This document shows, in pieces, positions 1 to 64,000 of a DNA stretch of 64,000 nt. The stretch is from Klebsiella planticola ATCC 33531 (GTDB lineage: Bacteria > Pseudomonadota > Gammaproteobacteria > Enterobacterales > Enterobacteriaceae). The DNA lies in contig NZ_JMPP01000057.1 of the NCBI RefSeq assembly GCF_000735435.1, positions 1-64,000 of the forward strand. The letters are read 5' to 3'. The notes below the pieces were generated by a model. The model did no database searches and was not told the DNA's origin. It was given only the letters and a program-made list of their open reading frames with translations. Positions within the stretch are counted from its first letter, which is position 1, and each line of letters starts with the position of its first letter. A program made the translations under genes and the position numbers.

Positions 1-2118
1 AGCAGTGAACCAGACCTCGAGAAAAAAAAGGCCGCCTATGCGGCGCTGGCTGACGTGCTGGATAACGAGGCCGCCCGTAAGGAATTAATCGACCAGCTGC
101 GTTCTGCCGCCGCCACGCCGCCGCCGGCCAGCGCGCCAAAGCTGACGCCGCCGGAAGAGAAAGATGAACGGACGGTACTGGAAAACGTCACCCAGGTGAG
201 CCGCGAGTACGGTGAACGCTTTGCTGCGCGTTTTTCTCAGCTGTGGCGCAATATTACCGCCTCTGCGCATAAGCCGTTTCATGCCGAAACCTTTCGCAAC
301 GCCGCCGGCCATTTCCTGCTGCTGGCCGTGCTGGTATTCGCCTTCTGGTGGCTGGTCCGCCTCGCCGCGCTGCCGCTGTATCGCAAAATGGGTCAGTGGG
401 GACGGCGCAAAAATCACGATCGCGGTAACTGGCTACAGCTCCCGGCCACCATCGCCGGCGCGTTTATCTTCGATCTCCTCCTGCTGGCGTTGACGCTGTT
501 TGTTGGCCAGATGCTCAGCGATCGGTTTAATGGCGGGAGCCGGACTATCGCCTTTCAGCAAAGCCTGTTTCTGAATGCCTTCGCCTTGATTGAGTTTTTT
601 AAAGCGATTCTGCGGCTGATTTTCTGTCCGCGGGTAACGGAGCTGAGGCCGTTTAACCTCAGCGATGAGAGCGCGAAGTACTGGAACCTGCGCCTGAGCG
701 CGCTGAGCAGTCTGATTGGCTACGGCCTGATCGTCGCAGTGCCGATTATCTCCAATCAGGTCAACGTTCAGGTCGGCGCACTGGCGAATGTGGTCATTAT
801 GCTGTGTATCACCCTCTGGGCGCTGTATCTGATCTTCCGTAATAAAACGCGGATTACTCAGGGACTGCTGCACCTGGCAGACCGCTCGCTGGCCTTCTTC
901 AGTCTGTTTATCCGCGCCTTTGCGCTTATCTGGCACTGGCTGGCCTGCCTCTACTTTATCGTGCTGTTTTTCTTTTCCCTTTTCGACCCCGGCAACAGCC
1001 TGAAGTTTATGATGGGGGCCACGGTACGCAGTCTGGCGATTATCGGCGCCGCCGCGCTGCTCTCCGGCATCTTGTCACGCTGGATAGCGAAAACCATTAC
1101 CCTGTCGCCGCAGACCCAGCGTAACTATCCCGAGCTGCAGAAGCGGCTAAACGGCTGGATCTCCGTCGCGCTCAAAGTGGCGCGAATTTTAGTGGTCTGC
1201 GTGGCGATTATGCTGCTGCTAAGCGCCTGGGGACTGTTTGATTTCTGGAACTGGATGCAACACGGCGCCGGGCAAAAAGCGGTGGATGTGCTGATTCGCA
1301 TCGCGCTGATTCTGTTCTTCTCCGCCATCGGCTGGACGCTGCTCGCCAGCCTGATAGAAAACCGCCTGGCCTCAGACATTCACGGCCGCCCGCTACCGGG
1401 CGCTCGTGCCCGTACGCTGCTGACGTTATTCCGTAACGCGCTGGCGGTCATTATCAGCACCATCACGGCGATGATCCTGCTCTCCGAAGTGGGGGTGAAC
1501 ATTGCGCCGCTGCTGGCCGGCGCCGGTGCGCTGGGGCTGGCCATTTCGTTCGGCGCCCAGACGCTAGTAAAAGATATTATCACCGGTATTTTTATCCAGT
1601 TTGAGAACGGGATGAATACCGGTGACCTGGTGACCATCGGCCCGTTAACCGGCACGGTGGAACGGATGTCGATCCGTTCCGTGGGCGTGCGCCAGGACAC
1701 CGGCGCTTACCATATTATCCCGTGGTCCTCGATTACCACCTTCGCCAACTTCGTGCGCGGCATCGGCTCAGTGGTTGCCAACTACGATGTCGACAGACAG
1801 GAGGATCTGGATAAAGCCGGTCAGGCGCTGAAAAACGCGGTTGCCGACGTGATGGATCAGGAGGAGATTCGCGGGCTGGTGATTGGCGAGCCGTCATTTG
1901 CCGGGCTGGTCGGCCTGAGCAATACGGCATTTACCCTGCGAGTCACCTTCACCACTCTGCCGCTGAAGCAGTGGACGGTACGCTTTGCGCTCGATACGCA
2001 GGTGAAGAAACATTTCGATCTCGCCGGAGTACGGGCGCCCGTGCAAACCTACCAGGTTCTGCCGGCTCCTGCGCCCATCGCCGCACCACCAGCGGCACCC
2101 GCAGAACCGACGCTATAG
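1..2118 (+). CDS. ybiO: YbiO, MscS-family mechanosensitive channel (5' end outside the window)
   Basis: The reading frame is open from base 1, so the N-terminus with its signal peptide lies upstream; about 705 codons are visible. The product is a large MscS-type channel of the inner membrane that relieves turgor on hypo-osmotic shock. An N-terminal periplasmic-type region is followed by many hydrophobic segments. The MscS pore and beta domain lies near the C-terminus, with the glycine/alanine-rich pore helix LLAGAGALGLAISFG and then the TGDLVTIG and GTVERMSIRS stretches. The tail is Pro/Ala-rich. Sequence and length fit E. coli YbiO along the whole visible part. A first start-like codon at 55 (GTG) is internal to the gene and should not be taken as the start. 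Confidence 0.95.
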   Translation, partial: SSEPDLEKKKAAYAALADVLDNEAARKELIDQLRSAAATPPPASAPKLTPPEEKDERTVLENVTQVSREYGERFAARFSQLWRNITASAHKPFHAETFRNAAGHFLLLAVLVFAFWWLVRLAALPLYRKMGQWGRRKNHDRGNWLQLPATIAGAFIFDLLLLALTLFVGQMLSDRFNGGSRTIAFQQSLFLNAFALIEFFKAILRLIFCPRVTELRPFNLSDESAKYWNLRLSALSSLIGYGLIVAVPIISNQVNVQVGALANVVIMLCITLWALYLIFRNKTRITQGLLHLADRSLAFFSLFIRAFALIWHWLACLYFIVLFFFSLFDPGNSLKFMMGATVRSLAIIGAAALLSGILSRWIAKTITLSPQTQRNYPELQKRLNGWISVALKVARILVVCVAIMLLLSAWGLFDFWNWMQHGAGQKAVDVLIRIALILFFSAIGWTLLASLIENRLASDIHGRPLPGARARTLLTLFRNALAVIISTITAMILLSEVGVNIAPLLAGAGALGLAISFGAQTLVKDIITGIFIQFENGMNTGDLVTIGPLTGTVERMSIRSVGVRQDTGAYHIIPWSSITTFANFVRGIGSVVANYDVDRQEDLDKAGQALKNAVADVMDQEEIRGLVIGEPSFAGLVGLSNTAFTLRVTFTTLPLKQWTVRFALDTQVKKHFDLAGVRAPVQTYQVLPAPAPIAAPPAAPAEPTL

Positions 2119-2137
2119 CCACGGCGCAGAGCACATT

Positions 2138-2160
2138 CCGGGCGGGCCAGACCCGCCCGG
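2138..2160. terminator. GC-rich hairpin between convergent ybiO and rlmF
   Basis: A perfect 9-bp inverted repeat, CCGGGCGGG and CCCGCCCGG around a 5-base loop, lies between the convergent 3' ends of ybiO and rlmF. There is no long T-run, so it may be a REP-like hairpin protecting 3' ends rather than a classic Rho-independent terminator. Confidence 0.5.
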
Positions 2161-2171
2161 ACGCATCATTC

Positions 2172-3092
2172 TTAGCGTGCCAGCGGACGGCGGCGTTTAG
2201 CCTCATCCATGAAGGTCCAGGCGATAAAGCGACTCTGCTTCTGTCCCTGGGCCATCTCTTTTTTCACCACCTTCACCGCGCCGGCTTCGGTCAGCGCACG
2301 ATAAAGCGGCGGCAGATTATCGCCGCGCGACACCAGTGAGGTGAACCATTTCACCTGGCGACCAAACTGCTGGCTTTCGCGGATCATCTGCGTAATGAAC
2401 GCCACTTCACCGCCTTCGCACCACAGCTCCTGCTGTTGACCGCCGAAGTTCATCACGCTGTCCGCCCCCAGCCCCAGGTTCCGACGCTTACGCTCGCCGC
2501 CGGCCTGCGCGCTGGCAGCAGAATCGTGGAATGGCGGGTTGCACAGCGTCGCATCAAAACACTCATTTTTATGAATAATGCCGCTAAAGATAGCCCCACT
2601 CTCTTTCTGTCGACGCAGGCGAATCTGGCGGCTGAGTCCCGGGTTAGCGTTGATGATCGCCTGGGCGCTGGCGATCGCTTCCGGGCTAATTTCGCTACCG
2701 GTAAAACGCCAGCCGTACTCATGCGCACCAATCAGCGGATAGATTAAGTTTGCGCCGCTGCCGACATCCAGAATGCTGGCATTTTCAGGAATGGTGCCGG
2801 TATCCAGCGCCAGCAGGTCGGCCAGGTGGTGAATATAATCCGCTCTTCCCGGTACCGGCGGGCATAAGAAGCCGTCCGGAATATCCCAGTGTTTCACCGC
2901 GTAAAAATGCGCCAGCAGCGCCTTATTCAGCGCCTTCACCGCCAGCGGGTTAGCAAAATCGATGGTCTGCTCGCCCACCGGATTAAGGGTGATAAAGCCT
3001 TGCAGCTCAGGGTGAGCCTGGCATAGCGCGGGCAAATCATAACGTTGATGATGACGGTTACGCGGGTGTAACCCCGGTTTCTGGGCTTTCAT
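2172..3092 (-). CDS. rlmF: 23S rRNA (adenine-1618 N6)-methyltransferase RlmF
   Basis: SAM-dependent methyltransferase that modifies A1618 of 23S rRNA in the cytoplasm. The 306-residue product opens with [15 protein letters not shown], which fits E. coli RlmF. It has a SAM-binding segment ([14 protein letters not shown]) and the catalytic NPPF motif (CNPPFHDSA) typical of N6-adenine methylation. The start at 3092 is chosen because AAAGGAG lies 6 bases upstream and the family begins here; an upstream ATG at 3170 would add 26 unrelated residues. It is convergent with ybiO and divergent from the flavin-reductase-like gene. Confidence 0.94.
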
Positions 3093-3187
3093 GGCAATCT
3101 CCTTTGAACAGCCGCGTAAGATACCCGTTGACGGCGGCGCGGTAAATAAGGGAGTCTGGATATCTCTCATTCGGTTACGGGTGCTCT

Positions 3188-3802
3188 ATGTATTTCTATC
3201 AACCTTCACAGGGACATGGCCTGCCGCACGACCCGCTTAACGCGATTATCGGCCCACGCCCGATCGGCTGGATCGCCTCTCTGGACGCCGCAGGTCATCG
3301 CAATCTTGCCCCCTATAGCTTCTTTAACTGTTTTAACTATCGGCCGCCGATTATCGGTTTTGCCAGCAGCGGCTGGAAAGACAGTGTACAGAATATTATC
3401 GAAACCAAAGAGTTTGTCTGGAATCTGGCCACCCGCCCTTTGGCTGAAGCGATGAACGAAACCTCCGCCAGCATCCCTCGCGACGAAGATGAATTTGCCC
3501 GTGCCGGGCTGACTCCCGCCGCCAGCCGGATGGTCGCCGCCCCGCGGGTCGCGGAAAGCCCGGTGAACTTCGAATGTCGGCTCTCCCAATGTATTCGCCT
3601 GACCCGTGCCGATGGCGAGCCTGTCGATAGCTGGCTGGTGCTGGGTGAAGTGGTCGCAGTCCATATCGATGAGTCGTTACTGGAAAATGGCGTCTATCAG
3701 ACCGCTAAGGCCAGGCCGATTCTCCGCGCCGGTGGGCCGAGCGCCTATTACACTATCGATGAAAATCTGCGTTTCGACCTGATCCGCCCGGACGCTCGCT
3801 AA
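3188..3802 (+). CDS. Flavin reductase family protein (FMN-binding split barrel)
   Basis: A 204-residue protein of the flavin-reductase-like, FMN-binding split-barrel family. These cytoplasmic proteins bind FMN, and many reduce it with NAD(P)H or act as flavoprotein oxidoreductases. The early GPRPIGWIASLD stretch and NLAPYSFFNCF are typical of the FMN-binding region. The following GFASSGWKDSVQNI segment and the later NFECRLSQC are also family-like. The substrate cannot be read from sequence. It lies divergently from rlmF with 95 bp between the starts, and E. coli K-12 has no gene here as I remember it, so it is a lineage-specific insertion between rlmF and mcbA. Confidence 0.8.
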   Translation: MYFYQPSQGHGLPHDPLNAIIGPRPIGWIASLDAAGHRNLAPYSFFNCFNYRPPIIGFASSGWKDSVQNIIETKEFVWNLATRPLAEAMNETSASIPRDEDEFARAGLTPAASRMVAAPRVAESPVNFECRLSQCIRLTRADGEPVDSWLVLGEVVAVHIDESLLENGVYQTAKARPILRAGGPSAYYTIDENLRFDLIRPDAR

Positions 3803-3957
3803 GCCGTTTGTTCTTCTGCCCGGCCCACGGCGCGCGCCTGGTCGGGCCGCCGTTTATTCAAAAAAGATGTTGTTTGTCTTCAGTTTTTTACCCTGTCTAT
3901 CCTGCCGTAAAGGCCTAAACTTAAAGTATGTCCCATGCGGTTAATGAGGATATGCTC

Positions 3958-4224
3958 ATGAAAAGAACGCTGCTGTTACTCACCGTAATCACGATTGCCG
4001 CCACCTCTTTTATTGCCCAGGCCGGGATCTCACCTCCGCCGTCTATCGCCGAGAGCGGTCCGCTACGCCCGGCAGGCACCGTCTCCGCCTCCGGCGCCAG
4101 CAATCTGGATGATCTGCAGGCGAAACTGGCGGAAAAAGCCCACCAAAAAGGGGCGATAGCCTGGCGAATCAACTCCGCCAGCAGCGCGAATAAAATGTCC
4201 GGTACCGCCATTATCTATAAATAA
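3958..4224 (+). CDS. mcbA: McbA-like small periplasmic protein (DUF1471/YhcN family)
   Basis: An 88-residue secreted protein. Residues 1-22 form a signal peptide with likely cleavage after AQA. The mature part has the DUF1471 core LRPAGTVSASGASNLDDLQ and ends in SGTAIIYK. It occupies the position of E. coli mcbA, a BhsA-family gene linked to biofilm and colanic-acid effects. The start at 3958 is preferred over 3928 and 3952 because GAGGA lies 7 bases upstream and the signal peptide then begins MKRTLLLL. A paralogue (ybiJ) lies at 8326, so the fiu-ybiX-ybiI block is bracketed by two members of one family. Confidence 0.85.
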   Translation: MKRTLLLLTVITIAATSFIAQAGISPPPSIAESGPLRPAGTVSASGASNLDDLQAKLAEKAHQKGAIAWRINSASSANKMSGTAIIYK

Positions 4225-4365
4225 TCCACCGCTCTGCACGGGTCGGAACCCATCAGGGTCCCGCCCGATGGCCTGACGGCTGCCGTTTATGTAGAAAAAA
4301 TGCAGTTCACGTAAAGAAATGTATTTATTTTTTTATCAACGAGTGATAAAAATTTGCCTTCATTT

Positions 4366-4390
4366 GATAATAGTTATCAAAATCATTATC
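4366..4390 (+). promoter_or_regulatory. Fur box upstream of fiu
   Basis: GATAATAGTTATCAAAATC matches the 19-bp Fur consensus at 14 of 19 positions. It overlaps a second partial box ending ATCATTATC. The site is about 105 bp upstream of the fiu start. It implies iron-repressed transcription, as is known for fiu in E. coli. Confidence 0.8.
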
Positions 4391-4494
4391 AAACGCATTG
4401 CTATTTTAACAAATCACCTGCAGCGGTCGGGGCCCGGCATCGCTGTGCCTGCGGTTGTGATGGCTTTAATTAAAACTATAAGTTGCTTATTGAA

Positions 4495-6783
4495 ATGGAC
4501 AAAAAACAAAATTTACCGTTCAGCAGTTTTAGCTCGCTGACGATCTTTACCGGCATGTGTCTGAGTCTGTCGCCGACAGGCCTGGCTCTGGCCGCAGACG
4601 GCACTGAACAAAATGGCGGTGAAACGCTGGTGGTGGAAGCGCAGGCTCCCTCTCTGTATGCCCCTACGCAATCTGCCGACCCCAAATTTTCCCGCCCGAT
4701 TGCCGATACCACCCGCACGGTCACCGTGGTCTCCGAGCAGGTGATGAAAGATCAGGGCGTGACTAATTTGACCGATGCGTTGAAAAACGTTCCCGGCGTC
4801 GGAGCCTTCTATGCCGGGGAAAACGGCAGCTCGTCGACCGGCGACACCATTTATATGCGTGGAGCCGATACCTCTAACAGCATCTATGTCGATGGTGTCC
4901 GCGATATCGGCAGCGTGACCCGCGATACCTTTAACACCGAACAAGTGGAAGTGATTAAAGGCCCGTCGGGTTCTGACTACGGCCGTAGCGCTCCAACCGG
5001 CTCAATCAATATGATCAGCAAACAGCCGCGTCTGGACTCCGGTATCGATGCCTCCGTCAGCGCTGGCAGCGCCTGGTTCCGTCGCGGTACGCTCGATATC
5101 AATGAAGCCATCGGCGAAACCAGCGCCGTGCGTCTGAACCTGATGGGCGAAAAAACCCATGATGCCGGCCGCGATAACGTCAAAAATGAGCGTTACGGTA
5201 TCGCGCCATCGGCCGCGTTTGGTCTCGGTACTGAGAACCGTCTGTACCTGAACTATCTGCATGTGACCCAGCACAACACGCCGGACGGAGGTATCCCGAC
5301 CATTGGTCTGCCGGGGTACTCCGCGCCAACTCCTGGCACCGCGGCGCTCAATCACTCGGGTAAGGTCGCCACCAGCAACTTCTACGGGACGGATTCCGAC
5401 TACGACGACTCCACCACCGATACGGTGACCATGCGCTTCGAGCACGACCTGAGCGATAACACCACCCTTCGCAACACCACCCGCTGGTCGCGCGTGAAAC
5501 AGGATTATCTGCTAACCGCAGTGATGGGCGGCGCAACCAACATCACCCAGCCGGACCCGAACGATGTCGGCACCTGGACCTGGTCGCGTCTGGCGAACAC
5601 CAAAGACGTCAGTAATAAAATTCTGACCAACCAGACCAACCTGACCTCAAAGTTCTATACCGGTTCGATCGGGCATGACATCAGCACCGGTTTCGAGCTG
5701 ACCCGGGAAACGCAGACCAACTACGGCGTTTATCCCATTACGCCTCCGGCGGTCAATATTTACCATCCCAATAGCAACATCTCTATTGGCGGTCTGGACC
5801 GCAGCGGCGCCAACGCCAACGGGCAGACGGATACCTTCGGCGTTTATGCCTTCGATACTCTGCAGATTACCCATGATTTCGAGCTGAACGGCGGCATCCG
5901 TCTGGATAACTACCAGACAAAATATGACAGCGCCAGCCTGTGCGGCGGCACCGGCCGCGGTGCGGTTGCCTGCCCGGACGGCGTGGTGAAAAACAGCCCG
6001 GTCACCACGGTTGATACCTCCACCAGCGGCAATCTGGTGAACTGGAAAGCCGGGGCGCTGTACCACCTGACCGACAGCGGCAACGTTTACGTCAACTATG
6101 CGATCTCCCAGCAGCCTCCGGGCGGCAATAACTTTGCCCTGGCCCAAAGCGGTACCGGGAATAGCGCCAACCGTACCGATTTTAAACCGCAGAAAGCGAA
6201 GACCAGCGAAGTCGGTACCAAGTGGGAGCTGATGGATAAACGTCTGCTGCTGACGGCTGCGCTTTTCCGTACCGATATTGAGAACGAAGTCGAGCAAAAC
6301 GACGACGGCACCTATTCGCAGTACGGTAAAAAACGCGTTGAAGGTTATGAGCTGTCTCTGGCCGGTAATATCACCCCGGACTGGCAGGTCATCGGCGGAT
6401 ATACCCAGCAGCACGCCAGCGTCCGTGAAGGCAGCAACATCTCCCAGGACGGCACCAGCGCGCTGCCGTACACGCCGGAACACGCCTTTACCCTCTGGAG
6501 CCAGTACCAGGCAACCGATGCTATCGCCCTTGGCGCAGGCGCTCGCTATATCGGCAGCATGCATCGCGGCAGCGACGGCGCCGTCGGTACGCCGTCCTCC
6601 ACCGAAGGCTACTGGGTGGCTGATGCGAAAGTGGGCTATCGTATCAACCGTAACGTCGATCTGCAGCTGAACGTCTATAACCTGTTCGATACCCATTATG
6701 TCGCCTCAATCAACAAGAGCGGCTACCGTTATCATCCAGGCGAACCGCGTACTTTCCTGCTGACTGCCAACGTGCATTTCTAA
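4495..6783 (+). CDS. fiu: Fiu, TonB-dependent catecholate siderophore receptor
   Basis: Outer-membrane beta-barrel receptor that takes up iron complexed to monomeric catechols (dihydroxybenzoate derivatives) and lets in catechol-substituted beta-lactams. The product is 762 residues against about 760 in E. coli. A signal peptide of about 33 residues ends near LALAA and is followed by a TonB-box-like ETLVVEA. The plug domain (NVPGVGAF, IYMRGADTSNSIYVDG, EVIKGPSG) precedes the barrel, which ends in the usual aromatic C-terminus (NVHF). The ATG at 4495 aligns with the family start; a TTG at 4483 is less likely. ybiX follows in the same direction. Confidence 0.96.
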   Translation: MDKKQNLPFSSFSSLTIFTGMCLSLSPTGLALAADGTEQNGGETLVVEAQAPSLYAPTQSADPKFSRPIADTTRTVTVVSEQVMKDQGVTNLTDALKNVPGVGAFYAGENGSSSTGDTIYMRGADTSNSIYVDGVRDIGSVTRDTFNTEQVEVIKGPSGSDYGRSAPTGSINMISKQPRLDSGIDASVSAGSAWFRRGTLDINEAIGETSAVRLNLMGEKTHDAGRDNVKNERYGIAPSAAFGLGTENRLYLNYLHVTQHNTPDGGIPTIGLPGYSAPTPGTAALNHSGKVATSNFYGTDSDYDDSTTDTVTMRFEHDLSDNTTLRNTTRWSRVKQDYLLTAVMGGATNITQPDPNDVGTWTWSRLANTKDVSNKILTNQTNLTSKFYTGSIGHDISTGFELTRETQTNYGVYPITPPAVNIYHPNSNISIGGLDRSGANANGQTDTFGVYAFDTLQITHDFELNGGIRLDNYQTKYDSASLCGGTGRGAVACPDGVVKNSPVTTVDTSTSGNLVNWKAGALYHLTDSGNVYVNYAISQQPPGGNNFALAQSGTGNSANRTDFKPQKAKTSEVGTKWELMDKRLLLTAALFRTDIENEVEQNDDGTYSQYGKKRVEGYELSLAGNITPDWQVIGGYTQQHASVREGSNISQDGTSALPYTPEHAFTLWSQYQATDAIALGAGARYIGSMHRGSDGAVGTPSSTEGYWVADAKVGYRINRNVDLQLNVYNLFDTHYVASINKSGYRYHPGEPRTFLLTANVHF

Positions 6784-6790
6784 TCCACAG

Positions 6791-6812
6791 CGGGGCGGCA
6801 ACGCCCCGTTTC
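6791..6812 (+). terminator. Hairpin with T-rich tail between fiu and ybiX
   Basis: CGGGGCG and CGCCCCG form a 7-bp stem around a GCAA-type loop, followed by TTTCTT, just after the fiu stop. It probably acts as a partial terminator or 3'-end stabiliser that lowers ybiX expression relative to fiu. Confidence 0.55.
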
Positions 6813-6828
6813 TTGAGGAGAAACAACG

Positions 6829-7506
6829 ATGATGTACCATATCCCCACCGTTCTCAGCCCGCAGGAAGTTGACGATTTTCGCGCGCAGCTGCAGCAGGCC
6901 GACTGGGTTGACGGGCGAGCCACCACCGGCGATCAGGGCGCGCTGGTGAAAAAAAATCAGCAGGTCGATACCCGCAGTCCGCTGTACGGCGAACTGCAGA
7001 ACAGAGTCCTCGCGGCGCTCAACCGCAGTTCACTGTTCTTCGCCGCCGCACTGCCTAAAACCCTCTCCAGCCCGCTGTTTAACCGCTATCAGCAGAGTGA
7101 GACCTACGGTTTTCACGTTGACGGCGCGGTGCGCAGTCAGGCCCAGGGCGGCTGGATGCGTACCGACCTTTCTGCCACCCTGTTCCTCAGCGCGCCTGAG
7201 AGTTATGAAGGCGGTGAGCTGGTGGTAAACGACACCTATGGTCAGCATACGGTCAAGCTGCCGGCGGGCGACCTGGTACTCTACCCGTCAAGCAGCCTGC
7301 ACTGCGTGACGCCGGTGACCCAGGGCGTGCGCGTGGCTTCTTTCCTGTGGGTCCAGTCGATGATCCGCGATGACAAACGCCGCAGCATGCTGTTCGAGCT
7401 GGATCGGAATATTCAGACTCTGAAGAGCCGCCACGGCGAGAGTGACGAGGTGCTATCGCTACTTAATCTGTACCATAACTTGCTGCGGGACTGGTCGGAA
7501 ATCTGA
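6829..7506 (+). CDS. ybiX: YbiX, PKHD-type Fe(II)/2-oxoglutarate hydroxylase
   Basis: A 225-residue cytoplasmic dioxygenase of the prolyl-4-hydroxylase-like (PKHD) family, the same length as E. coli YbiX. The Fe(II) ligands are visible as the HVD of YGFHVDGAV near residue 96 and the His of [10 protein letters not shown] near residue 157. The Arg of GVRVASFLW would bind 2-oxoglutarate. The substrate is not established. It sits directly downstream of fiu with a strong GAGGAG ribosome site, so it is probably iron-regulated with fiu and may act on an iron or siderophore-related target (inference). Confidence 0.93.
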
Positions 7507-7543
7507 GCCCTTGCCAGACTCATTTTTGCCCCCATCTTCACTC

Positions 7544-7745
7544 TACCCGTCATACTCAAGTTGCCTGCACGTTGGCTTCGTGACTCGACTCCCCAATAAG
7601 CCTCACCCATACGAGCCGCCGCAGAGCAGCGTTCAAATCTGTTCCGGACAGATTGGCCGCTCGCCCCAGCCATTTAGCAAAGTAAGCGCCCGGAGGGCTC
7701 GGCGGCGTCGCCTTTCTGCAACTCGCATAAGTCAGGGTATATAAT
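7544..7745. repeat. ERIC-type imperfect palindrome with an internal insert
   Basis: The outer ends are inverted: TACCCGTCATACTCAAGTTG on the left, and on the right a segment whose reverse complement reads TATACCCTGACTTATGCGAG followed by TTGC. These are the characteristic ERIC termini. The element is about 200 bp rather than the usual 127 or so. The extra middle part contains AAATCTGTTCCGGACAGATT, a self-complementary hairpin. The right end supplies TATAAT at 7740-7745, placed to act as a -10 element for ybiI. It contains no credible gene. Confidence 0.75.
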
Positions 7746-7773
7746 GACAGTAACAACAGTGAGGAGGTGCATC

Positions 7774-8040
7774 ATGGCATCAGGTTGGGCAAATGATGGC
7801 GCAGTTCAGGATCAGATCGACAGCACCGTTGACGATGCGGTCGCACGGGCGAGAAACGCCCTCCCCAGCGGAGAGAGCCACAAATTTTGTGATGAATGCG
7901 GAGAGCCGATTCCCGAGGCCCGAAGAAAGGCGATCCCGGGGGTCAGATACTGCGTGAAGTGCCAACAGGAGAAAGATTTACATAACAATACATTTTCAGG
8001 ATATAATCGCCGTGGCTCCAAGGACAGCCAGCTACGCTGA
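7774..8040 (+). CDS. ybiI: YbiI, DksA/TraR-type C4 zinc-finger protein
   Basis: An 88-residue cytoplasmic protein matching E. coli YbiI from MASGWAND to the terminal GYNRRGSKDSQLR. It carries the C4 zinc finger FCDEC...YCVKC (around residues 38-62), flanked by GEPIPEARRKAIPGVRYC, the DksA/TraR signature. Relatives bind RNA polymerase in the secondary channel; YbiI itself has no firmly assigned role. The start is fixed by GAGGAGGT 6-12 bases upstream. An in-frame ATG at 7744 overlaps the ERIC end and is rejected. Confidence 0.92.
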   Translation: MASGWANDGAVQDQIDSTVDDAVARARNALPSGESHKFCDECGEPIPEARRKAIPGVRYCVKCQQEKDLHNNTFSGYNRRGSKDSQLR

Positions 8041-8325
8041 CCTTCCTTTACCGTTCATTACCACAGAAAGCATTATCTTTTCGCGCACGTTTTTCGGCCA
8101 AAAAAGTGGCAAAATGTGCCCTGAATACGTTCTGTACCCCGCTGGGGTCTCTCCGGCCATCCCACCACGAAATAATTTATTAATATTCAATAAATTAATA
8201 ATCATTCAAAAAAATCGATGAAGACTGTTAATTTCCTTCGATTTTATCTCTCGCAAAAAAGCGTGATACTTATCACATCGACGGAACATCGTCCTCTTAA
8301 CAAAATAACCTGCGAGAGATTAACT

Positions 8326-8586
8326 ATGAAAACCATTAAATATGCTGCCGCTGCTATTGCCCTTACTACTCTGTCCTTTGGCGCTTTCGCCGCTCAGCCG
8401 GTTAGCCCGTCTCAGGCTGAAAGCATGAACAAAATTGGCGTGGTCTCTGCTGAAGGCGCAACGACTCTGGATGGTCTGGAAGCCAAACTGGCTGAAAAAG
8501 CGCAAGCCGCTGGTGCGACTGGTTACAGCATCACCTCCGCCAACACCAACAACAAAATTAGCGGTACCGCGGTTATCTATAAATAA
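8326..8586 (+). CDS. ybiJ: YbiJ, DUF1471 small periplasmic protein
   Basis: An 86-residue secreted protein with a signal peptide (cleavage near AFA, residue 22). The DUF1471/YhcN core is NKIGVVSAEGATTLDGLEAK, and it ends SGTAVIYK, like E. coli YbiJ. The start at 8326 has GAGAG upstream; an in-frame ATG at 8218 would add 36 residues that break the signal peptide. The 285 bp upstream (8041-8325) are AT-rich with no gene. It is monocistronic, with a strong terminator after it. Confidence 0.9.
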   Translation: MKTIKYAAAAIALTTLSFGAFAAQPVSPSQAESMNKIGVVSAEGATTLDGLEAKLAEKAQAAGATGYSITSANTNNKISGTAVIYK

Positions 8587-8637
8587 CCGCTGCACGACCT
8601 GTATTAACCCTGAACGACCCTTTAATACCCTTGTTTT

Positions 8638-8672
8638 GCCCGTCCGTGCCACCGGACGGGCTTTTTTTTTTT
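8638..8672 (+). terminator. Rho-independent terminator of ybiJ
   Basis: GCCCGTCCG and CGGACGGGC form a perfect 9-bp stem around a 6-base loop, followed by about 12 T residues. It ends ybiJ transcription before the convergent ybiB. Confidence 0.92.
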
Positions 8673-8717
8673 ATACGTCACTGTCTGACGTGAGCTTTTT
8701 TCAGGGGAAACGGGTGG

Positions 8718-9686
8718 CTACCAGTGTTCAGCAACCCGGCTTAGCCCCTGCTCCAGGGTCGCAACCTCACCAGTCGCCACCAGGCAGCAAGCCAGCTGAA
8801 TTCTCAGCGAGGTCGGCAGCGGTTCACTCCCCGCTACGCAGCGCTCAATCCAGCGGGCGGTGACCTGAGGATCTTTTGACTCCGGTAGTCCCCCTCCCTC
8901 CTCCGGCAACTCGCTCTGGCGTTCATGCACTACCCGCGTCCCTGAAGCGTCAATCAGGCTAATTTGCGGGTATCGCTGCGGATTGGCATACACTTCACCT
9001 TCCGTCCCGTGCATTAACAGCGCCCGTCCGCCGATCTCGACAAAGAATTTTGCAACCTTGCCCACATATTCCGGGTGAGAAACGCTCGATAAACGTAGCG
9101 CCGCATCTTCAGCAAATGGCGTCGCCAGCTTTGCCAGTGTATGTGCGCTGTTGCGTACGCCCATACGCCAGCGCAGGGCAAGCTGTTTTTCCAGCGGCGG
9201 ACAGAGTACGCCAACCGGAATATACACCGGCTCGTGGCCGTCGAGCCGCGCCTGAGCCTGGCCCGCATGTCGGGTGGCGGGGATCCCCATCAGCTCAAAA
9301 ATCGTTTCCGTCAGCACCCGGGTCGGATCGTGACTGACACCATGCACCACCACCGGAAAACCGAGCTTATGCAGCAAAACGGCCAGCAGAGGGGTCAAAT
9401 TAGCCTGCTTACGCGCGCCGTTATAGCTGGGGATCACAATCGGCATTGGTCTGGCGACAGGCGGCGTCAGACGCAGAGTCTTCTGCTGCATGGCTTCATA
9501 GAAACCTTTCATTTCCGCTTCGCCTTCGCCCTTAATACGCAGGGCAATTAAAATCCCGCCCAGCTCCAGCTCAGCCACCTCGCCGTCAAGCATCCGCGAG
9601 TAAAGCGCGCGGGCAGTATCCACATCCAGGTCACGCGCGTGATTTTTCCCGCGCCCGACTTCTTTAATGATCTTGCTGTAGTCCAT
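8718..9686 (-). CDS. ybiB: YbiB (TrpD2 family), phosphoribosyltransferase-fold nucleic-acid-binding protein
   Basis: A 322-residue protein (E. coli: 320) with the anthranilate phosphoribosyltransferase fold. The family is usually named TrpD2 and is reported to bind nucleic acid rather than make tryptophan intermediates. An N-terminal helical domain opens MDYSKIIKEVGRGKNHARDL. It is followed by the PRT-like core with IPSYNGARKQANLTPL and VVHGVSHDP. The true TrpD pyrophosphate motif GTGGD is absent and reads SYNGARK here, which argues against anthranilate activity. It lies 42 bp downstream of dinG on the same strand and is probably co-transcribed with that SOS gene. Confidence 0.9.
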   Translation of the reverse strand: MDYSKIIKEVGRGKNHARDLDVDTARALYSRMLDGEVAELELGGILIALRIKGEGEAEMKGFYEAMQQKTLRLTPPVARPMPIVIPSYNGARKQANLTPLLAVLLHKLGFPVVVHGVSHDPTRVLTETIFELMGIPATRHAGQAQARLDGHEPVYIPVGVLCPPLEKQLALRWRMGVRNSAHTLAKLATPFAEDAALRLSSVSHPEYVGKVAKFFVEIGGRALLMHGTEGEVYANPQRYPQISLIDASGTRVVHERQSELPEEGGGLPESKDPQVTARWIERCVAGSEPLPTSLRIQLACCLVATGEVATLEQGLSRVAEHW

Positions 9687-9728
9687 CGAAGACTCCTGTT
9701 AGCTGCTCACATCGTCGACATTACACCG

Positions 9729-11873
9729 TTAACGCCGTTTACGACGCGCCTGTTTTACTTTCGTTTTGACGATAACCTCAGGAACGGCAGGCTGTTCTAT
9801 TGGAAAAACGGGCAATGCATTCAGTAGACGCTTACCATAATTTTTGGTCAACAAACGCTTATCATAAATCACCACTTCGCCCCAGCAGCTGTGGCTGCGA
9901 ATCAGGCGTCCGACCTGCTGAATCAGGTTAAAGGAGGCGCTTGGCAGGCTCTGCACTTCAAACGGATAGCGATTCAGGCTCTTGAGCCATTCGCCTTCGG
10001 TAATCACCACCGGACTGTCGATTGGTGGGAAGGCGATTTTATGAATATGTACCTGGCTGAGCAGCTCACCTTTGAGATCCAGCCCTTCGGCAAAGGATTG
10101 TAGCCCCACCAGTACGCTACGCTCCCCTCCTTCGACGCGCTTGCGGTGCAGTTCCACCAGCCGGTAGCGCGGCTTATCGCCCTGTACCAGCAATAGCAGT
10201 CGCAGATCGGGAACGTGTTCCAGGAAACGCTGCATCGCCCGCCCGCTGGCGAACAGCACCAGCATCCCGAGGTGCTTTTTACTTTCAACCTGCTCGCGGA
10301 AATAAGCCGCCATTTCAGCAATATGCTGCTCTTCGTTATCGATTAGCGGTTCATAGTGCATCTGTGGAATAACGATTTTGCCCTGCTCAACATGGTTAAA
10401 GGGGGAATCCAGCGCCACGAAACGATCGCCGGCCTTTTCTTTCAACCCGCTCATCTCCTGCAGGCGTGAAAAGCTGTTCAATGATCGCAGGGTGGCGGAG
10501 GTGACGACAATATGCGGCACGCTGCGCCACAGCAGCCTTTCCAGCTGGTCGCTGACGCGAATGCCGACGCAGTGAAACCAGATATGCGTTTGACCGTCGC
10601 GCATATCGCGCGTCACCCATTTGGTGACCGGCGCGCCGGATGACTGCGCCAGCGATGCCAGCCGCCACAGCTTGCTCTGGCTTTCAAACATCCCCAGCGC
10701 ACGGTTCATTTGCAGCAGAACCCGATGCAGACGTACCACGTCGTGGCTACCGGTTTTTTCCCCGAGGTCGTTAAGAAAGAGCTCCGCCAGCCCGCGCAGC
10801 ATCTCGGTCAGTTTCGCCAGACGCTGGCAGATATCCATCACCTCCTGCGGCAACTCGCCCATCGGGAAACGATGCTCGGCTTCCTGGCCGGCCGGCATAT
10901 AGAGATTAAGGATAGCGTTCAGCGAGGCGATCAGCTCATACAGCTCCTCACAGTGGCCACTCAGGCGCTCGGGATTGGCCAGCGGCGGCGTGGTTTTCGG
11001 CCGAAACTGCTCCATACAGGTCGCCACCAGCTTACTGAACAGATCCAGCTGTAGCCGGTACCATGGGGCGGTCATTTCCGCGCTCATTTCCAGCGCATCG
11101 CGGGCCACGTCCGGCAGATGATGGCCTTCATCGAGCACCAGCAGCAGGTTTTTCGGCTCGGGCAACACGGCTTCGCTCTCCATCGCCGCCATCACCAGCG
11201 CATGGTTCGCCACCACCACTTCCGCCTCCTGAATTTCTCGCCGGGCAACGAAGAACGGACATTCGCGATAGTAGTGGCAGTTGCGGTTGAGGCAGCTGGC
11301 TTTGTCGGTGCTCAGGCGGCTCCAGAGCGCATCATCGACAGGTTTATCGGTGTGATCGCGCAGACCGTCCCAGCGGTAGCTGTCGAGGTCGGTTTTCAGC
11401 GTCGCGCACAGCTTCTGTTCAGCCTGATTATTCGGCGTGAGATCGTCATCGAGAAACGCCAGCAGATCCTGCTGCGTCGGTTCGGTGCTGGCCAGCGCCG
11501 TAAGGTTGCGTGGGCAAACGTAGCGCCCGCGGCCAAACGCGGCGGTAAAACGCAGATCGGGAATAATTTTGCGCAGCAGCGGCAGATCCTTGCTGTAGAT
11601 CTGATCCTGTAGCGCAACGTTGGCGGTGCTCACCACCAGGGTTTTCTGCTGCTCACGGGCGATGGCGATGCCGGGAATCAGGTATGACAGCGTCTTCCCG
11701 ACGCCGGTGGGCGCCTCAATGGCCAGGTGTCGGCCTTCTTCCCCGGCAAGCGTTTTTGCCACATCGGCAATCATCTGCCGCTGTGGCGGACGGGGAATGA
11801 AATCCGGAATCTGTTCCTGAAGCGCCTTATACCAGGCGGCGATTTGCGCTTTTAGCGCAGCGGTCAAAGCCAT
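9729..11873 (-). CDS. dinG: DinG, SOS-inducible 5'-3' DNA helicase with Fe-S cluster
   Basis: XPD-like superfamily 2 helicase that unwinds forks, D-loops and R-loops. The product is 714 residues (E. coli: 716). Walker A is APTGVGKTLSYLIP near residue 55. The iron-sulfur cysteines lie in RYVCPRNL and SCLNRNCHYYRECPFF. The Walker B box is LVLDEGHHLPD, of DEGH type. Motif III, VVTSATLRSL, and the C-terminal QQVGRLIRS follow. A LexA box lies immediately upstream, consistent with damage induction. ybiB follows on the same strand. Confidence 0.96.
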   Translation of the reverse strand: MALTAALKAQIAAWYKALQEQIPDFIPRPPQRQMIADVAKTLAGEEGRHLAIEAPTGVGKTLSYLIPGIAIAREQQKTLVVSTANVALQDQIYSKDLPLLRKIIPDLRFTAAFGRGRYVCPRNLTALASTEPTQQDLLAFLDDDLTPNNQAEQKLCATLKTDLDSYRWDGLRDHTDKPVDDALWSRLSTDKASCLNRNCHYYRECPFFVARREIQEAEVVVANHALVMAAMESEAVLPEPKNLLLVLDEGHHLPDVARDALEMSAEMTAPWYRLQLDLFSKLVATCMEQFRPKTTPPLANPERLSGHCEELYELIASLNAILNLYMPAGQEAEHRFPMGELPQEVMDICQRLAKLTEMLRGLAELFLNDLGEKTGSHDVVRLHRVLLQMNRALGMFESQSKLWRLASLAQSSGAPVTKWVTRDMRDGQTHIWFHCVGIRVSDQLERLLWRSVPHIVVTSATLRSLNSFSRLQEMSGLKEKAGDRFVALDSPFNHVEQGKIVIPQMHYEPLIDNEEQHIAEMAAYFREQVESKKHLGMLVLFASGRAMQRFLEHVPDLRLLLLVQGDKPRYRLVELHRKRVEGGERSVLVGLQSFAEGLDLKGELLSQVHIHKIAFPPIDSPVVITEGEWLKSLNRYPFEVQSLPSASFNLIQQVGRLIRSHSCWGEVVIYDKRLLTKNYGKRLLNALPVFPIEQPAVPEVIVKTKVKQARRKRR

Positions 11874-11886
11874 GAGAAAACCTGAA

Positions 11887-11906
11887 TACTGTATAAACAG
11901 CCACTA
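11887..11906 (-). promoter_or_regulatory. LexA (SOS) box of dinG
   Basis: TACTGTATAAACAGCCACTA begins 14 bp from the dinG start. It is close to the known E. coli dinG operator, with the CTGT half and a compact AT spacer. It predicts LexA repression and SOS induction of dinG. Confidence 0.82.
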
Positions 11907-12013
11907 TTGTGACACTTTTTGCCTGGCAGGAGGAATTACTTTCTGAGCAATGTGGAATGATGCTCGGGATTTATCAATGTACCGGCCGGGAATCACAGGG
12001 CACGCGAGGGAGG

Positions 12014-12089
12014 AACCCGGAGACAGCATGCTTGCTGCTTCCGGGTATCGTTGCGTCATTCGGGCAAAACGTCTTGCCCGGATGACGCA
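12014..12089 (-). repeat. Two REP-like hairpins downstream of rhlE
   Basis: The 200 bp between rhlE and the dinG promoter hold two stem-loops. One pairs ACCCGGA with TCCGGGT (12014-12047). The other is a long near-perfect inverted repeat, TGCGTCATTCGGGCAA with TTGCCCGGATGACGCA (12052-12089). They probably end or stabilise the rhlE transcript and have the look of REP sequences. Confidence 0.65.
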
Positions 12090-12106
12090 TATATGGCGGG
12101 AGGCGG

Positions 12107-13507
12107 TTACTCAGCGGCCGCAGGTTTACGCGGACGACGGCGGCGCTGTTGCTCGCCGGCCGGTTTCGCCTCGCCGATACGGCGTGAAGGCTTTGCCCCG
12201 GCTTTCGGCGCTTCGCCGTCGTTACGCCGCGGCGCCGACTGCTGGCTGCGCCCCTGCCCCTGGGCGTTACGTCCTTGTCCCTGACCGCTGCGGCCCTGGC
12301 TCTGGCCGCGACCGCCGCCACCGCTACGCTGCTGACGACCGTTTTGAATCGGCTCCGCTCTGATAGACGGATCCGGCGCATAGCCATCGACGGCGATGCG
12401 TGGAATCTCTTTTTTCAGCAGACGTTCGATATCATGCAGCAGTTTATGCTCGTCCACGCAGACCAGCGACAGCGCTTCACCGGTGGCGGCTGCGCGACCG
12501 GTACGGCCGATCCGGTGAACGTAATCTTCCGGTACGTTAGGCAGCTCGTAGTTGACGACGTGCGGCAGTTCTTCGATATCCAGACCACGCGCGGCGATAT
12601 CCGTCGCCACCAGCACGCGAATACCGCCGGATTTAAAGTCGGCTAATGCCCGGGTACGCGCCCCCTGGCTCTTGTTGCCATGGATAGCCGCGCTGCGGAT
12701 GCCGTCTTTATTCAGCTGCTCGGCCAGGTGGTTGGCGCCATGTTTGGTGCGGGTAAAGACCAGCACCTGCTGCCAGTTACCTTCACCGATCATCTGCGAC
12801 AGCAGTTCCCGCTTACGTTTCTTATCAACGAAATGGACGTGTTGCGTCACCTGCTCGGAAGCGGTATTGCGGCGAGCCACTTCGATTTCCAGCGGGTTAT
12901 GCAGCAGCTTTTCCGCCAGCGCTTTAATGTCGTCGGAGAAGGTCGCGGAGAACAGCAGGTTCTGGCGCTTCGCCGGAAGCTTCGCCAGCACGCGGCGAAT
13001 ATCATGAATAAAGCCCATATCCAGCATGCGGTCGGCTTCATCAAGCACCAGGATTTCAACCTTGTCCAGGCTGACGGCATTCTGATGTTCAAGATCCAGC
13101 AGGCGCCCAGGGGTGGCCACCAGAACATCGACGCCGCTGCGCAGCTTCATCATCTGCGGGTTAATGCTCACCCCGCCGAAAACCACCAGCGAGCGAATAT
13201 TCAGGTATTTGCTGTAATCGCGAACGTTTTCGCCGATTTGTGCCGCCAGTTCACGCGTTGGCGTGAGGATCAGCGCGCGCACCGGACGACGGCCTTTAGC
13301 ATGCGGCTCTTTCTGAATCAGATGCTGCAGGAGCGGCAGGGTAAAGCCTGCCGTTTTGCCGGTGCCGGTCTGGGCGCTGGCCATCAGATCGCGTCCCTGC
13401 AACACCGCAGGGATAGCCTGCTGCTGAATTGGGGTTGGCTCAAGGTAACCCTGCTCGGCGACAGCGCGCAGGATATCAGGGTTCAGGCCAAGGGAATCAA
13501 AAGACAT
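12107..13507 (-). CDS. rhlE: RhlE, DEAD-box ATP-dependent RNA helicase
   Basis: A 466-residue RNA helicase acting on ribosome assembly and RNA turnover. The DEAD-box motifs appear in order: Q motif ([10 protein letters not shown]), Walker [31 protein letters not shown], and HRIGRTGRA. The last 75 or so residues are a disordered Gly/Gln/Arg tail (repeats of GQGR) ending in a basic RRRRRP segment, typical of RhlE and a likely RNA-binding arm. The start at 13507 gives the family N-terminus MSFDSLGL; upstream residues to 13585 are not conserved. It is divergent from cecR, whose operator palindrome lies between them. Confidence 0.95.
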
Positions 13508-13755
13508 AACAACTCCAAACCACCCCGGCCCGTGACAGGCGTAGTTTTCGGGGAGATTATTGCGAATAGAGATGGCAAAAACCACAATGCCATGAAGTGG
13601 CGCAGTCTAGCAGATTTTGTGACGCAGCGCATAAATATCCCCTCAGGGCCGCTGCGCCGGCTAATCCTCGTCACGCGCCGCTTGTAAAGAGTGATGCGAA
13701 ATACGCAAAAGAGAGTATCCACTATTCTGGACAGTGACGCGAATTGGTCATACTC

Positions 13756-13775
13756 TTAATCAATCGATTGATTAA
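13756..13775. promoter_or_regulatory. Perfect 20-bp palindrome, probable CecR operator
   Basis: TTAATCAATCGATTGATTAA is a perfect palindrome 13 bp upstream of cecR in the rhlE-cecR divergent region. TetR regulators usually bind such a site beside their own gene. CecR is known to control both rhlE and its own ybhGFSR operon, so this one site can serve both directions. Confidence 0.85.
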
Positions 13776-13788
13776 TTTTTATCGTGCG

Positions 13789-14466
13789 ATGACGACGACT
13801 CCTGTGACAACCAAAGGCGAACAAGCCAAAAGCCAGCTCATTGCCGCAGCCATCGCCCAGTTCGGCGAATACGGCCTGCACGCCACCACCCGCGATATTG
13901 CCGCGCAGGCCGGGCAAAATATCGCGGCGATCCCCTACTATTTTGGTTCCAAGGACGATCTCTATCTCGCCTGCGCCCAGTGGATTGCCGATTTTATCAG
14001 CCATAATTTTCGTCCGCATGCCGAAGCGGCGGAAACGCTGCTGGCGACAGCTTCTCCGGATAAGGCGGCGATTCGGGTTCTGATTCTGCGCGCCTGTCAG
14101 AATATGATTTTGCTGCTGACCCAGGATGACACGGTCAATTTGAGCAAATTCATCTCCCGCGAGCAGCTTTCTCCTACCCCGGCCTACCAGCTCATCCACG
14201 GGCAGGTGATTGCGCCGCTCCATCGCTACCTGACCCGTTTAATCGGCGCCTTTACCGGCCTCGATGCCGATGACACGGCAATGATTCTGCACACCCACGC
14301 GCTGCTGGGAGAGATTCTGGCCTTCCGCCTTGGGCGGGAAACCATTTTGCTGCGCACCGGATGGACGCAGTTCGACGAAGAAAAAACTGAGCAAATTTAT
14401 CAGGTTATCGCCTGCCATATTGATTTCGTTCTGCAAGGGTTATTGCAAAGGAGCCAGGGATCATGA
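13789..14466 (+). CDS. cecR: CecR, TetR-family repressor of the ybhGFSR exporter
   Basis: A 225-residue TetR regulator orthologous to E. coli CecR (YbiH), linked to susceptibility to cefoperazone and chloramphenicol. The N-terminal helix-turn-helix is visible as [20 protein letters not shown] (about residues 34-53), and the ligand-binding domain follows. The start at 13789 puts the palindromic operator just upstream; an in-frame start at 13744 would run through the operator. The stop overlaps the ybhG start (ATGA), so regulator and pump are translationally coupled. Confidence 0.93.
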
Positions 14467-15458
14467 AAAAACCCGTCATCATCGTTTTGTTCATACTGCT
14501 GCTGATTGCCGCATTCGGCGGCGGCTGGTGGTGGTATCAAAGCAGCCAGCAAAGGGAGCTGACTCTGTATGGCAACGTCGATATTCGTACCGTGAACATG
14601 AGCTTCCGCGTCGGCGGACGACTGGCATCGCTGAACGTTGATGAGGGCGATAAGATTCAGGCCGGGCAAATACTCGGCCAGCTGGATCGCGCCCCGTATG
14701 AGAACGCCTTACAGCAGGCTCAGGCGAATGTCTCCACCGCTCAGGCGCAGTATGATCTGATGATGGCTGGCTACCGGGCAGAAGAGATAGCCCAGGCCGC
14801 CGCCGCCGTCAAACAGGCGCAGGCCGCGTACGATTACGCGCAGAACTTTTACCAGCGCCAACTGGGGCTACGTCAGAACAGCGCCATCTCGGTGAACGAT
14901 TTGGAAAACGCGCGCTCCTCCCGCGACCAGGCTCAGGCGACGCTAAAGTCCGCGCAGGACAAGCTGCGCCAGTATCGCGCCGGCAACCGGCCGCAGGAAA
15001 TCGCCCAGGCCAAAGCCAGCCTTGAACAGGCGCAGGCGGCCCTGGCGCAGGCTAAACTCGACCTGCACGATACCACGCTTATCGCCCCTTCCGACGGCAC
15101 GCTGATGACCCGCGCCGTCGAACCGGGTAGCATGCTCAGCGCCGGCGGCACGGTCATGACGCTGTCGCTGACTCACCCGGTATGGGTCCGGGCCTACATT
15201 GATGAAAAAAATCTCGGCCAGGCGGTGCCCGGACGAGAAGTGCTGCTCTATACCGATAGTCGCCCGAATCAGCCCTGGCACGGCAAGATTGGCTTTGTGT
15301 CGCCAGTCGCCGAATTTACGCCGAAGACCGTTGAGACGCCAGATTTACGTACTGACCTCGTCTATCGCCTGCGTATTGTCGTCACCGATGCGGATGATTC
15401 GCTGCGCCAGGGAATGCCGGTGACCGTCACCTTCAGCAGCGGGAACGGACATGAGTGA
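14463..15458 (+). CDS. ybhG: YbhG, HlyD-type membrane fusion protein
   Basis: Periplasmic adaptor of the YbhGFSR ABC efflux system, 331 residues as in E. coli (332). A single N-terminal anchor (residues 4-25) precedes a lipoyl-like half ([20 protein letters not shown]). A long Ala/Gln-rich coiled coil follows ([20 protein letters not shown] and repeats), and then the second lipoyl half ([17 protein letters not shown]). It overlaps cecR by 4 bp and ybhF by 8 bp. Confidence 0.93.
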
Positions 15459-17190
15459 GGACGTTATCACGCTCAGCGGGCTAACCCGCCGCTTCGCCGG
15501 CATGGATCGGCCCGCCGTTGCGCCGCTCAACTGCACTATCCGCGCCGGCTATGTTACTGGTCTGGTCGGCCCTGACGGCGCCGGGAAAACCACCTTGATG
15601 CGCATGCTCGCCGGGCTACTGAAGGCCGATGACGGCACCGCCAGGGTGATCGGTTTCGACCCGATTGCCGACGATAGCGCGCTGCACGCGGTGCTCGGCT
15701 ATATGCCGCAAAAATTCGGCCTGTACGAAGACCTGACGGTCATGGAAAACCTCTCGCTGTATGCCGACCTGCGCAGCGTTACCGGCGAAACGCGCAGGAA
15801 CACCTTCGCTCGCCTGCTGGAATTTACCTCCCTCGGCCCCTTTACCGATCGCCTGGCGGGGAAACTTTCCGGCGGGATGAAGCAGAAACTGGGGCTCGCC
15901 TGCACCCTGGTGGGTGAGCCAAAAGTCCTGCTGCTTGATGAGCCAGGGGTCGGGGTTGACCCTATCTCCCGCCGTGAACTGTGGCAAATGGTGCATGAAC
16001 TGGCCGGTGACGGGATGCTGATCCTCTGGAGCACCTCCTACCTTGATGAAGCAGAACAGTGCCGCGACGTCCTGCTGATGAATGAAGGCCAGCTGCTTTA
16101 TCAGGGCGAGCCGAAAGCGTTGACCCAAACCATGGCCGGTCGCAGTTTCCTCGTCTCCAGCCGCGAGGAAAATAACCGTCGCCTCCTGCAACGAGCGCTG
16201 AAGCTGCCGCAGATCAGCGATGGCGTCATTCAGGGGAAATCGGTACGCCTGATCCTGAAAAAAGAGGCCACCGTTGAAGAGGTGCAGCGCAACGCTAGCA
16301 TGCCGACGCTGGAGATTGCCGAAACCGCACCGCGCTTTGAAGATGCATTCATCGATCTGCTGGGCGGCGCCGCGACCGCGGAATCGCCGCTGGGCGAAAT
16401 TATCCATCGCGTAGAGGGCACGGCCGATGAGACGGTGATTGAAGCGCAGAGCCTGACCAAAAAATTCGGCGACTTCGCCGCTACCGACCACGTAGATTTT
16501 CGCGTCAAACGTGGGGAGATTTTCGGCCTGCTTGGCCCCAACGGCGCCGGCAAATCCACGACCTTTAAAATGATGTGCGGCCTGCTGGTGCCGACCTCCG
16601 GCAAGGCGCTGGTTCTGGGAATGGATCTGAAAGTCAGTTCCGGGAAAGCGCGCCAGCATCTCGGCTATATGGCGCAGAAGTTTTCGCTGTACGGTAACCT
16701 GACCGTTGAGCAAAACCTGCGCTTCTTCTCGGGCGTTTATGGCCTGCGTGGTCGGGTCCAGAACGAGAAAATCGCCCGGATGAGCGACGCTTTTGGTCTG
16801 AAAAGCATCGCCAGCCATGCGGCCGATGAGCTACCGCTAGGGTATAAGCAGCGTCTGGCGCTGGCCTGCTCGCTGATGCATGAACCCGATATTCTGTTTC
16901 TCGATGAGCCGACGTCAGGCGTCGACCCCATTACCCGCCGCGAGTTCTGGCTGCATATTAATAGCATGGTGGATAAAGGGGTGACGGTGATGGTGACGAC
17001 CCACTTTATGGATGAAGCCGAATATTGCGATCGTATTGGTCTGGTGTATCACGGCAAGCTGATCGCCAGCGGCACGCCGGATGCGCTAAAAGCGCTGGCG
17101 GCAAATGATCAACAGCCCGATCCCACGATGGAGCAGGCCTTTATCACCCTGATCCACGACTGGGATAAGGAGAATGCCGGTGAGCGCTAA
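15451..17190 (+). CDS. ybhF: YbhF, tandem ABC ATPase of the YbhGFSR exporter
   Basis: A 579-residue cytoplasmic ATPase with two ABC domains in one chain. The first has Walker [10 protein letters not shown] and signature [11 protein letters not shown]. The second has Walker [10 protein letters not shown] and a divergent signature, [11 protein letters not shown]. Both Walker B segments are clear ([22 protein letters not shown]). The second switch histidine is present in [10 protein letters not shown], while the first domain has [10 protein letters not shown] with Ser in its place, so the two ATP sites are probably unequal. Drug export and Na+(Li+)/H+ exchange have been reported for this system in E. 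coli. Confidence 0.94.
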
Positions 17191-18313
17191 AATTCTCTCA
17201 TGGCGACGCGTGCGCGCCCTGTGCGTCAAAGAGACGCGGCAGATCGTCCGTGACCCCAGCAGCTGGCTGATTGCGGTGGTCATTCCGCTGCTGCTGCTGT
17301 TTATCTTCGGCTACGGGATCAATCTCGACTCCAGCAAGCTCAAAGTCGGCGTACTGCTGGAGCAACAAAGCGAAGAGGCGCTGGATTTCGTCCACGCCAT
17401 GACCGGCTCACCCTATATTGACGCCACGGTCAGCGACAATCGCCAGCAGCTGATTGAGATGATGCAGGCCGGGCGCATTCGTGGGCTGGTGGTCATCCCG
17501 GTAGACTTCGATCAGAAGATGGCGCGCCCCGGCGATAATGCTCCCATCCAGCTGATTACCGACGGCAGCGAACCCAATACCGCCAACTTTGCCCAGGGCT
17601 ACGTGGAGGGCATCTGGCAAATCTGGCAGCAGCAGCGCGCGGAAGATCGCGGGGAAACCTTCGAACCGCTGATTGATGTACAGATGCGCTACTGGTTTAA
17701 CCCAGCGGCCATCAGCCAGCACTTTATTATTCCCGGCGCTATTACCATCATTATGACGGTGGTCGGCGCGATTCTGACCTCGCTGGTGGTGGCCCGCGAA
17801 TGGGAGCGCGGGACCATGGAGGCGCTGCTGTCGACGGAAATCACCCGCGCGGAGCTGCTGCTGTGTAAGCTGATTCCCTACTATTTCCTCGGCATGCTGG
17901 CGATGCTGCTGTGCATGCTGGTGGCGGTGTTCATCCTCGGCGTGCCGTTTCGCGGTTCGCTGGTGATTCTGTTCTTGATAACCAGCCTGTTTTTGCTCAG
18001 CACCCTCGGGATGGGGCTGCTCATTTCGACCATCACCCGCAACCAGTTTAACGCCGCGCAGGTCGCTCTGAACGCCGCCTTTCTGCCCTCAATTATGCTC
18101 TCCGGGTTTATTTTCCAGATTGACAGTATGCCGGCGGTGATCCGTGCGGTGACCTACATCATCCCGGCGCGCTATTTCGTCAGCACGCTGCAAAGCCTGT
18201 TTCTCGCCGGTAATATTCCGCTGGTGCTGCTGGTGAACACGCTGTTTTTAATCGCCTCGGCGGTGATGTTTATCGGCCTGACCTGGCTGAAAACCAAACG
18301 GCGTCTGGATTAA
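17180..18313 (+). CDS. ybhS: YbhS, ABC-2 type permease subunit
   Basis: A 377-residue inner-membrane permease, exactly the E. coli length with the GTG start at 17180. One membrane segment follows the N-terminus ([20 protein letters not shown]) and a large periplasmic loop comes next. Five further segments include the conserved [14 protein letters not shown] turn and [16 protein letters not shown] is chosen over the ATG at 17174 because AAGGAG sits 7 bases before GTG but only 1 base before ATG. It overlaps the ybhF end by 11 bp. Confidence 0.93.
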
Positions 18314-18330
18314 TTCCCCTGCGCGCTTTC

Positions 18331-18418
18331 CCCGGGTTGCGGCGTGAACGCCTTGCCCGGGCTACCTGGGCGCAGTTTCGGTAATGATGTTGGTCGGGTA
18401 AGCGCAGCGCCACCCGAC
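18331..18418. repeat. REP pair (BIME) inside the ybhS-ybhR gap
   Basis: Two inverted REP-like units lie in the 119 bp between ybhS and ybhR. The first starts CCCGGGTTGCGGCGTGAACG and the second is GTCGGGTAAGCGCAGCG followed by CCACCCGAC. The second shares GTAAGCGCAGCGCCACC with the triple array at 40667. An element in the middle of an operon can alter the expression of ybhR relative to ybhS. Confidence 0.75.
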
Positions 18419-18432
18419 ATGAGGAAAGTACT

Positions 18433-19539
18433 ATGTTTCATCGCTTATGGACCTTGATTCGTAAAGAGCTGCAATCGCTGCTGCGCGAACCGCAAACGCG
18501 CGCCATTTTGATTATGCCGGTTCTGATTCAGGTGCTGCTGTTTCCCTTCGCCGCAACGCTGGAAGTGACCAACGCCACCATCGCCATCTACAACGAAGAC
18601 AACGGCCGTCACGCGGTCGAACTGACCCAGCGTTTCGCCCGGGCTAAGGCCTTCACCCATGTGATGCTCCTCAAGAGCCCGCAGGAGATCCGCCCGACGA
18701 TTGATGAGCAAAAAGCGCTGTTGCTCATCCGCTTCCCGGCGGACTTCTCGCGCAATCTCGACACCAACCAGCCCGCCCCGCTCCAGCTCTTACTGGACGG
18801 ACGCAACTCGAACAGCGCGCAAATCGCCGCCAACTATCTCCAGCAGATCGTCAAAAACTATCAGCAGGAGCTGCTGGAAGGGAAAGCGAAGCCGAACAAC
18901 AGCGAGCTGATCGTGCGCAACTGGTATAACCCGAATCTCGATTACAAATGGTTTGTGGTCCCGTCGCTGATCGCGATGATCACCACCATCGGGGTGATGA
19001 TCGTCACGTCTCTCTCGGTGGCCCGCGAGCGGGAGCAAGGCACGCTCGATCAGCTACTGGTTTCGCCGCTGGCCACCTGGCAAATTTTCGTTGGCAAAGC
19101 GGTCCCGGCGCTGATTGTCGCCACGCTGCAGGCGAGCATCGTGCTGGCTATCGGCATCTGGGCGTATCAAATCCCCTTCGCCGGTTCGCTGCTGCTGTTT
19201 TACTTTACGATGGTCATTTACGGTTTGTCGCTGGTGGGATTCGGTCTGCTGATTTCGTCTTTGTGCTCAACCCAGCAGCAGGCTTTCATCGGCGTTTTCG
19301 TCTTTATGATGCCGGCGATCCTGCTCTCCGGCTACGTCTCGCCGGTTGAAAATATGCCGCAGTGGCTGCAGGACGTGACATGGATAAACCCGATTCGTCA
19401 CTTTACTGACATCACCAAGCAGATTTATTTGAAGGATGCAAGTCTGGAGATTGTTTGGGGAAGTTTGTGGCCGCTACTGGTCATAGCGGCCACGACGGGT
19501 TCAGCGGCGTATGCGATGTTCCGCAGAAAGATCGCCTAA
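18433..19539 (+). CDS. ybhR: YbhR, ABC-2 type permease subunit
   Basis: The second permease of the YbhGFSR exporter, 368 residues as in E. coli. It has the same plan as YbhS: one N-terminal membrane segment, a periplasmic loop (about residues 45-170), and then five segments with the conserved [18 protein letters not shown] and [14 protein letters not shown]. YbhS and YbhR form a heterodimer around YbhF. The ribosome site GAGGAAAG follows the REP pair, so ybhR can be translated independently. Confidence 0.93.
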
Positions 19540-19549
19540 TCGCCGCTAT

Positions 19550-19580
19550 CGTTCAAATCTGCTGCCAACGGATTTGAACG
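19550..19580. terminator. Hairpin between convergent ybhR and ybhQ
   Basis: CGTTCAAATC and GATTTGAACG form a perfect 10-bp stem around an 11-base loop in the 56 bp between the two stop codons. It lacks a T-run. Its left arm resembles the hairpin inside the ERIC-type element at 7630, so it may be a small dispersed repeat used as a bidirectional 3' end. Confidence 0.55.
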
Positions 19581-19595
19581 GCCCCGTTCGCACAG

Positions 19596-20024
19596 CTATC
19601 TGTGCTTCTGGGGATTGGCAGCGTTACCGCCTTGCTGCAGCCCGAACGCTCGGTGCTTATCTTTCGCCAGCAAGGAGACCACGGCCGGGCCAGCCAGAAT
19701 CGCCACCCCGGCGACAGCCAGCAGCAGATTATTGTGCAGCACGCGCGACAGCAGCCACAGCACGATAACCGCTACGCCAAAGTACCAGGTGGTGGTGAGT
19801 TCCTCAAGGAAGTCACCGACATCGCGCCAGCGTGCTTCGTGGTGACGCTGTAAAAACAGCATCGACAGTAACGTGACGCCGTACAGTACGCACAGCCCTA
19901 ATCCGACGCGAACCAGCGCGCCACTCATCCAACCCATCACCAGTACTGCCACGACCAGTAGATGCAACATAATCTGCCAGCAACTGAGGCCAGTTGCGAC
20001 GCGTACACGTTGTTGCCACTTCAT
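19596..20024 (-). CDS. ybhQ: YbhQ, inner-membrane protein of unknown function
   Basis: A 142-residue membrane protein orthologous to E. coli YbhQ (136 residues), which begins MKWQQRVRVATGLSCWQIML. Four hydrophobic segments are visible around residues 20-38, 42-58, 78-95 and 100-118, and the C-terminus is hydrophilic and histidine-containing. No enzymatic motif is seen. It is convergent with ybhR and divergent from ybhP. Confidence 0.9.
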   Translation of the reverse strand: MKWQQRVRVATGLSCWQIMLHLLVVAVLVMGWMSGALVRVGLGLCVLYGVTLLSMLFLQRHHEARWRDVGDFLEELTTTWYFGVAVIVLWLLSRVLHNNLLLAVAGVAILAGPAVVSLLAKDKHRAFGLQQGGNAANPQKHR

Positions 20025-20155
20025 GGCTTCTCTCCTGAAGGATCTTTATCTGTAACTCAGAGTACCGCACTTTACGGAAAATTCCGGAACACCGCATCTT
20101 TTTGTGACACCTACTACACTATTTCATTCAGGAAAGTGACATTGACCGGGGAAAT

Positions 20156-20914
20156 ATGGCTGAGCAAACGTGCAGATTTTCGTTAAACGTGCTGACAATT
20201 AACATCCATAAAGGCTTTACGACGTTTAATCGACGCTTCATGTTGCCGGCACTGCGCGACGCCATCCGCAGCGTCAGCGCCGACATCGTCTGTCTGCAGG
20301 AGGTTACCGGGGCGCATGAGATTCATTCGCTGCAGATCGAAAACTGGCCGGACCGCAGCCATTATGAGTTTCTTGCCGATACCCTATGGAGCGAATACGC
20401 CTACGGACGCAACGCGGTCTACCCGGAAGGCCATCACGGTAATGCCGTGCTCTCCCGCTTTCCTATTGAATATAATGAAAATATCGATATCTCCGTTGGC
20501 AACAGCGAAAAGCGCGGTCTGCTCTACTGCCGAATCGTTCCGCCGCAAAGCGCGGCGCTACACCTGATTTGTGTGCACCTCGGCCTGAGTGCGCGGCAAC
20601 GATCGGCTCAGCTGGCAATGCTCGCCAGGCGGGTCAACGACCTGCCCGCCCGGCAGCCGGTGGTGGTGGCCGGCGATTTTAACGACTGGCGCCAGCAGGC
20701 CAACCGGGTGCTAAAGTCGCAGGCCGGGCTGGAGGAGATCTTTACCCGCGCCCATGGCCGCCCGGCGAGAACCTTCCCGGCGCGTCTTCCGCTCCTGCGC
20801 CTTGACCGGATCTACGTGAAAAATGCCCATGCCAGCCACCCGACGGCGTTGCCACTTCGGCCCTGGCGTCACCTCTCTGATCATGCCCCGCTGAGCGTGG
20901 AGATTCATCTATGA
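20156..20914 (+). CDS. ybhP: YbhP, endonuclease/exonuclease/phosphatase-family protein
   Basis: A 252-residue protein with the EEP metal-dependent hydrolase fold (E. coli YbhP: 253). Family residues appear in order: [16 protein letters not shown] (catalytic Glu), [28 protein letters not shown] and the terminal [13 protein letters not shown]. The substrate is unproven; the overlap with clsB and linkage to ybhN suggest a phospholipid-related phosphodiesterase (inference). It ends in a 4-bp overlap with clsB. Confidence 0.9.
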
Positions 20915-22155
20915 AATGCAGCTGGCAGGAAGGAAACCGCATCCAGCTCCTGGAGAACGGCGATAACTACTATCCGGCACTGTTTGCCGCCATCGCCCGC
21001 GCGCAGCGCAAAGTGATCCTCGAAACGTTTATCTGGTTTGAAGATGACGTGGGCTGGCAGCTGCACGCCGTGCTGTTAAAAGCCGCACGCCGCGGGATAC
21101 GGGTCGAAGTACTGCTCGACGGCTACGGTTCTCCCGACCTGAGTGAGCGTTTCGTCAATGAGCTGAGTGCCGCCGGCGTGATTTTTCGCTACTACGATCC
21201 GCGCCCTCGCCTGTTCGGCATGCGCACCAATCTGTTCCGCCGCATGCACCGCAAAATCGTGGTGATCGATGAGACGACGGCCTTCGTCGGGGGCATCAAT
21301 TACTCCGCCGAGCACATGACCGACTACGGCCCGGAGGCAAAGCAGGATTATGCCGTTCAGGTGGAGGGACCGGTGGTGCAGGATATCCTGCAATTTGAGC
21401 TGGAAAATCTCCCGGCCAGCGAAGAGACACGCCGCTGGTGGCTCCGGCGTCGACACCAGCCGGCGATCAACCGCAGCCCCGGAGAAGCGCAGGCGCTGTT
21501 TGTCTGGCGGGATAATCAAGAACATCGCGATGATATTGAACGCCATTATCTCAAGATGCTGGCTAACGCCCGCCGGGAAGTGATCATTGCCAACGCCTAC
21601 TTTTTCCCCGGCTACCGGCTGCTGCATGCGATGCGTAACGCCGCCCGCCGCGGCGTACGGGTTAAGCTGATCGTGCAGGGCGAGCCGGATATCCCAATCG
21701 TTAAAGTCGGCGCCCGCCTGCTGTATCGCTATCTGGTCAACGGGGGCGTACAGATATTTGAGTATCGCCGCCGGCCGCTACACGGCAAAGTTGCCCTCGC
21801 CGACGACCATTGGGCCACCGTCGGCTCGAGCAATCTCGACCCGCTGAGCCTCTCATTAAATCTGGAAGCTAACCTGATTATCCACGATCGTCAGTTTAAC
21901 CAGACCTTGCGCGATAACCTCAACGGACTGATCGCCGAGGACTGCATGCAAGTGGACAAGTCGATGTTGCCAAAGCGCAGCTGGTGGAATGTGGGTACCA
22001 GCGTGCTGGCCTTCCACTTTCTGCGCCACTTCCCGGCGTGGATAGGCTGGCTGCCTGCCCACACGCCGCATCTGGCGCGGGTCCGACCGCCTGTGCAGCC
22101 AGAAATTGAAACCCAGGATCGGCTGGATGCGACCAATCAGGAGGTAAAACCCTGA
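20911..22155 (+). CDS. clsB: Cardiolipin synthase B (ClsB)
   Basis: A phospholipase D-superfamily enzyme that joins phosphatidyl groups to make cardiolipin at the inner membrane. The product is 414 residues (E. coli: 413). Two HKD active-site motifs are present: [16 protein letters not shown] (about residues 113-128) and [20 protein letters not shown] (about 291-310). A short C-terminal hydrophobic region follows. The ybhP-clsB-ybhN genes overlap and form one operon. Confidence 0.95.
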
Positions 22156-23120
22156 TGGCAAAATCACACCCTCGCAGGCGGATGGCGAAAAAGATCTTTA
22201 CCGTCATTTTCTTCCTCGCCGTGACGGCCCTGCTGGTGGTTTATGCGCAAAAAGTAGACTGGCCGGCGGTCTGGAAGGTGATTCGTCACTACGATCGCAC
22301 CGCCCTGCTCGGCGCGGTGGGGCTGACGATAGCGAGCTACCTGATTTATGGCTGCTACGATCTGCTGGGGCGCGCCTGGTGCGGACATAAACTGGCTAAA
22401 CGGCAGGTGATGCTGGTGTCGTTTATCTGCTACGCCTTTAATCTGACCCTCAGTACCTGGGTCGGCGGTATCGGTATGCGCTACCGCCTCTATTCGCGTC
22501 TCGGTTTGAGCGGCGGGACCATTACGCGCATTTTCTCCTTGAGCATCACCACCAACTGGCTGGGCTTTATTCTGCTGGGCGGCGTGATTTTCAGTGCCAA
22601 TCTGGTGGCGTTACCGGCGCACTGGTATATCAGCCAGGACACGCTGCGGCTCATCGGGGGCGGACTGCTGGCGATGTCCGCAGTTTATCTGTGGGCCTGC
22701 GCCTTCGCCCGTCGGCGCCATCTGACGATTAAAGGCCAACGGCTGGTGCTGCCGTCATGGCGGTTCGCTCTGCTGCAGATGGCGCTTTCGGTGGCAAACT
22801 GGATGGTGATGGGCGCGATTATCTGGCTGCTGATGGCGCAGCAGGTCGATTATTTCCTCGTACTGGGCGTGCTGCTGGTCAGCAGTATTGCCGGCGTCAT
22901 TGTGCATATTCCTGCCGGGATCGGCGTGCTGGAAGCCGTTTTTATCGCCATGCTTTCCGCCGAGTCGATTAGCCGCGGGGCGATTATTGCCGCCCTGCTG
23001 GCCTGGCGCGCGCTGTATTACTTTTTGCCGCTGCTTATCGCTACCGTCGGCTATCTGCTGCTGGAGAGTCGGGCGAAAACATTACGCGAAAAGAATCAGC
23101 GTAAGCTGGCGGACGGATAA
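22155..23120 (+). CDS. ybhN: YbhN, LPG-synthase transmembrane-domain (UPF0104) protein
   Basis: A 321-residue inner-membrane protein with about eight membrane segments, matching E. coli YbhN (318). Conserved features include FNLTLSTWVGGIGMRYRLYS and VIVHIPAGIGVLEAVFI, found in flippase-like membrane domains fused to lysyl-phosphatidylglycerol synthases. The catalytic LPG-synthase domain is absent, so a lipid-flipping role is plausible but unproven. Its ATG shares a base with the clsB stop. Confidence 0.9.
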   Translation: MAKSHPRRRMAKKIFTVIFFLAVTALLVVYAQKVDWPAVWKVIRHYDRTALLGAVGLTIASYLIYGCYDLLGRAWCGHKLAKRQVMLVSFICYAFNLTLSTWVGGIGMRYRLYSRLGLSGGTITRIFSLSITTNWLGFILLGGVIFSANLVALPAHWYISQDTLRLIGGGLLAMSAVYLWACAFARRRHLTIKGQRLVLPSWRFALLQMALSVANWMVMGAIIWLLMAQQVDYFLVLGVLLVSSIAGVIVHIPAGIGVLEAVFIAMLSAESISRGAIIAALLAWRALYYFLPLLIATVGYLLLESRAKTLREKNQRKLADG

Positions 23121-23146
23121 GAGAGAGGGCCGGGATAATCCGCGCT

Positions 23147-23170
23147 CCCCGGGCCAGGCGCGGCCCGGGG
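23147..23170. terminator. GC-rich hairpin between convergent ybhN and ybhL
   Basis: CCCCGGGCC and GGCCCGGGG form a perfect 9-bp stem with a 6-base loop between two convergent genes. It probably serves as a bidirectional 3'-end structure; no long T-run follows. Confidence 0.6.
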
Positions 23171-23180
23171 ATCAAAGGCG

Positions 23181-23885
23181 TTAACGGCGGTTGCCGAAAA
23201 TACGCAGCAGCATCAGGAACAGGTTGATAAAGTCCAGATACAGCGTCAGCGCGCCGAGAATGGAGTACTTACGCAGCGTGGAGGTGTCTCGCGTATCGAT
23301 CTGCTCGCCGATGTTTTTCAGTTTCTGCGTGTCATAAGCGGTCAGGCCGACAAACACGATCACCCCGATATAGGTAATCGCCCACATCAGCGCTTCACTC
23401 TTCAGCCAGAAGTTGACCAGCGAAGCCAGGACAATACCAATTAAGGCCATAAACAGCATGTTGCCGAAACCGCTGAGATCGCGCTTCGTGGTATAGCCAT
23501 AGAGGCTCATTATCCCAAACATCCCGCCGCTGACCACAAAGGTGCTGGCAATCGACGAATAGGTATAGACAAGGAAGATACTGGATAGCGTCAGTCCGGT
23601 CAGCGCCGAATAGAGCATAAACAGCGTGGTCGCCATCCCTGCGCTCAGGCGCTGCACCATCCCGGAAAGCACGAATACCAGCGCCAGCTGGGCGATAATC
23701 AAACCAAAAAAGGTTATTTTGCTGGAAAAGACAAACATCATGACCGCCGGCGTATTGGCGGCAAACCACGCAATGAATGCCGTCAACAGCAGCCCGACCG
23801 TCATCCAGCCGTAAACCTGGGCCATATAGGTTTGCAGGCCGCTGCGCGCCTGAATAATGGAATCTGAACGAGGGAATCTGTCCAT
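23181..23885 (-). CDS. ybhL: YbhL, Bax inhibitor-1 (BI-1/YccA) family membrane protein
   Basis: A 234-residue inner-membrane protein of the same length as E. coli YbhL, with seven hydrophobic segments. The family signature is visible near the C-terminus: GLTAYDTQKLKNIGEQ, then GALTLYLDFINLFLMLLRIF. BI-1 homologues act as pH-sensitive calcium leak channels. A GAGACAG ribosome site precedes the ATG. It is separated from moaE by 45 bp and probably transcribed independently. Confidence 0.93.
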   Translation of the reverse strand: MDRFPRSDSIIQARSGLQTYMAQVYGWMTVGLLLTAFIAWFAANTPAVMMFVFSSKITFFGLIIAQLALVFVLSGMVQRLSAGMATTLFMLYSALTGLTLSSIFLVYTYSSIASTFVVSGGMFGIMSLYGYTTKRDLSGFGNMLFMALIGIVLASLVNFWLKSEALMWAITYIGVIVFVGLTAYDTQKLKNIGEQIDTRDTSTLRKYSILGALTLYLDFINLFLMLLRIFGNRR

Positions 23886-23930
23886 GACTGTCTCCTGATT
23901 AACACGTTTTCTCTTAGTAAGCGTACCACA

Positions 23931-24383
23931 CTACCAGCGCTCTGCCGCCTGGCGATCGCTATCGCGTGCATCCACCCAGCGTTCGCCTTCCGGTGTCGCT
24001 TCCCGCTTCCAGAACGGCGCGCGGGTTTTCAGGTAATCCATAATGAACTCTCCGGCGGCAAAAGCGCTGCTGCGGTGCGCGCTGGTCACGCCAACGAACA
24101 CAATCTCTTCGCCTGGCCACATTTCGCCGATGCGGTGAATCACCGTCACCCGGCCGAGCGGCCAACGTTCGCGCGCCAGCTCAACGATTTCCGCCAGCGA
24201 TTTTTCCGTCATTCCCGGGTAGTGTTCGAGGGTCAGCGCCTTAACGCTGTCCCCGAGATTGTGATTACGTACTTTTCCGGTAAAAGTGACCACCGCGCCG
24301 TCTTCATCGCGTTCGGCCAGCCACGGATATTCGTCGCCGACGCAAAAACGATCGTGGCTGACGATAATGCGAGTCTGCGTCAT
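23931..24383 (-). CDS. moaE: Molybdopterin synthase catalytic subunit MoaE
   Basis: The large subunit of molybdopterin synthase, 150 residues. It transfers sulfur from MoaD thiocarboxylate to cyclic pyranopterin monophosphate. Active-site regions are present: FTGKVRNHNLGD, LEHYPGM, HRIGEMWPGE, HRSSAF and the catalytic lysine segment TRAPFWKRE. It is the last gene of moaABCDE and begins directly after the moaD stop. Confidence 0.95.
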   Translation of the reverse strand: MTQTRIIVSHDRFCVGDEYPWLAERDEDGAVVTFTGKVRNHNLGDSVKALTLEHYPGMTEKSLAEIVELARERWPLGRVTVIHRIGEMWPGEEIVFVGVTSAHRSSAFAAGEFIMDYLKTRAPFWKREATPEGERWVDARDSDRQAAERW

Positions 24384-24632
24384 TTAACCTCCCGTAACCG
24401 GCGGAAAGAACGCCACTTCGTCGCCGGCCACCAGCGGATGGTCAAAGGGGGCCAGCGTCTGGTTTACCGCCGCCAGCAGTTTGCCCTCTTCCAGCGCCAG
24501 CGCCCAACGTTCGCTGCGGCCGGAAAGCTGACGCCGTACGGTTTCGACCGTCGACAGCGCATCGACCTCAAGGGTCAGGGATTCAGTGCCAACCAGTTCA
24601 CGCACCTGGGCAAAAAACAGAACCTTAATCAT
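24384..24632 (-). CDS. moaD: Molybdopterin synthase sulfur carrier MoaD
   Basis: An 82-residue ubiquitin-like sulfur carrier (E. coli: 81) with the obligatory C-terminal FFPPVTGG, whose last glycine is thiocarboxylated. The start at 24632 (MIKVLFFAQ) overlaps the moaC end by 8 bp, indicating coupled translation. Longer in-frame starts run into moaC and are not conserved. Confidence 0.94.
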
Positions 24633-25113
24633 GAGTCTCGTCCGCCTTGAAATCCCCGGATTTGCCGCCGCTTTTCGCCAGCAGACGCACCGGGCCAATC
24701 ACCATATCTTTTTGCACCGCTTTGCACATATCGTAAATCGTCAGCGCCGCCACGGAAGCAGCGGTCAGCGCTTCCATCTCCACGCCGGTTTTGCCGGTCA
24801 GACGGCACAGCGATTCGATGCGTACCCGGTTGTGTTCCGGCTGGGCCTGCAAATTGACCTCGACTTTACTCAGCATCAGCGGGTGACACAGCGGGATCAG
24901 CTCCCAGGTGCGTTTTGCCGCCTGGATACCGGCAATGCGGGCGGTGGCGAAGACATCGCCTTTATGGTGGCTGCCGTCGATGATCATCGCCAGCGTCTCC
25001 GGCCGCATTTCAACATAGGCTTCAGCCCGGGCTTCGCGTACCGTCTCGGCCTTGGCAGAAACATCGACCATGTGCGCCTCGCCGGCGGCGTTAATATGGG
25101 TGAGTTGTGACAT
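24625..25113 (-). CDS. moaC: Cyclic pyranopterin monophosphate synthase MoaC
   Basis: A 162-residue enzyme that converts the MoaA product to cyclic pyranopterin monophosphate. Recognisable segments are [16 protein letters not shown] at the start, [14 protein letters not shown] and the [11 protein letters not shown] stretch with its catalytic residues, and the C-terminal [10 protein letters not shown]. It sits 3 bp after moaB and overlaps moaD. Confidence 0.95.
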
Positions 25114-25116
25114 CGC

Positions 25117-25629
25117 TTATTTCTTAAGATGAGAGATAAAGTTACATGGCCGCGTACGGGCATCCAGCTGCGGAGCAATGATATTTTCCCACGCGGTGCG
25201 ACAGGCTTTGGTTGAGCCCGGCATGGCAAAAATCAGCGTGCGATTCGCCATGCCGGCAATGGCCCGGGACTGCAGCGTCGAGGTGCCGATTTCTTCAAAG
25301 GAAAGCATGCGGAAAACTTCGCCAAACCCTTCGACTTCACGGTCAAACAGCGGCCGCAGCGCCTCCGGGGCCTGATCCCCGTCGGTAAACCCGGTTCCAC
25401 CGGTGATCAGCACCACCTGCACATCATCGCTGGCTATCCACGCCGAGACCCGGGCGCGGATGTCATAGCGGTTCTCTTTAACAATCGCCTTATCAACAAT
25501 ACGGTGGCCCGCTTCCTGCGCCGCATCACGCAGCCAGTGGCCTGAGGTATCATCCTCTTCGCCACGCCGGCTGGAGACGGTGAGAATAGCAATACGGGTC
25601 GGGTTAAACTCAGCGCTGGCCTGACTCAT
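25117..25629 (-). CDS. moaB: Molybdenum cofactor biosynthesis protein MoaB
   Basis: A 170-residue MoaB of the MogA/MoaB fold. It is related to enzymes that adenylylate molybdopterin, but its own role in enterobacteria is not settled. The hallmark GGTGFTDGDQAPEAL lies at about residues 76-90, with the later GSTKACRTAWENII. GGAGCG precedes the ATG. It is the second gene of the moa operon, 22 bp after moaA. Confidence 0.94.
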   Translation of the reverse strand: MSQASAEFNPTRIAILTVSSRRGEEDDTSGHWLRDAAQEAGHRIVDKAIVKENRYDIRARVSAWIASDDVQVVLITGGTGFTDGDQAPEALRPLFDREVEGFGEVFRMLSFEEIGTSTLQSRAIAGMANRTLIFAMPGSTKACRTAWENIIAPQLDARTRPCNFISHLKK

Positions 25630-25651
25630 CTGTTCGCTCCTTTAGAATCAA

Positions 25652-26641
25652 TTATCCGCCAATATACGACAGGTTTTGCGTAATACCGGTGTTGCCCTGA
25701 TGCAGGAAATGGGTTTGTTTTTTATGGGTTAATGCTTCGGAGATGCGCGCTTCCAGCGCCGCCTGCTGCTGGTCCTCGACAAGCAGGTCGCGCAGATCCA
25801 CGCCGCCGTCGCCGAACAGACACAGATGCAGTTTGCCCACGGAGGAGACGCGGAGACGGTTGCAGCTGGCGCAGAAATCTTTCTCGTACGGCATGATTAA
25901 GCCAATTTCCCCGGCGTAATCCGGGTGACAAAAGACCTGGGCCGGGCCGTCGCTGCGCTGGCTGATCTGGTGGATCCAGCCGCGACGCAGTAGCTCGTCG
26001 CGCAGCACCATGCCGGAAATATGGTGACGCCGGAACAGGTCGCTGCCCTCGCCGGTTTCCATCAGCTCGATGAAACGCAGCTGAATGCGTCGAGGTTGGA
26101 TCCACGCGAGGAAGGTGTCGAGCTGATGATGGTTCACATCGCGCATCAGCACGGTATTGACCTTCACCTTCTCAAAACCGGCGGCAAAGGCGGCATCAAT
26201 GCCGTCCATGACCTGGTGAAATTTATCCTGCCCGGTAATGGCGTGAAACTGGCGCGCGTCGAGGCTGTCAACGCTGACGTTAATCGCCGTCAGTCCGGCA
26301 TCACGCCACTGGCTGACGTCGCGGGCCAGACGATAGCCATTGGTGGTGACCGCTATCTGGCGAATCGCGCTGTTTTCACGTACGGCGGCGATGATATCGG
26401 CAAAGTCGCGGCGTAAAGAGGGTTCGCCGCCGGTCAGCCGCACCTTCTCGGTGCCGAGGGCAGAGAAAGCGCGCGTGACGCGGCGTACTTCATCAACGCT
26501 GAGAAAGCCTTTGTTGGTGACCGCGCCGGGTTTGTAACCATCCGGCAGGCAATAGGTGCAACGAAAGTTACACACATCGGTAATTGACAGGCGCAAGTAA
26601 TAAAACTTACGCGCAAATGCATCGGTAAGCTGTGAAGCCAT
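25652..26641 (-). CDS. moaA: GTP 3',8-cyclase MoaA (radical SAM)
   Basis: A 329-residue radical-SAM enzyme starting molybdenum cofactor synthesis from GTP. The N-terminal cluster motif is CNFRCTYC (about residues 24-31). The C-terminal cluster cysteines lie in [19 protein letters not shown], and the essential terminal GG is present (LSYIGG). The start at 26641 gives the exact E. coli length; earlier in-frame starts fall inside the riboswitch. Control is expected from the upstream Moco riboswitch and ModE site. Confidence 0.96.
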
Positions 26642-26647
26642 ATACAC

Positions 26648-26757
26648 CTTTCCAAGTACGGGAGACGCGGTCATTTCTTCCCACGCCCTGGTGACAAGCG
26701 AGGCTGTCACGGCCAAAGCACCATATCTTGCGACACAGGCACAGAGGCTAGAGTGTT
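26648..26757 (-). ncRNA. Molybdenum cofactor (Moco) riboswitch in the moaA leader
   Basis: Reading the minus strand, the leader opens ACACTCTAGCCTCTG. It continues through GGTGCTTTGGCCGTGACA and a CACCAGGGCG stem. It closes CGTCTCCCGTACTTGGAAAG just before the ribosome site. This matches the conserved layout of the E. coli moaA leader, which represses moa translation when Moco is plentiful. Confidence 0.85.
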
Positions 26758-26810
26758 AACTGGTTTATGCCGATAGTAGCGCGGAAACGACAGTTTCGCC
26801 ATTCTCACTT

Positions 26811-26836
26811 TCGTTATATAATTATGTATATATCGA
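26811..26836. promoter_or_regulatory. Probable ModE site in the moaA promoter region
   Basis: TCGTTATATA and TATATATCGA form an inverted repeat (9 of 10 positions) around a 6-base spacer. The layout matches the ModE operator at 60421 before modA. ModE-molybdate is known to activate moaA in E. coli. The site lies about 170 bp upstream of the moaA start, beyond the riboswitch. Confidence 0.65.
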
Positions 26837-26976
26837 CACAATCGTGCATTTTCGGTACAGAATAGCCAAAAACCAGGCTTTTGCATTGATATCGGTCATT
26901 TTGTCAGGATCCGGGCATCGTCTTTTAGGGGTAGATCGGTTACTGTGAGCCCGTTTAATTGAGATAAGGAATATGT

Positions 26977-27882
26977 ATGCGCACTCGTACGTTCGCCGAT
27001 CTGGATCGCGTAGTGGCACTTGGCGGAGGACACGGTCTGGGCCGGGTGATGTCATCACTCTCATCGCTCGGCTCACGTCTTACCGGGATCGTCACGACTA
27101 CCGATAACGGCGGCTCGACGGGGCGAATTCGCCGTTCCGAAGGCGGCATCGCCTGGGGCGATATGCGCAACTGCCTTAACCAGCTGATCGCCGAACCCAG
27201 CATTGCTTCGGCGATGTTTGAGTACCGTTTCTCCGGTAATGGCGAACTATCCGGGCATAACCTCGGAAATCTGATGTTAAAGGCTCTGGATCACCTGAGC
27301 GTACGGCCTTTAGAGGCGATCAATTTAATCAGAAATCTGCTAAAAGTGGACGCATTCCTGATTCCGATGTCGGAACAACCGGTGGATCTGATGGCCATTG
27401 ACCACGAAGGCCATGAAGTCTACGGCGAAGTCAATATCGACCAGTTGCCCTGCGTCCCGAAGGAGCTGATGCTCTCCCCACCGGTGCCGGCGACCCGCGA
27501 AGCGGTAGAGGCTATCGCAGAAGCCGATTTAATCCTGATTGGCCCCGGAAGTTTCTATACCAGCCTGCTGCCGATTCTGTTGCTCGATGAGATGGCGCAG
27601 GCGCTGCGCCGAACGCCGGCGACCATGGTCTTTATCGACAATCTCGGCAAAGAACACAGCCCGGCCGCGAATCTGACGCTGGCGGACAGGGTCGGGATTA
27701 TGGAGCACTATGTTGGCAAGCGAGTGATCGATGCCATCGTTGTTGGGCCGAAAACCGATACTACCGGTCTGGAAAACCGGGCGATTGTGCAAACGCCGCT
27801 GGATGCCGCAGATGTTCCCTATCGCCACGACCGGGTGCTGTTACGTAACGCGCTGGAAAAAGCGATCCAGGCTTTAGGTTAG
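26977..27882 (+). CDS. ybhK: YbhK, CofD/YvcK-family protein (gluconeogenesis factor-like)
   Basis: A 301-residue cytoplasmic protein (E. coli YbhK: 302) with the CofD-like fold. Nucleotide-binding segments are [10 protein letters not shown] at residues 14-23 and [13 protein letters not shown] at about 40-52. The central [12 protein letters not shown] follows. Bacillus YvcK relatives bind UDP-GlcNAc and affect envelope growth on gluconeogenic carbon; the E. coli role is undefined. The start at 26977 has AAGGA 7 bases upstream. It is divergent from moaA. Confidence 0.9.
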
Positions 27883-27937
27883 CTCGCGAGAGACGAGAAG
27901 GCGCGGGTAACGACGCGCCAGACCTTTATATTAAAAT

Positions 27938-27954
27938 ATTAAGGTTGTCTTAAA
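27938..27954. promoter_or_regulatory. PmrA box upstream of eptA
   Basis: Read on the minus strand this is TTTAAG-N5-CTTAAT, matching the PmrA consensus YTTAAK-N5-YTTAAK. It lies 46 bp before the eptA start. It predicts PmrA-dependent autogenous activation of eptA-pmrA-pmrB by Fe(III), acid pH or PmrD-relayed low magnesium. Confidence 0.8.
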
Positions 27955-28000
27955 ATAAAGGTGGCACCATGGCAACTATCTTAGTCCCAGGATTGTTGCT

Positions 28001-29647
28001 ATGTCGTTATTCACTTTACGTCGGCCGGTCATGAGCCGTACGGTTTATCTGATAATTTTTGCCCTCTATGTCGGGCTGCTGCTCAATCTCGCGTTCTATC
28101 GTCAGGTGTTCACCCTGCTGCCGGTAAACAGCCTGCACAACTGGCTGGTATTCCTCAGCATGCCGGTGGTTGCCTTCAGCGTGATGAATATTCTCACCAC
28201 GCTCGCCTCGTTCCTCAAGCTCGACCGCCTCGTTATTAGCCTGTTTATTCTGCTAAGCGCCTCGGCCCAGTATTTTATCTGGACCTTCGGCGTCGTCATC
28301 GACCGCGCCATGATTACCAACATTCTGGATACCACGCCGGCGGAAAGCTTCGCCCTGATGTCCGGTAAGATGGTGCTGACGCTGGGACTGTCCGGTGTTC
28401 TGATGGTCGCCTTCGCCTGGTGGATAAAAATCAGTAAAGCCAAAACGGTGTGGCGCAGCATCGCGGTACGTCTGCTGAATATCCTCGTATCGGCCCTGCT
28501 GATCGTTCTGGTCGCTGCGCTGTTTTATAAAGATTACGCCTCGGTCTTTCGCAACAATAAAGAGCTGGTGAAATCCCTGAGCCCCTCCAACAGCATCGTC
28601 GCCATCAACTCATGGTATGCGCACAACAAGATGGACAACCTGCCGCTGGTAAAAATTGGCGAAGATGCCGTGCAAAAACCCGAAATGCACAGCGGTCCGC
28701 GCAAAAACCTGACCATTCTGGTGCTGGGAGAGACATCGCGCGCGCAGAATTTCTCGCTGGGCGGCTACGAACGCGAGACCAATCCGCGACTCAAACAAGA
28801 TGATGTCATCTACTTTGCGAACACCACCTCGTGCGGCACGGCCACCGCGGTGTCGGTACCCTGCATGTTCTCCAACATGCCGCGTGCGCATTACGATGAA
28901 GAACTGGCCCACCATCAGGAAGGCGTTCTCGATATCCTGCAACGCGCCGGCATTCGGGTGTTGTGGAACGACAACGACGGGGGCTGTAAGGGCGCCTGCG
29001 ATCGCGTCCCGCATCAGAACGTGACCGACCTGAACCTGACCGGTCAGTGCATCGAGGGGGAATGTTACGATGAAGTGCTGTTCCATAATCTGGAGAGCTA
29101 CATCGACAATCTGCAACAGGACGGAATTATCGTGCTGCACACCATCGGCAGCCACGGTCCGACGTATTACAATCGCTACCCTGCTGAATTCAGAAAATTC
29201 ACCCCAACCTGCGATACCAACGAAATCCAGAGCTGCAGCCAGCAGCAGTTGACCAACACCTACGATAATACAATTCTGTATATCGACTATGTAGTTGATA
29301 AGACGATAAAATTACTGCAGTCAAAGCAGGATAAATTCACCACCAGCCTGGTTTACCTCTCCGATCACGGCGAGTCGCTGGGCGAAGATGGCGTCTATTT
29401 ACACGGGCTGCCGTGGTCAATCGCCCCGGAAACGCAAAAGCACGTACCGATGCTGCTGTGGTTGTCCCAGGATTACCAGCAGCGCTATGGCGTTTCCAGC
29501 CAGTGTCTGCAACAAAGAGCTAAAACAGACCCTTATTCTCAGGATAATCTGTTTTCTACCTTGCTCGGGCTTCTTGGGGTTGATACCCACGAATACCAGG
29601 CAACCGATGATATTTTAACGCCGTGCAGAAGCGAGACCGCCAGATGA
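28001..29647 (+). CDS. eptA: EptA (PmrC), lipid A phosphoethanolamine transferase
   Basis: A 548-residue inner-membrane enzyme that adds phosphoethanolamine to lipid A, reducing negative charge and polymyxin binding. Five N-terminal membrane segments (to about residue 178) are followed by a periplasmic alkaline-phosphatase-like domain. Metal and catalytic residues are visible: E243 in LGETSRA, nucleophile T280 in [22 protein letters not shown] and LSDHGES. Paired cysteines ([18 protein letters not shown]) fit the family disulfides. The stop overlaps the pmrA start by 4 bp. E. coli carries this operon beside proP, not here. Confidence 0.94.
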
Positions 29648-30315
29648 AAATCTTAGTCATTGAAGACGACGCACTCCTGTTACAAGGCCTGATCCTGGCA
29701 ATGCAAAGCGAGGGATATGTCTGTGATGGCGTCGCCACTGCTCACGAGGCCGCCCTGTCCCTCGCCAGCAACCATTACAGCCTGATCGTACTCGACCTCG
29801 GCCTGCCGGATGAAGATGGTCTGCACTTCCTGACGCGCATGCGCCGGGAAAAATTCAGCCAGCCGGTTCTGATCCTGACCGCCCGCGATACCGTTGAAGA
29901 TCGCATCAGCGGTCTCGACACCGGCGCGGATGATTATCTGGTGAAACCTTTCGCGCTGGAAGAGCTGAACGCCCGCATCCGCGCGCTGCTCCGCCGCCAT
30001 AATAACCAGGGCGACAACGAAATGGCCGTGGGCAACCTGCGGCTGAACATTACCCGTCGCCTGGTGTGGCTGGGCGGCGATGCGCTGGACCTGACGCCGA
30101 AAGAGTACGCCTTGCTCTCTCGCCTGATGATGAAAGCAGGCAGCCCGGTACACCGTGAAATTCTCTACAACGATATCTACAGCTGGGACAATGAACCCGC
30201 CACCAATACGCTGGAGGTTCATATCCATAACCTGCGCGAAAAAGTGGGCAAAGCCCGCATTCGTACCGTCAGGGGGTTTGGCTATATGCTGGTGAATAAT
30301 TCAGGAACGGAATAA
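29644..30315 (+). CDS. pmrA: PmrA (BasR), OmpR-family response regulator
   Basis: A 223-residue response regulator of polymyxin resistance. The receiver domain has the acidic pair in [10 protein letters not shown], phospho-acceptor D51 in [13 protein letters not shown], the switch threonine in ILTARDT and the conserved lysine in VKPFALEEL. The C-terminal winged-helix DNA-binding domain spans about 125-220 ([32 protein letters not shown]). The ATG at 29644 overlaps the eptA stop; a start at 29623 would lie inside eptA. It binds PmrA boxes such as those at 27938 and 31543. Confidence 0.95.
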
Positions 30316-30319
30316 CGCC

Positions 30320-31411
30320 ATGGCACTGTTCGCAAGTGAAACCTGGACCATGCGTCACCGCCTGCTGCTGACGATCGGCTCCATTCTGGTGGTCTGTCAG
30401 CTGATCAGCGTTTTCTGGTTATGGCATGAAAGCAAAGAGCAGATTCAGCTGCTGGTGGCGAGCGCCATCGAAGGACATAACAACCAAAAGCACGTTGAAC
30501 ACGAAGTGCGCGAGGCGGTCGCCAGTCTGTTAATACCCAGCCTGCTGATCGTCGGCCTGGCGCTGTATATCAGTCTGGTGGCGGTGAGAAAAATCACCCG
30601 ACCGCTGTCGAATCTGCAAACTGAGCTGGAGAGCCGCACGCCGGATAACCTGCAGCCGATTACGCTGACGGAGTCCGTTCCGGAAGTGACGGCGGTGACG
30701 ACAGCGATTAATCAGCTGGTTTCTCGCCTTAACTTAACCCTCGATCGCGAACGTCTGTTCACCGCTGACGTCGCGCACGAGCTGCGTACCCCGCTGGCGG
30801 GACTGCGCCTGCATCTGGAGCTGATGGCGAAAGTGCACCATGTGGAGGTGGGTCCGCTGATCCAGCGTCTGGATCAGATGACCAACAGCATCTCACAGCT
30901 GCTGCAGCTGGCGCGCGTCGGGCAGTCATTTTCCGCCGGGAGCTACCAGCGCGTGCTGCTGCAAGAGGATGTGGTCGAACCGATTCGCGGTGAGCTGGAG
31001 AGCATGCTGGAACAACGCCAGCAGACGCTGGAGCTCGCCCTCCCCGACGGAGATGATGCCAAAGATGTTGTCGTCTCCGGCGATGCCACGCTGCTGCGCG
31101 TTGTGCTGCGTAATCTGGTGGAGAATGCGCATCGCTATAGCCCGGCAGGGTCGAAGATAAAAATCGCCATACAGGCCGGTACAACGCCGGTTATGGCCGT
31201 GGAAGATGAAGGTCCGGGGATTGATGAAGCGAAAAGCGGCGAACTGAGCAAGGCGTTTGTCCGTATGGACAGCCGCTACGGAGGAATCGGTCTGGGATTA
31301 AGCATTGTGACGCGCATCGTTCAGCTGCACGATGCCCAGTTCTTCTTACATAACCGCCAGCCTGGCCCCGGCGTTCGCGGCTGGATTCTGTTTCCTAAGC
31401 CTTCGCGTTAG
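30320..31411 (+). CDS. pmrB: PmrB (BasS), sensor histidine kinase
   Basis: A 363-residue membrane kinase that phosphorylates PmrA. Membrane segments at about 14-35 and 68-88 flank a short periplasmic loop. That loop carries an ExxE-type motif (EVRE, 62-65), the kind used by Salmonella PmrB to sense Fe(III). A HAMP region follows, then the H-box with H153 in DVAHELRTPLAG, the N-box LVENAHRYSP, and the G-boxes VEDEGPGIDE and GGIGLGLSIV. All catalytic motifs are intact. The stop overlaps the stop of the convergent pmrR-like gene by 4 bp. Confidence 0.94.
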   Translation: MALFASETWTMRHRLLLTIGSILVVCQLISVFWLWHESKEQIQLLVASAIEGHNNQKHVEHEVREAVASLLIPSLLIVGLALYISLVAVRKITRPLSNLQTELESRTPDNLQPITLTESVPEVTAVTTAINQLVSRLNLTLDRERLFTADVAHELRTPLAGLRLHLELMAKVHHVEVGPLIQRLDQMTNSISQLLQLARVGQSFSAGSYQRVLLQEDVVEPIRGELESMLEQRQQTLELALPDGDDAKDVVVSGDATLLRVVLRNLVENAHRYSPAGSKIKIAIQAGTTPVMAVEDEGPGIDEAKSGELSKAFVRMDSRYGGIGLGLSIVTRIVQLHDAQFFLHNRQPGPGVRGWILFPKPSR

Positions 31412-31500
31412 AAAGTCAGCACCCACTGATGGACAAAAGCGACAACCACAACAACAGCGCAGATAACGGCCAGAGACTCACGGAAGGTTAATTTTTGCAT
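31408..31500 (-). CDS. pmrR: PmrR-like 30-residue membrane peptide
   Basis: Reading the minus strand from ATG at 31498-31500 gives MQKLTFRESLAVICAVVVVV and then AFVHQWVLTF, stop. That is one hydrophobic helix with a charged N-terminus. E. coli and Salmonella PmrR (29 residues) have the same position beside pmrB, size and single-helix layout; there it is PmrA-induced and inhibits the lipid A kinase LpxT. Residue identity is low, so the assignment rests on synteny, topology and the excellent PmrA box upstream. The ribosome site AGGA sits 8-9 bases before the ATG. It is easily missed by gene callers because of its length. Confidence 0.75.
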   Translation of the reverse strand: MQKLTFRESLAVICAVVVVVAFVHQWVLTF

Positions 31501-31532
31501 GACACTATCCTCATCAGAATGAAGATAGTGTC
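31501..31532 (-). promoter_or_regulatory. Leader hairpin abutting the pmrR-like start codon
   Basis: GACACTATC and GATAGTGTC form a perfect 9-bp stem around a 14-base loop. The 3' arm ends directly at the ATG, and AGGA lies at the loop-stem border. The structure would hold the initiation region, suggesting translational control of the small protein. Confidence 0.65.
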
Positions 31533-31542
31533 GCCTGGCAAG

Positions 31543-31559
31543 ATTAAGCAGACATTAAG
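31543..31559 (-). promoter_or_regulatory. PmrA box upstream of the pmrR-like gene
   Basis: On the minus strand the site is CTTAAT-GTCTG-CTTAAT, a perfect match to YTTAAK-N5-YTTAAK, 42 bp before the start codon. It is a stronger direct repeat than the eptA box. Confidence 0.85.
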
Positions 31560-31646
31560 CCAAGCGGAAAACGCTGCGGAATAACAAAAAATCGGCGTCC
31601 CGTCACACTGCCTGGCTCCACGCGCGGCGCATCGCCTCCTGCGGGA

Positions 31647-33668
31647 TCAGGACGCCGCAATAAACAGCTCGCGCAGCTGATGCAGCTGGTCACGAATTTG
31701 CGCGGCTTCTTCAAACTCCAGATTCTGCGCATGCTGCATCATCTGCCCTTCCAGCTCGTGAATTCTCTGCTGCAGCGCTTTTGGCGTCAGCACCACCTCA
31801 GGCGTATCCGCCTCAACCGGCGAACGTGATTTTCCGCGGCCCTTGGTTTTCGTCTTCGCCAGATTGCTGCCCAGCTGCAGAATGTCGACCACTTTTTTAT
31901 TCAGCCCCTGCGGGGTGATGCCGTGCTCTTCGTTATAGCGCTGCTGCTTCTCACGGCGACGCTCGGTCTCGCTGATGGCTTTCGCCATCGAAGCCGTAAT
32001 TTTATCGCCATACAGAATCGCTTTACCGTTGATATTACGCGCGGCGCGGCCGATGGTCTGAATCAGCGAGCGTTCGGAACGCAGGAAGCCCTCTTTATCG
32101 GCATCCAGAATTGCCACCAGCGACACTTCCGGCATATCCAGCCCTTCACGCAGCAGGTTGATACCGACCAGAACATCGAACTCGCCCAGCCGCAGGTCGC
32201 GGATGATCTCCATACGCTCCACGGTATCGATATCGGAGTGCAGGTAGCGCACGCGTTCGCCGTGCTCTTCCAGATACTCGGTTAAATCTTCCGCCATGCG
32301 TTTGGTCAGGGTGGTGACCAGCACCCGCTCGTTGATGGCGACGCGGATGCGAATTTCCGACAGCAGGTCATCGACCTGAGTCGCCACCGGACGCACTTCG
32401 ATCAGCGGGTCAAGCAGCCCGGTCGGACGTACCACCTGATCGACCACCTCATCGCCGGATTTATCCAGCTCATAAGGACCCGGCGTCGCTGAGACGTAAA
32501 TGGTCTGCGGCGCCAGCGCCTCAAACTCTTCGAACTTCAGCGGGCGGTTATCCAGCGCCGACGGCAGACGGAAGCCGTACTCCACCAGCGTCTCTTTACG
32601 CGCCCGGTCGCCGCGGTACATGCCGCCGATTTGCGGAATGGTGACGTGGGATTCGTCGATCACCAGCAGTCCATCCGCCGGCAGGTAATCAAACAGCGTC
32701 GGCGGCGGCTCGCCCGGCCCGCGCCCGGAAAGATAGCGCGAGTAGTTTTCGATACCGGAGCAGTAGCCGAGCTCGTTCATCATTTCGAGGTCGAACTGCG
32801 TACGCTGGCTCAGACGCTGCTCTTCCAGCAGCTTGTTGTTCTCCAGCAGCACCTTCCGCCTGTCGGCGAGCTCGACTTTAATCTCTTCCATCGCCTGCAC
32901 GATGCGCTCGCGTGGCGTCACGTAGTGCGTTTTCGGGTAGATGGTATAGCGCGGAATCGTCGATTCAACCTGACCGGTAAGCGGATCGAACAGCGACAGC
33001 CGCTCAACCTCTTCATCGAACAGCTCGATACGCAGCGCAATATCGTCGGATTCCGCCGGGAAGACGTCGATCACTTCACCGCGCACGCGGAAGGTGCCGC
33101 GCTGGAAGGCCTGATCGTTACGGGTATACTGCAGCTCCGCCAGGCGGCGCAAAATCGCCCGCTGGTCGATCAGCATGCCGGTGGTCAGGTGCAGCATCAT
33201 CTTCAGGTAGAGATCCGGGTCGCCCAGACCGTAGATAGCCGATACTGAAGCCACCACCACCACATCGCGCCGCTCAAGCAGCGCTTTGGTCGCCGACAGA
33301 CGCATCTGCTCGATATGCTCGTTCACCGACGCATCCTTCTCGATGAAGGTGTCTGAGCTCGGCACGTAGGCTTCAGGCTGATAGTAATCGTAGTAGGAGA
33401 CGAAATATTCCACCGCATTGTCCGGGAAGAACTCTTTCATTTCGCCGTACAGCTGCGCCGCCAGGGTCTTATTCGGCGCCAGCACCATCGTCGGACGCTG
33501 GAGATCGGCGATAACGTTAGCAATGGTGAACGTCTTACCCGACCCGGTCACCCCCAGCAGCGTTTGGTGCGCCAGACCATCTTCCAGCCCCTCTTCCAGG
33601 CGTCGGATAGCTTCCGGCTGGTCGCCAGAAGGACGGAATGCGGAATGCAGCGTGAACGTTTTACTCAT
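31647..33668 (-). CDS. uvrB: UvrB, excinuclease ABC subunit B
   Basis: The damage-verifying helicase-like subunit of nucleotide excision repair, 673 residues as in E. coli. Walker A is [10 protein letters not shown] (about residues 39-48). The beta-hairpin [12 protein letters not shown] (about 92-103) inserts at the lesion. [11 protein letters not shown] is the Walker B region and [10 protein letters not shown] is motif VI. The C-terminal UVR domain ([20 protein letters not shown]) contacts UvrC. A LexA box lies about 90 bp upstream. A pmrCAB locus lies between uvrB and ybhK, whereas in E. coli the two are neighbours. Confidence 0.97.
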
Positions 33669-33757
33669 ATGTCTGGCCCTGAAGAAGGATGAAGCGCCTG
33701 GTGATATGCGGCAGGTGTTTAATTCTACCCTTCACGCTCATTTTTGCCAATAAATAA

Positions 33758-33777
33758 TACTGGATATAAAAACAGTG
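33758..33777 (-). promoter_or_regulatory. LexA (SOS) box of uvrB
   Basis: TACTGGATATAAAAACAGTG is nearly the same as the uvrB operator of E. coli as I remember it (TACTGGATAAAAAAACAGTA). It lies 90 bp from the uvrB ATG and predicts LexA control. Confidence 0.85.
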
Positions 33778-34079
33778 TTCGATTATCGTTTGTTCCTGAA
33801 ATGGTCGGCATGCGCGTCGTTTTGGGGTAAAAAAAGACCATCCTGCAGAATAATCCGCCAGACAGTAGGGTTATCCCCAAAAAAATTTATCATTTAACAT
33901 TTGTCAAGCAAGGTGGTGAATCTTTTATGGCATCAGGTGACACTTTCCTTACAGCCATTGCTTTTATTCAACTAATTGATATTTAATGATATTAAACAAA
34001 AGATGGGTTTCGCGCCAATTCAGCCGCAGGCCGCGTAATCTCTAGCTTACCGCAAGTTCTCTAACTCTAATACACAAGG

Positions 34080-34102
34080 TTATCCACAGGAATAGTGGAT
34101 AA
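34080..34102. promoter_or_regulatory. Inverted pair of DnaA-box sequences
   Basis: TTATCCACA is a perfect DnaA box. Five bases later AGTGGATAA is a second, inverted box with one change (TTATCCACT). A DnaA site has been described in the far-upstream region of E. coli uvrB, as I recall. The pair lies about 410-435 bp upstream of uvrB. Confidence 0.65.
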
Positions 34103-34253
34103 GTGTCTGCAGGCCATGGCTTCTGCCACCCCGCAGAAATCGACCGGCGGTGAAAATCGACCGCCTAAAAAAATTATCGAATTATTTTTGATATTTATCA
34201 GCTAAGGGTGCCTGCCTTTTTGTTGCTTTCTGCACCATTTTTCATACCCGTTA

Positions 34254-34268
34254 GCACCGGGAGAGTGC
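34254..34268 (+). promoter_or_regulatory. NtrC-like enhancer site
   Basis: GCAC-CGGGAGA-GTGC fits the GCAC-N7-GTGC core of NtrC sites. Its centre is about 110 bp upstream of the start point predicted from the sigma-54 promoter at 34345, the distance typical of the glnA NtrC sites. A half-site TGCACCA lies 23 bp further upstream. Confidence 0.6.
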
Positions 34269-34344
34269 AACCGCCTCGCTGGCCCGCCTTCACCCCGCCC
34301 CGCCGCAGCTGCCCATACGGGAAAAAACCGAAACTTCTTTTTCC

Positions 34345-34360
34345 TGGCAAGAGATTTGCA
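34345..34360 (+). promoter_or_regulatory. Sigma-54 (RpoN) type promoter
   Basis: TGGCAAGAGATTTGCA matches TGGCACGN4TTGCA with one change in the -24 block and exact GG-GC spacing. It places transcription initiation near 34371, 34 bp before the start of the UrtE-like gene. Confidence 0.7.
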
Positions 34361-34404
34361 GAATCTTCATGTCGCCCGCTATCCCCAAACAGGAGAAAAC
34401 GTCT

Positions 34405-35127
34405 ATGTTGAGTCTACGCGCAGTCAATCAGTACTACGGAAATCAGCACACGCTATGGAATGTCGACCTTGAACTTCAGCCGGGGGAGTGCACCTGTGTG
34501 ATGGGACTCCAGGGGATGGGCAAAACCACGCTGGTGAACTGCATTACCGGGCATCTTCCGGTCGCCAGCGGCAGTATGACCTGGCATGACGTCGGTTCGC
34601 CGCCCTGCGATATCACGCCGCTCTCCGCCCATTCCCGTTCGATTATTGGCATCGGCTATGTCCCGCAGGACAGGCGGATCTTTTCTCAACTGAGCGTCGA
34701 GGAGAATCTGCATATTGCGCTGGCCGCCGGAGGAAACCCGGGCGTCGCCGTCAAGGGGGAGATTTACGATTTTTTTCCGGATCTCTACGGACGACGTCAG
34801 CATAAAGCCGCCATGTTGTCAGAAGATGACCAGTACCAGCTGGCGCTGGCGAGAGCGCTGGTTGTCCGGCCGCGTCTGCTGATTCTTGATGAGCCTTCGC
34901 GCGGCAGCGGACAGCACTTCGTGCATAAGTTGGGTGACCTGCTGGTGCGCCTGAACCGCGACATCGGCTTAACGGTGCTGCTTGCCGAACAGCACCTGCC
35001 GTTTATTCGCCGGGTAGCGGACCGTTTTTGCCTGCTGCATCGCGGGCGTAACGTGGCGCAAGGCCGCGTTATCCAGCTGGATGAACCGCTGCTGGCACAG
35101 TGGATGACGCCCGATCCAGCGCGCTGA
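34405..35127 (+). CDS. Orphan UrtE/LivF-like ABC ATPase with degenerate signature motif
   Basis: A 240-residue ATP-binding cassette protein closest in layout to UrtE (urea) and LivF (branched-chain amino acid) ATPases. Walker A GLQGMGKTT (34-42), Q-loop YVPQDRRIF (85-93) and Walker B RLLILDEP (157-164) are intact. The signature, normally LSGGQ, reads LSEDDQ (139-144), so one half of each ATP site is altered. No permease, binding protein or partner ATPase is nearby. AGGAG lies 9 bases before the ATG, and sigma-54 and NtrC-type sites lie upstream, suggesting nitrogen-starvation expression. Its 3' end overlaps convergent bioD by 59 bp. Confidence 0.8.
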   Translation: MLSLRAVNQYYGNQHTLWNVDLELQPGECTCVMGLQGMGKTTLVNCITGHLPVASGSMTWHDVGSPPCDITPLSAHSRSIIGIGYVPQDRRIFSQLSVEENLHIALAAGGNPGVAVKGEIYDFFPDLYGRRQHKAAMLSEDDQYQLALARALVVRPRLLILDEPSRGSGQHFVHKLGDLLVRLNRDIGLTVLLAEQHLPFIRRVADRFCLLHRGRNVAQGRVIQLDEPLLAQWMTPDPAR

Positions 35128-35797
35128 GATCCAGATACTGGCCGAGATCCTCACGCCGCGACGCGTCCGCCAGCCATGGGATCTCACCCAGCAACGGAGC
35201 CGCAAGTCGATCGTTGAGGGTCACCAAATATTCTGCATGGCGTTTACCCGGCGGCTGGATGTCGTTTGCAATCCAGCCCACCAGCGGCAGCCCGGCCTGA
35301 CGTACCGCCTGGGCCGTCAGCAGCGCGTGGTTGATGCAGCCGAGTTTAATGCCGACCACCAGAATGACCGGCAGCTGTTCGTCGCGAACCCAGTCGGCAA
35401 AACTCAGCGTCGCGGAGAGCGGCGTAAACCAGCCCCCCGCCCCCTCCACCAGCACCCATTCCGCCAGCGTCTCCAGTTCACGAAGCCCGGCAGAAAGCGC
35501 ATCGCCCGTAATCGGCCACCCCTCCTCCGCGCTCACGATATGCGGTGAGGTCGGTTCGGCGAAGGTAAAGGGGTTAACCTGCGCATAGCTCAGCGCCACC
35601 CCGCTATTACGCTGGAGTGCCAGCGCATCATCGTTACGCAGCCCGAGCGCCGTCAACTCACTTCCGGAAGCGACCGGTTTATAGCCCGCGCACTTCAGGC
35701 CTGACAGCCTTGCCGCCTGCAACAGGGCGCAGCTGGCGACCGTCTTACCGACTTCAGTGTCGGTTCCGGTGACGAAAAAACGTTTAGTCACGTGCAA
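35069..35797 (-). CDS. bioD: Dethiobiotin synthetase BioD
   Basis: An ATP-dependent carboxylase that closes the ureido ring of dethiobiotin, 242 residues. The P-loop [12 protein letters not shown] (10-21), substrate lysine in [10 protein letters not shown] and [10 protein letters not shown] are diagnostic. E. coli BioD is 225 residues; here about 15 extra residues (ending AVHPAG) extend into the end of the convergent UrtE-like gene. It is the last gene of bioBFCD, and its start overlaps the bioC stop by 14 bp. Confidence 0.94.
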
Positions 35798-36539
35798 TGA
35801 CTCCTGTAAAAAGATGGTACGTCAGCGGGCACTGGCCCTGCTGTTTTGGCCAGGCCAGCTGCAGCTGACGCAGCTTTCCCCGGCTCAACGGCACCGCGCT
35901 GCGCCCCTGATGCAAGTGTGTTGCCCCAATCCCTTTGAGCGAACGCATCGCGCTCAGGGCATCGGCAAAGGGCAGGCTGACGGCGTGAACCTCGCCAACG
36001 GCTCGCCGCCCGGCCAGCGCCTCGCGCACCGCCTGTTCGCTGAGAAAACGGTTGGCATGGGGATGTCTGTCGATGGCGCACCAGGCCTGATTCAGCTCGG
36101 GAAGCGAATCGGCCAGCAAGGTGCTGAACGCCACCCGACCGCCGGGGCGCACCACCCGGCACAGCTCGTCGAGCGCGCCGGCCAGACTCTCGCACCACTG
36201 CACCGCCAGATTGCTCCACGCCAGATCGACGCAGGCATCGGCCAGCGGCAGCGACTCAATATCCCCAGCAAGATAACGATGCGCGCACTCGTCGCGCTGG
36301 GCCTGCGCCAGCATCTCAACCGAGAGATCGAGCGCCGTCACATGACTGCCGGCCTCACGCCAGTAGCGACTCATGCTGCCAGGTCCGCAGCCGGCGTCGA
36401 GCACCGCTGAAAAGGCGCGGCCATGGAGCTGACGCAGCAGCAGTTCGGCGCTGTACCGCTGCAGCGCATCGTGTTGCGAATAGTGGCTGGCCGCCCGGCC
36501 AAAGGCCGCAGCCACCGCCCGTTTATTCACCGCCGCCAT
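35784..36539 (-). CDS. bioC: Malonyl-ACP O-methyltransferase BioC
   Basis: A SAM-dependent methyltransferase that methylates malonyl-ACP to start pimeloyl synthesis. The 251-residue length equals E. coli BioC. The SAM motif is [15 protein letters not shown] (about 45-59); the later [11 protein letters not shown] and [11 protein letters not shown] are family features. The start at 36539 ([13 protein letters not shown]) is conserved and overlaps the bioF end by 17 bp; earlier starts run deeper into bioF. Confidence 0.94.
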
Positions 36540-37680
36540 GCAGCACCTCCAGCAGACGGGTAATATCAGTCGACTCATGGGCTGCGGTCAGCGTCAGGCG
36601 CAGCCGCGCGCTGCCTGCCGGCACCGTCGGCGGACGAATGGCCGTTGCCCAGCAGCCCTGCTCACGCAGGCGCGCCGCCAGCTGCAACGCCCGCGTATTG
36701 TCGCCAACGATCAGCGGCTGAATCGCGCTGGTCGAGGCGCTCAGTTCCCCCGGAAAACCAGCCATGCCGGCGCGAAATTGCGCCACGCGGCTGGCCAGTT
36801 TTTCCCGCCGCTGCTGGCCGTCGTCGCTGCGGATCACCGCCAGTGCGGCGCTCAGCGCTACCGCCTGGGCCGGCGGCATGGCGGTGCTGTAAATCAGATG
36901 GCGGGCAAACTGCAGCAGATAGTCCGCCAGCGCCTCGTCGCACAGGACTGCCGCGCCGCTGACGCCAAAGGCTTTACCAAAGGTCACCACCAGCAGCTCA
37001 GGACGGACATGCTGCGCGTAGCAGCTGCCGCGCCCCTCTTCGCCCACCACGCCAATGCCGTGCGCATCATCCACCAGCAGCCAGCCGCCGGCAGCCCGGG
37101 TGGTTCGGGAGATGGCGCCGAGCGGGGCGCTGTCGCCATCCATGCTGAAGACCCCTTCCGTCACCACCAGTTGCTGACCCACCAGCGGTTTGCCCAGCAG
37201 GGCGTCCAACTGCTGCACATCATTGTGCGCAAAGCGTCTGAGCTGCGCCGGACTCAGGCTGGCCGCCTCGAGCAGCGAAGCGTGGCTCAGGCGATCCGCG
37301 ACGATGCGATCGTCCCCGGCGAGCAACGCGGCAATCAGCGCCTGGTTGGCAGCGAACCCGGAAATAAACAGCAGCGCGCGCGGATACCCCAACCAGTCCG
37401 CCAGGCTCTCTTCCAGTTCACGATGCGCCTCGCTGTAACCGCTGACGTGACCGGAGCCGCCGGAGCCCACGCCATAACGCGCCGCCCCCTGCTGCCAGGC
37501 GGCGATAATCGGCGGATGCTGGCTCAGCCCGAGATAATCATTGCTGGAGAAATTCAGCCAGCGCCGATCTTCACGGATAAGCCAACGCCCGGCCCCCTGC
37601 GCCACCGGCTGACGGCGGCGGAATGCATCCGCCTCCCGCCGCTCGTTCAGCGCCTGGTCGATGCGTTGCGACCAGCTCAT
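36523..37680 (-). CDS. bioF: 8-amino-7-oxononanoate synthase BioF
   Basis: A PLP enzyme condensing pimeloyl-ACP with alanine, 385 residues. [10 protein letters not shown] (about 44-53), [20 protein letters not shown] and the PLP lysine in [11 protein letters not shown] are visible. It overlaps the bioB end by 4 bp and bioC by 17 bp, so bioBFCD is a single translationally coupled operon. Confidence 0.96.
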
Positions 37681-38717
37681 AGCGCCGCCGCGTTGTAATA
37701 TTCCTCGGTATCCGGGTTGAGCAGTGCCTGTTCCAGACGCTGCTGCTGTTCGTTATCCCCTTCCAGCACCGCCGTCTGCTGCGGGTTAAGGCCCAGCTTG
37801 CGGAACAGCTGCAGGTCTTTGTCCTCTTCCGGGTTCGGCGTGGTCAGCAGCTTGCAGCCGTAGAAAATCGAGTTCGCCCCGGCCATAAAGCACATCGCCT
37901 GGGTCTGTTCGTTCATCTGCTCGCGGCCGGCGGAAAGACGCACGTACGAGGTCGGCATCATGATGCGCGCCACGGCAATGGTGCGGATAAAATCGAAAGC
38001 ATCGACATCGTCGTTATCGGCCAGCGGCGTGCCTTTCACTTTGACCAGCATGTTGATAGGCACGCTCTCCGGCGGCGTCGGCAGGTTAGCCAGCTGTAGC
38101 AGCAGGCCGGCGCGATCTTTCTCGGTTTCGCCTAAGCCGACTATCCCGCCGGAACAGACCTTAATCCCGGCGTCACGCACTTTGTCGAGGGTATCCAGCC
38201 GCTCCTGGTAGGTGCGGGTGGTGATGATATTGCCGTAGAATTCCGGCGAGGTGTCCAGGTTATGGTTGTAGTAGTCCAGCCCGGCTCCCGCGAGACGCTG
38301 CGCCTGGCTGTCGGTCAAGGTACCGAGCGTCATGCAGGATTCGAGCCCCAACGCCTTGACGCCTTTGACCATTTGCTCCAGATACGGCATATCGCGATCG
38401 TTGGGGTTCTTCCAGGCGGCCCCCATGCAGAAGCGCGTTGATCCGGCATTTTTTGCCTGCCGCGCGGACTCCAGCACCTGTTCCACTTCCATCAGGCGCT
38501 CCGATTCCAGACCGGTTTTATAGCGCGCGCTTTGCGGGCAGTATTTACAGTCTTCCGGGCAGGCGCCGGTTTTAATCGACAGCAGCGTGCTGACCTGGAC
38601 CTGGCGCGGATCAAAGTGCTGGCGGTGGGTCTGCTGCGCTTCAAACAGCAGATCTAACAATGGTTTATTAAACAACTCAGTAACTTGCGACATTGTCCAG
38701 CGTGCGTGGTGAGCCAT
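37677..38717 (-). CDS. bioB: Biotin synthase BioB (radical SAM)
   Basis: An iron-sulfur radical-SAM enzyme inserting sulfur into dethiobiotin, 346 residues as in E. coli. The cluster motif CPEDCKYC lies at about 53-60. Ligands of the second cluster fall in [25 protein letters not shown] and the Arg of YVRLSAGRE. The start at 38717 ([11 protein letters not shown]) is the family start; an ATG at 38729 is less likely. It is divergent from bioA, with the BirA operator between. Confidence 0.97.
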
Positions 38718-38762
38718 TGGCCTCTCCAAAGGGTTTTGTTAATTGTCGGTTCGGTTTATACT

Positions 38763-38796
38763 CGTAAACCTAAATGTTTTCAAAATGGTTTACAAG
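38763..38796. promoter_or_regulatory. BirA operator and divergent bioB/bioA promoters
   Basis: GTAAACC and GGTTTAC are inverted arms 16 bases apart, with TAAATGTTTTCAAAAT between and TACAAG following. This is nearly the E. coli bio operator. Biotinyl-AMP-loaded BirA bound here represses bioA and bioBFCD together. Confidence 0.92.
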
Positions 38797-38802
38797 TCAC
38801 TT

Positions 38803-40092
38803 ATGACAACGGACGATCTCGCCTTCGATCGGCGCCACATTTGGCACCCCTACACCTCCATGACCTCCCCTCTGCCGGTATATCCGGTGGTTGCCGCCCA
38901 CGGCTGCGAGCTGTCCCTCGCCAGCGGCGAGCAGTTGATTGACGGGATGTCTTCATGGTGGGCGGCAATCCACGGTTACAATCACCCTCGCCTGAACGCC
39001 GCGATGAAAGCGCAGATTGACCAGATGTCGCACGTGATGTTTGGCGGTATCACCCACCCTTCGGCGGTGGCGTTGTGCCGCCAGCTGGTGGCGATGACCC
39101 CGGCGTCGCTGGAGTGCGTATTCCTCGCCGACTCCGGTTCGGTCGCGGTGGAAGTGGCCATGAAGATGGCCCTGCAGTACTGGCAGGCAAAAGGCGAACC
39201 GCGGCGGCGTTTTCTCACTTTCCGCAATGGCTACCACGGCGATACCTTTGGCGCGATGTCGGTCTGCGATCCGGATAACTCCATGCACAGCCTGTGGCAA
39301 GGCTATTTGCCGGATAATCTGTTCGCCCCGGCGCCGCAAAGCCGCTTTGGCGGCGAGTGGGATGAACGGGATATGGTGCCGTTTGCCCGCCTGATGGCGG
39401 CCCATCGGGATGAGATCGCGGCGGTCATTCTCGAGCCCGTCGTGCAGGGCGCCGGCGGCATGAGGATGTATCATCCGGAATGGCTGAAGCGCATCCGCAA
39501 GATGTGCGACCGGGAAGGCATTCTGCTGATTGCCGATGAGATTGCCACCGGATTTGGCCGGACCGGCAAGCTGTTTGCCTGCGAACACGCGGATATCGCC
39601 CCGGATATTTTGTGTCTCGGTAAAGCGCTGACCGGCGGAACGATGACGCTGTCGGCCACCCTCACCACCCGGCCGGTGGCAGAGACCATCAGCAACGGCG
39701 AAGCCGGCTGCTTTATGCACGGTCCGACCTTTATGGGCAACCCGCTGGCCTGCGCGGTGGCGACAGAAAGCCTGCGGCTGCTGGAAAGCGGCGAATGGCA
39801 AGGCCAGGTCGCCGCGATTGAAGCGCAGCTTAATGTGGAGCTGGCTCCGGCACGCGAATCCCCGCTGGTCGCCGATGTCCGCGTGCTGGGCGCCATCGGC
39901 GTGGTGGAAACTTGCCGCCCTGTCAATATGGCCGCGCTGCAGCGCTTCTTCGTCGAACAAGGCGTATGGATTCGCCCGTTCGGCCGCCTGATTTACCTGA
40001 TGCCACCGTATGTGATTACCCCGCAGCAGCTGACGCGCCTGACCCAGGCGGTTAACGCGGCGGTGCTGAACGAAACATTTTTTCGCCAATAA
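38803..40092 (+). CDS. bioA: Adenosylmethionine-8-amino-7-oxononanoate transaminase BioA
   Basis: A PLP aminotransferase converting KAPA to DAPA with S-adenosylmethionine as amino donor, 429 residues as in E. coli. The start at 38803 ([20 protein letters not shown]) lies 7 bp after the operator; upstream in-frame ATGs at 38743 and 38785 would run through the operator. The motif [14 protein letters not shown] and PLP lysine in [10 protein letters not shown] are clear. Confidence 0.96.
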
Positions 40093-40167
40093 GCAGCGGA
40101 AACCGATCGTCAACAGGACTATACTTCTTTGTTAATCAGTCGATTATCCCAGAGGAGACGAGACGGC

Positions 40168-40644
40168 ATGAACGTAATCAGTCACGATCTGCAGGATGGC
40201 GGGAAATTGCCCCACCGCCATGTATTTAACGGCATGGGCTACGATGGCGACAATATCTCGCCGCATCTGGCGTGGGACGAGGTGCCCGAGGGGACTAAAA
40301 GCTTTGTGGTGACCTGTTACGATCCCGACGCGCCCACCGGCTCCGGCTGGTGGCACTGGCTGGTCGCCAATCTGCCGGCGGAAACGCGCGAACTGCCGCA
40401 GGGAGCCGGGTCCGGTCTGGCCCCGCTGCCGGCCAGCGCAGTCCAGACCCGCACCGATTTCGGCCTGCCCGGCTACGGCGGCGCGGCGCCGCCAAAAGGG
40501 GAAAGCCATCGCTACATCTTTACGGTGCATGCGCTGGATGTCGAGAAGATCGAGGTCGATGAAGGGGCAAGCGGTGCGATGGTAGGCTTTAACGTCCATT
40601 TTCATTCGTTGGGCAGCGCATCCATCACCGCCCTGTTTATCTGA
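40168..40644 (+). CDS. ybhB: YbhB, PEBP/Raf-kinase-inhibitor-like protein
   Basis: A 158-residue cytoplasmic protein of the phosphatidylethanolamine-binding (PEBP) family, with the same length as E. coli YbhB. The ligand pocket residues CYDPDAPTGSGWWHWLV (about 48-64) and YGGAAPPKGESHRYIF are conserved. The physiological ligand is unknown. The start at 40168 has GAGGAGACGAG upstream. Confidence 0.93.
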   Translation: MNVISHDLQDGGKLPHRHVFNGMGYDGDNISPHLAWDEVPEGTKSFVVTCYDPDAPTGSGWWHWLVANLPAETRELPQGAGSGLAPLPASAVQTRTDFGLPGYGGAAPPKGESHRYIFTVHALDVEKIEVDEGASGAMVGFNVHFHSLGSASITALFI

Positions 40645-40666
40645 CTTTCTCTCGTCAGTCCCTCTC

Positions 40667-40905
40667 CGGGTGGCGGCTTACGCCTTACCCGGGCGACCCG
40701 ACAGCACCTCTGTAGCCCCGGTAAGCGCAGCGCCACCGGGGAACATCCCGGGTCGCGGCTTACGTCTTACCCGGGCGATCCGACAGCACCTTTGTAGCCC
40801 CGGTAAGCGCAGCGCCACCGGGGAACATCCCGGGTCGCGGCTTACATCTTACCCAGGCGACCCGACAGCTCCTTTGTAGCCCCGGTAAGCGCAGCGCCAC
40901 CGGGG
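40667..40905. repeat. Three tandem 82-bp REP-type units (BIME array)
   Basis: The phase marker GTAGCCCCGGTAAGCGCAGC recurs at 40712, 40794 and 40876, an exact 82-bp period. Each unit has a CGGGT.GCGGCTTAC arm and an inverted GGTAAGCGCAGCGCCACCGG arm. Units differ by a few bases. The array fills the space between convergent ybhB and hutT and can fold into hairpins that end both transcripts or bind gyrase/IHF. Confidence 0.92.
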
Positions 40906-40911
40906 ATTCAT

Positions 40912-42324
40912 TCAGCTCGAAGATGACTGCTCAGCCACCGACATCCGCACGGTTTTTTTGACTTTCGCATACCAGATAATCGTCAGCAGCCCGAGCCAGA
41001 CCAGACCGGCAATCAGCGCAATTCGCGTCTCTTCTACCATCCCGAGCACCGCAATCACCAGTCCCATAAACAGCAGGGTCAACAGCGGCGCAACCGGCCA
41101 GAACGGCACCGGGAACGCAATCTGGCGACGCTCTTCCGCCGACAAACCGCGACGCATGGCGAAATGGGCCAGCAGGATCATCAGCCACACCCACACCGTG
41201 GCAAATGCCGCCAGGGAGGCAATCAGCACAAAGACCTGTTCCGGCATCAGATAGTTCAGCACCACCGCCACCAGCAGCGCCACGCCCATCACCACGACCG
41301 TCATCCACGGCACGCCGTTGCTGGCAATGCGCTGGAAGCTTTTAGGCGCCATCCCCTCTTTTGCCATGCCGTACATCATGCGACCGGCGCCAAAAATATC
41401 GCTATTGATGGCCGAAATACTGGCGCTGATCACGATAATATTGAGGATTGTCGCCGCCGCCGGAATCCCCAGACCGCTAAAAATAAGGACGAACGGACTG
41501 CCCTGCTCGCCAAAACTGTTCCACGGGAAAATGGCCATCAGGATCGCCAGCGTGCAGACATAGAACAGCACGATGCGCAGCGGGATGGTATTAATCGCCT
41601 GCGGAATCACTTTCTTCGGATTCTGCGCTTCCGCTGCGGTAACGCCGATAATTTCGACCCCGCCAAAGGCAAACATCACAATACCCAGCGACGCAATAAT
41701 TCCCTGCCAGCCGTTCGGCGCGAACCCGCCGTGGCTCCACAGGTTTTCCAGCCCCGTCGCCGGGAAGGCATGACCAAAGCCGAAGAAAATAATGCTGCCG
41801 CCGGCGACGATCATCGCAATAATCGCCACCACTTTAATCAGCGACAGCCAGAACTCCATTTCGCCGAAAATGCGCACGTGGCACAGGTTCATCGCGCCGA
41901 TGAAGAAGATAATACTCAGTACCCAAATCCAGCGCGGTACATCGGGGTACCAGAGCCCCATATAGATACCAAACGCGGTGACATCCGCCAGGGCGACAAT
42001 CACCATCTCAAAGGTGTAGGTCCAGCCGGTGATAAACCCGGCCAGCGGCCCGAGATACTGGCGGGCATAGCTGCCGAAGGAGCCGGACACCGGGTTGCGT
42101 ACCGCCATTTCGCCCAGCGCGCGCATGACGATAAATACCGCCGCGCCGCCGATCAGATAGGCCAGCAGAACCGCCGGTCCCGCGGCCTTAATGGCGGCGG
42201 CAGAACCATAAAACAGCCCGGTACCGATGGCGGAACCGAGCGCGATGAAGCGAATATGTCGGGCATTCAGCCCGCGCAGCAGGTGGGGCTTTTGTGGCGA
42301 TTGTGGTTGTTGTTGCATATGCAA
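40912..42324 (-). CDS. hutT: Amino-acid permease, probably histidine permease HutT
   Basis: A 470-residue inner-membrane transporter of the APC superfamily with about 12 membrane segments. Family signatures are [16 protein letters not shown] near the N-terminus, [20 protein letters not shown], and the [13 protein letters not shown] stretch. The position directly after hutH, on the same strand with 93 bp between, argues for histidine uptake; substrate specificity is inferred. It resembles the ProY/HisP-type permeases, so proline or another amino acid is an alternative. Confidence 0.82.
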
Positions 42325-42371
42325 GTGTCCTGATAATTTTTGTATGACGACAAATATGCGTGTAGGACGGC

Positions 42372-42392
42372 CGGGGGGAGGTTATCCCCCCG
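42372..42392 (-). terminator. GC-only hairpin between hutH and hutT
   Basis: CGGGGGG and CCCCCCG pair around a 7-base loop in the hutH-hutT gap. Without a T-run it is more likely a processing or stabilising element separating hutUH from hutT expression than a full terminator. Confidence 0.5.
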
Positions 42393-42417
42393 ACACGGGT
42401 ACAGAAAACAACGAGGG

Positions 42418-43950
42418 TCAGATCTGACCAGGCAAGACGGCAGGGAGCAGTCGCGTCAGATGGCGCGCTGCCAGAAGCTCAATAGCGTTATCGATATCCG
42501 GGGCAAAGAAGCGATCCTGGGTGTAATGCGAAACCCGCTCGCGCAGCAGATGACGAGCCTCTTCCAGCAGCGGACTGCTGGCCAGCCCTTCGCGCATATC
42601 CAGCCCCTGGACGGCGGCCAGCCACTCCACGGCCAGTACGCCGCGGGTGTTTTCCGCCATCGCCCACAGACGACGACCGGCAGCCGGCGCCATTGAAACG
42701 TGATCTTCCTGGTTTGCCGACGTCGGCAGGCTGTCAACGCTGTGCGGGTGCGCCAGCGCTTTGTTCTCGCTGGCTAACGCCGCCGCGGTCACCTGCGCAA
42801 TCATAAAGCCGGAGTTGACGCCGCCGTTTTTCACGAGGAAAGGCGGCAGCTGCGACATATGACTGTCCATCATCAGCGCAATACGACGTTCGGACAGCGA
42901 ACCGATTTCGGCAATCGCCAGCGCAATATTATCCGCCGCCATCGCCACCGGTTCGGCGTGGAAGTTACCGCCGGAAATCACCTCGTTCTCGGCGGCGAAG
43001 ACCAGCGGGTTATCCGACACCGCATTGGCCTCAATCAGCAGGACCTCAGCGGCCTGGCGAATCTGGGTCAGACAGGCGCCCATCACCTGCGGCTGACAGC
43101 GCAGAGAGTATGGGTCCTGCACTTTGCTACAGTTGTGATGCGACTGCGAAATCTCGCTGCTGTCGGTCAGCACATGACGGTACAGCGCCGCAGCGTCAAT
43201 CTGCCCGCGCTGGCCGCGCGCTTCGTGAATACGCGAATCAAACGGACGACGCGATCCCAGCGCGGCTTCAGTGGTAAGCGCGCCGCATACCACCGCGGAA
43301 GCAAACAGATCTTCCGCGTCAAACAGGCCGCGCAGCGCAAACGCCGTCGATGCCTGCGTGCCGTTCAGCAGCGCCAGCCCCTCTTTCGCCGCCAGGGTAA
43401 TCGGCTCGAGGCCGACTTTTTTCAACGCCTGCAGCGCCGGCATCCATTCGCCGTCAACGCGGGCTTTGCCCTCACCCAGCAACGTCAGGGACATGTGCGC
43501 CAGCGGCGCCAGATCACCGGATGCGCCGACGGAACCTTTGGCCGGGATCCACGGCGTGACGCCTTTATTCACCAGTTGAATCAGCGCCTGAATGACGCTC
43601 AGACGAATCCCGGAGAAGCCGCGGGAAAGGCTGTTAATCTTCAGCACCATGATCAGACGCGCCATGGCATCATCCAGCGGCTCACCAATACCCGCCGCAT
43701 GAGACAGCACCAGAGAACGCTGCAGGTTTTCCAGATCGTCCGTAGAGATGCGCGTTGACGCCAGCAGGCCAAAACCGGTGTTAATGCCGTAGGCGGTGCG
43801 TCCTTCGGCCAGAATGGCGTTAACGCAGGCGACGCTCTCGTTAATGGCGGCAAAAGCCTGCTCGTCGAGAGTGATGGTCAGCGGCTGTTGGAACACCTCG
43901 CGTAGCTGCGCCAGACTCAGCTGACCTGGAATCAGAGTTAAGTTTTTCAT
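42418..43950 (-). CDS. hutH: Histidine ammonia-lyase HutH
   Basis: The first enzyme of histidine breakdown, giving trans-urocanate and ammonia; 510 residues. The catalytic MIO prosthetic group forms from A143-S144-G145 in [22 protein letters not shown] (54-61), NGTQAS and the QDPYS-like segment VQDPYSLRC complete the site. It starts 1 base after the hutU stop. Expression is expected from the hutU promoter. Confidence 0.97.
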
Positions 43951-43951
43951 C

Positions 43952-45637
43952 TCAGCGTTGCCCCTGCGTTGCTGCCACCATAGGAAGATTCAGTCCTTGT
44001 TCCGCCGCGCACTCAATCGCGATGTCGTAACCCGCATCGGCGTGACGCATCACCCCGGTCGCCGGATCGTTATGCAGCACGCGGGCTATACGCGCGGCCG
44101 CTTCGTCGGTACCGTCACAGACGATAACCATCCCGGAGTGCTGCGAGAAGCCCATCCCGACGCCGCCGCCGTGATGCAGCGACACCCAGGTCGCGCCGCT
44201 GGCGGTATTCAGCAAGGCGTTCAGCAGCGGCCAGTCGGACACCGCATCGGAGCCGTCACGCATGGATTCCGTTTCGCGATTCGGGCTGGCGACCGAGCCA
44301 GAATCAAGGTGGTCACGACCAATGACGATCGGCGCAGACACTTCACCGCTGCGGACCATTTCGTTAAAGGCCAGCCCCAGCTTCTGGCGCCACTCCAGCC
44401 CTACCCAGCAAATACGCGCCGGCAGCCCCTGGAAGCTAATGCGCTCACGCGCCATATCCAGCCAGTGGTGCAGGTGCTTATCATCTTTGATGATCTCTTT
44501 CACTTTGGCGTCGGTTTTGTAGATATCCTGCGGATCGCCGGAGAGGGCCACCCAGCGGAACGGACCGATGCCGCGGCAGAACAGCGGACGAATATAGGCC
44601 GGGACAAAACCCGGGAAGTCGAATGCGTTGTCGACGCCCATCTCCTGCGCCATCTGGCGGATATTGTTGCCGTAGTCGAAGGTCGGTACGCCCATTTCGT
44701 TGAAGGCCAGCATCGCCTGAACATGGTCGGCCATCGAACGCTTGGCCGCCAGAATCGTCCCCTGCGGGTCAGATTCGGCTTTCGCCTGGTACTCTTCCCA
44801 GCTCCAGCCTTTCGGCAGATAGCCATGCAGCGGATCGTGGGCGCTGGTCTGGTCGGTGACCATATCCGGGCGCACGCCGCGTTTCACCATCTCCGGCACG
44901 ATATCGGCGGCATTGCCGCACAGAGCGATAGAGATAGCCCGGCCTTCCGCAGTGTATTTCTTGATCCGCGCCAGCGCGTCGTCCAGCGAGGTGGCCTGCT
45001 CGTCAACGTAGCGGGTACGCAGACGAAAATCGATCCGGCTCTGCTGACATTCGATGTTCAGCGAGCAGGCGCCTGCCAGCGTCGCCGCCAGCGGCTGTGC
45101 CCCGCCCATACCGCCCAGACCGGCGGTTAACACCCAGCGCCCCTTCAGGCTGCCCTGATAGTGCTGACGTCCGGCTTCGACGAACGTTTCGTAGGTACCC
45201 TGCACGATGCCCTGGCTACCGATATAGATCCAGCTGCCCGCGGTCATCTGGCCGTACATCGCCAGACCTTTTGCGTCCAGCTCGTTGAAATGTTCCCAGG
45301 TCGCCCAGTGCGGGACCAGGTTGGAGTTGGCAATCAGTACGCGCGGTGAATTTTCGTGGGTTTTAAATACGCCGACCGGTTTACCGGACTGCACCAGCAG
45401 CGTCTCGTCGCTTTCCAGGTTTTTCAGCGCCTTCACGATAGCGTCATAGCATTCCCAGTTACGCGCCGCGCGTCCAATCCCGCCGTAGACCACCAGCTCA
45501 TGTGGGTTCTCGGCAACATCGGGATCGAGGTTGTTCATTAACATACGCAGCGGGGCTTCGGTCAACCAGCTCTTGGCATTCAACGTCGTGCCTCGCGGTG
45601 CACGTACGTCTTGCTGGCGATATTTGCTTTGCGACAT
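43952..45637 (-). CDS. hutU: Urocanate hydratase HutU
   Basis: An NAD+-dependent hydratase turning urocanate to imidazolone propionate, 561 residues. The NAD-binding [15 protein letters not shown], the conserved [10 protein letters not shown] and the C-terminal [20 protein letters not shown] are typical. The start at 45637 ([16 protein letters not shown]) has AGGAGAAA 5-6 bases upstream; an ATG at 45655 would be too close to the ribosome site. It heads hutUH and is controlled by HutC, NAC and CRP sites upstream. Confidence 0.97.
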
Positions 45638-45683
45638 CGGGGTTTCTCCTGACAATTAACGTTGTTTACGTAGATACATATAC

Positions 45684-45695
45684 TTGTCTATACAA
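45684..45695. promoter_or_regulatory. HutC operator at the hutU promoter
   Basis: TTGTCTATACAA (TTGTATAGACAA on the other strand) differs by one base from the site before hutI. It lies just upstream of the expected -10 region of hutU, so HutC would block polymerase until urocanate releases it. Confidence 0.8.
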
Positions 45696-45725
45696 CTCTA
45701 CGCAAGCCAGGATTTAACAGAAATG

Positions 45726-45740
45726 ATACAATTTTGTTAT
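45726..45740 (-). promoter_or_regulatory. NAC activator site of hutU
   Basis: On the minus strand the site reads ATAACAAAATTGTAT, an exact match to the NAC consensus ATA-N6-TnGTAT and to the Klebsiella aerogenes hutU site as I remember it. Its centre is 64 bp upstream of the start point expected near 45669, the position required for NAC activation under nitrogen limitation. Confidence 0.88.
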
Positions 45741-45760
45741 ATTGCGTCAGCAATCACGCT
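45741..45760 (-). promoter_or_regulatory. CRP-like site of hutU
   Basis: ATTGCGTCAGCAATCACGCT has an imperfect CRP dyad, with TCAC in the better half. It is centred 17.5 bp upstream of the NAC site, the same offset reported in K. aerogenes (about -81.5 against -64). Spacing supports the call more than the match does. Confidence 0.6.
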
Positions 45761-45780
45761 TTTGCCGACGCAAGCGATCG

Positions 45781-46506
45781 TCAGGACGTGAAGTGGCCCT
45801 GCAGCCGGTAGCGGCTACCCGGGAACAGAAGACGGGCGTGGGAAACAATATGCGTGGTAGACCAGGTACGGCGCCGGATTAGCAGGCAAGGATCGTGGGC
45901 ATGGATATGCAGCAGTTCGCACTCTTTGGCGCTGGCCTGTACCGCTTCGACGATATGCTCGCCTTCGGTTAACGGCGCAATCAGCGACAGATAATCATGC
46001 GGCGTGGTGACGGTATAGTCCTGATCTAAATACGCCGGCACCACCGCCGCATTGACGCAGCGGTCTTCGATCTGTACCGGAATGTCGTTTTCGAAATGCA
46101 CCATCAGAGAGTGAAAAATCCGCGTCCCTTCAGCGACATTCAGCGCCGCCGACTGAATAAGATCGGCTTCGGTCTCTTCCAGCAGCAGCACCTCGCAGCG
46201 GTGCTGATGGCGACGGGAGATAATCTCGTCGGCGATGCTACGCACTTCGAACAGCGCCGACTGCCCTTTCGGCTCCGCCACAAAGGTACCGACGCCCTGC
46301 AAACGTACCAGTAAACCTTCATCCGTGAGTTCACGCAGCGCCCGATTGATAGTCATGCGACTGAAACCAAACTGGGCTACCAGTTCCGCCTCGGAAGGAA
46401 TGCGGTCGTGGGGACGCCAGACGCCGCGCTGAATCTTTTCGCTGATCGCCTGCTTCACCTTTTCATAAAACGGGGCAGGCGCGGTTCGAGGTTGCTGTGA
46501 AAACAT
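45781..46506 (-). CDS. hutC: HutC, GntR-family repressor of hut genes
   Basis: A 241-residue GntR/HutC-subfamily repressor. The winged helix spans about 10-75, with RIPSEAELVAQFGFSRMTIN and RALRELTDEGLLVRLQGVGT. The C-terminal UTRA ligand domain, which binds urocanate, follows. The start at 46506 (MFSQQPRT) has GAAAGACAGG upstream; earlier in-frame starts fall in the hutG-hutC gap. It is the third gene of hutIGC, so repression is autoregulated. Confidence 0.95.
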   Translation of the reverse strand: MFSQQPRTAPAPFYEKVKQAISEKIQRGVWRPHDRIPSEAELVAQFGFSRMTINRALRELTDEGLLVRLQGVGTFVAEPKGQSALFEVRSIADEIISRRHQHRCEVLLLEETEADLIQSAALNVAEGTRIFHSLMVHFENDIPVQIEDRCVNAAVVPAYLDQDYTVTTPHDYLSLIAPLTEGEHIVEAVQASAKECELLHIHAHDPCLLIRRRTWSTTHIVSHARLLFPGSRYRLQGHFTS

Positions 46507-46562
46507 AGCCTGTCTTTCCTTATACGCAATGGGCGGCGAAACGGTCAGAATATACTGAATCG

Positions 46563-47519
46563 TCAGCGCCACCAATGGGCGATTTGCCATGCCAGTCGGG
46601 CCGCCGCACGGGCCCCCTGACTGTCAATGTCAAACCGCGGATTAAACTCCACCAGATCCACCGCCTGCAGTTTTCCGCTGCGGCATAATGGTTCAACGAT
46701 GCGCAACAGGGTCGCCAGCGTAATGCCCAGCGCGGCAGGCGCCGAGACCGCCGGCATTTCGCGCGCCGGCAGCACATCCAGGTCGATGGTCAAATAGAGC
46801 CTGTCATAGAGGGCAATATGACGCGCGATTTCCGGCGCAACGCGTAATTCAAAGGCGTCCAGCACCTCCAGATCTTCGATAACCCGCACCTGACGACGCG
46901 CGGCCTCATCCCACAGCGCCAGGGTGTTCGCCGCACGGCTGGCGCCGATACAGGTATAGTGAAAGCCGCGCTGCTGCGCGTCGCACTCCAGCGCCAGCTG
47001 GCGGAACGGCGTACCGGAGCTGGCCTGGTCAGCTATCCGCAAATCCAGGTGCGCATCGAGGTTAATGATCCCGACCTTTTCACCGGGGAAAGCATCGAGC
47101 ACACCCGCGCCATGACCGAATGCCGTCTCATGCCCGCCGCCGAGAACCAGCGTGCGTTTGCCTGCGCGCTGGCAGGCTGCCACCGCTTTGCGCAGCGCCT
47201 GCTGGGCTGCCTCCAGCCCTTCACCGGCGACGCTGATGGTGCCCATATCGACACAGCGCTCGTGACCGCTGTGGCTGGCCATGTTCGCCAGCGCCCGACG
47301 CAGGGTTTCCGGCCCCTTTTCGGCCCCGGTGCGTCCGCGGTTGCGGCGAACGCCTTCATCGCAGGCGAACCCCAGCAGGGCAATATCCCCCGGCAGCGCC
47401 TGTGGCGCAAAGCGTTCGGCCCGCACGATAGTCTGAAACAGGCGCAGCGCATTGGCGGCTTCCGCGCTGTCGTCACGCCCTTGCCAGATGTCGGCGGGGG
47501 TCGGTTGCCACAATGTCAT
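46563..47519 (-). CDS. hutG: Formimidoylglutamase HutG
   Basis: A manganese enzyme of the arginase/agmatinase family hydrolysing N-formimidoyl-L-glutamate to glutamate and formamide, 318 residues. Metal ligands are visible as [11 protein letters not shown] (His), NLDAHLDLR (Asp-His-Asp) and TIDLDVLPA (Asp-Asp). It overlaps the hutI stop by 4 bp and precedes hutC by 56 bp. Confidence 0.96.
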
Positions 47520-48733
47520 TGCATTTCTCCTCGCACCACGCGATGCCAGAGCGGACTACGCCCCGGTTCATAGACCATTTCAACCGGATGTTCAGCATCC
47601 CAGATAGCAAAATCGGCAACAAACCCCGCCGCCAGCTGGCCGTGGCTATTCTGGCGTCCCAGCGCCTGCGCGGCATGACGCGTCACGCCCGCCCACGCCT
47701 CCTCCGGGGTCAAGCCAAACTTGACGCAGGCCATGTTCATCGCCAGATGCAGGCTGGCAAAGGGGCTGGTGCCCGGATTGTAATCCGTCGCCACCGCCAT
47801 CGGCACCTGATACTGACGCAGCAGCCCGACCGGCGGTTTGCGGGTTTCATTGAGGAAATAGAACGCGCCGGGCAGCAGCACCGCCACCGTCGCGCTGCGG
47901 CTCATCGCCGCAACCCCCTCTTCCGTTAAATATTCGATATGATCGGCCGAGAGCCCCTGATAACGGCTCACCAGCTGCGCGCCTCCCAGCGAAGAGAGCT
48001 GTTCAACGTGCCCTCTGACCGGAATACCGCGTGCCTGCGCGGCCTGGAATACGCGTTCAGTCTGCTGCGGGCTGAAGCCGACGTTTTCGCAGAAAACATC
48101 GACGCTTTCAAACAGCCCCTCTTCCCACAGCGTCGGCAGCAGGGTTTCACACACCAGCGTAATATAGGCATCCGGGCGGTCTTTATATTCCGGCGGCGTG
48201 GCGTGAGCCGAGAGCAGCGTCGGCGACAGCTCGACCGCATTGTTCTGCGCAAGCTGGCGCGCCACGCGCAGCATTTTGCGTTCGTTTTCCAGATCCAGCC
48301 CGTAGCCGGATTTAATTTCCAGCGTAGTCACTCCCTCGCGAAGCAGACGGTCCAGTCGCTGCTGGGCCAGCGCTAACAGCTGCGCTTCGCTGCTTTCACG
48401 GGTGGCGCGCACCGTGGAGTTGATGCCGCCGCCGTTGGCGCTGATCGTCTGGTAGGAGACGCCGTTCAGACGTTGCTCCCACTCCTGCGCCCGGCTGCCG
48501 CCGAAGACCAGATGGGTGTGGCAATCAATCAGTCCCGGCGTCAGCAGCCTGCCGCCAAGGTCAATGCTCCGCCCGGCAGGGGCATCGTTTTCAGGCACAA
48601 TGGCTTCAATCCGGCCATTGCGCACCAGCAGCGCATGACCCTCCCGCAGGCCATAAGGTTGCGAATCATCAGGGTTCAGAGTGGCGAGGCGAGCATTTCG
48701 CCAGATAACGCGATCGGAGGTGGCTTCAGTCAT
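47516..48733 (-). CDS. hutI: Imidazolonepropionase HutI
   Basis: An amidohydrolase that opens the imidazolone ring to formimidoylglutamate, 405 residues. The metal pair is in [43 protein letters not shown] and the metal Asp of [10 protein letters not shown] follow in family order. The start at 48733 ([16 protein letters not shown]) places a HutC operator 21 bp upstream; the in-frame ATGs at 48850 and 48775 lie beyond the operator. It is first in the hutIGC operon. Confidence 0.96.
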
Positions 48734-48753
48734 ACCAGTCAACTTGTCATGGG

Positions 48754-48765
48754 TTGTATAGACAT
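48754..48765. promoter_or_regulatory. HutC operator at hutI
   Basis: TTGTATAGACAT matches the hutU operator at 11 of 12 positions and lies 21 bp before the hutI start. HutC bound here would repress hutIGC, including its own gene. Confidence 0.72.
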
Positions 48766-48884
48766 TTATTTTCATTCCACGCGGAATGTCAATAAAAGCA
48801 GAGGTAATTGTTATTTTTTTGTGACCGAACGCGAGCGACGCTGCGGCCATCTGACCTGTTCAGGCGAACTTTTTCGCGCAGCGT

Positions 48885-48919
48885 CTTCCCGTTTCGCTCA
48901 ACTTAGTATAAAAAGCAGG
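48885..48919. other. Lambda attB-like site between hutI and ybhC
   Basis: On the minus strand the site reads CCTGC-TTTTTATACTAA-GTTGAGCGAAACGGGAAG. Lambda attB of E. coli, from memory, reads CCTGC-TTTTTTATACTAA-CTTGAGCGAAACGGGAAG. The match is broken only by one missing T in the core run and one C to G change. The 7-bp overlap TTTATAC is intact. In E. coli attB also lies beside ybhC. Confidence 0.82.
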
Positions 48920-49100
48920 TTTTAAAGGACGTTATACGCGTAATTCATACCTTGCCGGCCTGACGCCGCTTGCATGTTTTTTGTATAATGCCCTGCCCAA
49001 ATCATTCGGGTTGCTTTGCGGCGGAAATCAACAAATACGCCAACAGAGAGGCAGCCTGAAGAATGACAGGTCTTGTTAATTGATTCTTGCCCGGAGCAAC

Positions 49101-50384
49101 ATGAACACATTCTCAGTTTCCCGCCTGACGCTGGCACTGGCTTTTGGCGTGACGTTATCCGCCTGTAGCTCAACCCCTGCCGATCAACAGCCCTCGACGC
49201 AGACTGCGCCGGGCACCGCCTCTCGCCCTGTGTTAACCGCTGATGAAGCGAAAAACTTCACTCCGGCAAGCTATTTCCAGTCCCTGGATCCAAACGCCGC
49301 GGCGTGGACCCCGGCGGCCATCAGCATACCGTCTCAGCCTGACTTCGTCGTCGGCCCGGCGGGCGCTCAGGGCGTAACCCATACCACCATTCAGGCTGCG
49401 GTTGATGCGGCTATCGCCCGCCACTCCGATCGTCGTCAGTTTATTGCGATTATGCCGGGTGAATATACGGGTACCGTTTATGTCCCTGCGGCACCCGGGG
49501 CGCTGACGCTGTACGGTACCGGCGAGAAGCCTCTGGATGTGAAAATCAGCCAGGCCATTGACTCGGAGATGGACGTGAACACCTGGCGCCACCTGGTCAA
49601 CCCGGCCGGCAAATATATGCCAGGTAAACCGGCGTGGTATATGTTTGACAGCTGCCAGAGCAAACGCGCCGCCACCGTCGGGGTGATGTGTTCAGCGGTA
49701 TTCTGGTCGCAGAACAATGGCCTGCAGCTGCAAAACCTGACCATCGCCAACAACCTCGGCGACAGCGTGGATGCCGGGACTCACCAGGCCGTTGCGCTGC
49801 GCAGCGATGGCGACCAGGTCCAGATTAACAACGTCAACATTCTGGGTCGCCAGAACACCTTCTTCGTCACCAACAGCGGCGTGCAGAACCGTCTGCAAAA
49901 CGATCGCCAGACCCGTACTCTGGTGAGCAACAGCTACATTGAAGGCGATGTTGATATCGTTTCCGGCCGCGGTGCCGTGGTGTTTGATAACACCGATTTC
50001 CGCGTCGTGAATTCACGCACTCAGAAAGAAGCCTACGTCTTTGCACCGGCAACGCTGAAAAGCGTCACCTACGGCTTCCTGGCCGTGAACAGCCGCTTTA
50101 CCGCCTCCGGCGACGGCGTGGCGCAACTGGGACGCTCTCTTGATGTCGACAGCGCCACCAGTGGCCAGGTGGTGATCCGCGACAGCGCCATCAATGAAGG
50201 CTTCAACGTGGCGAAACCGTGGGCCGACGCGGCAATTTCCAACCGCGCGTTCAGCGGCAACACCGGCGCCGCGGATGCGAAAGGCGTGCCGCAGCGTAAT
50301 CTCAACGACAGCAGCTTCAACCGCATGTGGGAATACAATAACCGCGGCGTGGGCAGCGTGGTTGTCGCAGAGCCGAAGCAGTAA
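49101..50384 (+). CDS. ybhC: YbhC, outer-membrane lipoprotein of the pectinesterase/thioesterase fold
   Basis: A 427-residue lipoprotein, the same length as E. coli YbhC. The signal peptide ends in the lipobox LSAC (Cys near residue 22). A right-handed beta-helix domain of the pectin methylesterase family follows, with GQNTFF-like GRQNTFFV and SYIEGDVDIVSGRGAVVFDN. The pectinesterase reading of the family does not hold for YbhC, which has been reported as an acyl-CoA thioesterase. CGGAGC precedes the ATG at 49101; TATAAT at 48984 is a probable -10. A strong terminator follows. Confidence 0.93.
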   Translation: MNTFSVSRLTLALAFGVTLSACSSTPADQQPSTQTAPGTASRPVLTADEAKNFTPASYFQSLDPNAAAWTPAAISIPSQPDFVVGPAGAQGVTHTTIQAAVDAAIARHSDRRQFIAIMPGEYTGTVYVPAAPGALTLYGTGEKPLDVKISQAIDSEMDVNTWRHLVNPAGKYMPGKPAWYMFDSCQSKRAATVGVMCSAVFWSQNNGLQLQNLTIANNLGDSVDAGTHQAVALRSDGDQVQINNVNILGRQNTFFVTNSGVQNRLQNDRQTRTLVSNSYIEGDVDIVSGRGAVVFDNTDFRVVNSRTQKEAYVFAPATLKSVTYGFLAVNSRFTASGDGVAQLGRSLDVDSATSGQVVIRDSAINEGFNVAKPWADAAISNRAFSGNTGAADAKGVPQRNLNDSSFNRMWEYNNRGVGSVVVAEPKQ

Positions 50385-50393
50385 ATCTTCGCG

Positions 50394-50418
50394 AGGGGGA
50401 GCGCGTCTCCCCCTTTTT
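50394..50418 (+). terminator. Rho-independent terminator of ybhC
   Basis: AGGGGGAG and CTCCCCCT form an 8-bp stem around a 5-base loop, followed by a T-run, 9 bp after the ybhC stop. The following 90 bp are strikingly pyrimidine-rich. Confidence 0.88.
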
Positions 50419-50675
50419 CCTCTCTTTTCCCCCTCTTTTCCTTAGCGCCGTGCTCTTTCGCGACTTTCTCTTCTGCTTTTTTCCTCCGCTGCGCCCCCTC
50501 AATTGATCGCTACCGCAGCCGCTTCTCTTGCGCGTGCAAAAAATAGCGTTTTCTGGCGAATAAATATCTGCGCTGATGCGTTTACTCTCTGTAACAACAC
50601 AACGGCCTTCCGGCACGCTTCCCCGCGAAAGGGATACCGCCGGGTTACCCGCATCGTTGCCCCTGGAGACGAAAA
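50419..50675. other. Leader region before the redox/ECF cluster
   Basis: No gene is seen. The first part (to about 50500) is a T/C-rich tract, and an AT-rich stretch around 50540-50570 may hold the promoter. GGAGACG lies just before the ATG at 50676. I could not identify a -35/-10 pair shared with the candidate ECF promoter at 52668. Confidence 0.4.
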
Positions 50676-51227
50676 ATGAACACTCTTATCTCATCGATTG
50701 TGCCGGCTTCACGCCGCTTAATGGTTCCGGCACTGCTATGTTTGTTATATGCATCGCCGTCATTCGCCATGGGCGATAACAGCACCCAGAGCAAAACGCC
50801 GGACTGCCCCAGCGGACAGGTGTATGACAGCGTCAGCAAACGGTGCGTCCCGGATAAAACCAGCAGTCTTAGCGACCAGGATAAAACCAACTACGCCTAT
50901 CATCTGGCGAAAAAAGGGGAATATCAGGCGGCACTGAACCTGCTGGATTCGCTGAAAAACGGTAATACCGCCGAAGCCTGGAACTATCGCGGCTATGCCA
51001 CCCGTAAGCTCGGACGTACGGATGAAGGGATTGGCTATTATCAGCGCGCGCTGGCGCTTGAGCCCAACTACGCCAAAGCGCGTGAGTATCTTGGCGAAGC
51101 GTGGATGGTAAAAGGCCGCCGGGATTTGGCGCAGGAACAGCTCAAAGTGATTTCCGGGATTTGCGGTCAAAGCTGCGAGGAGTATCGCGATTTGCAGGCC
51201 GCCATTAACGGACATCCGGAATCCTGA
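50676..51227 (+). CDS. Periplasmic TPR-repeat protein
   Basis: A 183-residue secreted protein with no assigned name. A signal peptide covers about residues 1-31 (cleavage near SFA). A short Cys pair follows (PDCPSGQVYDSVSKRC), and two TPR units at about 70-138 carry AWNYRGYATRKLGRTDEGIG and YYQRALALEPNYAKAREYLG. A second Cys pair (GICGQSC) lies at the end of a third helix pair, so two disulfides are likely. It is the first gene of the run leading into the ECF sigma factor, 22 bp upstream of the latter's start, and may sense or scaffold an envelope redox signal (inference). Confidence 0.8.
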   Translation: MNTLISSIVPASRRLMVPALLCLLYASPSFAMGDNSTQSKTPDCPSGQVYDSVSKRCVPDKTSSLSDQDKTNYAYHLAKKGEYQAALNLLDSLKNGNTAEAWNYRGYATRKLGRTDEGIGYYQRALALEPNYAKAREYLGEAWMVKGRRDLAQEQLKVISGICGQSCEEYRDLQAAINGHPES

Positions 51228-51249
51228 AGCTCATCGCGAGGGTAAAAAA

Positions 51250-51765
51250 ATTACTACCAGCGACGTTCGCTCACAGCTTGCCGCACATCTGGCCCGTCTT
51301 TGGCGCTACGGGCTAATTCTGTCGCACAATCGCGATATTGCCGAAGAGCTGGTTCAGTCAACCTGTGTTCGCGCGCTCGAACGGAGCGCGCAGTTTACGC
51401 CGGGCACCCGTATCGACCGGTGGCTGTTCACTATTCTCCACTCCATCTGGATTTCCGAGCTGCGGGCGCGTCACGTCCGAAGGGGGCAAGGCTTCGTCGA
51501 AAACGACCCGCAGCTCGCCACAGACGATCGCGAGCTGAATGAGGATCATCGCCAGTATCAGCAACTTATGCGTCAGGTCAGCGCCCTGCCGGAAGCCCAG
51601 CGCAACGCGGTGTTTTTAGTGTATGTTGAAGGTTTTACCTATCAAGAGGCGGCAGACACGCTATCGGTCCCCATCGGTACGGTGATGAGCCGGCTGGCGG
51701 CGGCGCGATCGACGCTGGCAAAAGCCCCCGCTACCGCCGCTGCAGCCAGGGAGAAACGCTTGTGA
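51250..51765 (+). CDS. ECF-type sigma factor with an apparent AUU start
   Basis: A 171-residue sigma-70 family, extracytoplasmic-function regulator. Region 2 contains NRDIAEELVQSTCVRALERS (about 31-50) and DRWLFTILHSIW. Region 4 contains LPEAQRNAVFLVYVEGFTYQ and then IGTVMSRLAAARSTL. No ATG, GTG or TTG exists in this frame from the preceding stop at 51148 until codon 51568, which would delete region 2. The codon at 51250 is ATT, 7 bases after a good ribosome site GAGGG, and the protein from there has normal ECF length. The stop overlaps the GTG start of the anti-sigma gene. An ATG-to-ATT sequencing error is the alternative. Confidence 0.82.
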   Translation: MTTSDVRSQLAAHLARLWRYGLILSHNRDIAEELVQSTCVRALERSAQFTPGTRIDRWLFTILHSIWISELRARHVRRGQGFVENDPQLATDDRELNEDHRQYQQLMRQVSALPEAQRNAVFLVYVEGFTYQEAADTLSVPIGTVMSRLAAARSTLAKAPATAAAAREKRL

Positions 51766-52565
51766 AATCATCCTTTTTTACTCCCCCCTATGGCGATGAG
51801 GCCATTATTGCCTGGCTGGATGGCGAAATGAGCGCTCCCGACGCCCTCCGCTTTGAAGCCGCCTTCAGAGAGGATCGGCAGCTGGCCGCACGCACCGCCG
51901 AACTGAAGAGCATCGCGCAGAATTATCAGCAGGCGTTTGCCCCGCTGCTGGAGCAGGCTCCCGTCGCGCGCATGCGGAGCCGGCTTGATGCCCATCTGGC
52001 AGCAATGCCCGCGCCGAAGAGCTCTGCACCTCTCCCGGCCTTTAGTCGCCGCGCCATGATTGCCGCCTCGCTCACTTTTTTACTCATCGGCAGCGGCTTA
52101 GGCTATCTGGCCCGTCCCGATGCCGGTGAACCTGATGAGAGCGAAAACATTCGCGATCTTGAAGCCCGTTACATGTCGCTCTACAGCGCGGAAACCCTGC
52201 TCGATATGGACAGTTCACCGGCGATATTACAGCGCGGCCTGGCGCGTACCGCCGAGGATATCGGTTTAGCGCTCAAGCCGCAGCAGCTCGCGCTACCGGG
52301 CGCCGAGCTAAAAATGGTGCGTATTCTGCGCTATGAGCGCACCACCATTGCGCAGATCGCCTGGATTCACGCGGCGTATGGGCCGATGGCGCTGTGCATC
52401 TCTCCGGACAGCCCGCAAAACGATACCAGGATAGCCGCGGAACGGCGACACGGCATGAATCTCGCCTGGTGGCGCGCTAACGGGTATCAGTTTGTGCTGA
52501 TTGGTCGCAATCCTGGCGCGCAATTGCACGATAACGCCCGCCAGTTGCAGGACTTACTGTCATAG
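51762..52565 (+). CDS. Membrane anti-sigma factor partnered with the 51250 ECF sigma
   Basis: A 267-residue single-pass membrane protein starting with GTG inside the sigma stop. An N-terminal cytoplasmic helical domain (YGDEAIIAWLDGEMSAPDAL, about 10-90) resembles anti-sigma domains of the RskA/FecR type. One membrane segment (about 98-116, RAMIAASLTFLLIGSGLGYL) leads to a periplasmic domain ending near 267. The N-domain has no cysteines, so it is not a zinc-binding (ZAS) anti-sigma. Coupled translation with the sigma gene supports the pairing. Confidence 0.82.
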   Translation: MKSSFFTPPYGDEAIIAWLDGEMSAPDALRFEAAFREDRQLAARTAELKSIAQNYQQAFAPLLEQAPVARMRSRLDAHLAAMPAPKSSAPLPAFSRRAMIAASLTFLLIGSGLGYLARPDAGEPDESENIRDLEARYMSLYSAETLLDMDSSPAILQRGLARTAEDIGLALKPQQLALPGAELKMVRILRYERTTIAQIAWIHAAYGPMALCISPDSPQNDTRIAAERRHGMNLAWWRANGYQFVLIGRNPGAQLHDNARQLQDLLS

Positions 52566-52667
52566 CCAACGTCGCCGTTCGGGGCGATGACCAGCGATCG
52601 CGGGCGATGTTTCGCTGAGAATTGCCGCCGGCCATCGCATCCGGCCGCTAAATATTTTTCACCCGGC

Positions 52668-52693
52668 GAAACTTTCTTTCTCACTCCGGCGAA
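52668..52693 (+). promoter_or_regulatory. Candidate ECF-type promoter before the peroxiredoxin
   Basis: GAAACT and CGAA are separated by 16 bases in the 180-bp gap upstream of the peroxiredoxin. This resembles the GTAACC-N16-CGAA pattern of Caulobacter SigF (ECF with NrsF anti-sigma), as I recall it. The CCGGCGAA word is present twice (52663 and 52686). Evidence is by pattern only. Confidence 0.4.
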
Positions 52694-52745
52694 CTGTATA
52701 GCAGAGTCACCTGACCAGAACGCCCTGACATCGCTGGAGCTAATA

Positions 52746-53318
52746 ATGAAACTGATGAAAAACCTTGCTCGTTCTTTGACCCTGACCGTCGCGCTTGGCC
52801 TGTCCGCCACCGCGTTTAACGCCGGCGCGGCGCTGCCCGTCGGCGCGAAAGCCCCTGCTTTCGAACTGCAGGGCGCCTTAGCCGGTAAACCGATCGCCTT
52901 CTCCCTGCAGCAGGCTTTGCAAAAGGGGCCGGTGGTGCTCTATTTCTTCCCGGCGGCATTTACCGCTGGCTGCACCATTGAGGCCCACGACTTCGCCGAA
53001 GCCAGCGATGAATTTAACAAAATGGGTGCCACCGTCATCGGCGTCACCGCCGGTAACACCGATCAGGTTAGCGATTTCTCTAAACTGGAGTGCCGCGATA
53101 AGTTCGCCGTCGCCGCGGATCCGGGGGCCAAAGTGGCCGCGCAGTATCAAACGCTGATGGAGATGAAGGGCAAGACCGTTTCCGACCGGACTTCATTTGT
53201 CATTGCGCCGGACAACACGATTCTGCTCAGCTACACCGATCGAAATCCGGATGCCCATATTGAGAAAACCCTGGCCGCCGTCAAGCAGTACGACGCCGCC
53301 CACCCGCAAACCCACTAA
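52746..53318 (+). CDS. Periplasmic peroxiredoxin (AhpC/TSA-BCP family)
   Basis: A 190-residue thiol peroxidase with a signal peptide (residues 1-28 or so, cleavage near AGA), which is unusual since most peroxiredoxins are cytoplasmic. The peroxidatic cysteine is C76 in FPAAFTAGCTIEAHDF. C116 in KLECRDKF is the candidate resolving residue. The start at 52746 has GGAG 7 bases upstream; an earlier in-frame ATG lacks a signal peptide. It is 15 bp upstream of a DsbD-like gene that could reduce it across the membrane. Confidence 0.88.
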   Translation: MKLMKNLARSLTLTVALGLSATAFNAGAALPVGAKAPAFELQGALAGKPIAFSLQQALQKGPVVLYFFPAAFTAGCTIEAHDFAEASDEFNKMGATVIGVTAGNTDQVSDFSKLECRDKFAVAADPGAKVAAQYQTLMEMKGKTVSDRTSFVIAPDNTILLSYTDRNPDAHIEKTLAAVKQYDAAHPQTH

Positions 53319-53333
53319 ACAAAGAGGCCAGCG

Positions 53334-54572
53334 ATGCTCACCGCCATGCTGGCCGCCTTTATTGGCGGCATCATACTCAACTTTATGCCCTGCGTTTTTC
53401 CGGTTATCTCCCTGAAAGCGCTCGGGCTTCTGCGCCATACGGATAACGCCGTGGGCGCTCGTCGCGAAGGGCTGGCTTTTTTACTTGGTGTGATGGTCAC
53501 CATGATGCTGCTGGCCGCCGTTCTGCTGGCCGCCCGCGCCGGCGGCGTCGCTGTCGGCTGGGGATTCCAGCTGCAATCGCCGCTGGTGATTGCCCTGCTT
53601 TCGCTGGTGATGCTCGCCGCCGCGCTGAACCTGCTGGGGGTGTTTGAGGTCGGGCTATCGGCGCAGCGCGTCGGCGCTCTGGATATTGGTCGCGGCGCCT
53701 TTGTACGCTCGGCGATGACCGGGGCGCTGGCGATCGTCGTTGCAACCCCGTGCGCGGCGCCGTTTATGGCCAGTGCGATTGGCTATGCGCTGGTGCAGCC
53801 GCCGGCCACCGCGCTGGCCGTGTTTTTTGCCCTCGCGCTCGGTTTTTCCGCGCCATTCACCCTCGTTTCGCTGTTTCCGGCGCTGGCTTCTCTCCTCCCC
53901 CGTCCTGGCAGGTGGATGGATATGCTTAAACGTGCGCTGGCCTTTCCGATGTTCGGCGCTTACGCCTGGCTGGTATGGGTACTGGCGCAGCAGGCCGGTA
54001 GCAGCGCGCTGGCGACGCTACTGGCGGTCTCGGTGGTGCTGGGCTTTGCTGCCTGGCTCTATGGTATAGCCCAGCAGCGCCGCTTTCAGGGCAAAGGGCA
54101 CAGGAGCCTGTTCGCCGTCACCGGGGTGCTCGCCGTCGCGGTTATTGCTCCGCTGGCCGGTCTGATTCAGGCCGATTCCGTGCCGCCCGGCGCACAGACT
54201 GTCGCGACCGCCGGGAGCGCTGCGGAAAAATGGACACCGCAGGCCGTCGAGGCGCAGCGCGGCCACGGCAAAGCGATCTTTGTTAACTTCACCGCCTCCT
54301 GGTGTATCACTTGCCAGGTTAACGAAAAGACATCGCTTTCAACCCAGGCCGTAAAAGACGCGCTGGCAAAAACCGGGACGCTGTATATGGTGGCAGACTC
54401 GACTAAATTTAATCCGGATGTCGATGATGCGCTGAATCAGTTTGGCCAGGGCGGTCTGCCGCTGTACGTGGTCTATCCTGCCGATGGCGGGCCGCCAAAA
54501 GTACTGCCGCAGCTCCTGACGCCGGGCATCGTCGTGAACGCGCTGAACCAGGCCACCGGCAAAAAAGCATAA
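53334..54572 (+). CDS. DsbD-like thiol reductant transporter lacking the alpha domain
   Basis: A 412-residue membrane protein with the DsbD beta (CcdA-like) domain and C-terminal thioredoxin-fold gamma domain, but no N-terminal periplasmic alpha domain. The redox cysteines are C20 (NFMPCVFPV) and C140 (VATPCAAPF) in the membrane domain, with eight hydrophobic segments to about 280. The WCITC motif (323-327) of the gamma domain is periplasmic. Electrons from cytoplasmic thioredoxin would pass beta to gamma and then directly to a partner, most simply the adjacent peroxiredoxin (inference). Confidence 0.86.
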   Translation: MLTAMLAAFIGGIILNFMPCVFPVISLKALGLLRHTDNAVGARREGLAFLLGVMVTMMLLAAVLLAARAGGVAVGWGFQLQSPLVIALLSLVMLAAALNLLGVFEVGLSAQRVGALDIGRGAFVRSAMTGALAIVVATPCAAPFMASAIGYALVQPPATALAVFFALALGFSAPFTLVSLFPALASLLPRPGRWMDMLKRALAFPMFGAYAWLVWVLAQQAGSSALATLLAVSVVLGFAAWLYGIAQQRRFQGKGHRSLFAVTGVLAVAVIAPLAGLIQADSVPPGAQTVATAGSAAEKWTPQAVEAQRGHGKAIFVNFTASWCITCQVNEKTSLSTQAVKDALAKTGTLYMVADSTKFNPDVDDALNQFGQGGLPLYVVYPADGGPPKVLPQLLTPGIVVNALNQATGKKA

Positions 54573-54589
54573 ACGCAACAAGGCGGATT

Positions 54590-55147
54590 ATGGAAATAAA
54601 CGATAGCGCGCGCGAAAGCTGGCCCGCGCTAATGGCGCAGGCGCAGGCGGGCGATCGGCTCGCCTACACCCGGCTGTTAAAAGCGCTGGTCCCGGTCATT
54701 CGTTCGCAGATACGTAAGCGAATCGCCGACGACGCGTTAGTCGAAGATGTCATTCAGGATGTGCTGCTGACGGTGCATCGGGTACGCCATACCTACGATC
54801 CGACCTACCCTTTTTTGCCCTGGCTGATGGCGATTATCTCGGCGCGGGCCGTTGATGCGTTGCGCCGTCGCGGTCGCTATCAGCAGTGGGAGATCCCCGA
54901 AGAGACGTTGCCGGAAGCGGCAACGTTAGCGGATCCGCAAAAACGGGATAGCCGGGAGGAGCTGGCAGGCTATTTGCGCCAGCTCCCCTCCCGCCAACGA
55001 GCCATTGTGGAGCATGTCCATCTACGCGAAATGAGCCTGACGGAAGCCGCTGCACATAATAATCTGAGTGTCGCCGCAGTGAAATCGCTGCTGCATCGGG
55101 CGCTGAAAAACCTGCGCCGTTTTGGAGCTCATCATGACGAATCATGA
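54590..55147 (+). CDS. Second ECF-type sigma factor
   Basis: A 185-residue ECF sigma factor. Region 2 has ALVEDVIQDVLLTVHRVRHT (about 48-67) and PFLPWLMAIISARAVDALRR; region 4 has LPSRQRAIVEHVHLREMSLT and AAVKSLLHRALKNLRRF. It starts 17 bp after the DsbD-like gene, probably in the same transcript, and overlaps the NrsF-like gene by 14 bp. It resembles the SigF group paired with NrsF anti-sigmas. It shares only general family features with the first sigma (51250). Confidence 0.88.
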   Translation: MEINDSARESWPALMAQAQAGDRLAYTRLLKALVPVIRSQIRKRIADDALVEDVIQDVLLTVHRVRHTYDPTYPFLPWLMAIISARAVDALRRRGRYQQWEIPEETLPEAATLADPQKRDSREELAGYLRQLPSRQRAIVEHVHLREMSLTEAAAHNNLSVAAVKSLLHRALKNLRRFGAHHDES

Positions 55148-55763
55148 CCTGTTAATAGACAAGCTGGGGCGCGACATGCGGCCGGTGAAACGCCTGCCAT
55201 CGACCGGCAGGCGGGTTCTGAGCTGGCTGGCAGCGGCTCTGCCGTGCGCGGCGGCCGCCAGTTTCCTTGTGCAACGCAGCCCGACCGACTGGTCACAGCC
55301 TGGCGCCTCTCTGGCGGTGGTGCAGCTGCTGCTGGCTTTTGTGCTCGGCGCGCTGGCGATTCGTAGCGCCTTCACGATGAGTATTGCCGGTCGGCGTTCT
55401 CTCAGCTGGAAAGCCCTGCTGCCGATTGGCCTGATGTGGCTGGGGCTGAGTATCAGCAGCATTCCCTATCCGGCGCTGCGGGTGCCGGAGAGCGACAGCA
55501 CGCCCTGCTTTACCTTTTTGCTGGTGGTCAGCACGCCAATGATGGTACTGATGATTGCCAGCCTGCGCCGCACCCGAACGCTGCATCCGGTGCGCAGCTT
55601 GGGGATGGCAGGACTGGGCATTGCCAGCATGGCGGTCAGTCTGCTGGCGTTTTGCCATCCGGTACATCTGCACGCGATAGATTTTGTCATGCATCTGGCG
55701 GCGATAGTCACGATCGTGGCGCTGACGGTGTTGGTTGGCAGACGCTGGGTGGCGCTGGATTAA
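55134..55763 (+). CDS. NrsF-like (DUF1109) six-helix membrane anti-sigma factor
   Basis: A 209-residue inner-membrane protein with six hydrophobic segments (about 24-43, 60-78, 87-104, 119-138, 152-170, 180-200). The short cytoplasmic N-terminus DLLIDKLGRDMRPVKRLPS is typical of DUF1109/NrsF. Periplasmic-side cysteines fall in DSTPCFTFL and AFCHPVHLHA; family members use conserved cysteines in signal response (from memory). The ATG at 55134 lies within the sigma gene end, so the pair is coupled. It would hold the 54590 sigma inactive until oxidative or heavy-metal stress. Confidence 0.85.
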   Translation: MTNHDLLIDKLGRDMRPVKRLPSTGRRVLSWLAAALPCAAAASFLVQRSPTDWSQPGASLAVVQLLLAFVLGALAIRSAFTMSIAGRRSLSWKALLPIGLMWLGLSISSIPYPALRVPESDSTPCFTFLLVVSTPMMVLMIASLRRTRTLHPVRSLGMAGLGIASMAVSLLAFCHPVHLHAIDFVMHLAAIVTIVALTVLVGRRWVALD

Positions 55764-55850
55764 GGGGCGTTCTCCGCTACCGATCGGGACGGGGCATCCG
55801 TCAGGTTGATGGCTCTTTGTTTGCCAGCGCCTCAGGCTGCGCTAACCGAT

Positions 55851-55881
55851 AAAAAAAACCTCGCCGCAGCGAGGTTTTTTT
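55851..55881. terminator. Bidirectional terminator between the ECF cluster and pgl
   Basis: AACCTCGC and GCGAGGTT form an 8-bp stem around CGCA, with A-run on the left and T-run on the right. It can terminate both the nrsF-like gene and convergent pgl. Confidence 0.92.
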
Positions 55882-55890
55882 CTCAGCAAC

Positions 55891-56886
55891 TTAGTAAGCG
55901 TTAACCACCACCCACATTGGCCCCTGACCGACGGCGTAGCGCCCTTTCTCGGTCAGCAGCCCCTGCTCACCGGCGATCTCATAGACCGCAATATGGTGTG
56001 ATTTCTGCCCCGCAGCGATCAGATATTTACCGCTGTGATCGAGATTGAAACCGCGCGGCTGCGCCTCCGTCGGCTGATACCCTTCAATCGACAGCACGCT
56101 GCCATCTTCGGATACGCTGAAAATGGTGATAAGGCTGGCGGTGCGGTCACAGGCGTACAGATGACGGCCATCCGGCGTCAGATGAATATCCGCCGCCCAA
56201 CGTACGCCGGTAAAATCGGCAGGCATCATATCCAGCGTCTGGACGCACTCAATTTTGCCATGCGGATCTTTCAGCGCCCAGACGTCAACGGAGCTGTTCA
56301 GTTCATTCACGCAGTAGCCGTATTGTTGATTCGGATGGAACACCATGTGACGCGGACCGGCCCCTTCAACGGTGGTCACTTCCGCCGGTTCTTGCGCGGC
56401 AAGGAATCCATCATCGCTGAGGGTAAACAGGCAAATACGATCCTGTTTCAGCGCCGGGACCCACAGGGTGCGGTTGTCGGGAGAAATATTGGCCGAGTGG
56501 CACCCTTCCAGTCCTTCCACAACGGCCACCGTTTCACCCGGCAGGCCATCGATCAGCGGAGTCACGCTCACGCAGCCGGCGTTATAGGACGCGCTGAAGA
56601 CAAAACGGCCCTGATGATCGGTCGAAATATGCGTCGGGCTGCCCGGCAGCGCCGCTTCGCCGGCGAAAGTCAGCGCGCCGTTATCGGGCGCAATGCGGTA
56701 AGCCAGGACGCGAAACTCCGGACGTACGCCAACGTAGAGATACTCTTTATTCGGGCTCACCACCATCGGCTGAACCTGACCCGGGGCATCCACAACCTGA
56801 ACAAGCTTCAGGTTACCCTCAAGATCGAGACTCCAGACATGAATCTGCTGGCTTTCCGGGCTGGCGGTATAAACGGTTTGTTTCAT
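55891..56886 (-). CDS. pgl: 6-phosphogluconolactonase Pgl
   Basis: A seven-bladed beta-propeller enzyme hydrolysing 6-phosphogluconolactone in the pentose phosphate pathway, 331 residues as in E. coli. [20 protein letters not shown] starts the first blade. Repeated blades with LYV/F.A and a conserved [20 protein letters not shown] region follow. The start at 56886 has GGAGCAG upstream; an ATG at 56931 is not conserved. It is divergent from ybhA. Confidence 0.95.
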
Positions 56887-57059
56887 GACTGCTCCTTTCC
56901 TCACTGCACAGGGAAAACGTATACATTTCATTCATCAAGCTGCTGAGCTGATGCAATGTATAGACTCTTTTAACGGTAGATGCTGAAAAATTTGCCCCGC
57001 TGGCATAGCGGTGTACCATCATGTCAGGCAATTTTTTCATCATTAACCGGAAACAACAC

Positions 57060-57878
57060 ATGACATCACGCGTGATTGCACTGGATTTAGACGGCACCCT
57101 GCTCACCTCCAACAAAACTATCCTGCCCGCCTCGCTGGAAGCCCTGGCCCGCGCCAGAGCGGCTGGGTTCCAGGTGATCGTCGTCACTGGCCGACATCAC
57201 GTCGCTATCCATCCTTTTTATCAGGCACTGGCTCTGGATACACCTGCAATTTGTTGTAATGGCACTTATTTGTATGATTATCAGGCAAAAAAGGTTCTGC
57301 AGTCCGATCCGATGCCGGTTGATAAAGCGTTGAGCCTGACCGATATGCTCGCCGCGCACGATATTCACGGTCTGATGTATGTTGACGACGCCATGCTCTA
57401 TGAACGCCCGACCGGGCACGTTATCCGTACTAGCCGCTGGGCACAGTCGCTGCCCGTCGAGCAGCGTCCGGTGTTCACCCAGGTCGATTCGCTGGCGCAG
57501 GCCGCCCGCGACGTCCAGTCGGTGTGGAAGTTTGCCCTCACCGATGAAGATATTCCTAAGCTGCAGCAGTTTGCCCTTGATGTGGGCCAGACGCTGGGAC
57601 TGGAGTGCGAATGGTCGTGGCACGATCAGGTCGATATCGCCCGCGCGGGCAACAGCAAAGGCAAGCGCCTGACGCAGTGGGTGGAAGCACAGGGCCTGTC
57701 CATGCAGGACGTGGTGGCCTTTGGCGATAACTATAATGACCTCAGCATGCTGGAAGCCGCCGGAACCGGCGTGGCGATGGGCAATGCGGTTGAGGAAGTC
57801 AAAGCGCGCGCCAACGTGGTCATTGGCGAAAACGAAAGCAACAGTATTGCCGACTTCATCAACCGCAACCTGCTGTAA
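57060..57878 (+). CDS. ybhA: YbhA, HAD-family pyridoxal phosphate phosphatase
   Basis: A Cof-type HAD hydrolase of 272 residues, equal to E. coli YbhA, which dephosphorylates pyridoxal 5'-phosphate and other sugar phosphates. Motif I is DLDGTLLT (residues 8-15), motif II VVTGRHHV, and motif III with IV is in KGKRLTQW and FGDNYNDLSML. The start at 57060 directly follows a GGAAACA ribosome site. It is convergent with modC and ends 1 base before the modC stop. Confidence 0.94.
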   Translation: MTSRVIALDLDGTLLTSNKTILPASLEALARARAAGFQVIVVTGRHHVAIHPFYQALALDTPAICCNGTYLYDYQAKKVLQSDPMPVDKALSLTDMLAAHDIHGLMYVDDAMLYERPTGHVIRTSRWAQSLPVEQRPVFTQVDSLAQAARDVQSVWKFALTDEDIPKLQQFALDVGQTLGLECEWSWHDQVDIARAGNSKGKRLTQWVEAQGLSMQDVVAFGDNYNDLSMLEAAGTGVAMGNAVEEVKARANVVIGENESNSIADFINRNLL

Positions 57879-58937
57879 TCAGGCGGCAATCGATACGCTT
57901 TTAATCTGCGCATACAGCCATTGACCTGGCGTGATCCCCAGGTCATCTCTGGCCCACGGGCTGATGCGCGCCCACAGCGTGCGGCCGCTGACGTTCAGCT
58001 GCACTTCAATCTGTCCGTGTGTTTCAAGACACTGCACCACCTGGGCCGGCAAAACATTGCGAATACTGGTCTGCTGCGGCGGCTCAAGCACCAGCGATAC
58101 GTCGGAGGCCTGGATGCGAATTCGCGTCGCCTCGCCGACTGGCCGGTCGAGATAGTTCACCCAGATCTGCTGCTCGCCCAGCGCCAGCGCGGTCATGGCA
58201 TAACGGGGATGCTGTGCGGCGACCGACACGTTGAGTATTGTGCTCTGCTGATCCGGCGGCAGCCACGGATGCATCACGCTGCTGCTCCATACCTCCTCCA
58301 GGCAGCCAAAGGCTTTGACGCTCCCCTCCTCCAGCACCAGCACCTTATCCGCCAGATGTTGAATCTCATCAAGCGAGTGGCTGACGTAGAGCATCGGAAT
58401 ATGTATTTCGCGCGCCAGCCGCTGCAGGTACGGCAGAAGCTCACGTTTACGAGGAATATCCAGCGAGGCCAGCGGTTCATCAAGCAGCAAAAGTTCAGGC
58501 GCGGTGAGCAGCGCTCTGCCAATCGCCACACGCTGCTTTTCTCCACCGGACAGGCCGCCCGGCAGGCGATCCAGCAGCGGTTCAATACCGAGCAACGCCA
58601 CCAGCTTATCAAACTGCCCCGCCATACTTTTCGCCATGCCGTACTTCAGATTGCCGCGTACCTTATAGTGCGGAAACAGGCGCGCGTCCTGAAATACATA
58701 GCCCACCCGCCGCTTTTCCGGGGCCAGGCAGATGCGTTTTTCCGTGTCATTTAAGACCCTGCCGTTGAGCACAATGCGCCCTTTCTGCGGCCGGGTCAGG
58801 CCGCTGATCGCATTAATCAGGGAGGTTTTTCCCGCGCCGGAGACGCCAAAAACGGCGGTGATGCCGCTGGCAGGCAGCGTTTCATTGATACTCAGGCAGT
58901 GGTTGCCCAGCGTCTGGGTAAAATGGAGTTCAAGCAT
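57879..58937 (-). CDS. modC: Molybdate ABC transporter ATPase ModC
   Basis: A 352-residue ATPase of molybdate import. Walker A is [11 protein letters not shown] (30-40), signature [12 protein letters not shown] (about 129-140) and Walker [13 protein letters not shown]. The C-terminal Mop-type domain (about 290-350) binds oxyanion and regulates activity. It starts 2 bases after the modB stop and shares the modABC transcript. Confidence 0.96.
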
Positions 58938-58939
58938 TG

Positions 58940-59629
58940 TTATTTCCCTGTCCGCACGCGGCTAAGGCGCGCCAGCCATTCAGAAATCAGCAGCGAAACC
59001 AGCGCCAGCACGATGGAAATCAAACATAAGCGCGCGGCAGCCCCTTCGCCGCCAGGGGTTTGAATCAGGGTATACATCGCCGAAGGAATAGTGCGCGTCT
59101 CCCCCGGGATATTGGAGACAAAGGTAATGGTGGCGCCAAACTCCCCTAGTGAACGGGCGAAGGCCAGAACGGTACCGACGATAATGCCCGGCAGCGTCAG
59201 CGGCAGCGTTATCGTAAAAAACACCCGCCAACGGCCAGCCCCCAGGGTTCGCGCCGCCTGTTCCAGCTTCACGTCCACCCCTTCCAGCGCCAGACGAATG
59301 GCCCGCACCATCAGCGGAAAGGACATGACCGCCGCCGCCAGCACCGCCCCGCGCCAGCTGAAGGCAAAGGTCAAACCGAACCAGTCATATAGCCAGCTGC
59401 CGATAAAACCACGCCTCCCCATGGCAATCAACAGCAGGTACCCCACCACCACCGGCGGCAGTACCAGCGGCAGGTGAATAATACTGTCGAGCAGCGCCTT
59501 TCCGGGGAAATTGCGCCGCACCAGCAGCCATGAGATAAAAATCCCAAAAGGTAAGCTTAACACCACCGCCAGGGATGAGACTTTCAGGCTCAGCAGTACC
59601 GCCTGCCATTCGGGATCGCTTAAAATCAT
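58940..59629 (-). CDS. modB: Molybdate ABC transporter permease ModB
   Basis: A 229-residue inner-membrane permease with five to six membrane segments. The cytoplasmic EAA-type loop that contacts ModC appears as [20 protein letters not shown] (about 143-162). Its ATG overlaps the modA stop by 1 base (TAATG). Confidence 0.95.
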
Positions 59630-60402
59630 TAGCGGGTGGTAAATCCGTATTGTTTGAAGATGGCGGCCGCCTGCGGTCCTTTCAGGTAGTCGTAAAATCC
59701 GGTGACGGTGGCATTTTTATGCCCGTCGACGATAGCCAGCGGGTATTCAACTTTCTTGTGCGAATCTTCCGGGAACGTCCCGACCACCTTCACACCTTTG
59801 CTCGCCACCGCATCGGAACCGTAGACGATACCCAGCGGGGCTTCGTTACGTTCGACCAGCGCCAGCGCTCCGCGCACGTCTTCAGCCGGTGCCAGTTTCG
59901 GCGCCAGCGTCTCCCAGGCCCCCAGTTTTTGCAGCGCTTCTTTCGCGTAGATCCCTGCCGGTACATGCTCCGGGTCGCCAACGGCCAGGCGGCCGCCTTT
60001 CAGCAGGCTGGTCCAGTCGGTTTTATTGTTAATCGCAATATCGCCCTGCGCGCTGGCTTTAGGCGCGACAACGACCAGGCTGTTGCCAAGCAGCGTTGCG
60101 CGCGAGGCGGTATCAATCGCTTTTTTCTCGACCGCGTAATCCATCCATTTCTGGTCGGCAGAGATAAACAGGTCCGCAGGCGCGCCCGCTTCGATTTGCC
60201 GTGCCAGCGTTGATGAAGAGGCAAACGAGGAGACCACATCGACGTTTTTCTCTTTCTTATAGGCCTTCGCAATATCCTGCATCGCATTCGTTAACGACGC
60301 CGCGGCAAACACCGTAATCTTCCCTTCTTCTGCCAGCGCGTGACCCGCGACGGAAAGTGTTAGCGTCGCTCCGGCAAACAAGCGTAACCATTGACGTGCC
60401 AT
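59629..60402 (-). CDS. modA: Molybdate-binding protein ModA
   Basis: A periplasmic oxyanion receptor of 257 residues with a 24-residue signal peptide (MARQWLRLFAGATLTLSVAG; cleavage after ALA). Molybdate-contact regions include FAAASLTNAM, SFASSSTLARQI and VYGSDAVAS. The promoter carries a ModE operator 19 bp upstream, so uptake is shut down when molybdate is abundant. Confidence 0.96.
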   Translation of the reverse strand: MARQWLRLFAGATLTLSVAGHALAEEGKITVFAAASLTNAMQDIAKAYKKEKNVDVVSSFASSSTLARQIEAGAPADLFISADQKWMDYAVEKKAIDTASRATLLGNSLVVVAPKASAQGDIAINNKTDWTSLLKGGRLAVGDPEHVPAGIYAKEALQKLGAWETLAPKLAPAEDVRGALALVERNEAPLGIVYGSDAVASKGVKVVGTFPEDSHKKVEYPLAIVDGHKNATVTGFYDYLKGPQAAAIFKQYGFTTR

Positions 60403-60420
60403 CTGAAACTCCTGTAGTTG

Positions 60421-60444
60421 CGTTATGTAGATGACAATATAACG
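60421..60444. promoter_or_regulatory. ModE operator of modABC
   Basis: CGTTATGTA and AATATAACG are inverted arms around GATGAC, essentially identical to the E. coli modA operator. ModE-molybdate bound here represses modABC. Confidence 0.92.
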
Positions 60445-60543
60445 ATAAGGTCAGGGTTTTCCCAGCGCGAATTGGTGGTAGGTAGAGGAGGATCAAAAGA
60501 GAGAGGAAAAGAGGATGGAAAAGTGAAAAAGAAAGAGGAAATG
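60445..60543. other. Polypurine tract between modA promoter and acrZ end
   Basis: From about 60478 to 60541 the plus strand is almost entirely A and G (runs such as GAGGAGGATCAAAAGAGAGA), with no gene. It lies between the modA operator and the acrZ terminator and could influence DNA shape or RNA polymerase pausing. Confidence 0.6.
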
Positions 60544-60568
60544 AAAACGCCCGGAAAGCCGGGCGTTG
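60544..60568 (-). terminator. Terminator of acrZ
   Basis: AACGCCCGG and CCGGGCGTT form a perfect 9-bp stem around 4 bases; on the minus strand it is followed by TTCATTTC. It lies 6 bp after the acrZ stop. Confidence 0.8.
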
Positions 60569-60573
60569 AGAAA

Positions 60574-60723
60574 TCAGTTGTTCTGCTGGCCGCGATCTTT
60601 GTGACCTACGCCGGAGAAGATGTTAAACACTTCGCCCAGACCGTAAATCAGACCGAGGATGATAGCCATCACCACCGGGACCATGACAACGGCAAAAACC
60701 AGACTTTTCAATAGCTCTAACAT
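60574..60723 (-). CDS. acrZ: AcrZ, 49-residue AcrAB-TolC accessory protein
   Basis: A small inner-membrane protein that binds AcrB and alters substrate preference of the efflux pump. It begins [20 protein letters not shown], has a single bent membrane helix (about 8-30), and ends in a polar [11 protein letters not shown] tail, as in E. coli AcrZ (also 49). The start at 60723 is fixed by this match; longer in-frame starts run upstream without conservation. It is divergent from modE and expected to respond to MarA/SoxS/Rob. Confidence 0.95.
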
Positions 60724-60820
60724 GGTTGGCTCCAGAAAGTACGAATGCTTTATTGTAACCGCTTCAGCTGGAAAAACACGCCCCATTTGTGCGGTGGCTG
60801 GCCGATAACGGCGACAGATG

Positions 60821-60834
60821 CATCTTGCAAGATG
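60821..60834. promoter_or_regulatory. Perfect 14-bp palindrome in the acrZ-modE intergenic region
   Basis: CATCTTGCAAGATG is a perfect palindrome midway between divergent acrZ and modE, next to an overlapping GATGCATC. No regulator can be named; it is placed to act on either promoter. Confidence 0.45.
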
Positions 60835-60876
60835 ACCGCTATCGGTCACAATACTCTTTTTTGCCAGGATATCATT

Positions 60877-61665
60877 ATGCAGGCTGAAATTCTTCTGACC
60901 CTCAAGCTACAGCAGCGCCTGTTCGCCGATCCTCGTCGTATCGCCCTGTTAAAACAGATCGATTCCACCGGTTCGATTAGCCAGGGGGCAAAAAACGCGG
61001 GTATTAGCTATAAAAGCGCATGGGACGCCATCAATGAAATGAACCAGCTCAGCGAACAGACGCTGGTGGACAGGGCTACCGGCGGTAAAGGCGGCGGCGG
61101 CGCCGTACTGACCCGCTACGGTCAGCGGCTGATCCAGCTGTACGATCTGCTGGCGCAAATTCAGCAAAAAGCCTTCGATGTGCTGAGCGACGACGATGCC
61201 CTGCCTCTCGATAGCCTGCTGGCCGCTATTTCGCGTTTCTCGCTGCAGACCAGCGCACGTAACCAGTGGTTTGGCTCCATCACCGGTCGCGACCACCAGC
61301 AGGTACAGCAGCATGTCGAGGTGTTGCTTGCCGATCGCCAGACCCGCTTAAAAGTCGCTATCACCGCGCAGAGCGCAGAGCGCCTTGGCCTGGATGAGGG
61401 CCAGGAAGTGCTGGTACTACTGAAGGCCCCCTGGGTGGGGATGACTCAGGATCCGGCGGTTGCCAAAGAGGCCGATAACCAACTCGCCGGGCGAATCAGC
61501 CATATCGAATACGGCCCGGAGCAGTGTGAAGTGCTGATGGCGCTGCCTGACGGCCAGAGTTTGTGCGCGACCCTCCCGCTGGAACAGACCCGAAAACTGG
61601 CAGAAGGTGCTGAGGCGATAGCATATTTTAATGCTGATCGAATCATTCTCGCCACGTTATGCTGA
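60877..61665 (+). CDS. modE: ModE, molybdate-responsive transcription regulator
   Basis: A 262-residue dual regulator, as long as in E. coli. An N-terminal winged helix ([20 protein letters not shown], about 33-52) is followed by two Mop-like molybdate-binding domains (about 125-262; [20 protein letters not shown] end). It represses modABC and activates moaA and molybdoenzyme genes. The start at 60877 has AGGA 7 bases upstream. modF follows on the same strand. Confidence 0.95.
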
Positions 61666-61732
61666 CGGCATTGACATTGCGCGCGTGACGTCGTATCCCT
61701 GTGGCAAATCGCTGCAAAAAGTGGGATACACA

Positions 61733-63208
61733 ATGTCATCATTGCAAATTTCGCAAGGCACGTTTCGCCTGAGCGACACAAAAACGTTAAAAATCGAGCA
61801 CCTCACCGTTGACGCTGGCGAAAGCTGGGCCTTCGTCGGCAGCAACGGCAGCGGGAAGTCGGCGCTGGCTCGCGCGCTGTCCGGTGAGCTTACCCTGCTG
61901 TCCGGCCAGTATGAAAACCGCTTTTCCCGGGTAACCCGCCTCTCCTTCGAACAGCTGCAGAAGCTGGTCAGCGATGAATGGCAACGAAACAATACGGACC
62001 TACTTAGCCCAGGCGAAGAGGACACCGGCCGCACGACGGAAGAGATTATCCAGGAAGAGTCCAAAGATGCCGCTCGCTGCGCGCGCCTGGCAGAATTGTT
62101 CGGTATTACGTCTCTGCTCCAGCGCCGCTTTAAATATCTCTCCACCGGAGAAACGCGTAAAACGCTGCTCTGTCAGGCGCTGATGACGCAGCCGGAGCTG
62201 TTGATTCTTGACGAGCCTTTTGATGGCCTGGACGTCGCTTCCCGTCTGCAGCTTGCCGGGCTGCTGGAGAGACTGCACCTCGAAGGGCTCACGCTGGTAC
62301 TGGTACTCAACCGCTTCGACGAAATCCCGTCGTTTGTCCAGTTTGCCGGCGTGCTGGCCGACTGTACTCTGAGCGAAACCGGAGAAAAGCAGGCGCTGCT
62401 GCAACAGGCGCTGATTGCTCAACTGGCGCACAGCGAAAAACTGGCTGGCATGAGCTTACCGGAACCGGATGCCCCCGCCGCCCGCCATGCTCTCGAAGCC
62501 GGGGCCCCGCGCATCATCCTGCGTGAGGGCGTGGTGTCATACAACGACCGGCCGATCATCGAGCACCTGAGCTGGACCGTTAACCCCGGTGAACACTGGC
62601 AGATAGTCGGTCCCAACGGCGCCGGAAAATCGACCCTGCTTAGCCTGGTCACCGGCGATCATCCGCAGGGTTATAGTAACGATCTTACCCTGTTTGGCCG
62701 CCGTCGCGGCAGCGGTGAAACCATCTGGGATATCAAAAAACATATTGGCTACGTCAGCAGTAGCCTGCACCTTGAATACCGCGTCAGCACCACGGTACGC
62801 AACGTGATTCTGTCGGGCTATTTCGACTCTATCGGCATTTATCAGGCCGTTTCTGATAAGCAACGCCATCTGGTGCAGAACTGGCTGGATATTCTGGGAA
62901 TCGACAAGCGTACCGCCGATGCGCCGTTCCACAGTCTCTCCTGGGGACAACAACGGCTGGCGCTGATCGTCCGGGCGCTGGTGAAGCATCCGACGCTGCT
63001 GATTCTTGACGAGCCCCTGCAGGGACTGGATCCGCTTAACCGTCAGTTGGTGCGGCGCTTCGTGGATGTTTTGATTAGCGAAGGCGCCACTCAGCTGCTG
63101 TTTGTCTCCCATCACGCCGAAGATGCGCCGGACTGCATTACCCATCGTCTGGAGTTTGTGCGCAGTGGAGACGGTTACACTTATCAGGTCGGTCCACTCA
63201 CGGACTGA
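61733..63208 (+). CDS. modF: ModF, tandem ABC ATPase of the mod locus
   Basis: A 491-residue cytoplasmic protein (E. coli: 490) with two ABC domains. Walker A motifs are GSNGSGKSAL (34-43) and [10 protein letters not shown]. Signatures are LSTGETRKTL and LSWGQQRLAL, and Walker B motifs LLILDEPFDGLD and LLILDEPLQGLD. No membrane domain is present; the precise role, thought to be in molybdenum handling, is unclear. The start at 61733 (MSSLQISQGTFRLSD) matches the family; earlier starts overlap modE. Confidence 0.93.
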   Translation: MSSLQISQGTFRLSDTKTLKIEHLTVDAGESWAFVGSNGSGKSALARALSGELTLLSGQYENRFSRVTRLSFEQLQKLVSDEWQRNNTDLLSPGEEDTGRTTEEIIQEESKDAARCARLAELFGITSLLQRRFKYLSTGETRKTLLCQALMTQPELLILDEPFDGLDVASRLQLAGLLERLHLEGLTLVLVLNRFDEIPSFVQFAGVLADCTLSETGEKQALLQQALIAQLAHSEKLAGMSLPEPDAPAARHALEAGAPRIILREGVVSYNDRPIIEHLSWTVNPGEHWQIVGPNGAGKSTLLSLVTGDHPQGYSNDLTLFGRRRGSGETIWDIKKHIGYVSSSLHLEYRVSTTVRNVILSGYFDSIGIYQAVSDKQRHLVQNWLDILGIDKRTADAPFHSLSWGQQRLALIVRALVKHPTLLILDEPLQGLDPLNRQLVRRFVDVLISEGATQLLFVSHHAEDAPDCITHRLEFVRSGDGYTYQVGPLTD

Positions 63209-63211
63209 GCC

Positions 63212-63243
63212 AAAACAGGGGGCCACGCCCCCCTGTTTTTTTT
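63212..63243 (+). terminator. Rho-independent terminator of modF
   Basis: AAACAGGGGG and CCCCCTGTTT pair around a short loop and are followed by a run of 8 T, directly after the modF stop. Confidence 0.93.
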
Positions 63244-63320
63244 CAGAGAAATAACCAGAAAGACCATCAACAATCTGTTTTTAAACATAAAAATGGAAAA
63301 ATATCGCATTATGCCTTTTA

Positions 63321-63336
63321 GTGTAAGCGATTCCAC
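63321..63336. promoter_or_regulatory. gal external operator (OE)
   Basis: GTGTAAGCGATTCCAC fits the GalR/GalS consensus GTGNAANCGNTTNCAC exactly. Its centre lies 113 bp from the internal operator, as in E. coli, so GalR looping can occur. Confidence 0.9.
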
Positions 63337-63337
63337 C

Positions 63338-63377
63338 AATTTGGCCTGTGTCACACTTTACACTTCTTTGATATGCT
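63338..63377 (+). promoter_or_regulatory. gal CRP site and P1 promoter -10
   Basis: GGCCTGTGTCACACTTT holds a CRP site with a perfect TCACA half. TATGCT at 63372-63377 is the galP1 -10, as in E. coli. Activation by cAMP-CRP and repression by GalR are expected. Confidence 0.8.
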
Positions 63378-63414
63378 ATCTTCATCACACACGATAAGCC
63401 TATTGGAGCGAATC

Positions 63415-64000
63415 ATGAAAGTACTGGTTACAGGTGGTAGCGGTTACATTGGAAGTCATACCTGCGTTCAACTGCTGCTGCAGGGACATGAAGTGATTAT
63501 TCTCGACAATCTCTGCAACAGTAAGCGCAGCGTATTGCCGGTCATTGAACGTCTCGGCGGGAAAACGGCCACCTTTGTTGAAGGCGATATTCGTAATGAG
63601 GCGCTGATGACGGAAATTCTGCACGATCACGCTATTGAGGCGGTGATCCACTTTGCCGGCCTGAAAGCCGTCGGCGAATCCGTCGCCAGGCCGCTGGAAT
63701 ACTACGACAATAACGTCACCGGTACACTTAAATTAGTTTCCGCCATGCGCGCCGCTGGCGTGAAGAACTTTATTTTTAGCTCCTCCGCGACCGTCTACGG
63801 CGATCAGCCGAAGATCCCTTATGTCGAAAGCTTCCCGACCGGCACGCCGCAGAGCCCGTATGGCAAAAGCAAGCTGATGGTCGAGCAAATCCTGACCGAC
63901 CTGCAAAAAGCCCAGCCGGACTGGAGCATTGCGCTGCTGCGTTACTTCAACCCGGTCGGCGCGCATCCATCAGGCGACATGGGCGAAGATCCGCAGGGTA
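63415..64000 (+). CDS. galE: UDP-glucose 4-epimerase GalE (3' end outside the window)
   Basis: The first gene of the gal operon; 195 codons are present before the window ends. The NAD-binding GGSGYIGSH (residues 7-15) and the short-chain dehydrogenase YGKSK catalytic site (Y near residue 149) are visible, with SSSATVYGD before them. TTGGAGCG is the ribosome site. The enzyme interconverts UDP-galactose and UDP-glucose for galactose use and LPS synthesis. Confidence 0.97.
   Translation, partial: MKVLVTGGSGYIGSHTCVQLLLQGHEVIILDNLCNSKRSVLPVIERLGGKTATFVEGDIRNEALMTEILHDHAIEAVIHFAGLKAVGESVARPLEYYDNNVTGTLKLVSAMRAAGVKNFIFSSSATVYGDQPKIPYVESFPTGTPQSPYGKSKLMVEQILTDLQKAQPDWSIALLRYFNPVGAHPSGDMGEDPQG
63434..63449. 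promoter_or_regulatory. gal internal operator (OI) within galE
   Basis: GTGGTAGCGGTTACAT inside codons 7-12 of galE matches the known E. coli internal operator and differs from the GalR consensus at two positions. Confidence 0.85.

Follow-up and report, generated by a model that had tools for sequence, protein, structure and literature searches.

Two adjoining ECF sigma modules in Klebsiella planticola and a conserved, predicted isoleucine-codon start in one of the sigma genes

Gene content and layout of the cluster

The window analysed here is a stretch of 64,000 nucleotides from Klebsiella planticola ATCC 33531 (positions 1 to 64,000 of contig NZ_JMPP01000057.1). As a sequence-only reading had described, and as the ORF list and Pfam bear out, positions 50676-55763 of this window carry seven genes in one orientation, with Pfam matches to TPR, sigma-70 regions 2 and 4 (twice), AhpC-TSA, DsbD_TM with Thioredoxin_7, and NrsF. 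The features are as follows.

50557..50583, + strand: predicted promoter of module A, CGAATA-N17-GTTT, a putative SigA target (conserved motif)
50676..51227, + strand: exported TPR protein (Pfam TPR families; cysteines C44, C57, C163 and C167)
51238..51242, + strand: GAGGG, Shine-Dalgarno (SD) sequence of sigA (clade rows carry an SD-like 4- or 5-mer ahead of the Ile codon)
51250..51252, + strand: ATT, non-canonical start codon of sigA (frame without canonical start, clade conservation, change in synonymous fraction)
51250..51765, + strand: sigA, ECF sigma factor of module A (Sigma70_r2 and Sigma70_r4_2, Pfam)
51762..52565, + strand: antiA, membrane anti-sigma (cytoplasmic helical part, one transmembrane segment, periplasmic RseB/MucB-C-like domain, C212)
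52666..52694, + strand: predicted promoter of module B, GAAACT-N16-CGAA, a putative SigB target (conserved motif)
52746..53318, + strand: prx, exported PrxQ-like peroxiredoxin (C76, C116; AhpC-TSA 84.8 bits)
53334..54572, + strand: dsbD-like electron transporter (DsbD_TM and Thioredoxin_7; C-terminal thioredoxin domain CITC)
54590..55147, + strand: sigB, ECF sigma factor of module B (Sigma70_r2/r4; ATG start)
55134..55763, + strand: nrsF, membrane anti-sigma of SigB (PF06532; C125, C174)

Each sigma gene is coupled to its anti-sigma gene by overlapping starts as had been proposed, with the antiA GTG lying over the sigA stop (51762-51765) and the nrsF ATG at 55134 lying inside sigB, which ends at 55147. 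The expected absence of the cluster from E. coli was confirmed by megablast, which gave no match in 20,395 E. coli records. The ybhD/H/I/J genes assigned to the corresponding K-12 site were found in the order ybhJ-ybhI-ybhH-ybhD between ybhC and pgl, but in one E. coli record that is not K-12.

The sigA frame appears to start at a conserved isoleucine codon

The first sigma gene does encode an ECF sigma factor, but the earlier reading had missed that its frame in the window holds no ATG, GTG or TTG after the in-frame stop until codon 107. Across the 57 rows of the sigA clade, window included, the start codon was ATC (47), ATT (8) or ATA (2) and ATG stood at the site in 0/57, while the sister sigmas of the clade start with ATG. 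The clade spans Alpha- and Gammaproteobacteria, with members in Klebsiella, Pantoea, Pseudomonas, Rhizobium and others, and its SD consensus before the Ile codon is gaGGa/GGAGG. An SD-like 4- or 5-mer was required for the Ile-start label, so that SD conservation in the 57 rows is partly built in.

In a tree of 124 sigmas, a quick tree built without the start codon column, the 57 Ile-start rows fall together in a single group with no other label among them (SH-aLRT 93, below the star threshold of 95), with one change on the tree and 0/500 shuffles as low. The loci behind these relatives were the best 80 of 574 matches, 30 of 60 and 30 of 36. Left out of the 57 were rows under both 46% identity and 130 bits, the duplicate loci L001, L003-L009, L018, L135, L165, L172 and L176, and two loci that both have ATT at the site, L067 (frameshifted sigA) and L119 (internal TGA). 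Loci L210-L215, also outside the 57, have ATC at the site in 6/6. In a Rhodobacterales branch of 21 rows, 14 fit an SD plus ATT or ATC, 4 have GTG, TTG or ATG and 3 are ambiguous; the synonymous fraction there (0.46 vs 0.48) does not separate the two sides of the site and these relatives were therefore not counted.

Is the Ile codon the start of the protein or a conserved residue or leader position, with translation of SigA beginning at a canonical codon deeper in the gene? Existing annotation agrees with an inner start to the extent that in 9/10 annotated plasmid records from the clade the SigA start is put elsewhere, namely at a GTG or ATG lying 21-34 codons further on (5), at an ATC after the site (2), at a CTG (1) or at a TTG before it (1). 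These annotated starts however vary inside one species (loci L211 and L214), and the first downstream canonical codon is scattered from 9 to 106 codons past the Ile codon over the 57 rows, the commonest position being 22 (14 rows), with the window at the far end. The synonymous fraction of single-base codon differences also changes at the site, from 0.14 at codons -12 to -4 to 0.63 at codons +1 to +14 in Enterobacterales and from 0.16 to 0.71 in Pseudomonas, which places the beginning of purifying selection on the predicted SigA protein at the Ile codon. For the two best solved ECF sigmas the alignment with SigA runs from residues 15 and 5 onward. Taken against this evidence we regard an inner start as very improbable.

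Upstream of the Ile codon the clade is less uniform. An in-frame stop lies within 12 codons in 27 rows, 20 of which have no canonical start in between, and only 25/57 rows are free of ATG, GTG and TTG over the stretch that runs back from the Ile codon to the in-frame stop, or for 100 codons; a canonical codon lies within codons -22 to -12 of the anchor in 9/57. In Rhizobiales the frame is open upstream: 12 rows have leaders that range from 41 to 122 codons, and 10 of these carry an ATG at -34 or -35, so a longer SigA isoform is possible there. The main product in Rhizobiales and some Pseudomonas might then be this longer form, with the SD and Ile codon serving an accessory or internal start, and the Streptomyces sigma factor SigR does have such a long, unstable isoform according to the available text of PMC5472188. 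The synonymous fraction in Rhizobiales nevertheless rises from 0.30 upstream to 0.59 downstream (11 rows, same codon ranges), and a longer form fails for many Enterobacterales, where the in-frame stop lies within 12 codons upstream (15/27 distinct sequences). We consider a long main product distinctly unlikely.

In the window merely 22 bases separate the TPR stop from the ATT, a spacing at which termination and reinitiation from the TPR gene might allow an Ile start to be tolerated for reasons unrelated to IF3 or stoichiometry. In Rhizobium and Phyllobacterium, however, the TPR match stops some 160-190 bases upstream, the preceding gene in Cronobacter (L206) is cytochrome b561, and tolerance alone would not exclude ATG, one base change away, from 57/57 rows. 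This makes reinitiation quite improbable as the explanation.

A frameshift from the TPR gene into sigA was also considered (the TCC-TGA end occurs repeatedly in Klebsiella) and rejected on the stops and the distant TPR: in L115 a sigA-frame stop directly follows the TPR stop, both L035 and L206 have a stop two codons ahead of the ATC, and the TPR gene of Rhizobiales lies far upstream of sigA. RNA structure at the sigA start gave nothing beyond chance in three examples (z 0.12, -0.53 and 0.48).

In the same genome infC has GGAGG followed by ATT. ATT is the known start of E. coli infC (PMC5472188, available text), and Borrelia PncA illustrates that AUU starts exist outside infC and get misannotated (PMC13398362, available text). 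A literature search, mostly of papers outside subscription, returned no report of a non-canonical start in the sigA sigma family.

Partners of SigA in module A

Translation of antiA has conventional signals. In the window its GTG is preceded by its own SD, AGGGAGA at 51748-51754, and across the clade an ATG, GTG or TTG overlaps the sigA stop in 56/57 rows, with an SD-like 4-mer before antiA likewise in 56/57. The single-pass topology that had been proposed agrees with hydropathy, which gives one transmembrane segment at about 98-117. The only cysteine of the window protein, C212, lies beyond this segment and is conserved in 77/77 aligned rows. Anti-sigma factors of the SigR/RsrA family are soluble zinc-thiol proteins with a ZAS motif; the window antiA is not of this kind, and zf-HC2 matches it only below the Pfam cut-off.

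AntiA was the one protein of the cluster whose fold was predicted, and in this model its periplasmic part resembles the C-terminal domain of RseB/MucB, a likeness of predicted structure only. RseB/MucB chains account for the majority of the leading Foldseek rows and for the six best rows of VIA, at Z 8.1-9.2 and 9-14% identity, where best Z values of 7 to 8 are usual even if nothing matches clearly. The best superposition on the C-terminal domain has Z 9.2 over 93 residues (rmsd 2.8). Pfam gave no match to this domain among 25 antiA members. The matched structures are separate periplasmic proteins, whereas antiA is one protein and not two as in RseA/RseB and MucA/MucB.

The four cysteines of the TPR protein are invariant in 57/57 aligned rows. 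Elsewhere sigA loci have cytochrome b561 (12/57) or YceI (10/57) as neighbours, counts that are lower bounds because the flanking sequence of many loci extends to only about 1.5 kb. Conserved cysteines and these neighbours uphold the redox and envelope theme of the earlier reading, though not its convergence of two sigma systems onto a single peroxide output.

Module B

Both cysteines of Prx, C76 and C116, are present in 17/17 rows. The dsbD-like protein consists of transmembrane and thioredoxin domains without an N-terminal domain; it is 412 aa long in the window while more distant matches are frames of 655-744 aa, and its match to PRK00293 begins at profile position 171 with 114.2 bits, under the cut-off of 330. 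DsbD- and ScsB-type electron transporters are associated with envelope peroxiredoxins, and the window protein resembles them as a membrane electron transporter adjoining an exported peroxiredoxin but differs in its short form and in adjoining an ECF sigma. SigB matches PRK12512 with 137.7 bits, under the cut-off of 198. The NrsF-like assignment of the last gene stands (PF06532, 35.1 bits vs a cut-off of 26.8) and its C125 and C174 are invariant in 13/13 rows; for the six helices ascribed to it simple hydropathy gives five separate segments.

Promoters and association of the two modules

Each module has its own conserved promoter motif. The strict A motif was found upstream of sigA in 39/57 clade members compared with 0.07 in first-order Markov resamples, and a relaxed form in 54/57 compared with 0.9. 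The window holds one match where 0.08 are expected, and none was found within the 3.5 kb infC locus. In its own genome the A motif has 4 matches against 6 for the backward control, so that SigA targets beyond its own operon cannot be named from it. A degenerate B motif, GNAACY-N15/16-CGAA, precedes prx in 13/14 loci; the strict form has one exact match in its own genome, before prx, and at one mismatch three more compared with 3 for the backward control.

The single seven-gene unit of the earlier reading did not hold up when the interval was compared across genomes. Modules A and B adjoin in 4/8 same-genus genomes with sigA, the only 4 genomes in which we saw them adjacent, and elsewhere lie 22 kb to about 0.9 Mb apart or on other contigs, or one occurs alone. 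By this comparison the cluster is two separable ECF modules, TPR-sigA-antiA (A) and prx-dsbD-sigB-nrsF (B).

Could the seven genes still act as one peroxide-defence unit, in which two sigma/anti-sigma pairs answering different signals converge on prx and dsbD? The genes share an orientation, a simple scan detected no terminator in the antiA-prx interval, so that read-through from A into B is possible in this genome, and the modules co-occur, A being present in 6/9 of the Enterobacterales genomes sampled that carry a close B dsbD. Separable modules with conserved promoters of different types nevertheless leave two signals into one output unsupported as a wired unit, and we judge this arrangement unlikely.

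Discussion

The reading that we favour, and consider probable, is that the cluster comprises two autonomous and autoregulated envelope-stress switches placed end to end, in the first of which an IF3-disfavoured Ile start keeps SigA below antiA. AntiA would hold SigA at the membrane until a signal at its RseB-like periplasmic domain with Cys212, perhaps relayed through contact with the cysteine-rich TPR protein, sets SigA free to transcribe its own operon from the CGAATA-type promoter. NrsF, as a thiol sensor, would hold SigB, which would drive prx-dsbD-sigB-nrsF and thereby supply a periplasmic peroxidase together with its source of electrons. The sigA AUU (AUC or AUA in relatives) behind its SD would be disfavoured by IF3, and antiA would be translated from AUG, GUG or UUG with its own SD. 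Such a weak start beside a normal one would make SigA scarce relative to antiA and so prevent spurious firing.

A close parallel is Streptomyces sigR, whose GTC start is repressed by IF3 and whose anti-sigma RsrA is in excess (PMC5472188). In the available text of that paper the likeness extends to an ECF sigma whose conserved start is non-canonical and has an SD, an NTGA overlap with an anti-sigma gene bearing its own SD, and sigma starts misplaced in annotation. By analogy, an IF3-disfavoured start that holds the sigma below its anti-sigma is the most likely role of the sigA Ile codon. The two systems differ in codon (GUC/GUU in sigR, AUU/AUC/AUA in sigA), in the spread of sigA over two classes of Proteobacteria and not one genus, and in that IF3 control, described for SigR in the same text, is for sigA our inference. 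Unlike RsrA, a soluble zinc thiol protein, antiA is predicted to be membrane-bound with its only cysteine beyond the transmembrane segment. The sigA start is probably a proteobacterial case independent of SigR. It also resembles infC, which in this genome has an SD and then ATT of the codon class disfavoured by IF3, but there the start serves autoregulation of IF3 itself.

For module B the available text of PMC3511200 gives the Caulobacter SigF promoter as GTAACC-N16-CGAA and an NrsF with two cysteines 50 residues apart. The predicted module B promoter, GNAACY-N16-CGAA, is similar, the window hexamer GAAACT being two bases off the SigF consensus, and the two invariant NrsF cysteines are 49 residues apart. 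Unlike SigF as presented in that text, which does not mention them, the module B operon holds prx and dsbD.

A more speculative extension, which we think doubtful, is that SigA acts as a second sensor, in which any stress that makes initiation less accurate (for example by oxidizing IF3 or altering the amount of IF3 per ribosome) raises SigA over antiA with no need of a periplasmic signal. If true, one switch would combine envelope sensing with translation status, independently of SigR and in two classes of Proteobacteria.

Only a small number of bacterial genes are known to rely on starts disfavoured by IF3, and the SigR authors expected ribosome profiling to reveal those remaining (PMC5472188, available text). 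As the whole sigma clade keeps AUU, AUC or AUA and never AUG, our analysis suggests a recurrent design rule of a weak start for the sigma and a normal start for the anti-sigma. For the sigA family this would mean that the N-terminus has been wrongly placed in nearly all of the annotated records examined, and the clade includes genera with good genetics in which the weak-start rule is directly testable.

Start codon of sigA

We confirmed all seven genes reported in the sequence-only reading; they share an orientation and lie between ybhC and pgl. Pfam assigns TPR repeats, two ECF sigmas, AhpC-TSA, DsbD_TM with Thioredoxin_7, and NrsF, the last above its cut-off. Module A consists of an exported TPR protein, sigA and its membrane anti-sigma antiA, and module B of prx, dsbD, sigB and nrsF. 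The cluster had no megablast match among 20,395 E. coli records, and in one E. coli record we saw ybhJ, ybhI, ybhH and ybhD at the same interval, as that reading had stated for K-12.

The sigA frame of the window is free of ATG, GTG and TTG from the upstream stop to codon 107, and homology together with a Shine-Dalgarno (SD) sequence point to ATT at 51250 as the start. Relatives comprised the best 80 of 574 from a genome collection and a few plasmid records, with matches in 15/394 Enterobacterales, 59/397 Rhizobiales (30 loci used), 11/248 Pseudomonas family and 35/244 Rhodobacterales genomes (30 loci used). Starts were called by a single rule and the tree was computed with the start codon left out; because an SD-like sequence was required within the rule, the independent facts are the codon and the clade. 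The 57 rows that combine an SD with an isoleucine codon, window included, form one group free of other labels (SH-aLRT 93), and the start-type label changes once on the tree, with 0 of 500 shuffles as low. This clade spans Klebsiella, other Enterobacteriaceae, Pantoea, Cronobacter, Ewingella, Pseudomonas, Rhizobium and Phyllobacterium. Its start codons are ATC (47), ATT (8) and ATA (2), and ATG, though one base away, is found at the site in none of the 57 rows. An ATG is present between codons -22 and -12 relative to the anchor position in every one of the 26 rows nearest the clade, most of which are Rhizobiales. Public annotation has mostly missed the conserved site, the ATC being used only in Cronobacter (locus L206) among 10 annotated plasmid records. 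A second branch, in Rhodobacterales (L052-L054, L178-L192), may also use ATT or ATC starts; SD plus isoleucine codon fits 14/21 rows there, and two relatives have GTG and TTG at the same column. Synonymous shares on the two sides of the codon are alike in that branch (0.46 and 0.48), and its rows are left out of the 57.

The synonymous share of single-base codon differences was 14% for codons -12 to -4 versus 63% for +1 to +14 in Enterobacterales (27 distinct sequences), and 16% versus 71% over the same codons in Pseudomonas (15 sequences). In Rhizobiales (11 sequences) the shares were 30% and 59%, and a longer SigA isoform is possible in this order. An in-frame stop lies at most 12 codons upstream of the isoleucine codon in 27/57 rows, and a canonical start between the two is absent from 20 of these 27 and from 25/57 overall. 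These patterns indicate that sigA coding really does begin at the conserved isoleucine codon. A TPR-sigA fusion by frameshift is ruled out at loci where a stop lies between both.

The antiA start overlaps the sigA stop in 56/57 loci (ATG 39, GTG 10, TTG 7) and an SD-like 4-mer for antiA is likewise found in 56/57. In the infC gene of the same genome GGAGG is followed by ATT.

Predicted promoters of the two modules

A CGAATA-N-GTT(T/C) motif precedes the leading gene of module A, which is TPR or, at some loci, cytochrome b561; the motif reads CGAATA-N17-GTTT in the window and has a single spacing in 42/45 sites found. It occurs upstream of sigA at 39/57 loci in strict and 54/57 in relaxed form, compared with averages of 0.07 and 0.9 in first-order Markov resamples and with 5 and 8 on the opposite strand of these regions. 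Many ATG-start relatives carry the motif in reverse beside sigA, pointing away from it (TATTC in 45 of the 71 rows listed). In many of the loci L143-L164 and L193-L205 the reversed CGAATA is at most a few bases from the ATG of sigA; such reversed motifs read to a divergent gene, for example TPR in L040 and cytochrome c in L208.

Module B is preceded by GNAACY-N15/16-CGAA upstream of prx in 13/14 loci (GAAACT-N16-CGAA in the window), which resembles the GTAACC-N16-CGAA reported for Caulobacter SigF (PMC3511200). Since unlike motifs precede the modules, SigA and SigB appear to recognise different promoters. A simple scan found no intrinsic terminator between antiA and prx (52566-52745), so read-through from module A into module B is possible.

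Separable modules

Among 20 same-genus genomes searched 8 carry sigA at E <= 1e-30; four of these have the full seven genes (window, L112, L113, L115) and four have module A without module B within 16 kb (L114, L116, L117, L118). A further same-genus genome (G012) holds a decayed module A (L119, 8014-8710), with TPR kept, an internal TGA in sigA, no antiA match and no module A motif found upstream.

Across Enterobacterales dsbD at >= 63% identity is found in 9/388 genomes, and six genomes have both sigA and a close dsbD (G000, G005, G129, G269, G298, G364). Only in the window are the modules adjacent among these six; the distance between them is ~0.93 Mb in G005, 0.47 Mb in G364 and 22 kb in G269, and G129 and G298 carry them on different contigs. 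On one Pantoea plasmid the modules are ~28 kb apart, and on another the 12.6 kb examined contain module B but no module A. The same prx-dsbD-sigB-nrsF order is seen in L217-L222 and L224, with one internal stop in dsbD of L221; L223 (G129) has prx and dsbD, with sigB and nrsF absent from the examined stretch. With modules separable and promoters of different types, we found no support for the joint output of both sigma systems proposed in the sequence-only reading.

Several loci showed further features. In L067 (Pseudomonas sp. T1-3-2 plasmid p1) sigA is apparently frameshifted (three tblastn pieces) with TPR and antiA matches kept; L207 (LR134125.1, Klebsiella aerogenes 'plasmid 5', 770 kb) carries hut genes and ybhC and resembles a chromosome piece labelled plasmid; and in Pantoea plasmids L120 and L121 YceI and then the arn lipid A modification operon lie 3' of module A.

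Candidate sensors

AntiA combines a helical part in the cytoplasm with a single TM segment and a domain in the periplasm (structure model mean pLDDT 87.9, pTM 0.59). Most top Foldseek rows for the periplasmic part pointed to the RseB/MucB C-terminal domain, and VIA gave Z 8.1-9.2; this modelled resemblance is treated as a lead, because best Z values of 7 to 8 are usual for this tool even when nothing matches clearly. Conserved cysteines include antiA Cys212 (77/77 rows), C44, C57, C163 and C167 of the TPR protein (57/57) and C125 and C174 of NrsF (13/13), the last resembling a cysteine pair that matters in Caulobacter NrsF (PMC3511200). Neighbours across the 57 loci, with varying flank lengths, include TPR sequence (55), cytochrome b561 (12), YceI (10) and Blc-like lipocalin (2). 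The signal is likely to be oxidative and to act at the envelope.

Comparison with SigR

According to PMC5472188, IF3 represses the GTC start of Streptomyces sigR; with ATG, GTG or TTG in its place SigR is overproduced relative to RsrA and the regulon is turned on. A weak sigma start, an SD, an NTGA overlap and a separate anti-sigma SD are common to sigR-RsrA and sigA-antiA. The weak isoleucine start of sigA would, by analogy, have the same effect, with IF3 repression keeping sigma low relative to anti-sigma. A sensing role for the start codon is speculative, because the authors of that study were unable to show oxidative-stress derepression for SigR. The isoleucine start of sigA is probably an independent second case of such start control among ECF sigmas, and it is this start, rather than a joint peroxide output, that makes the cluster unusual.
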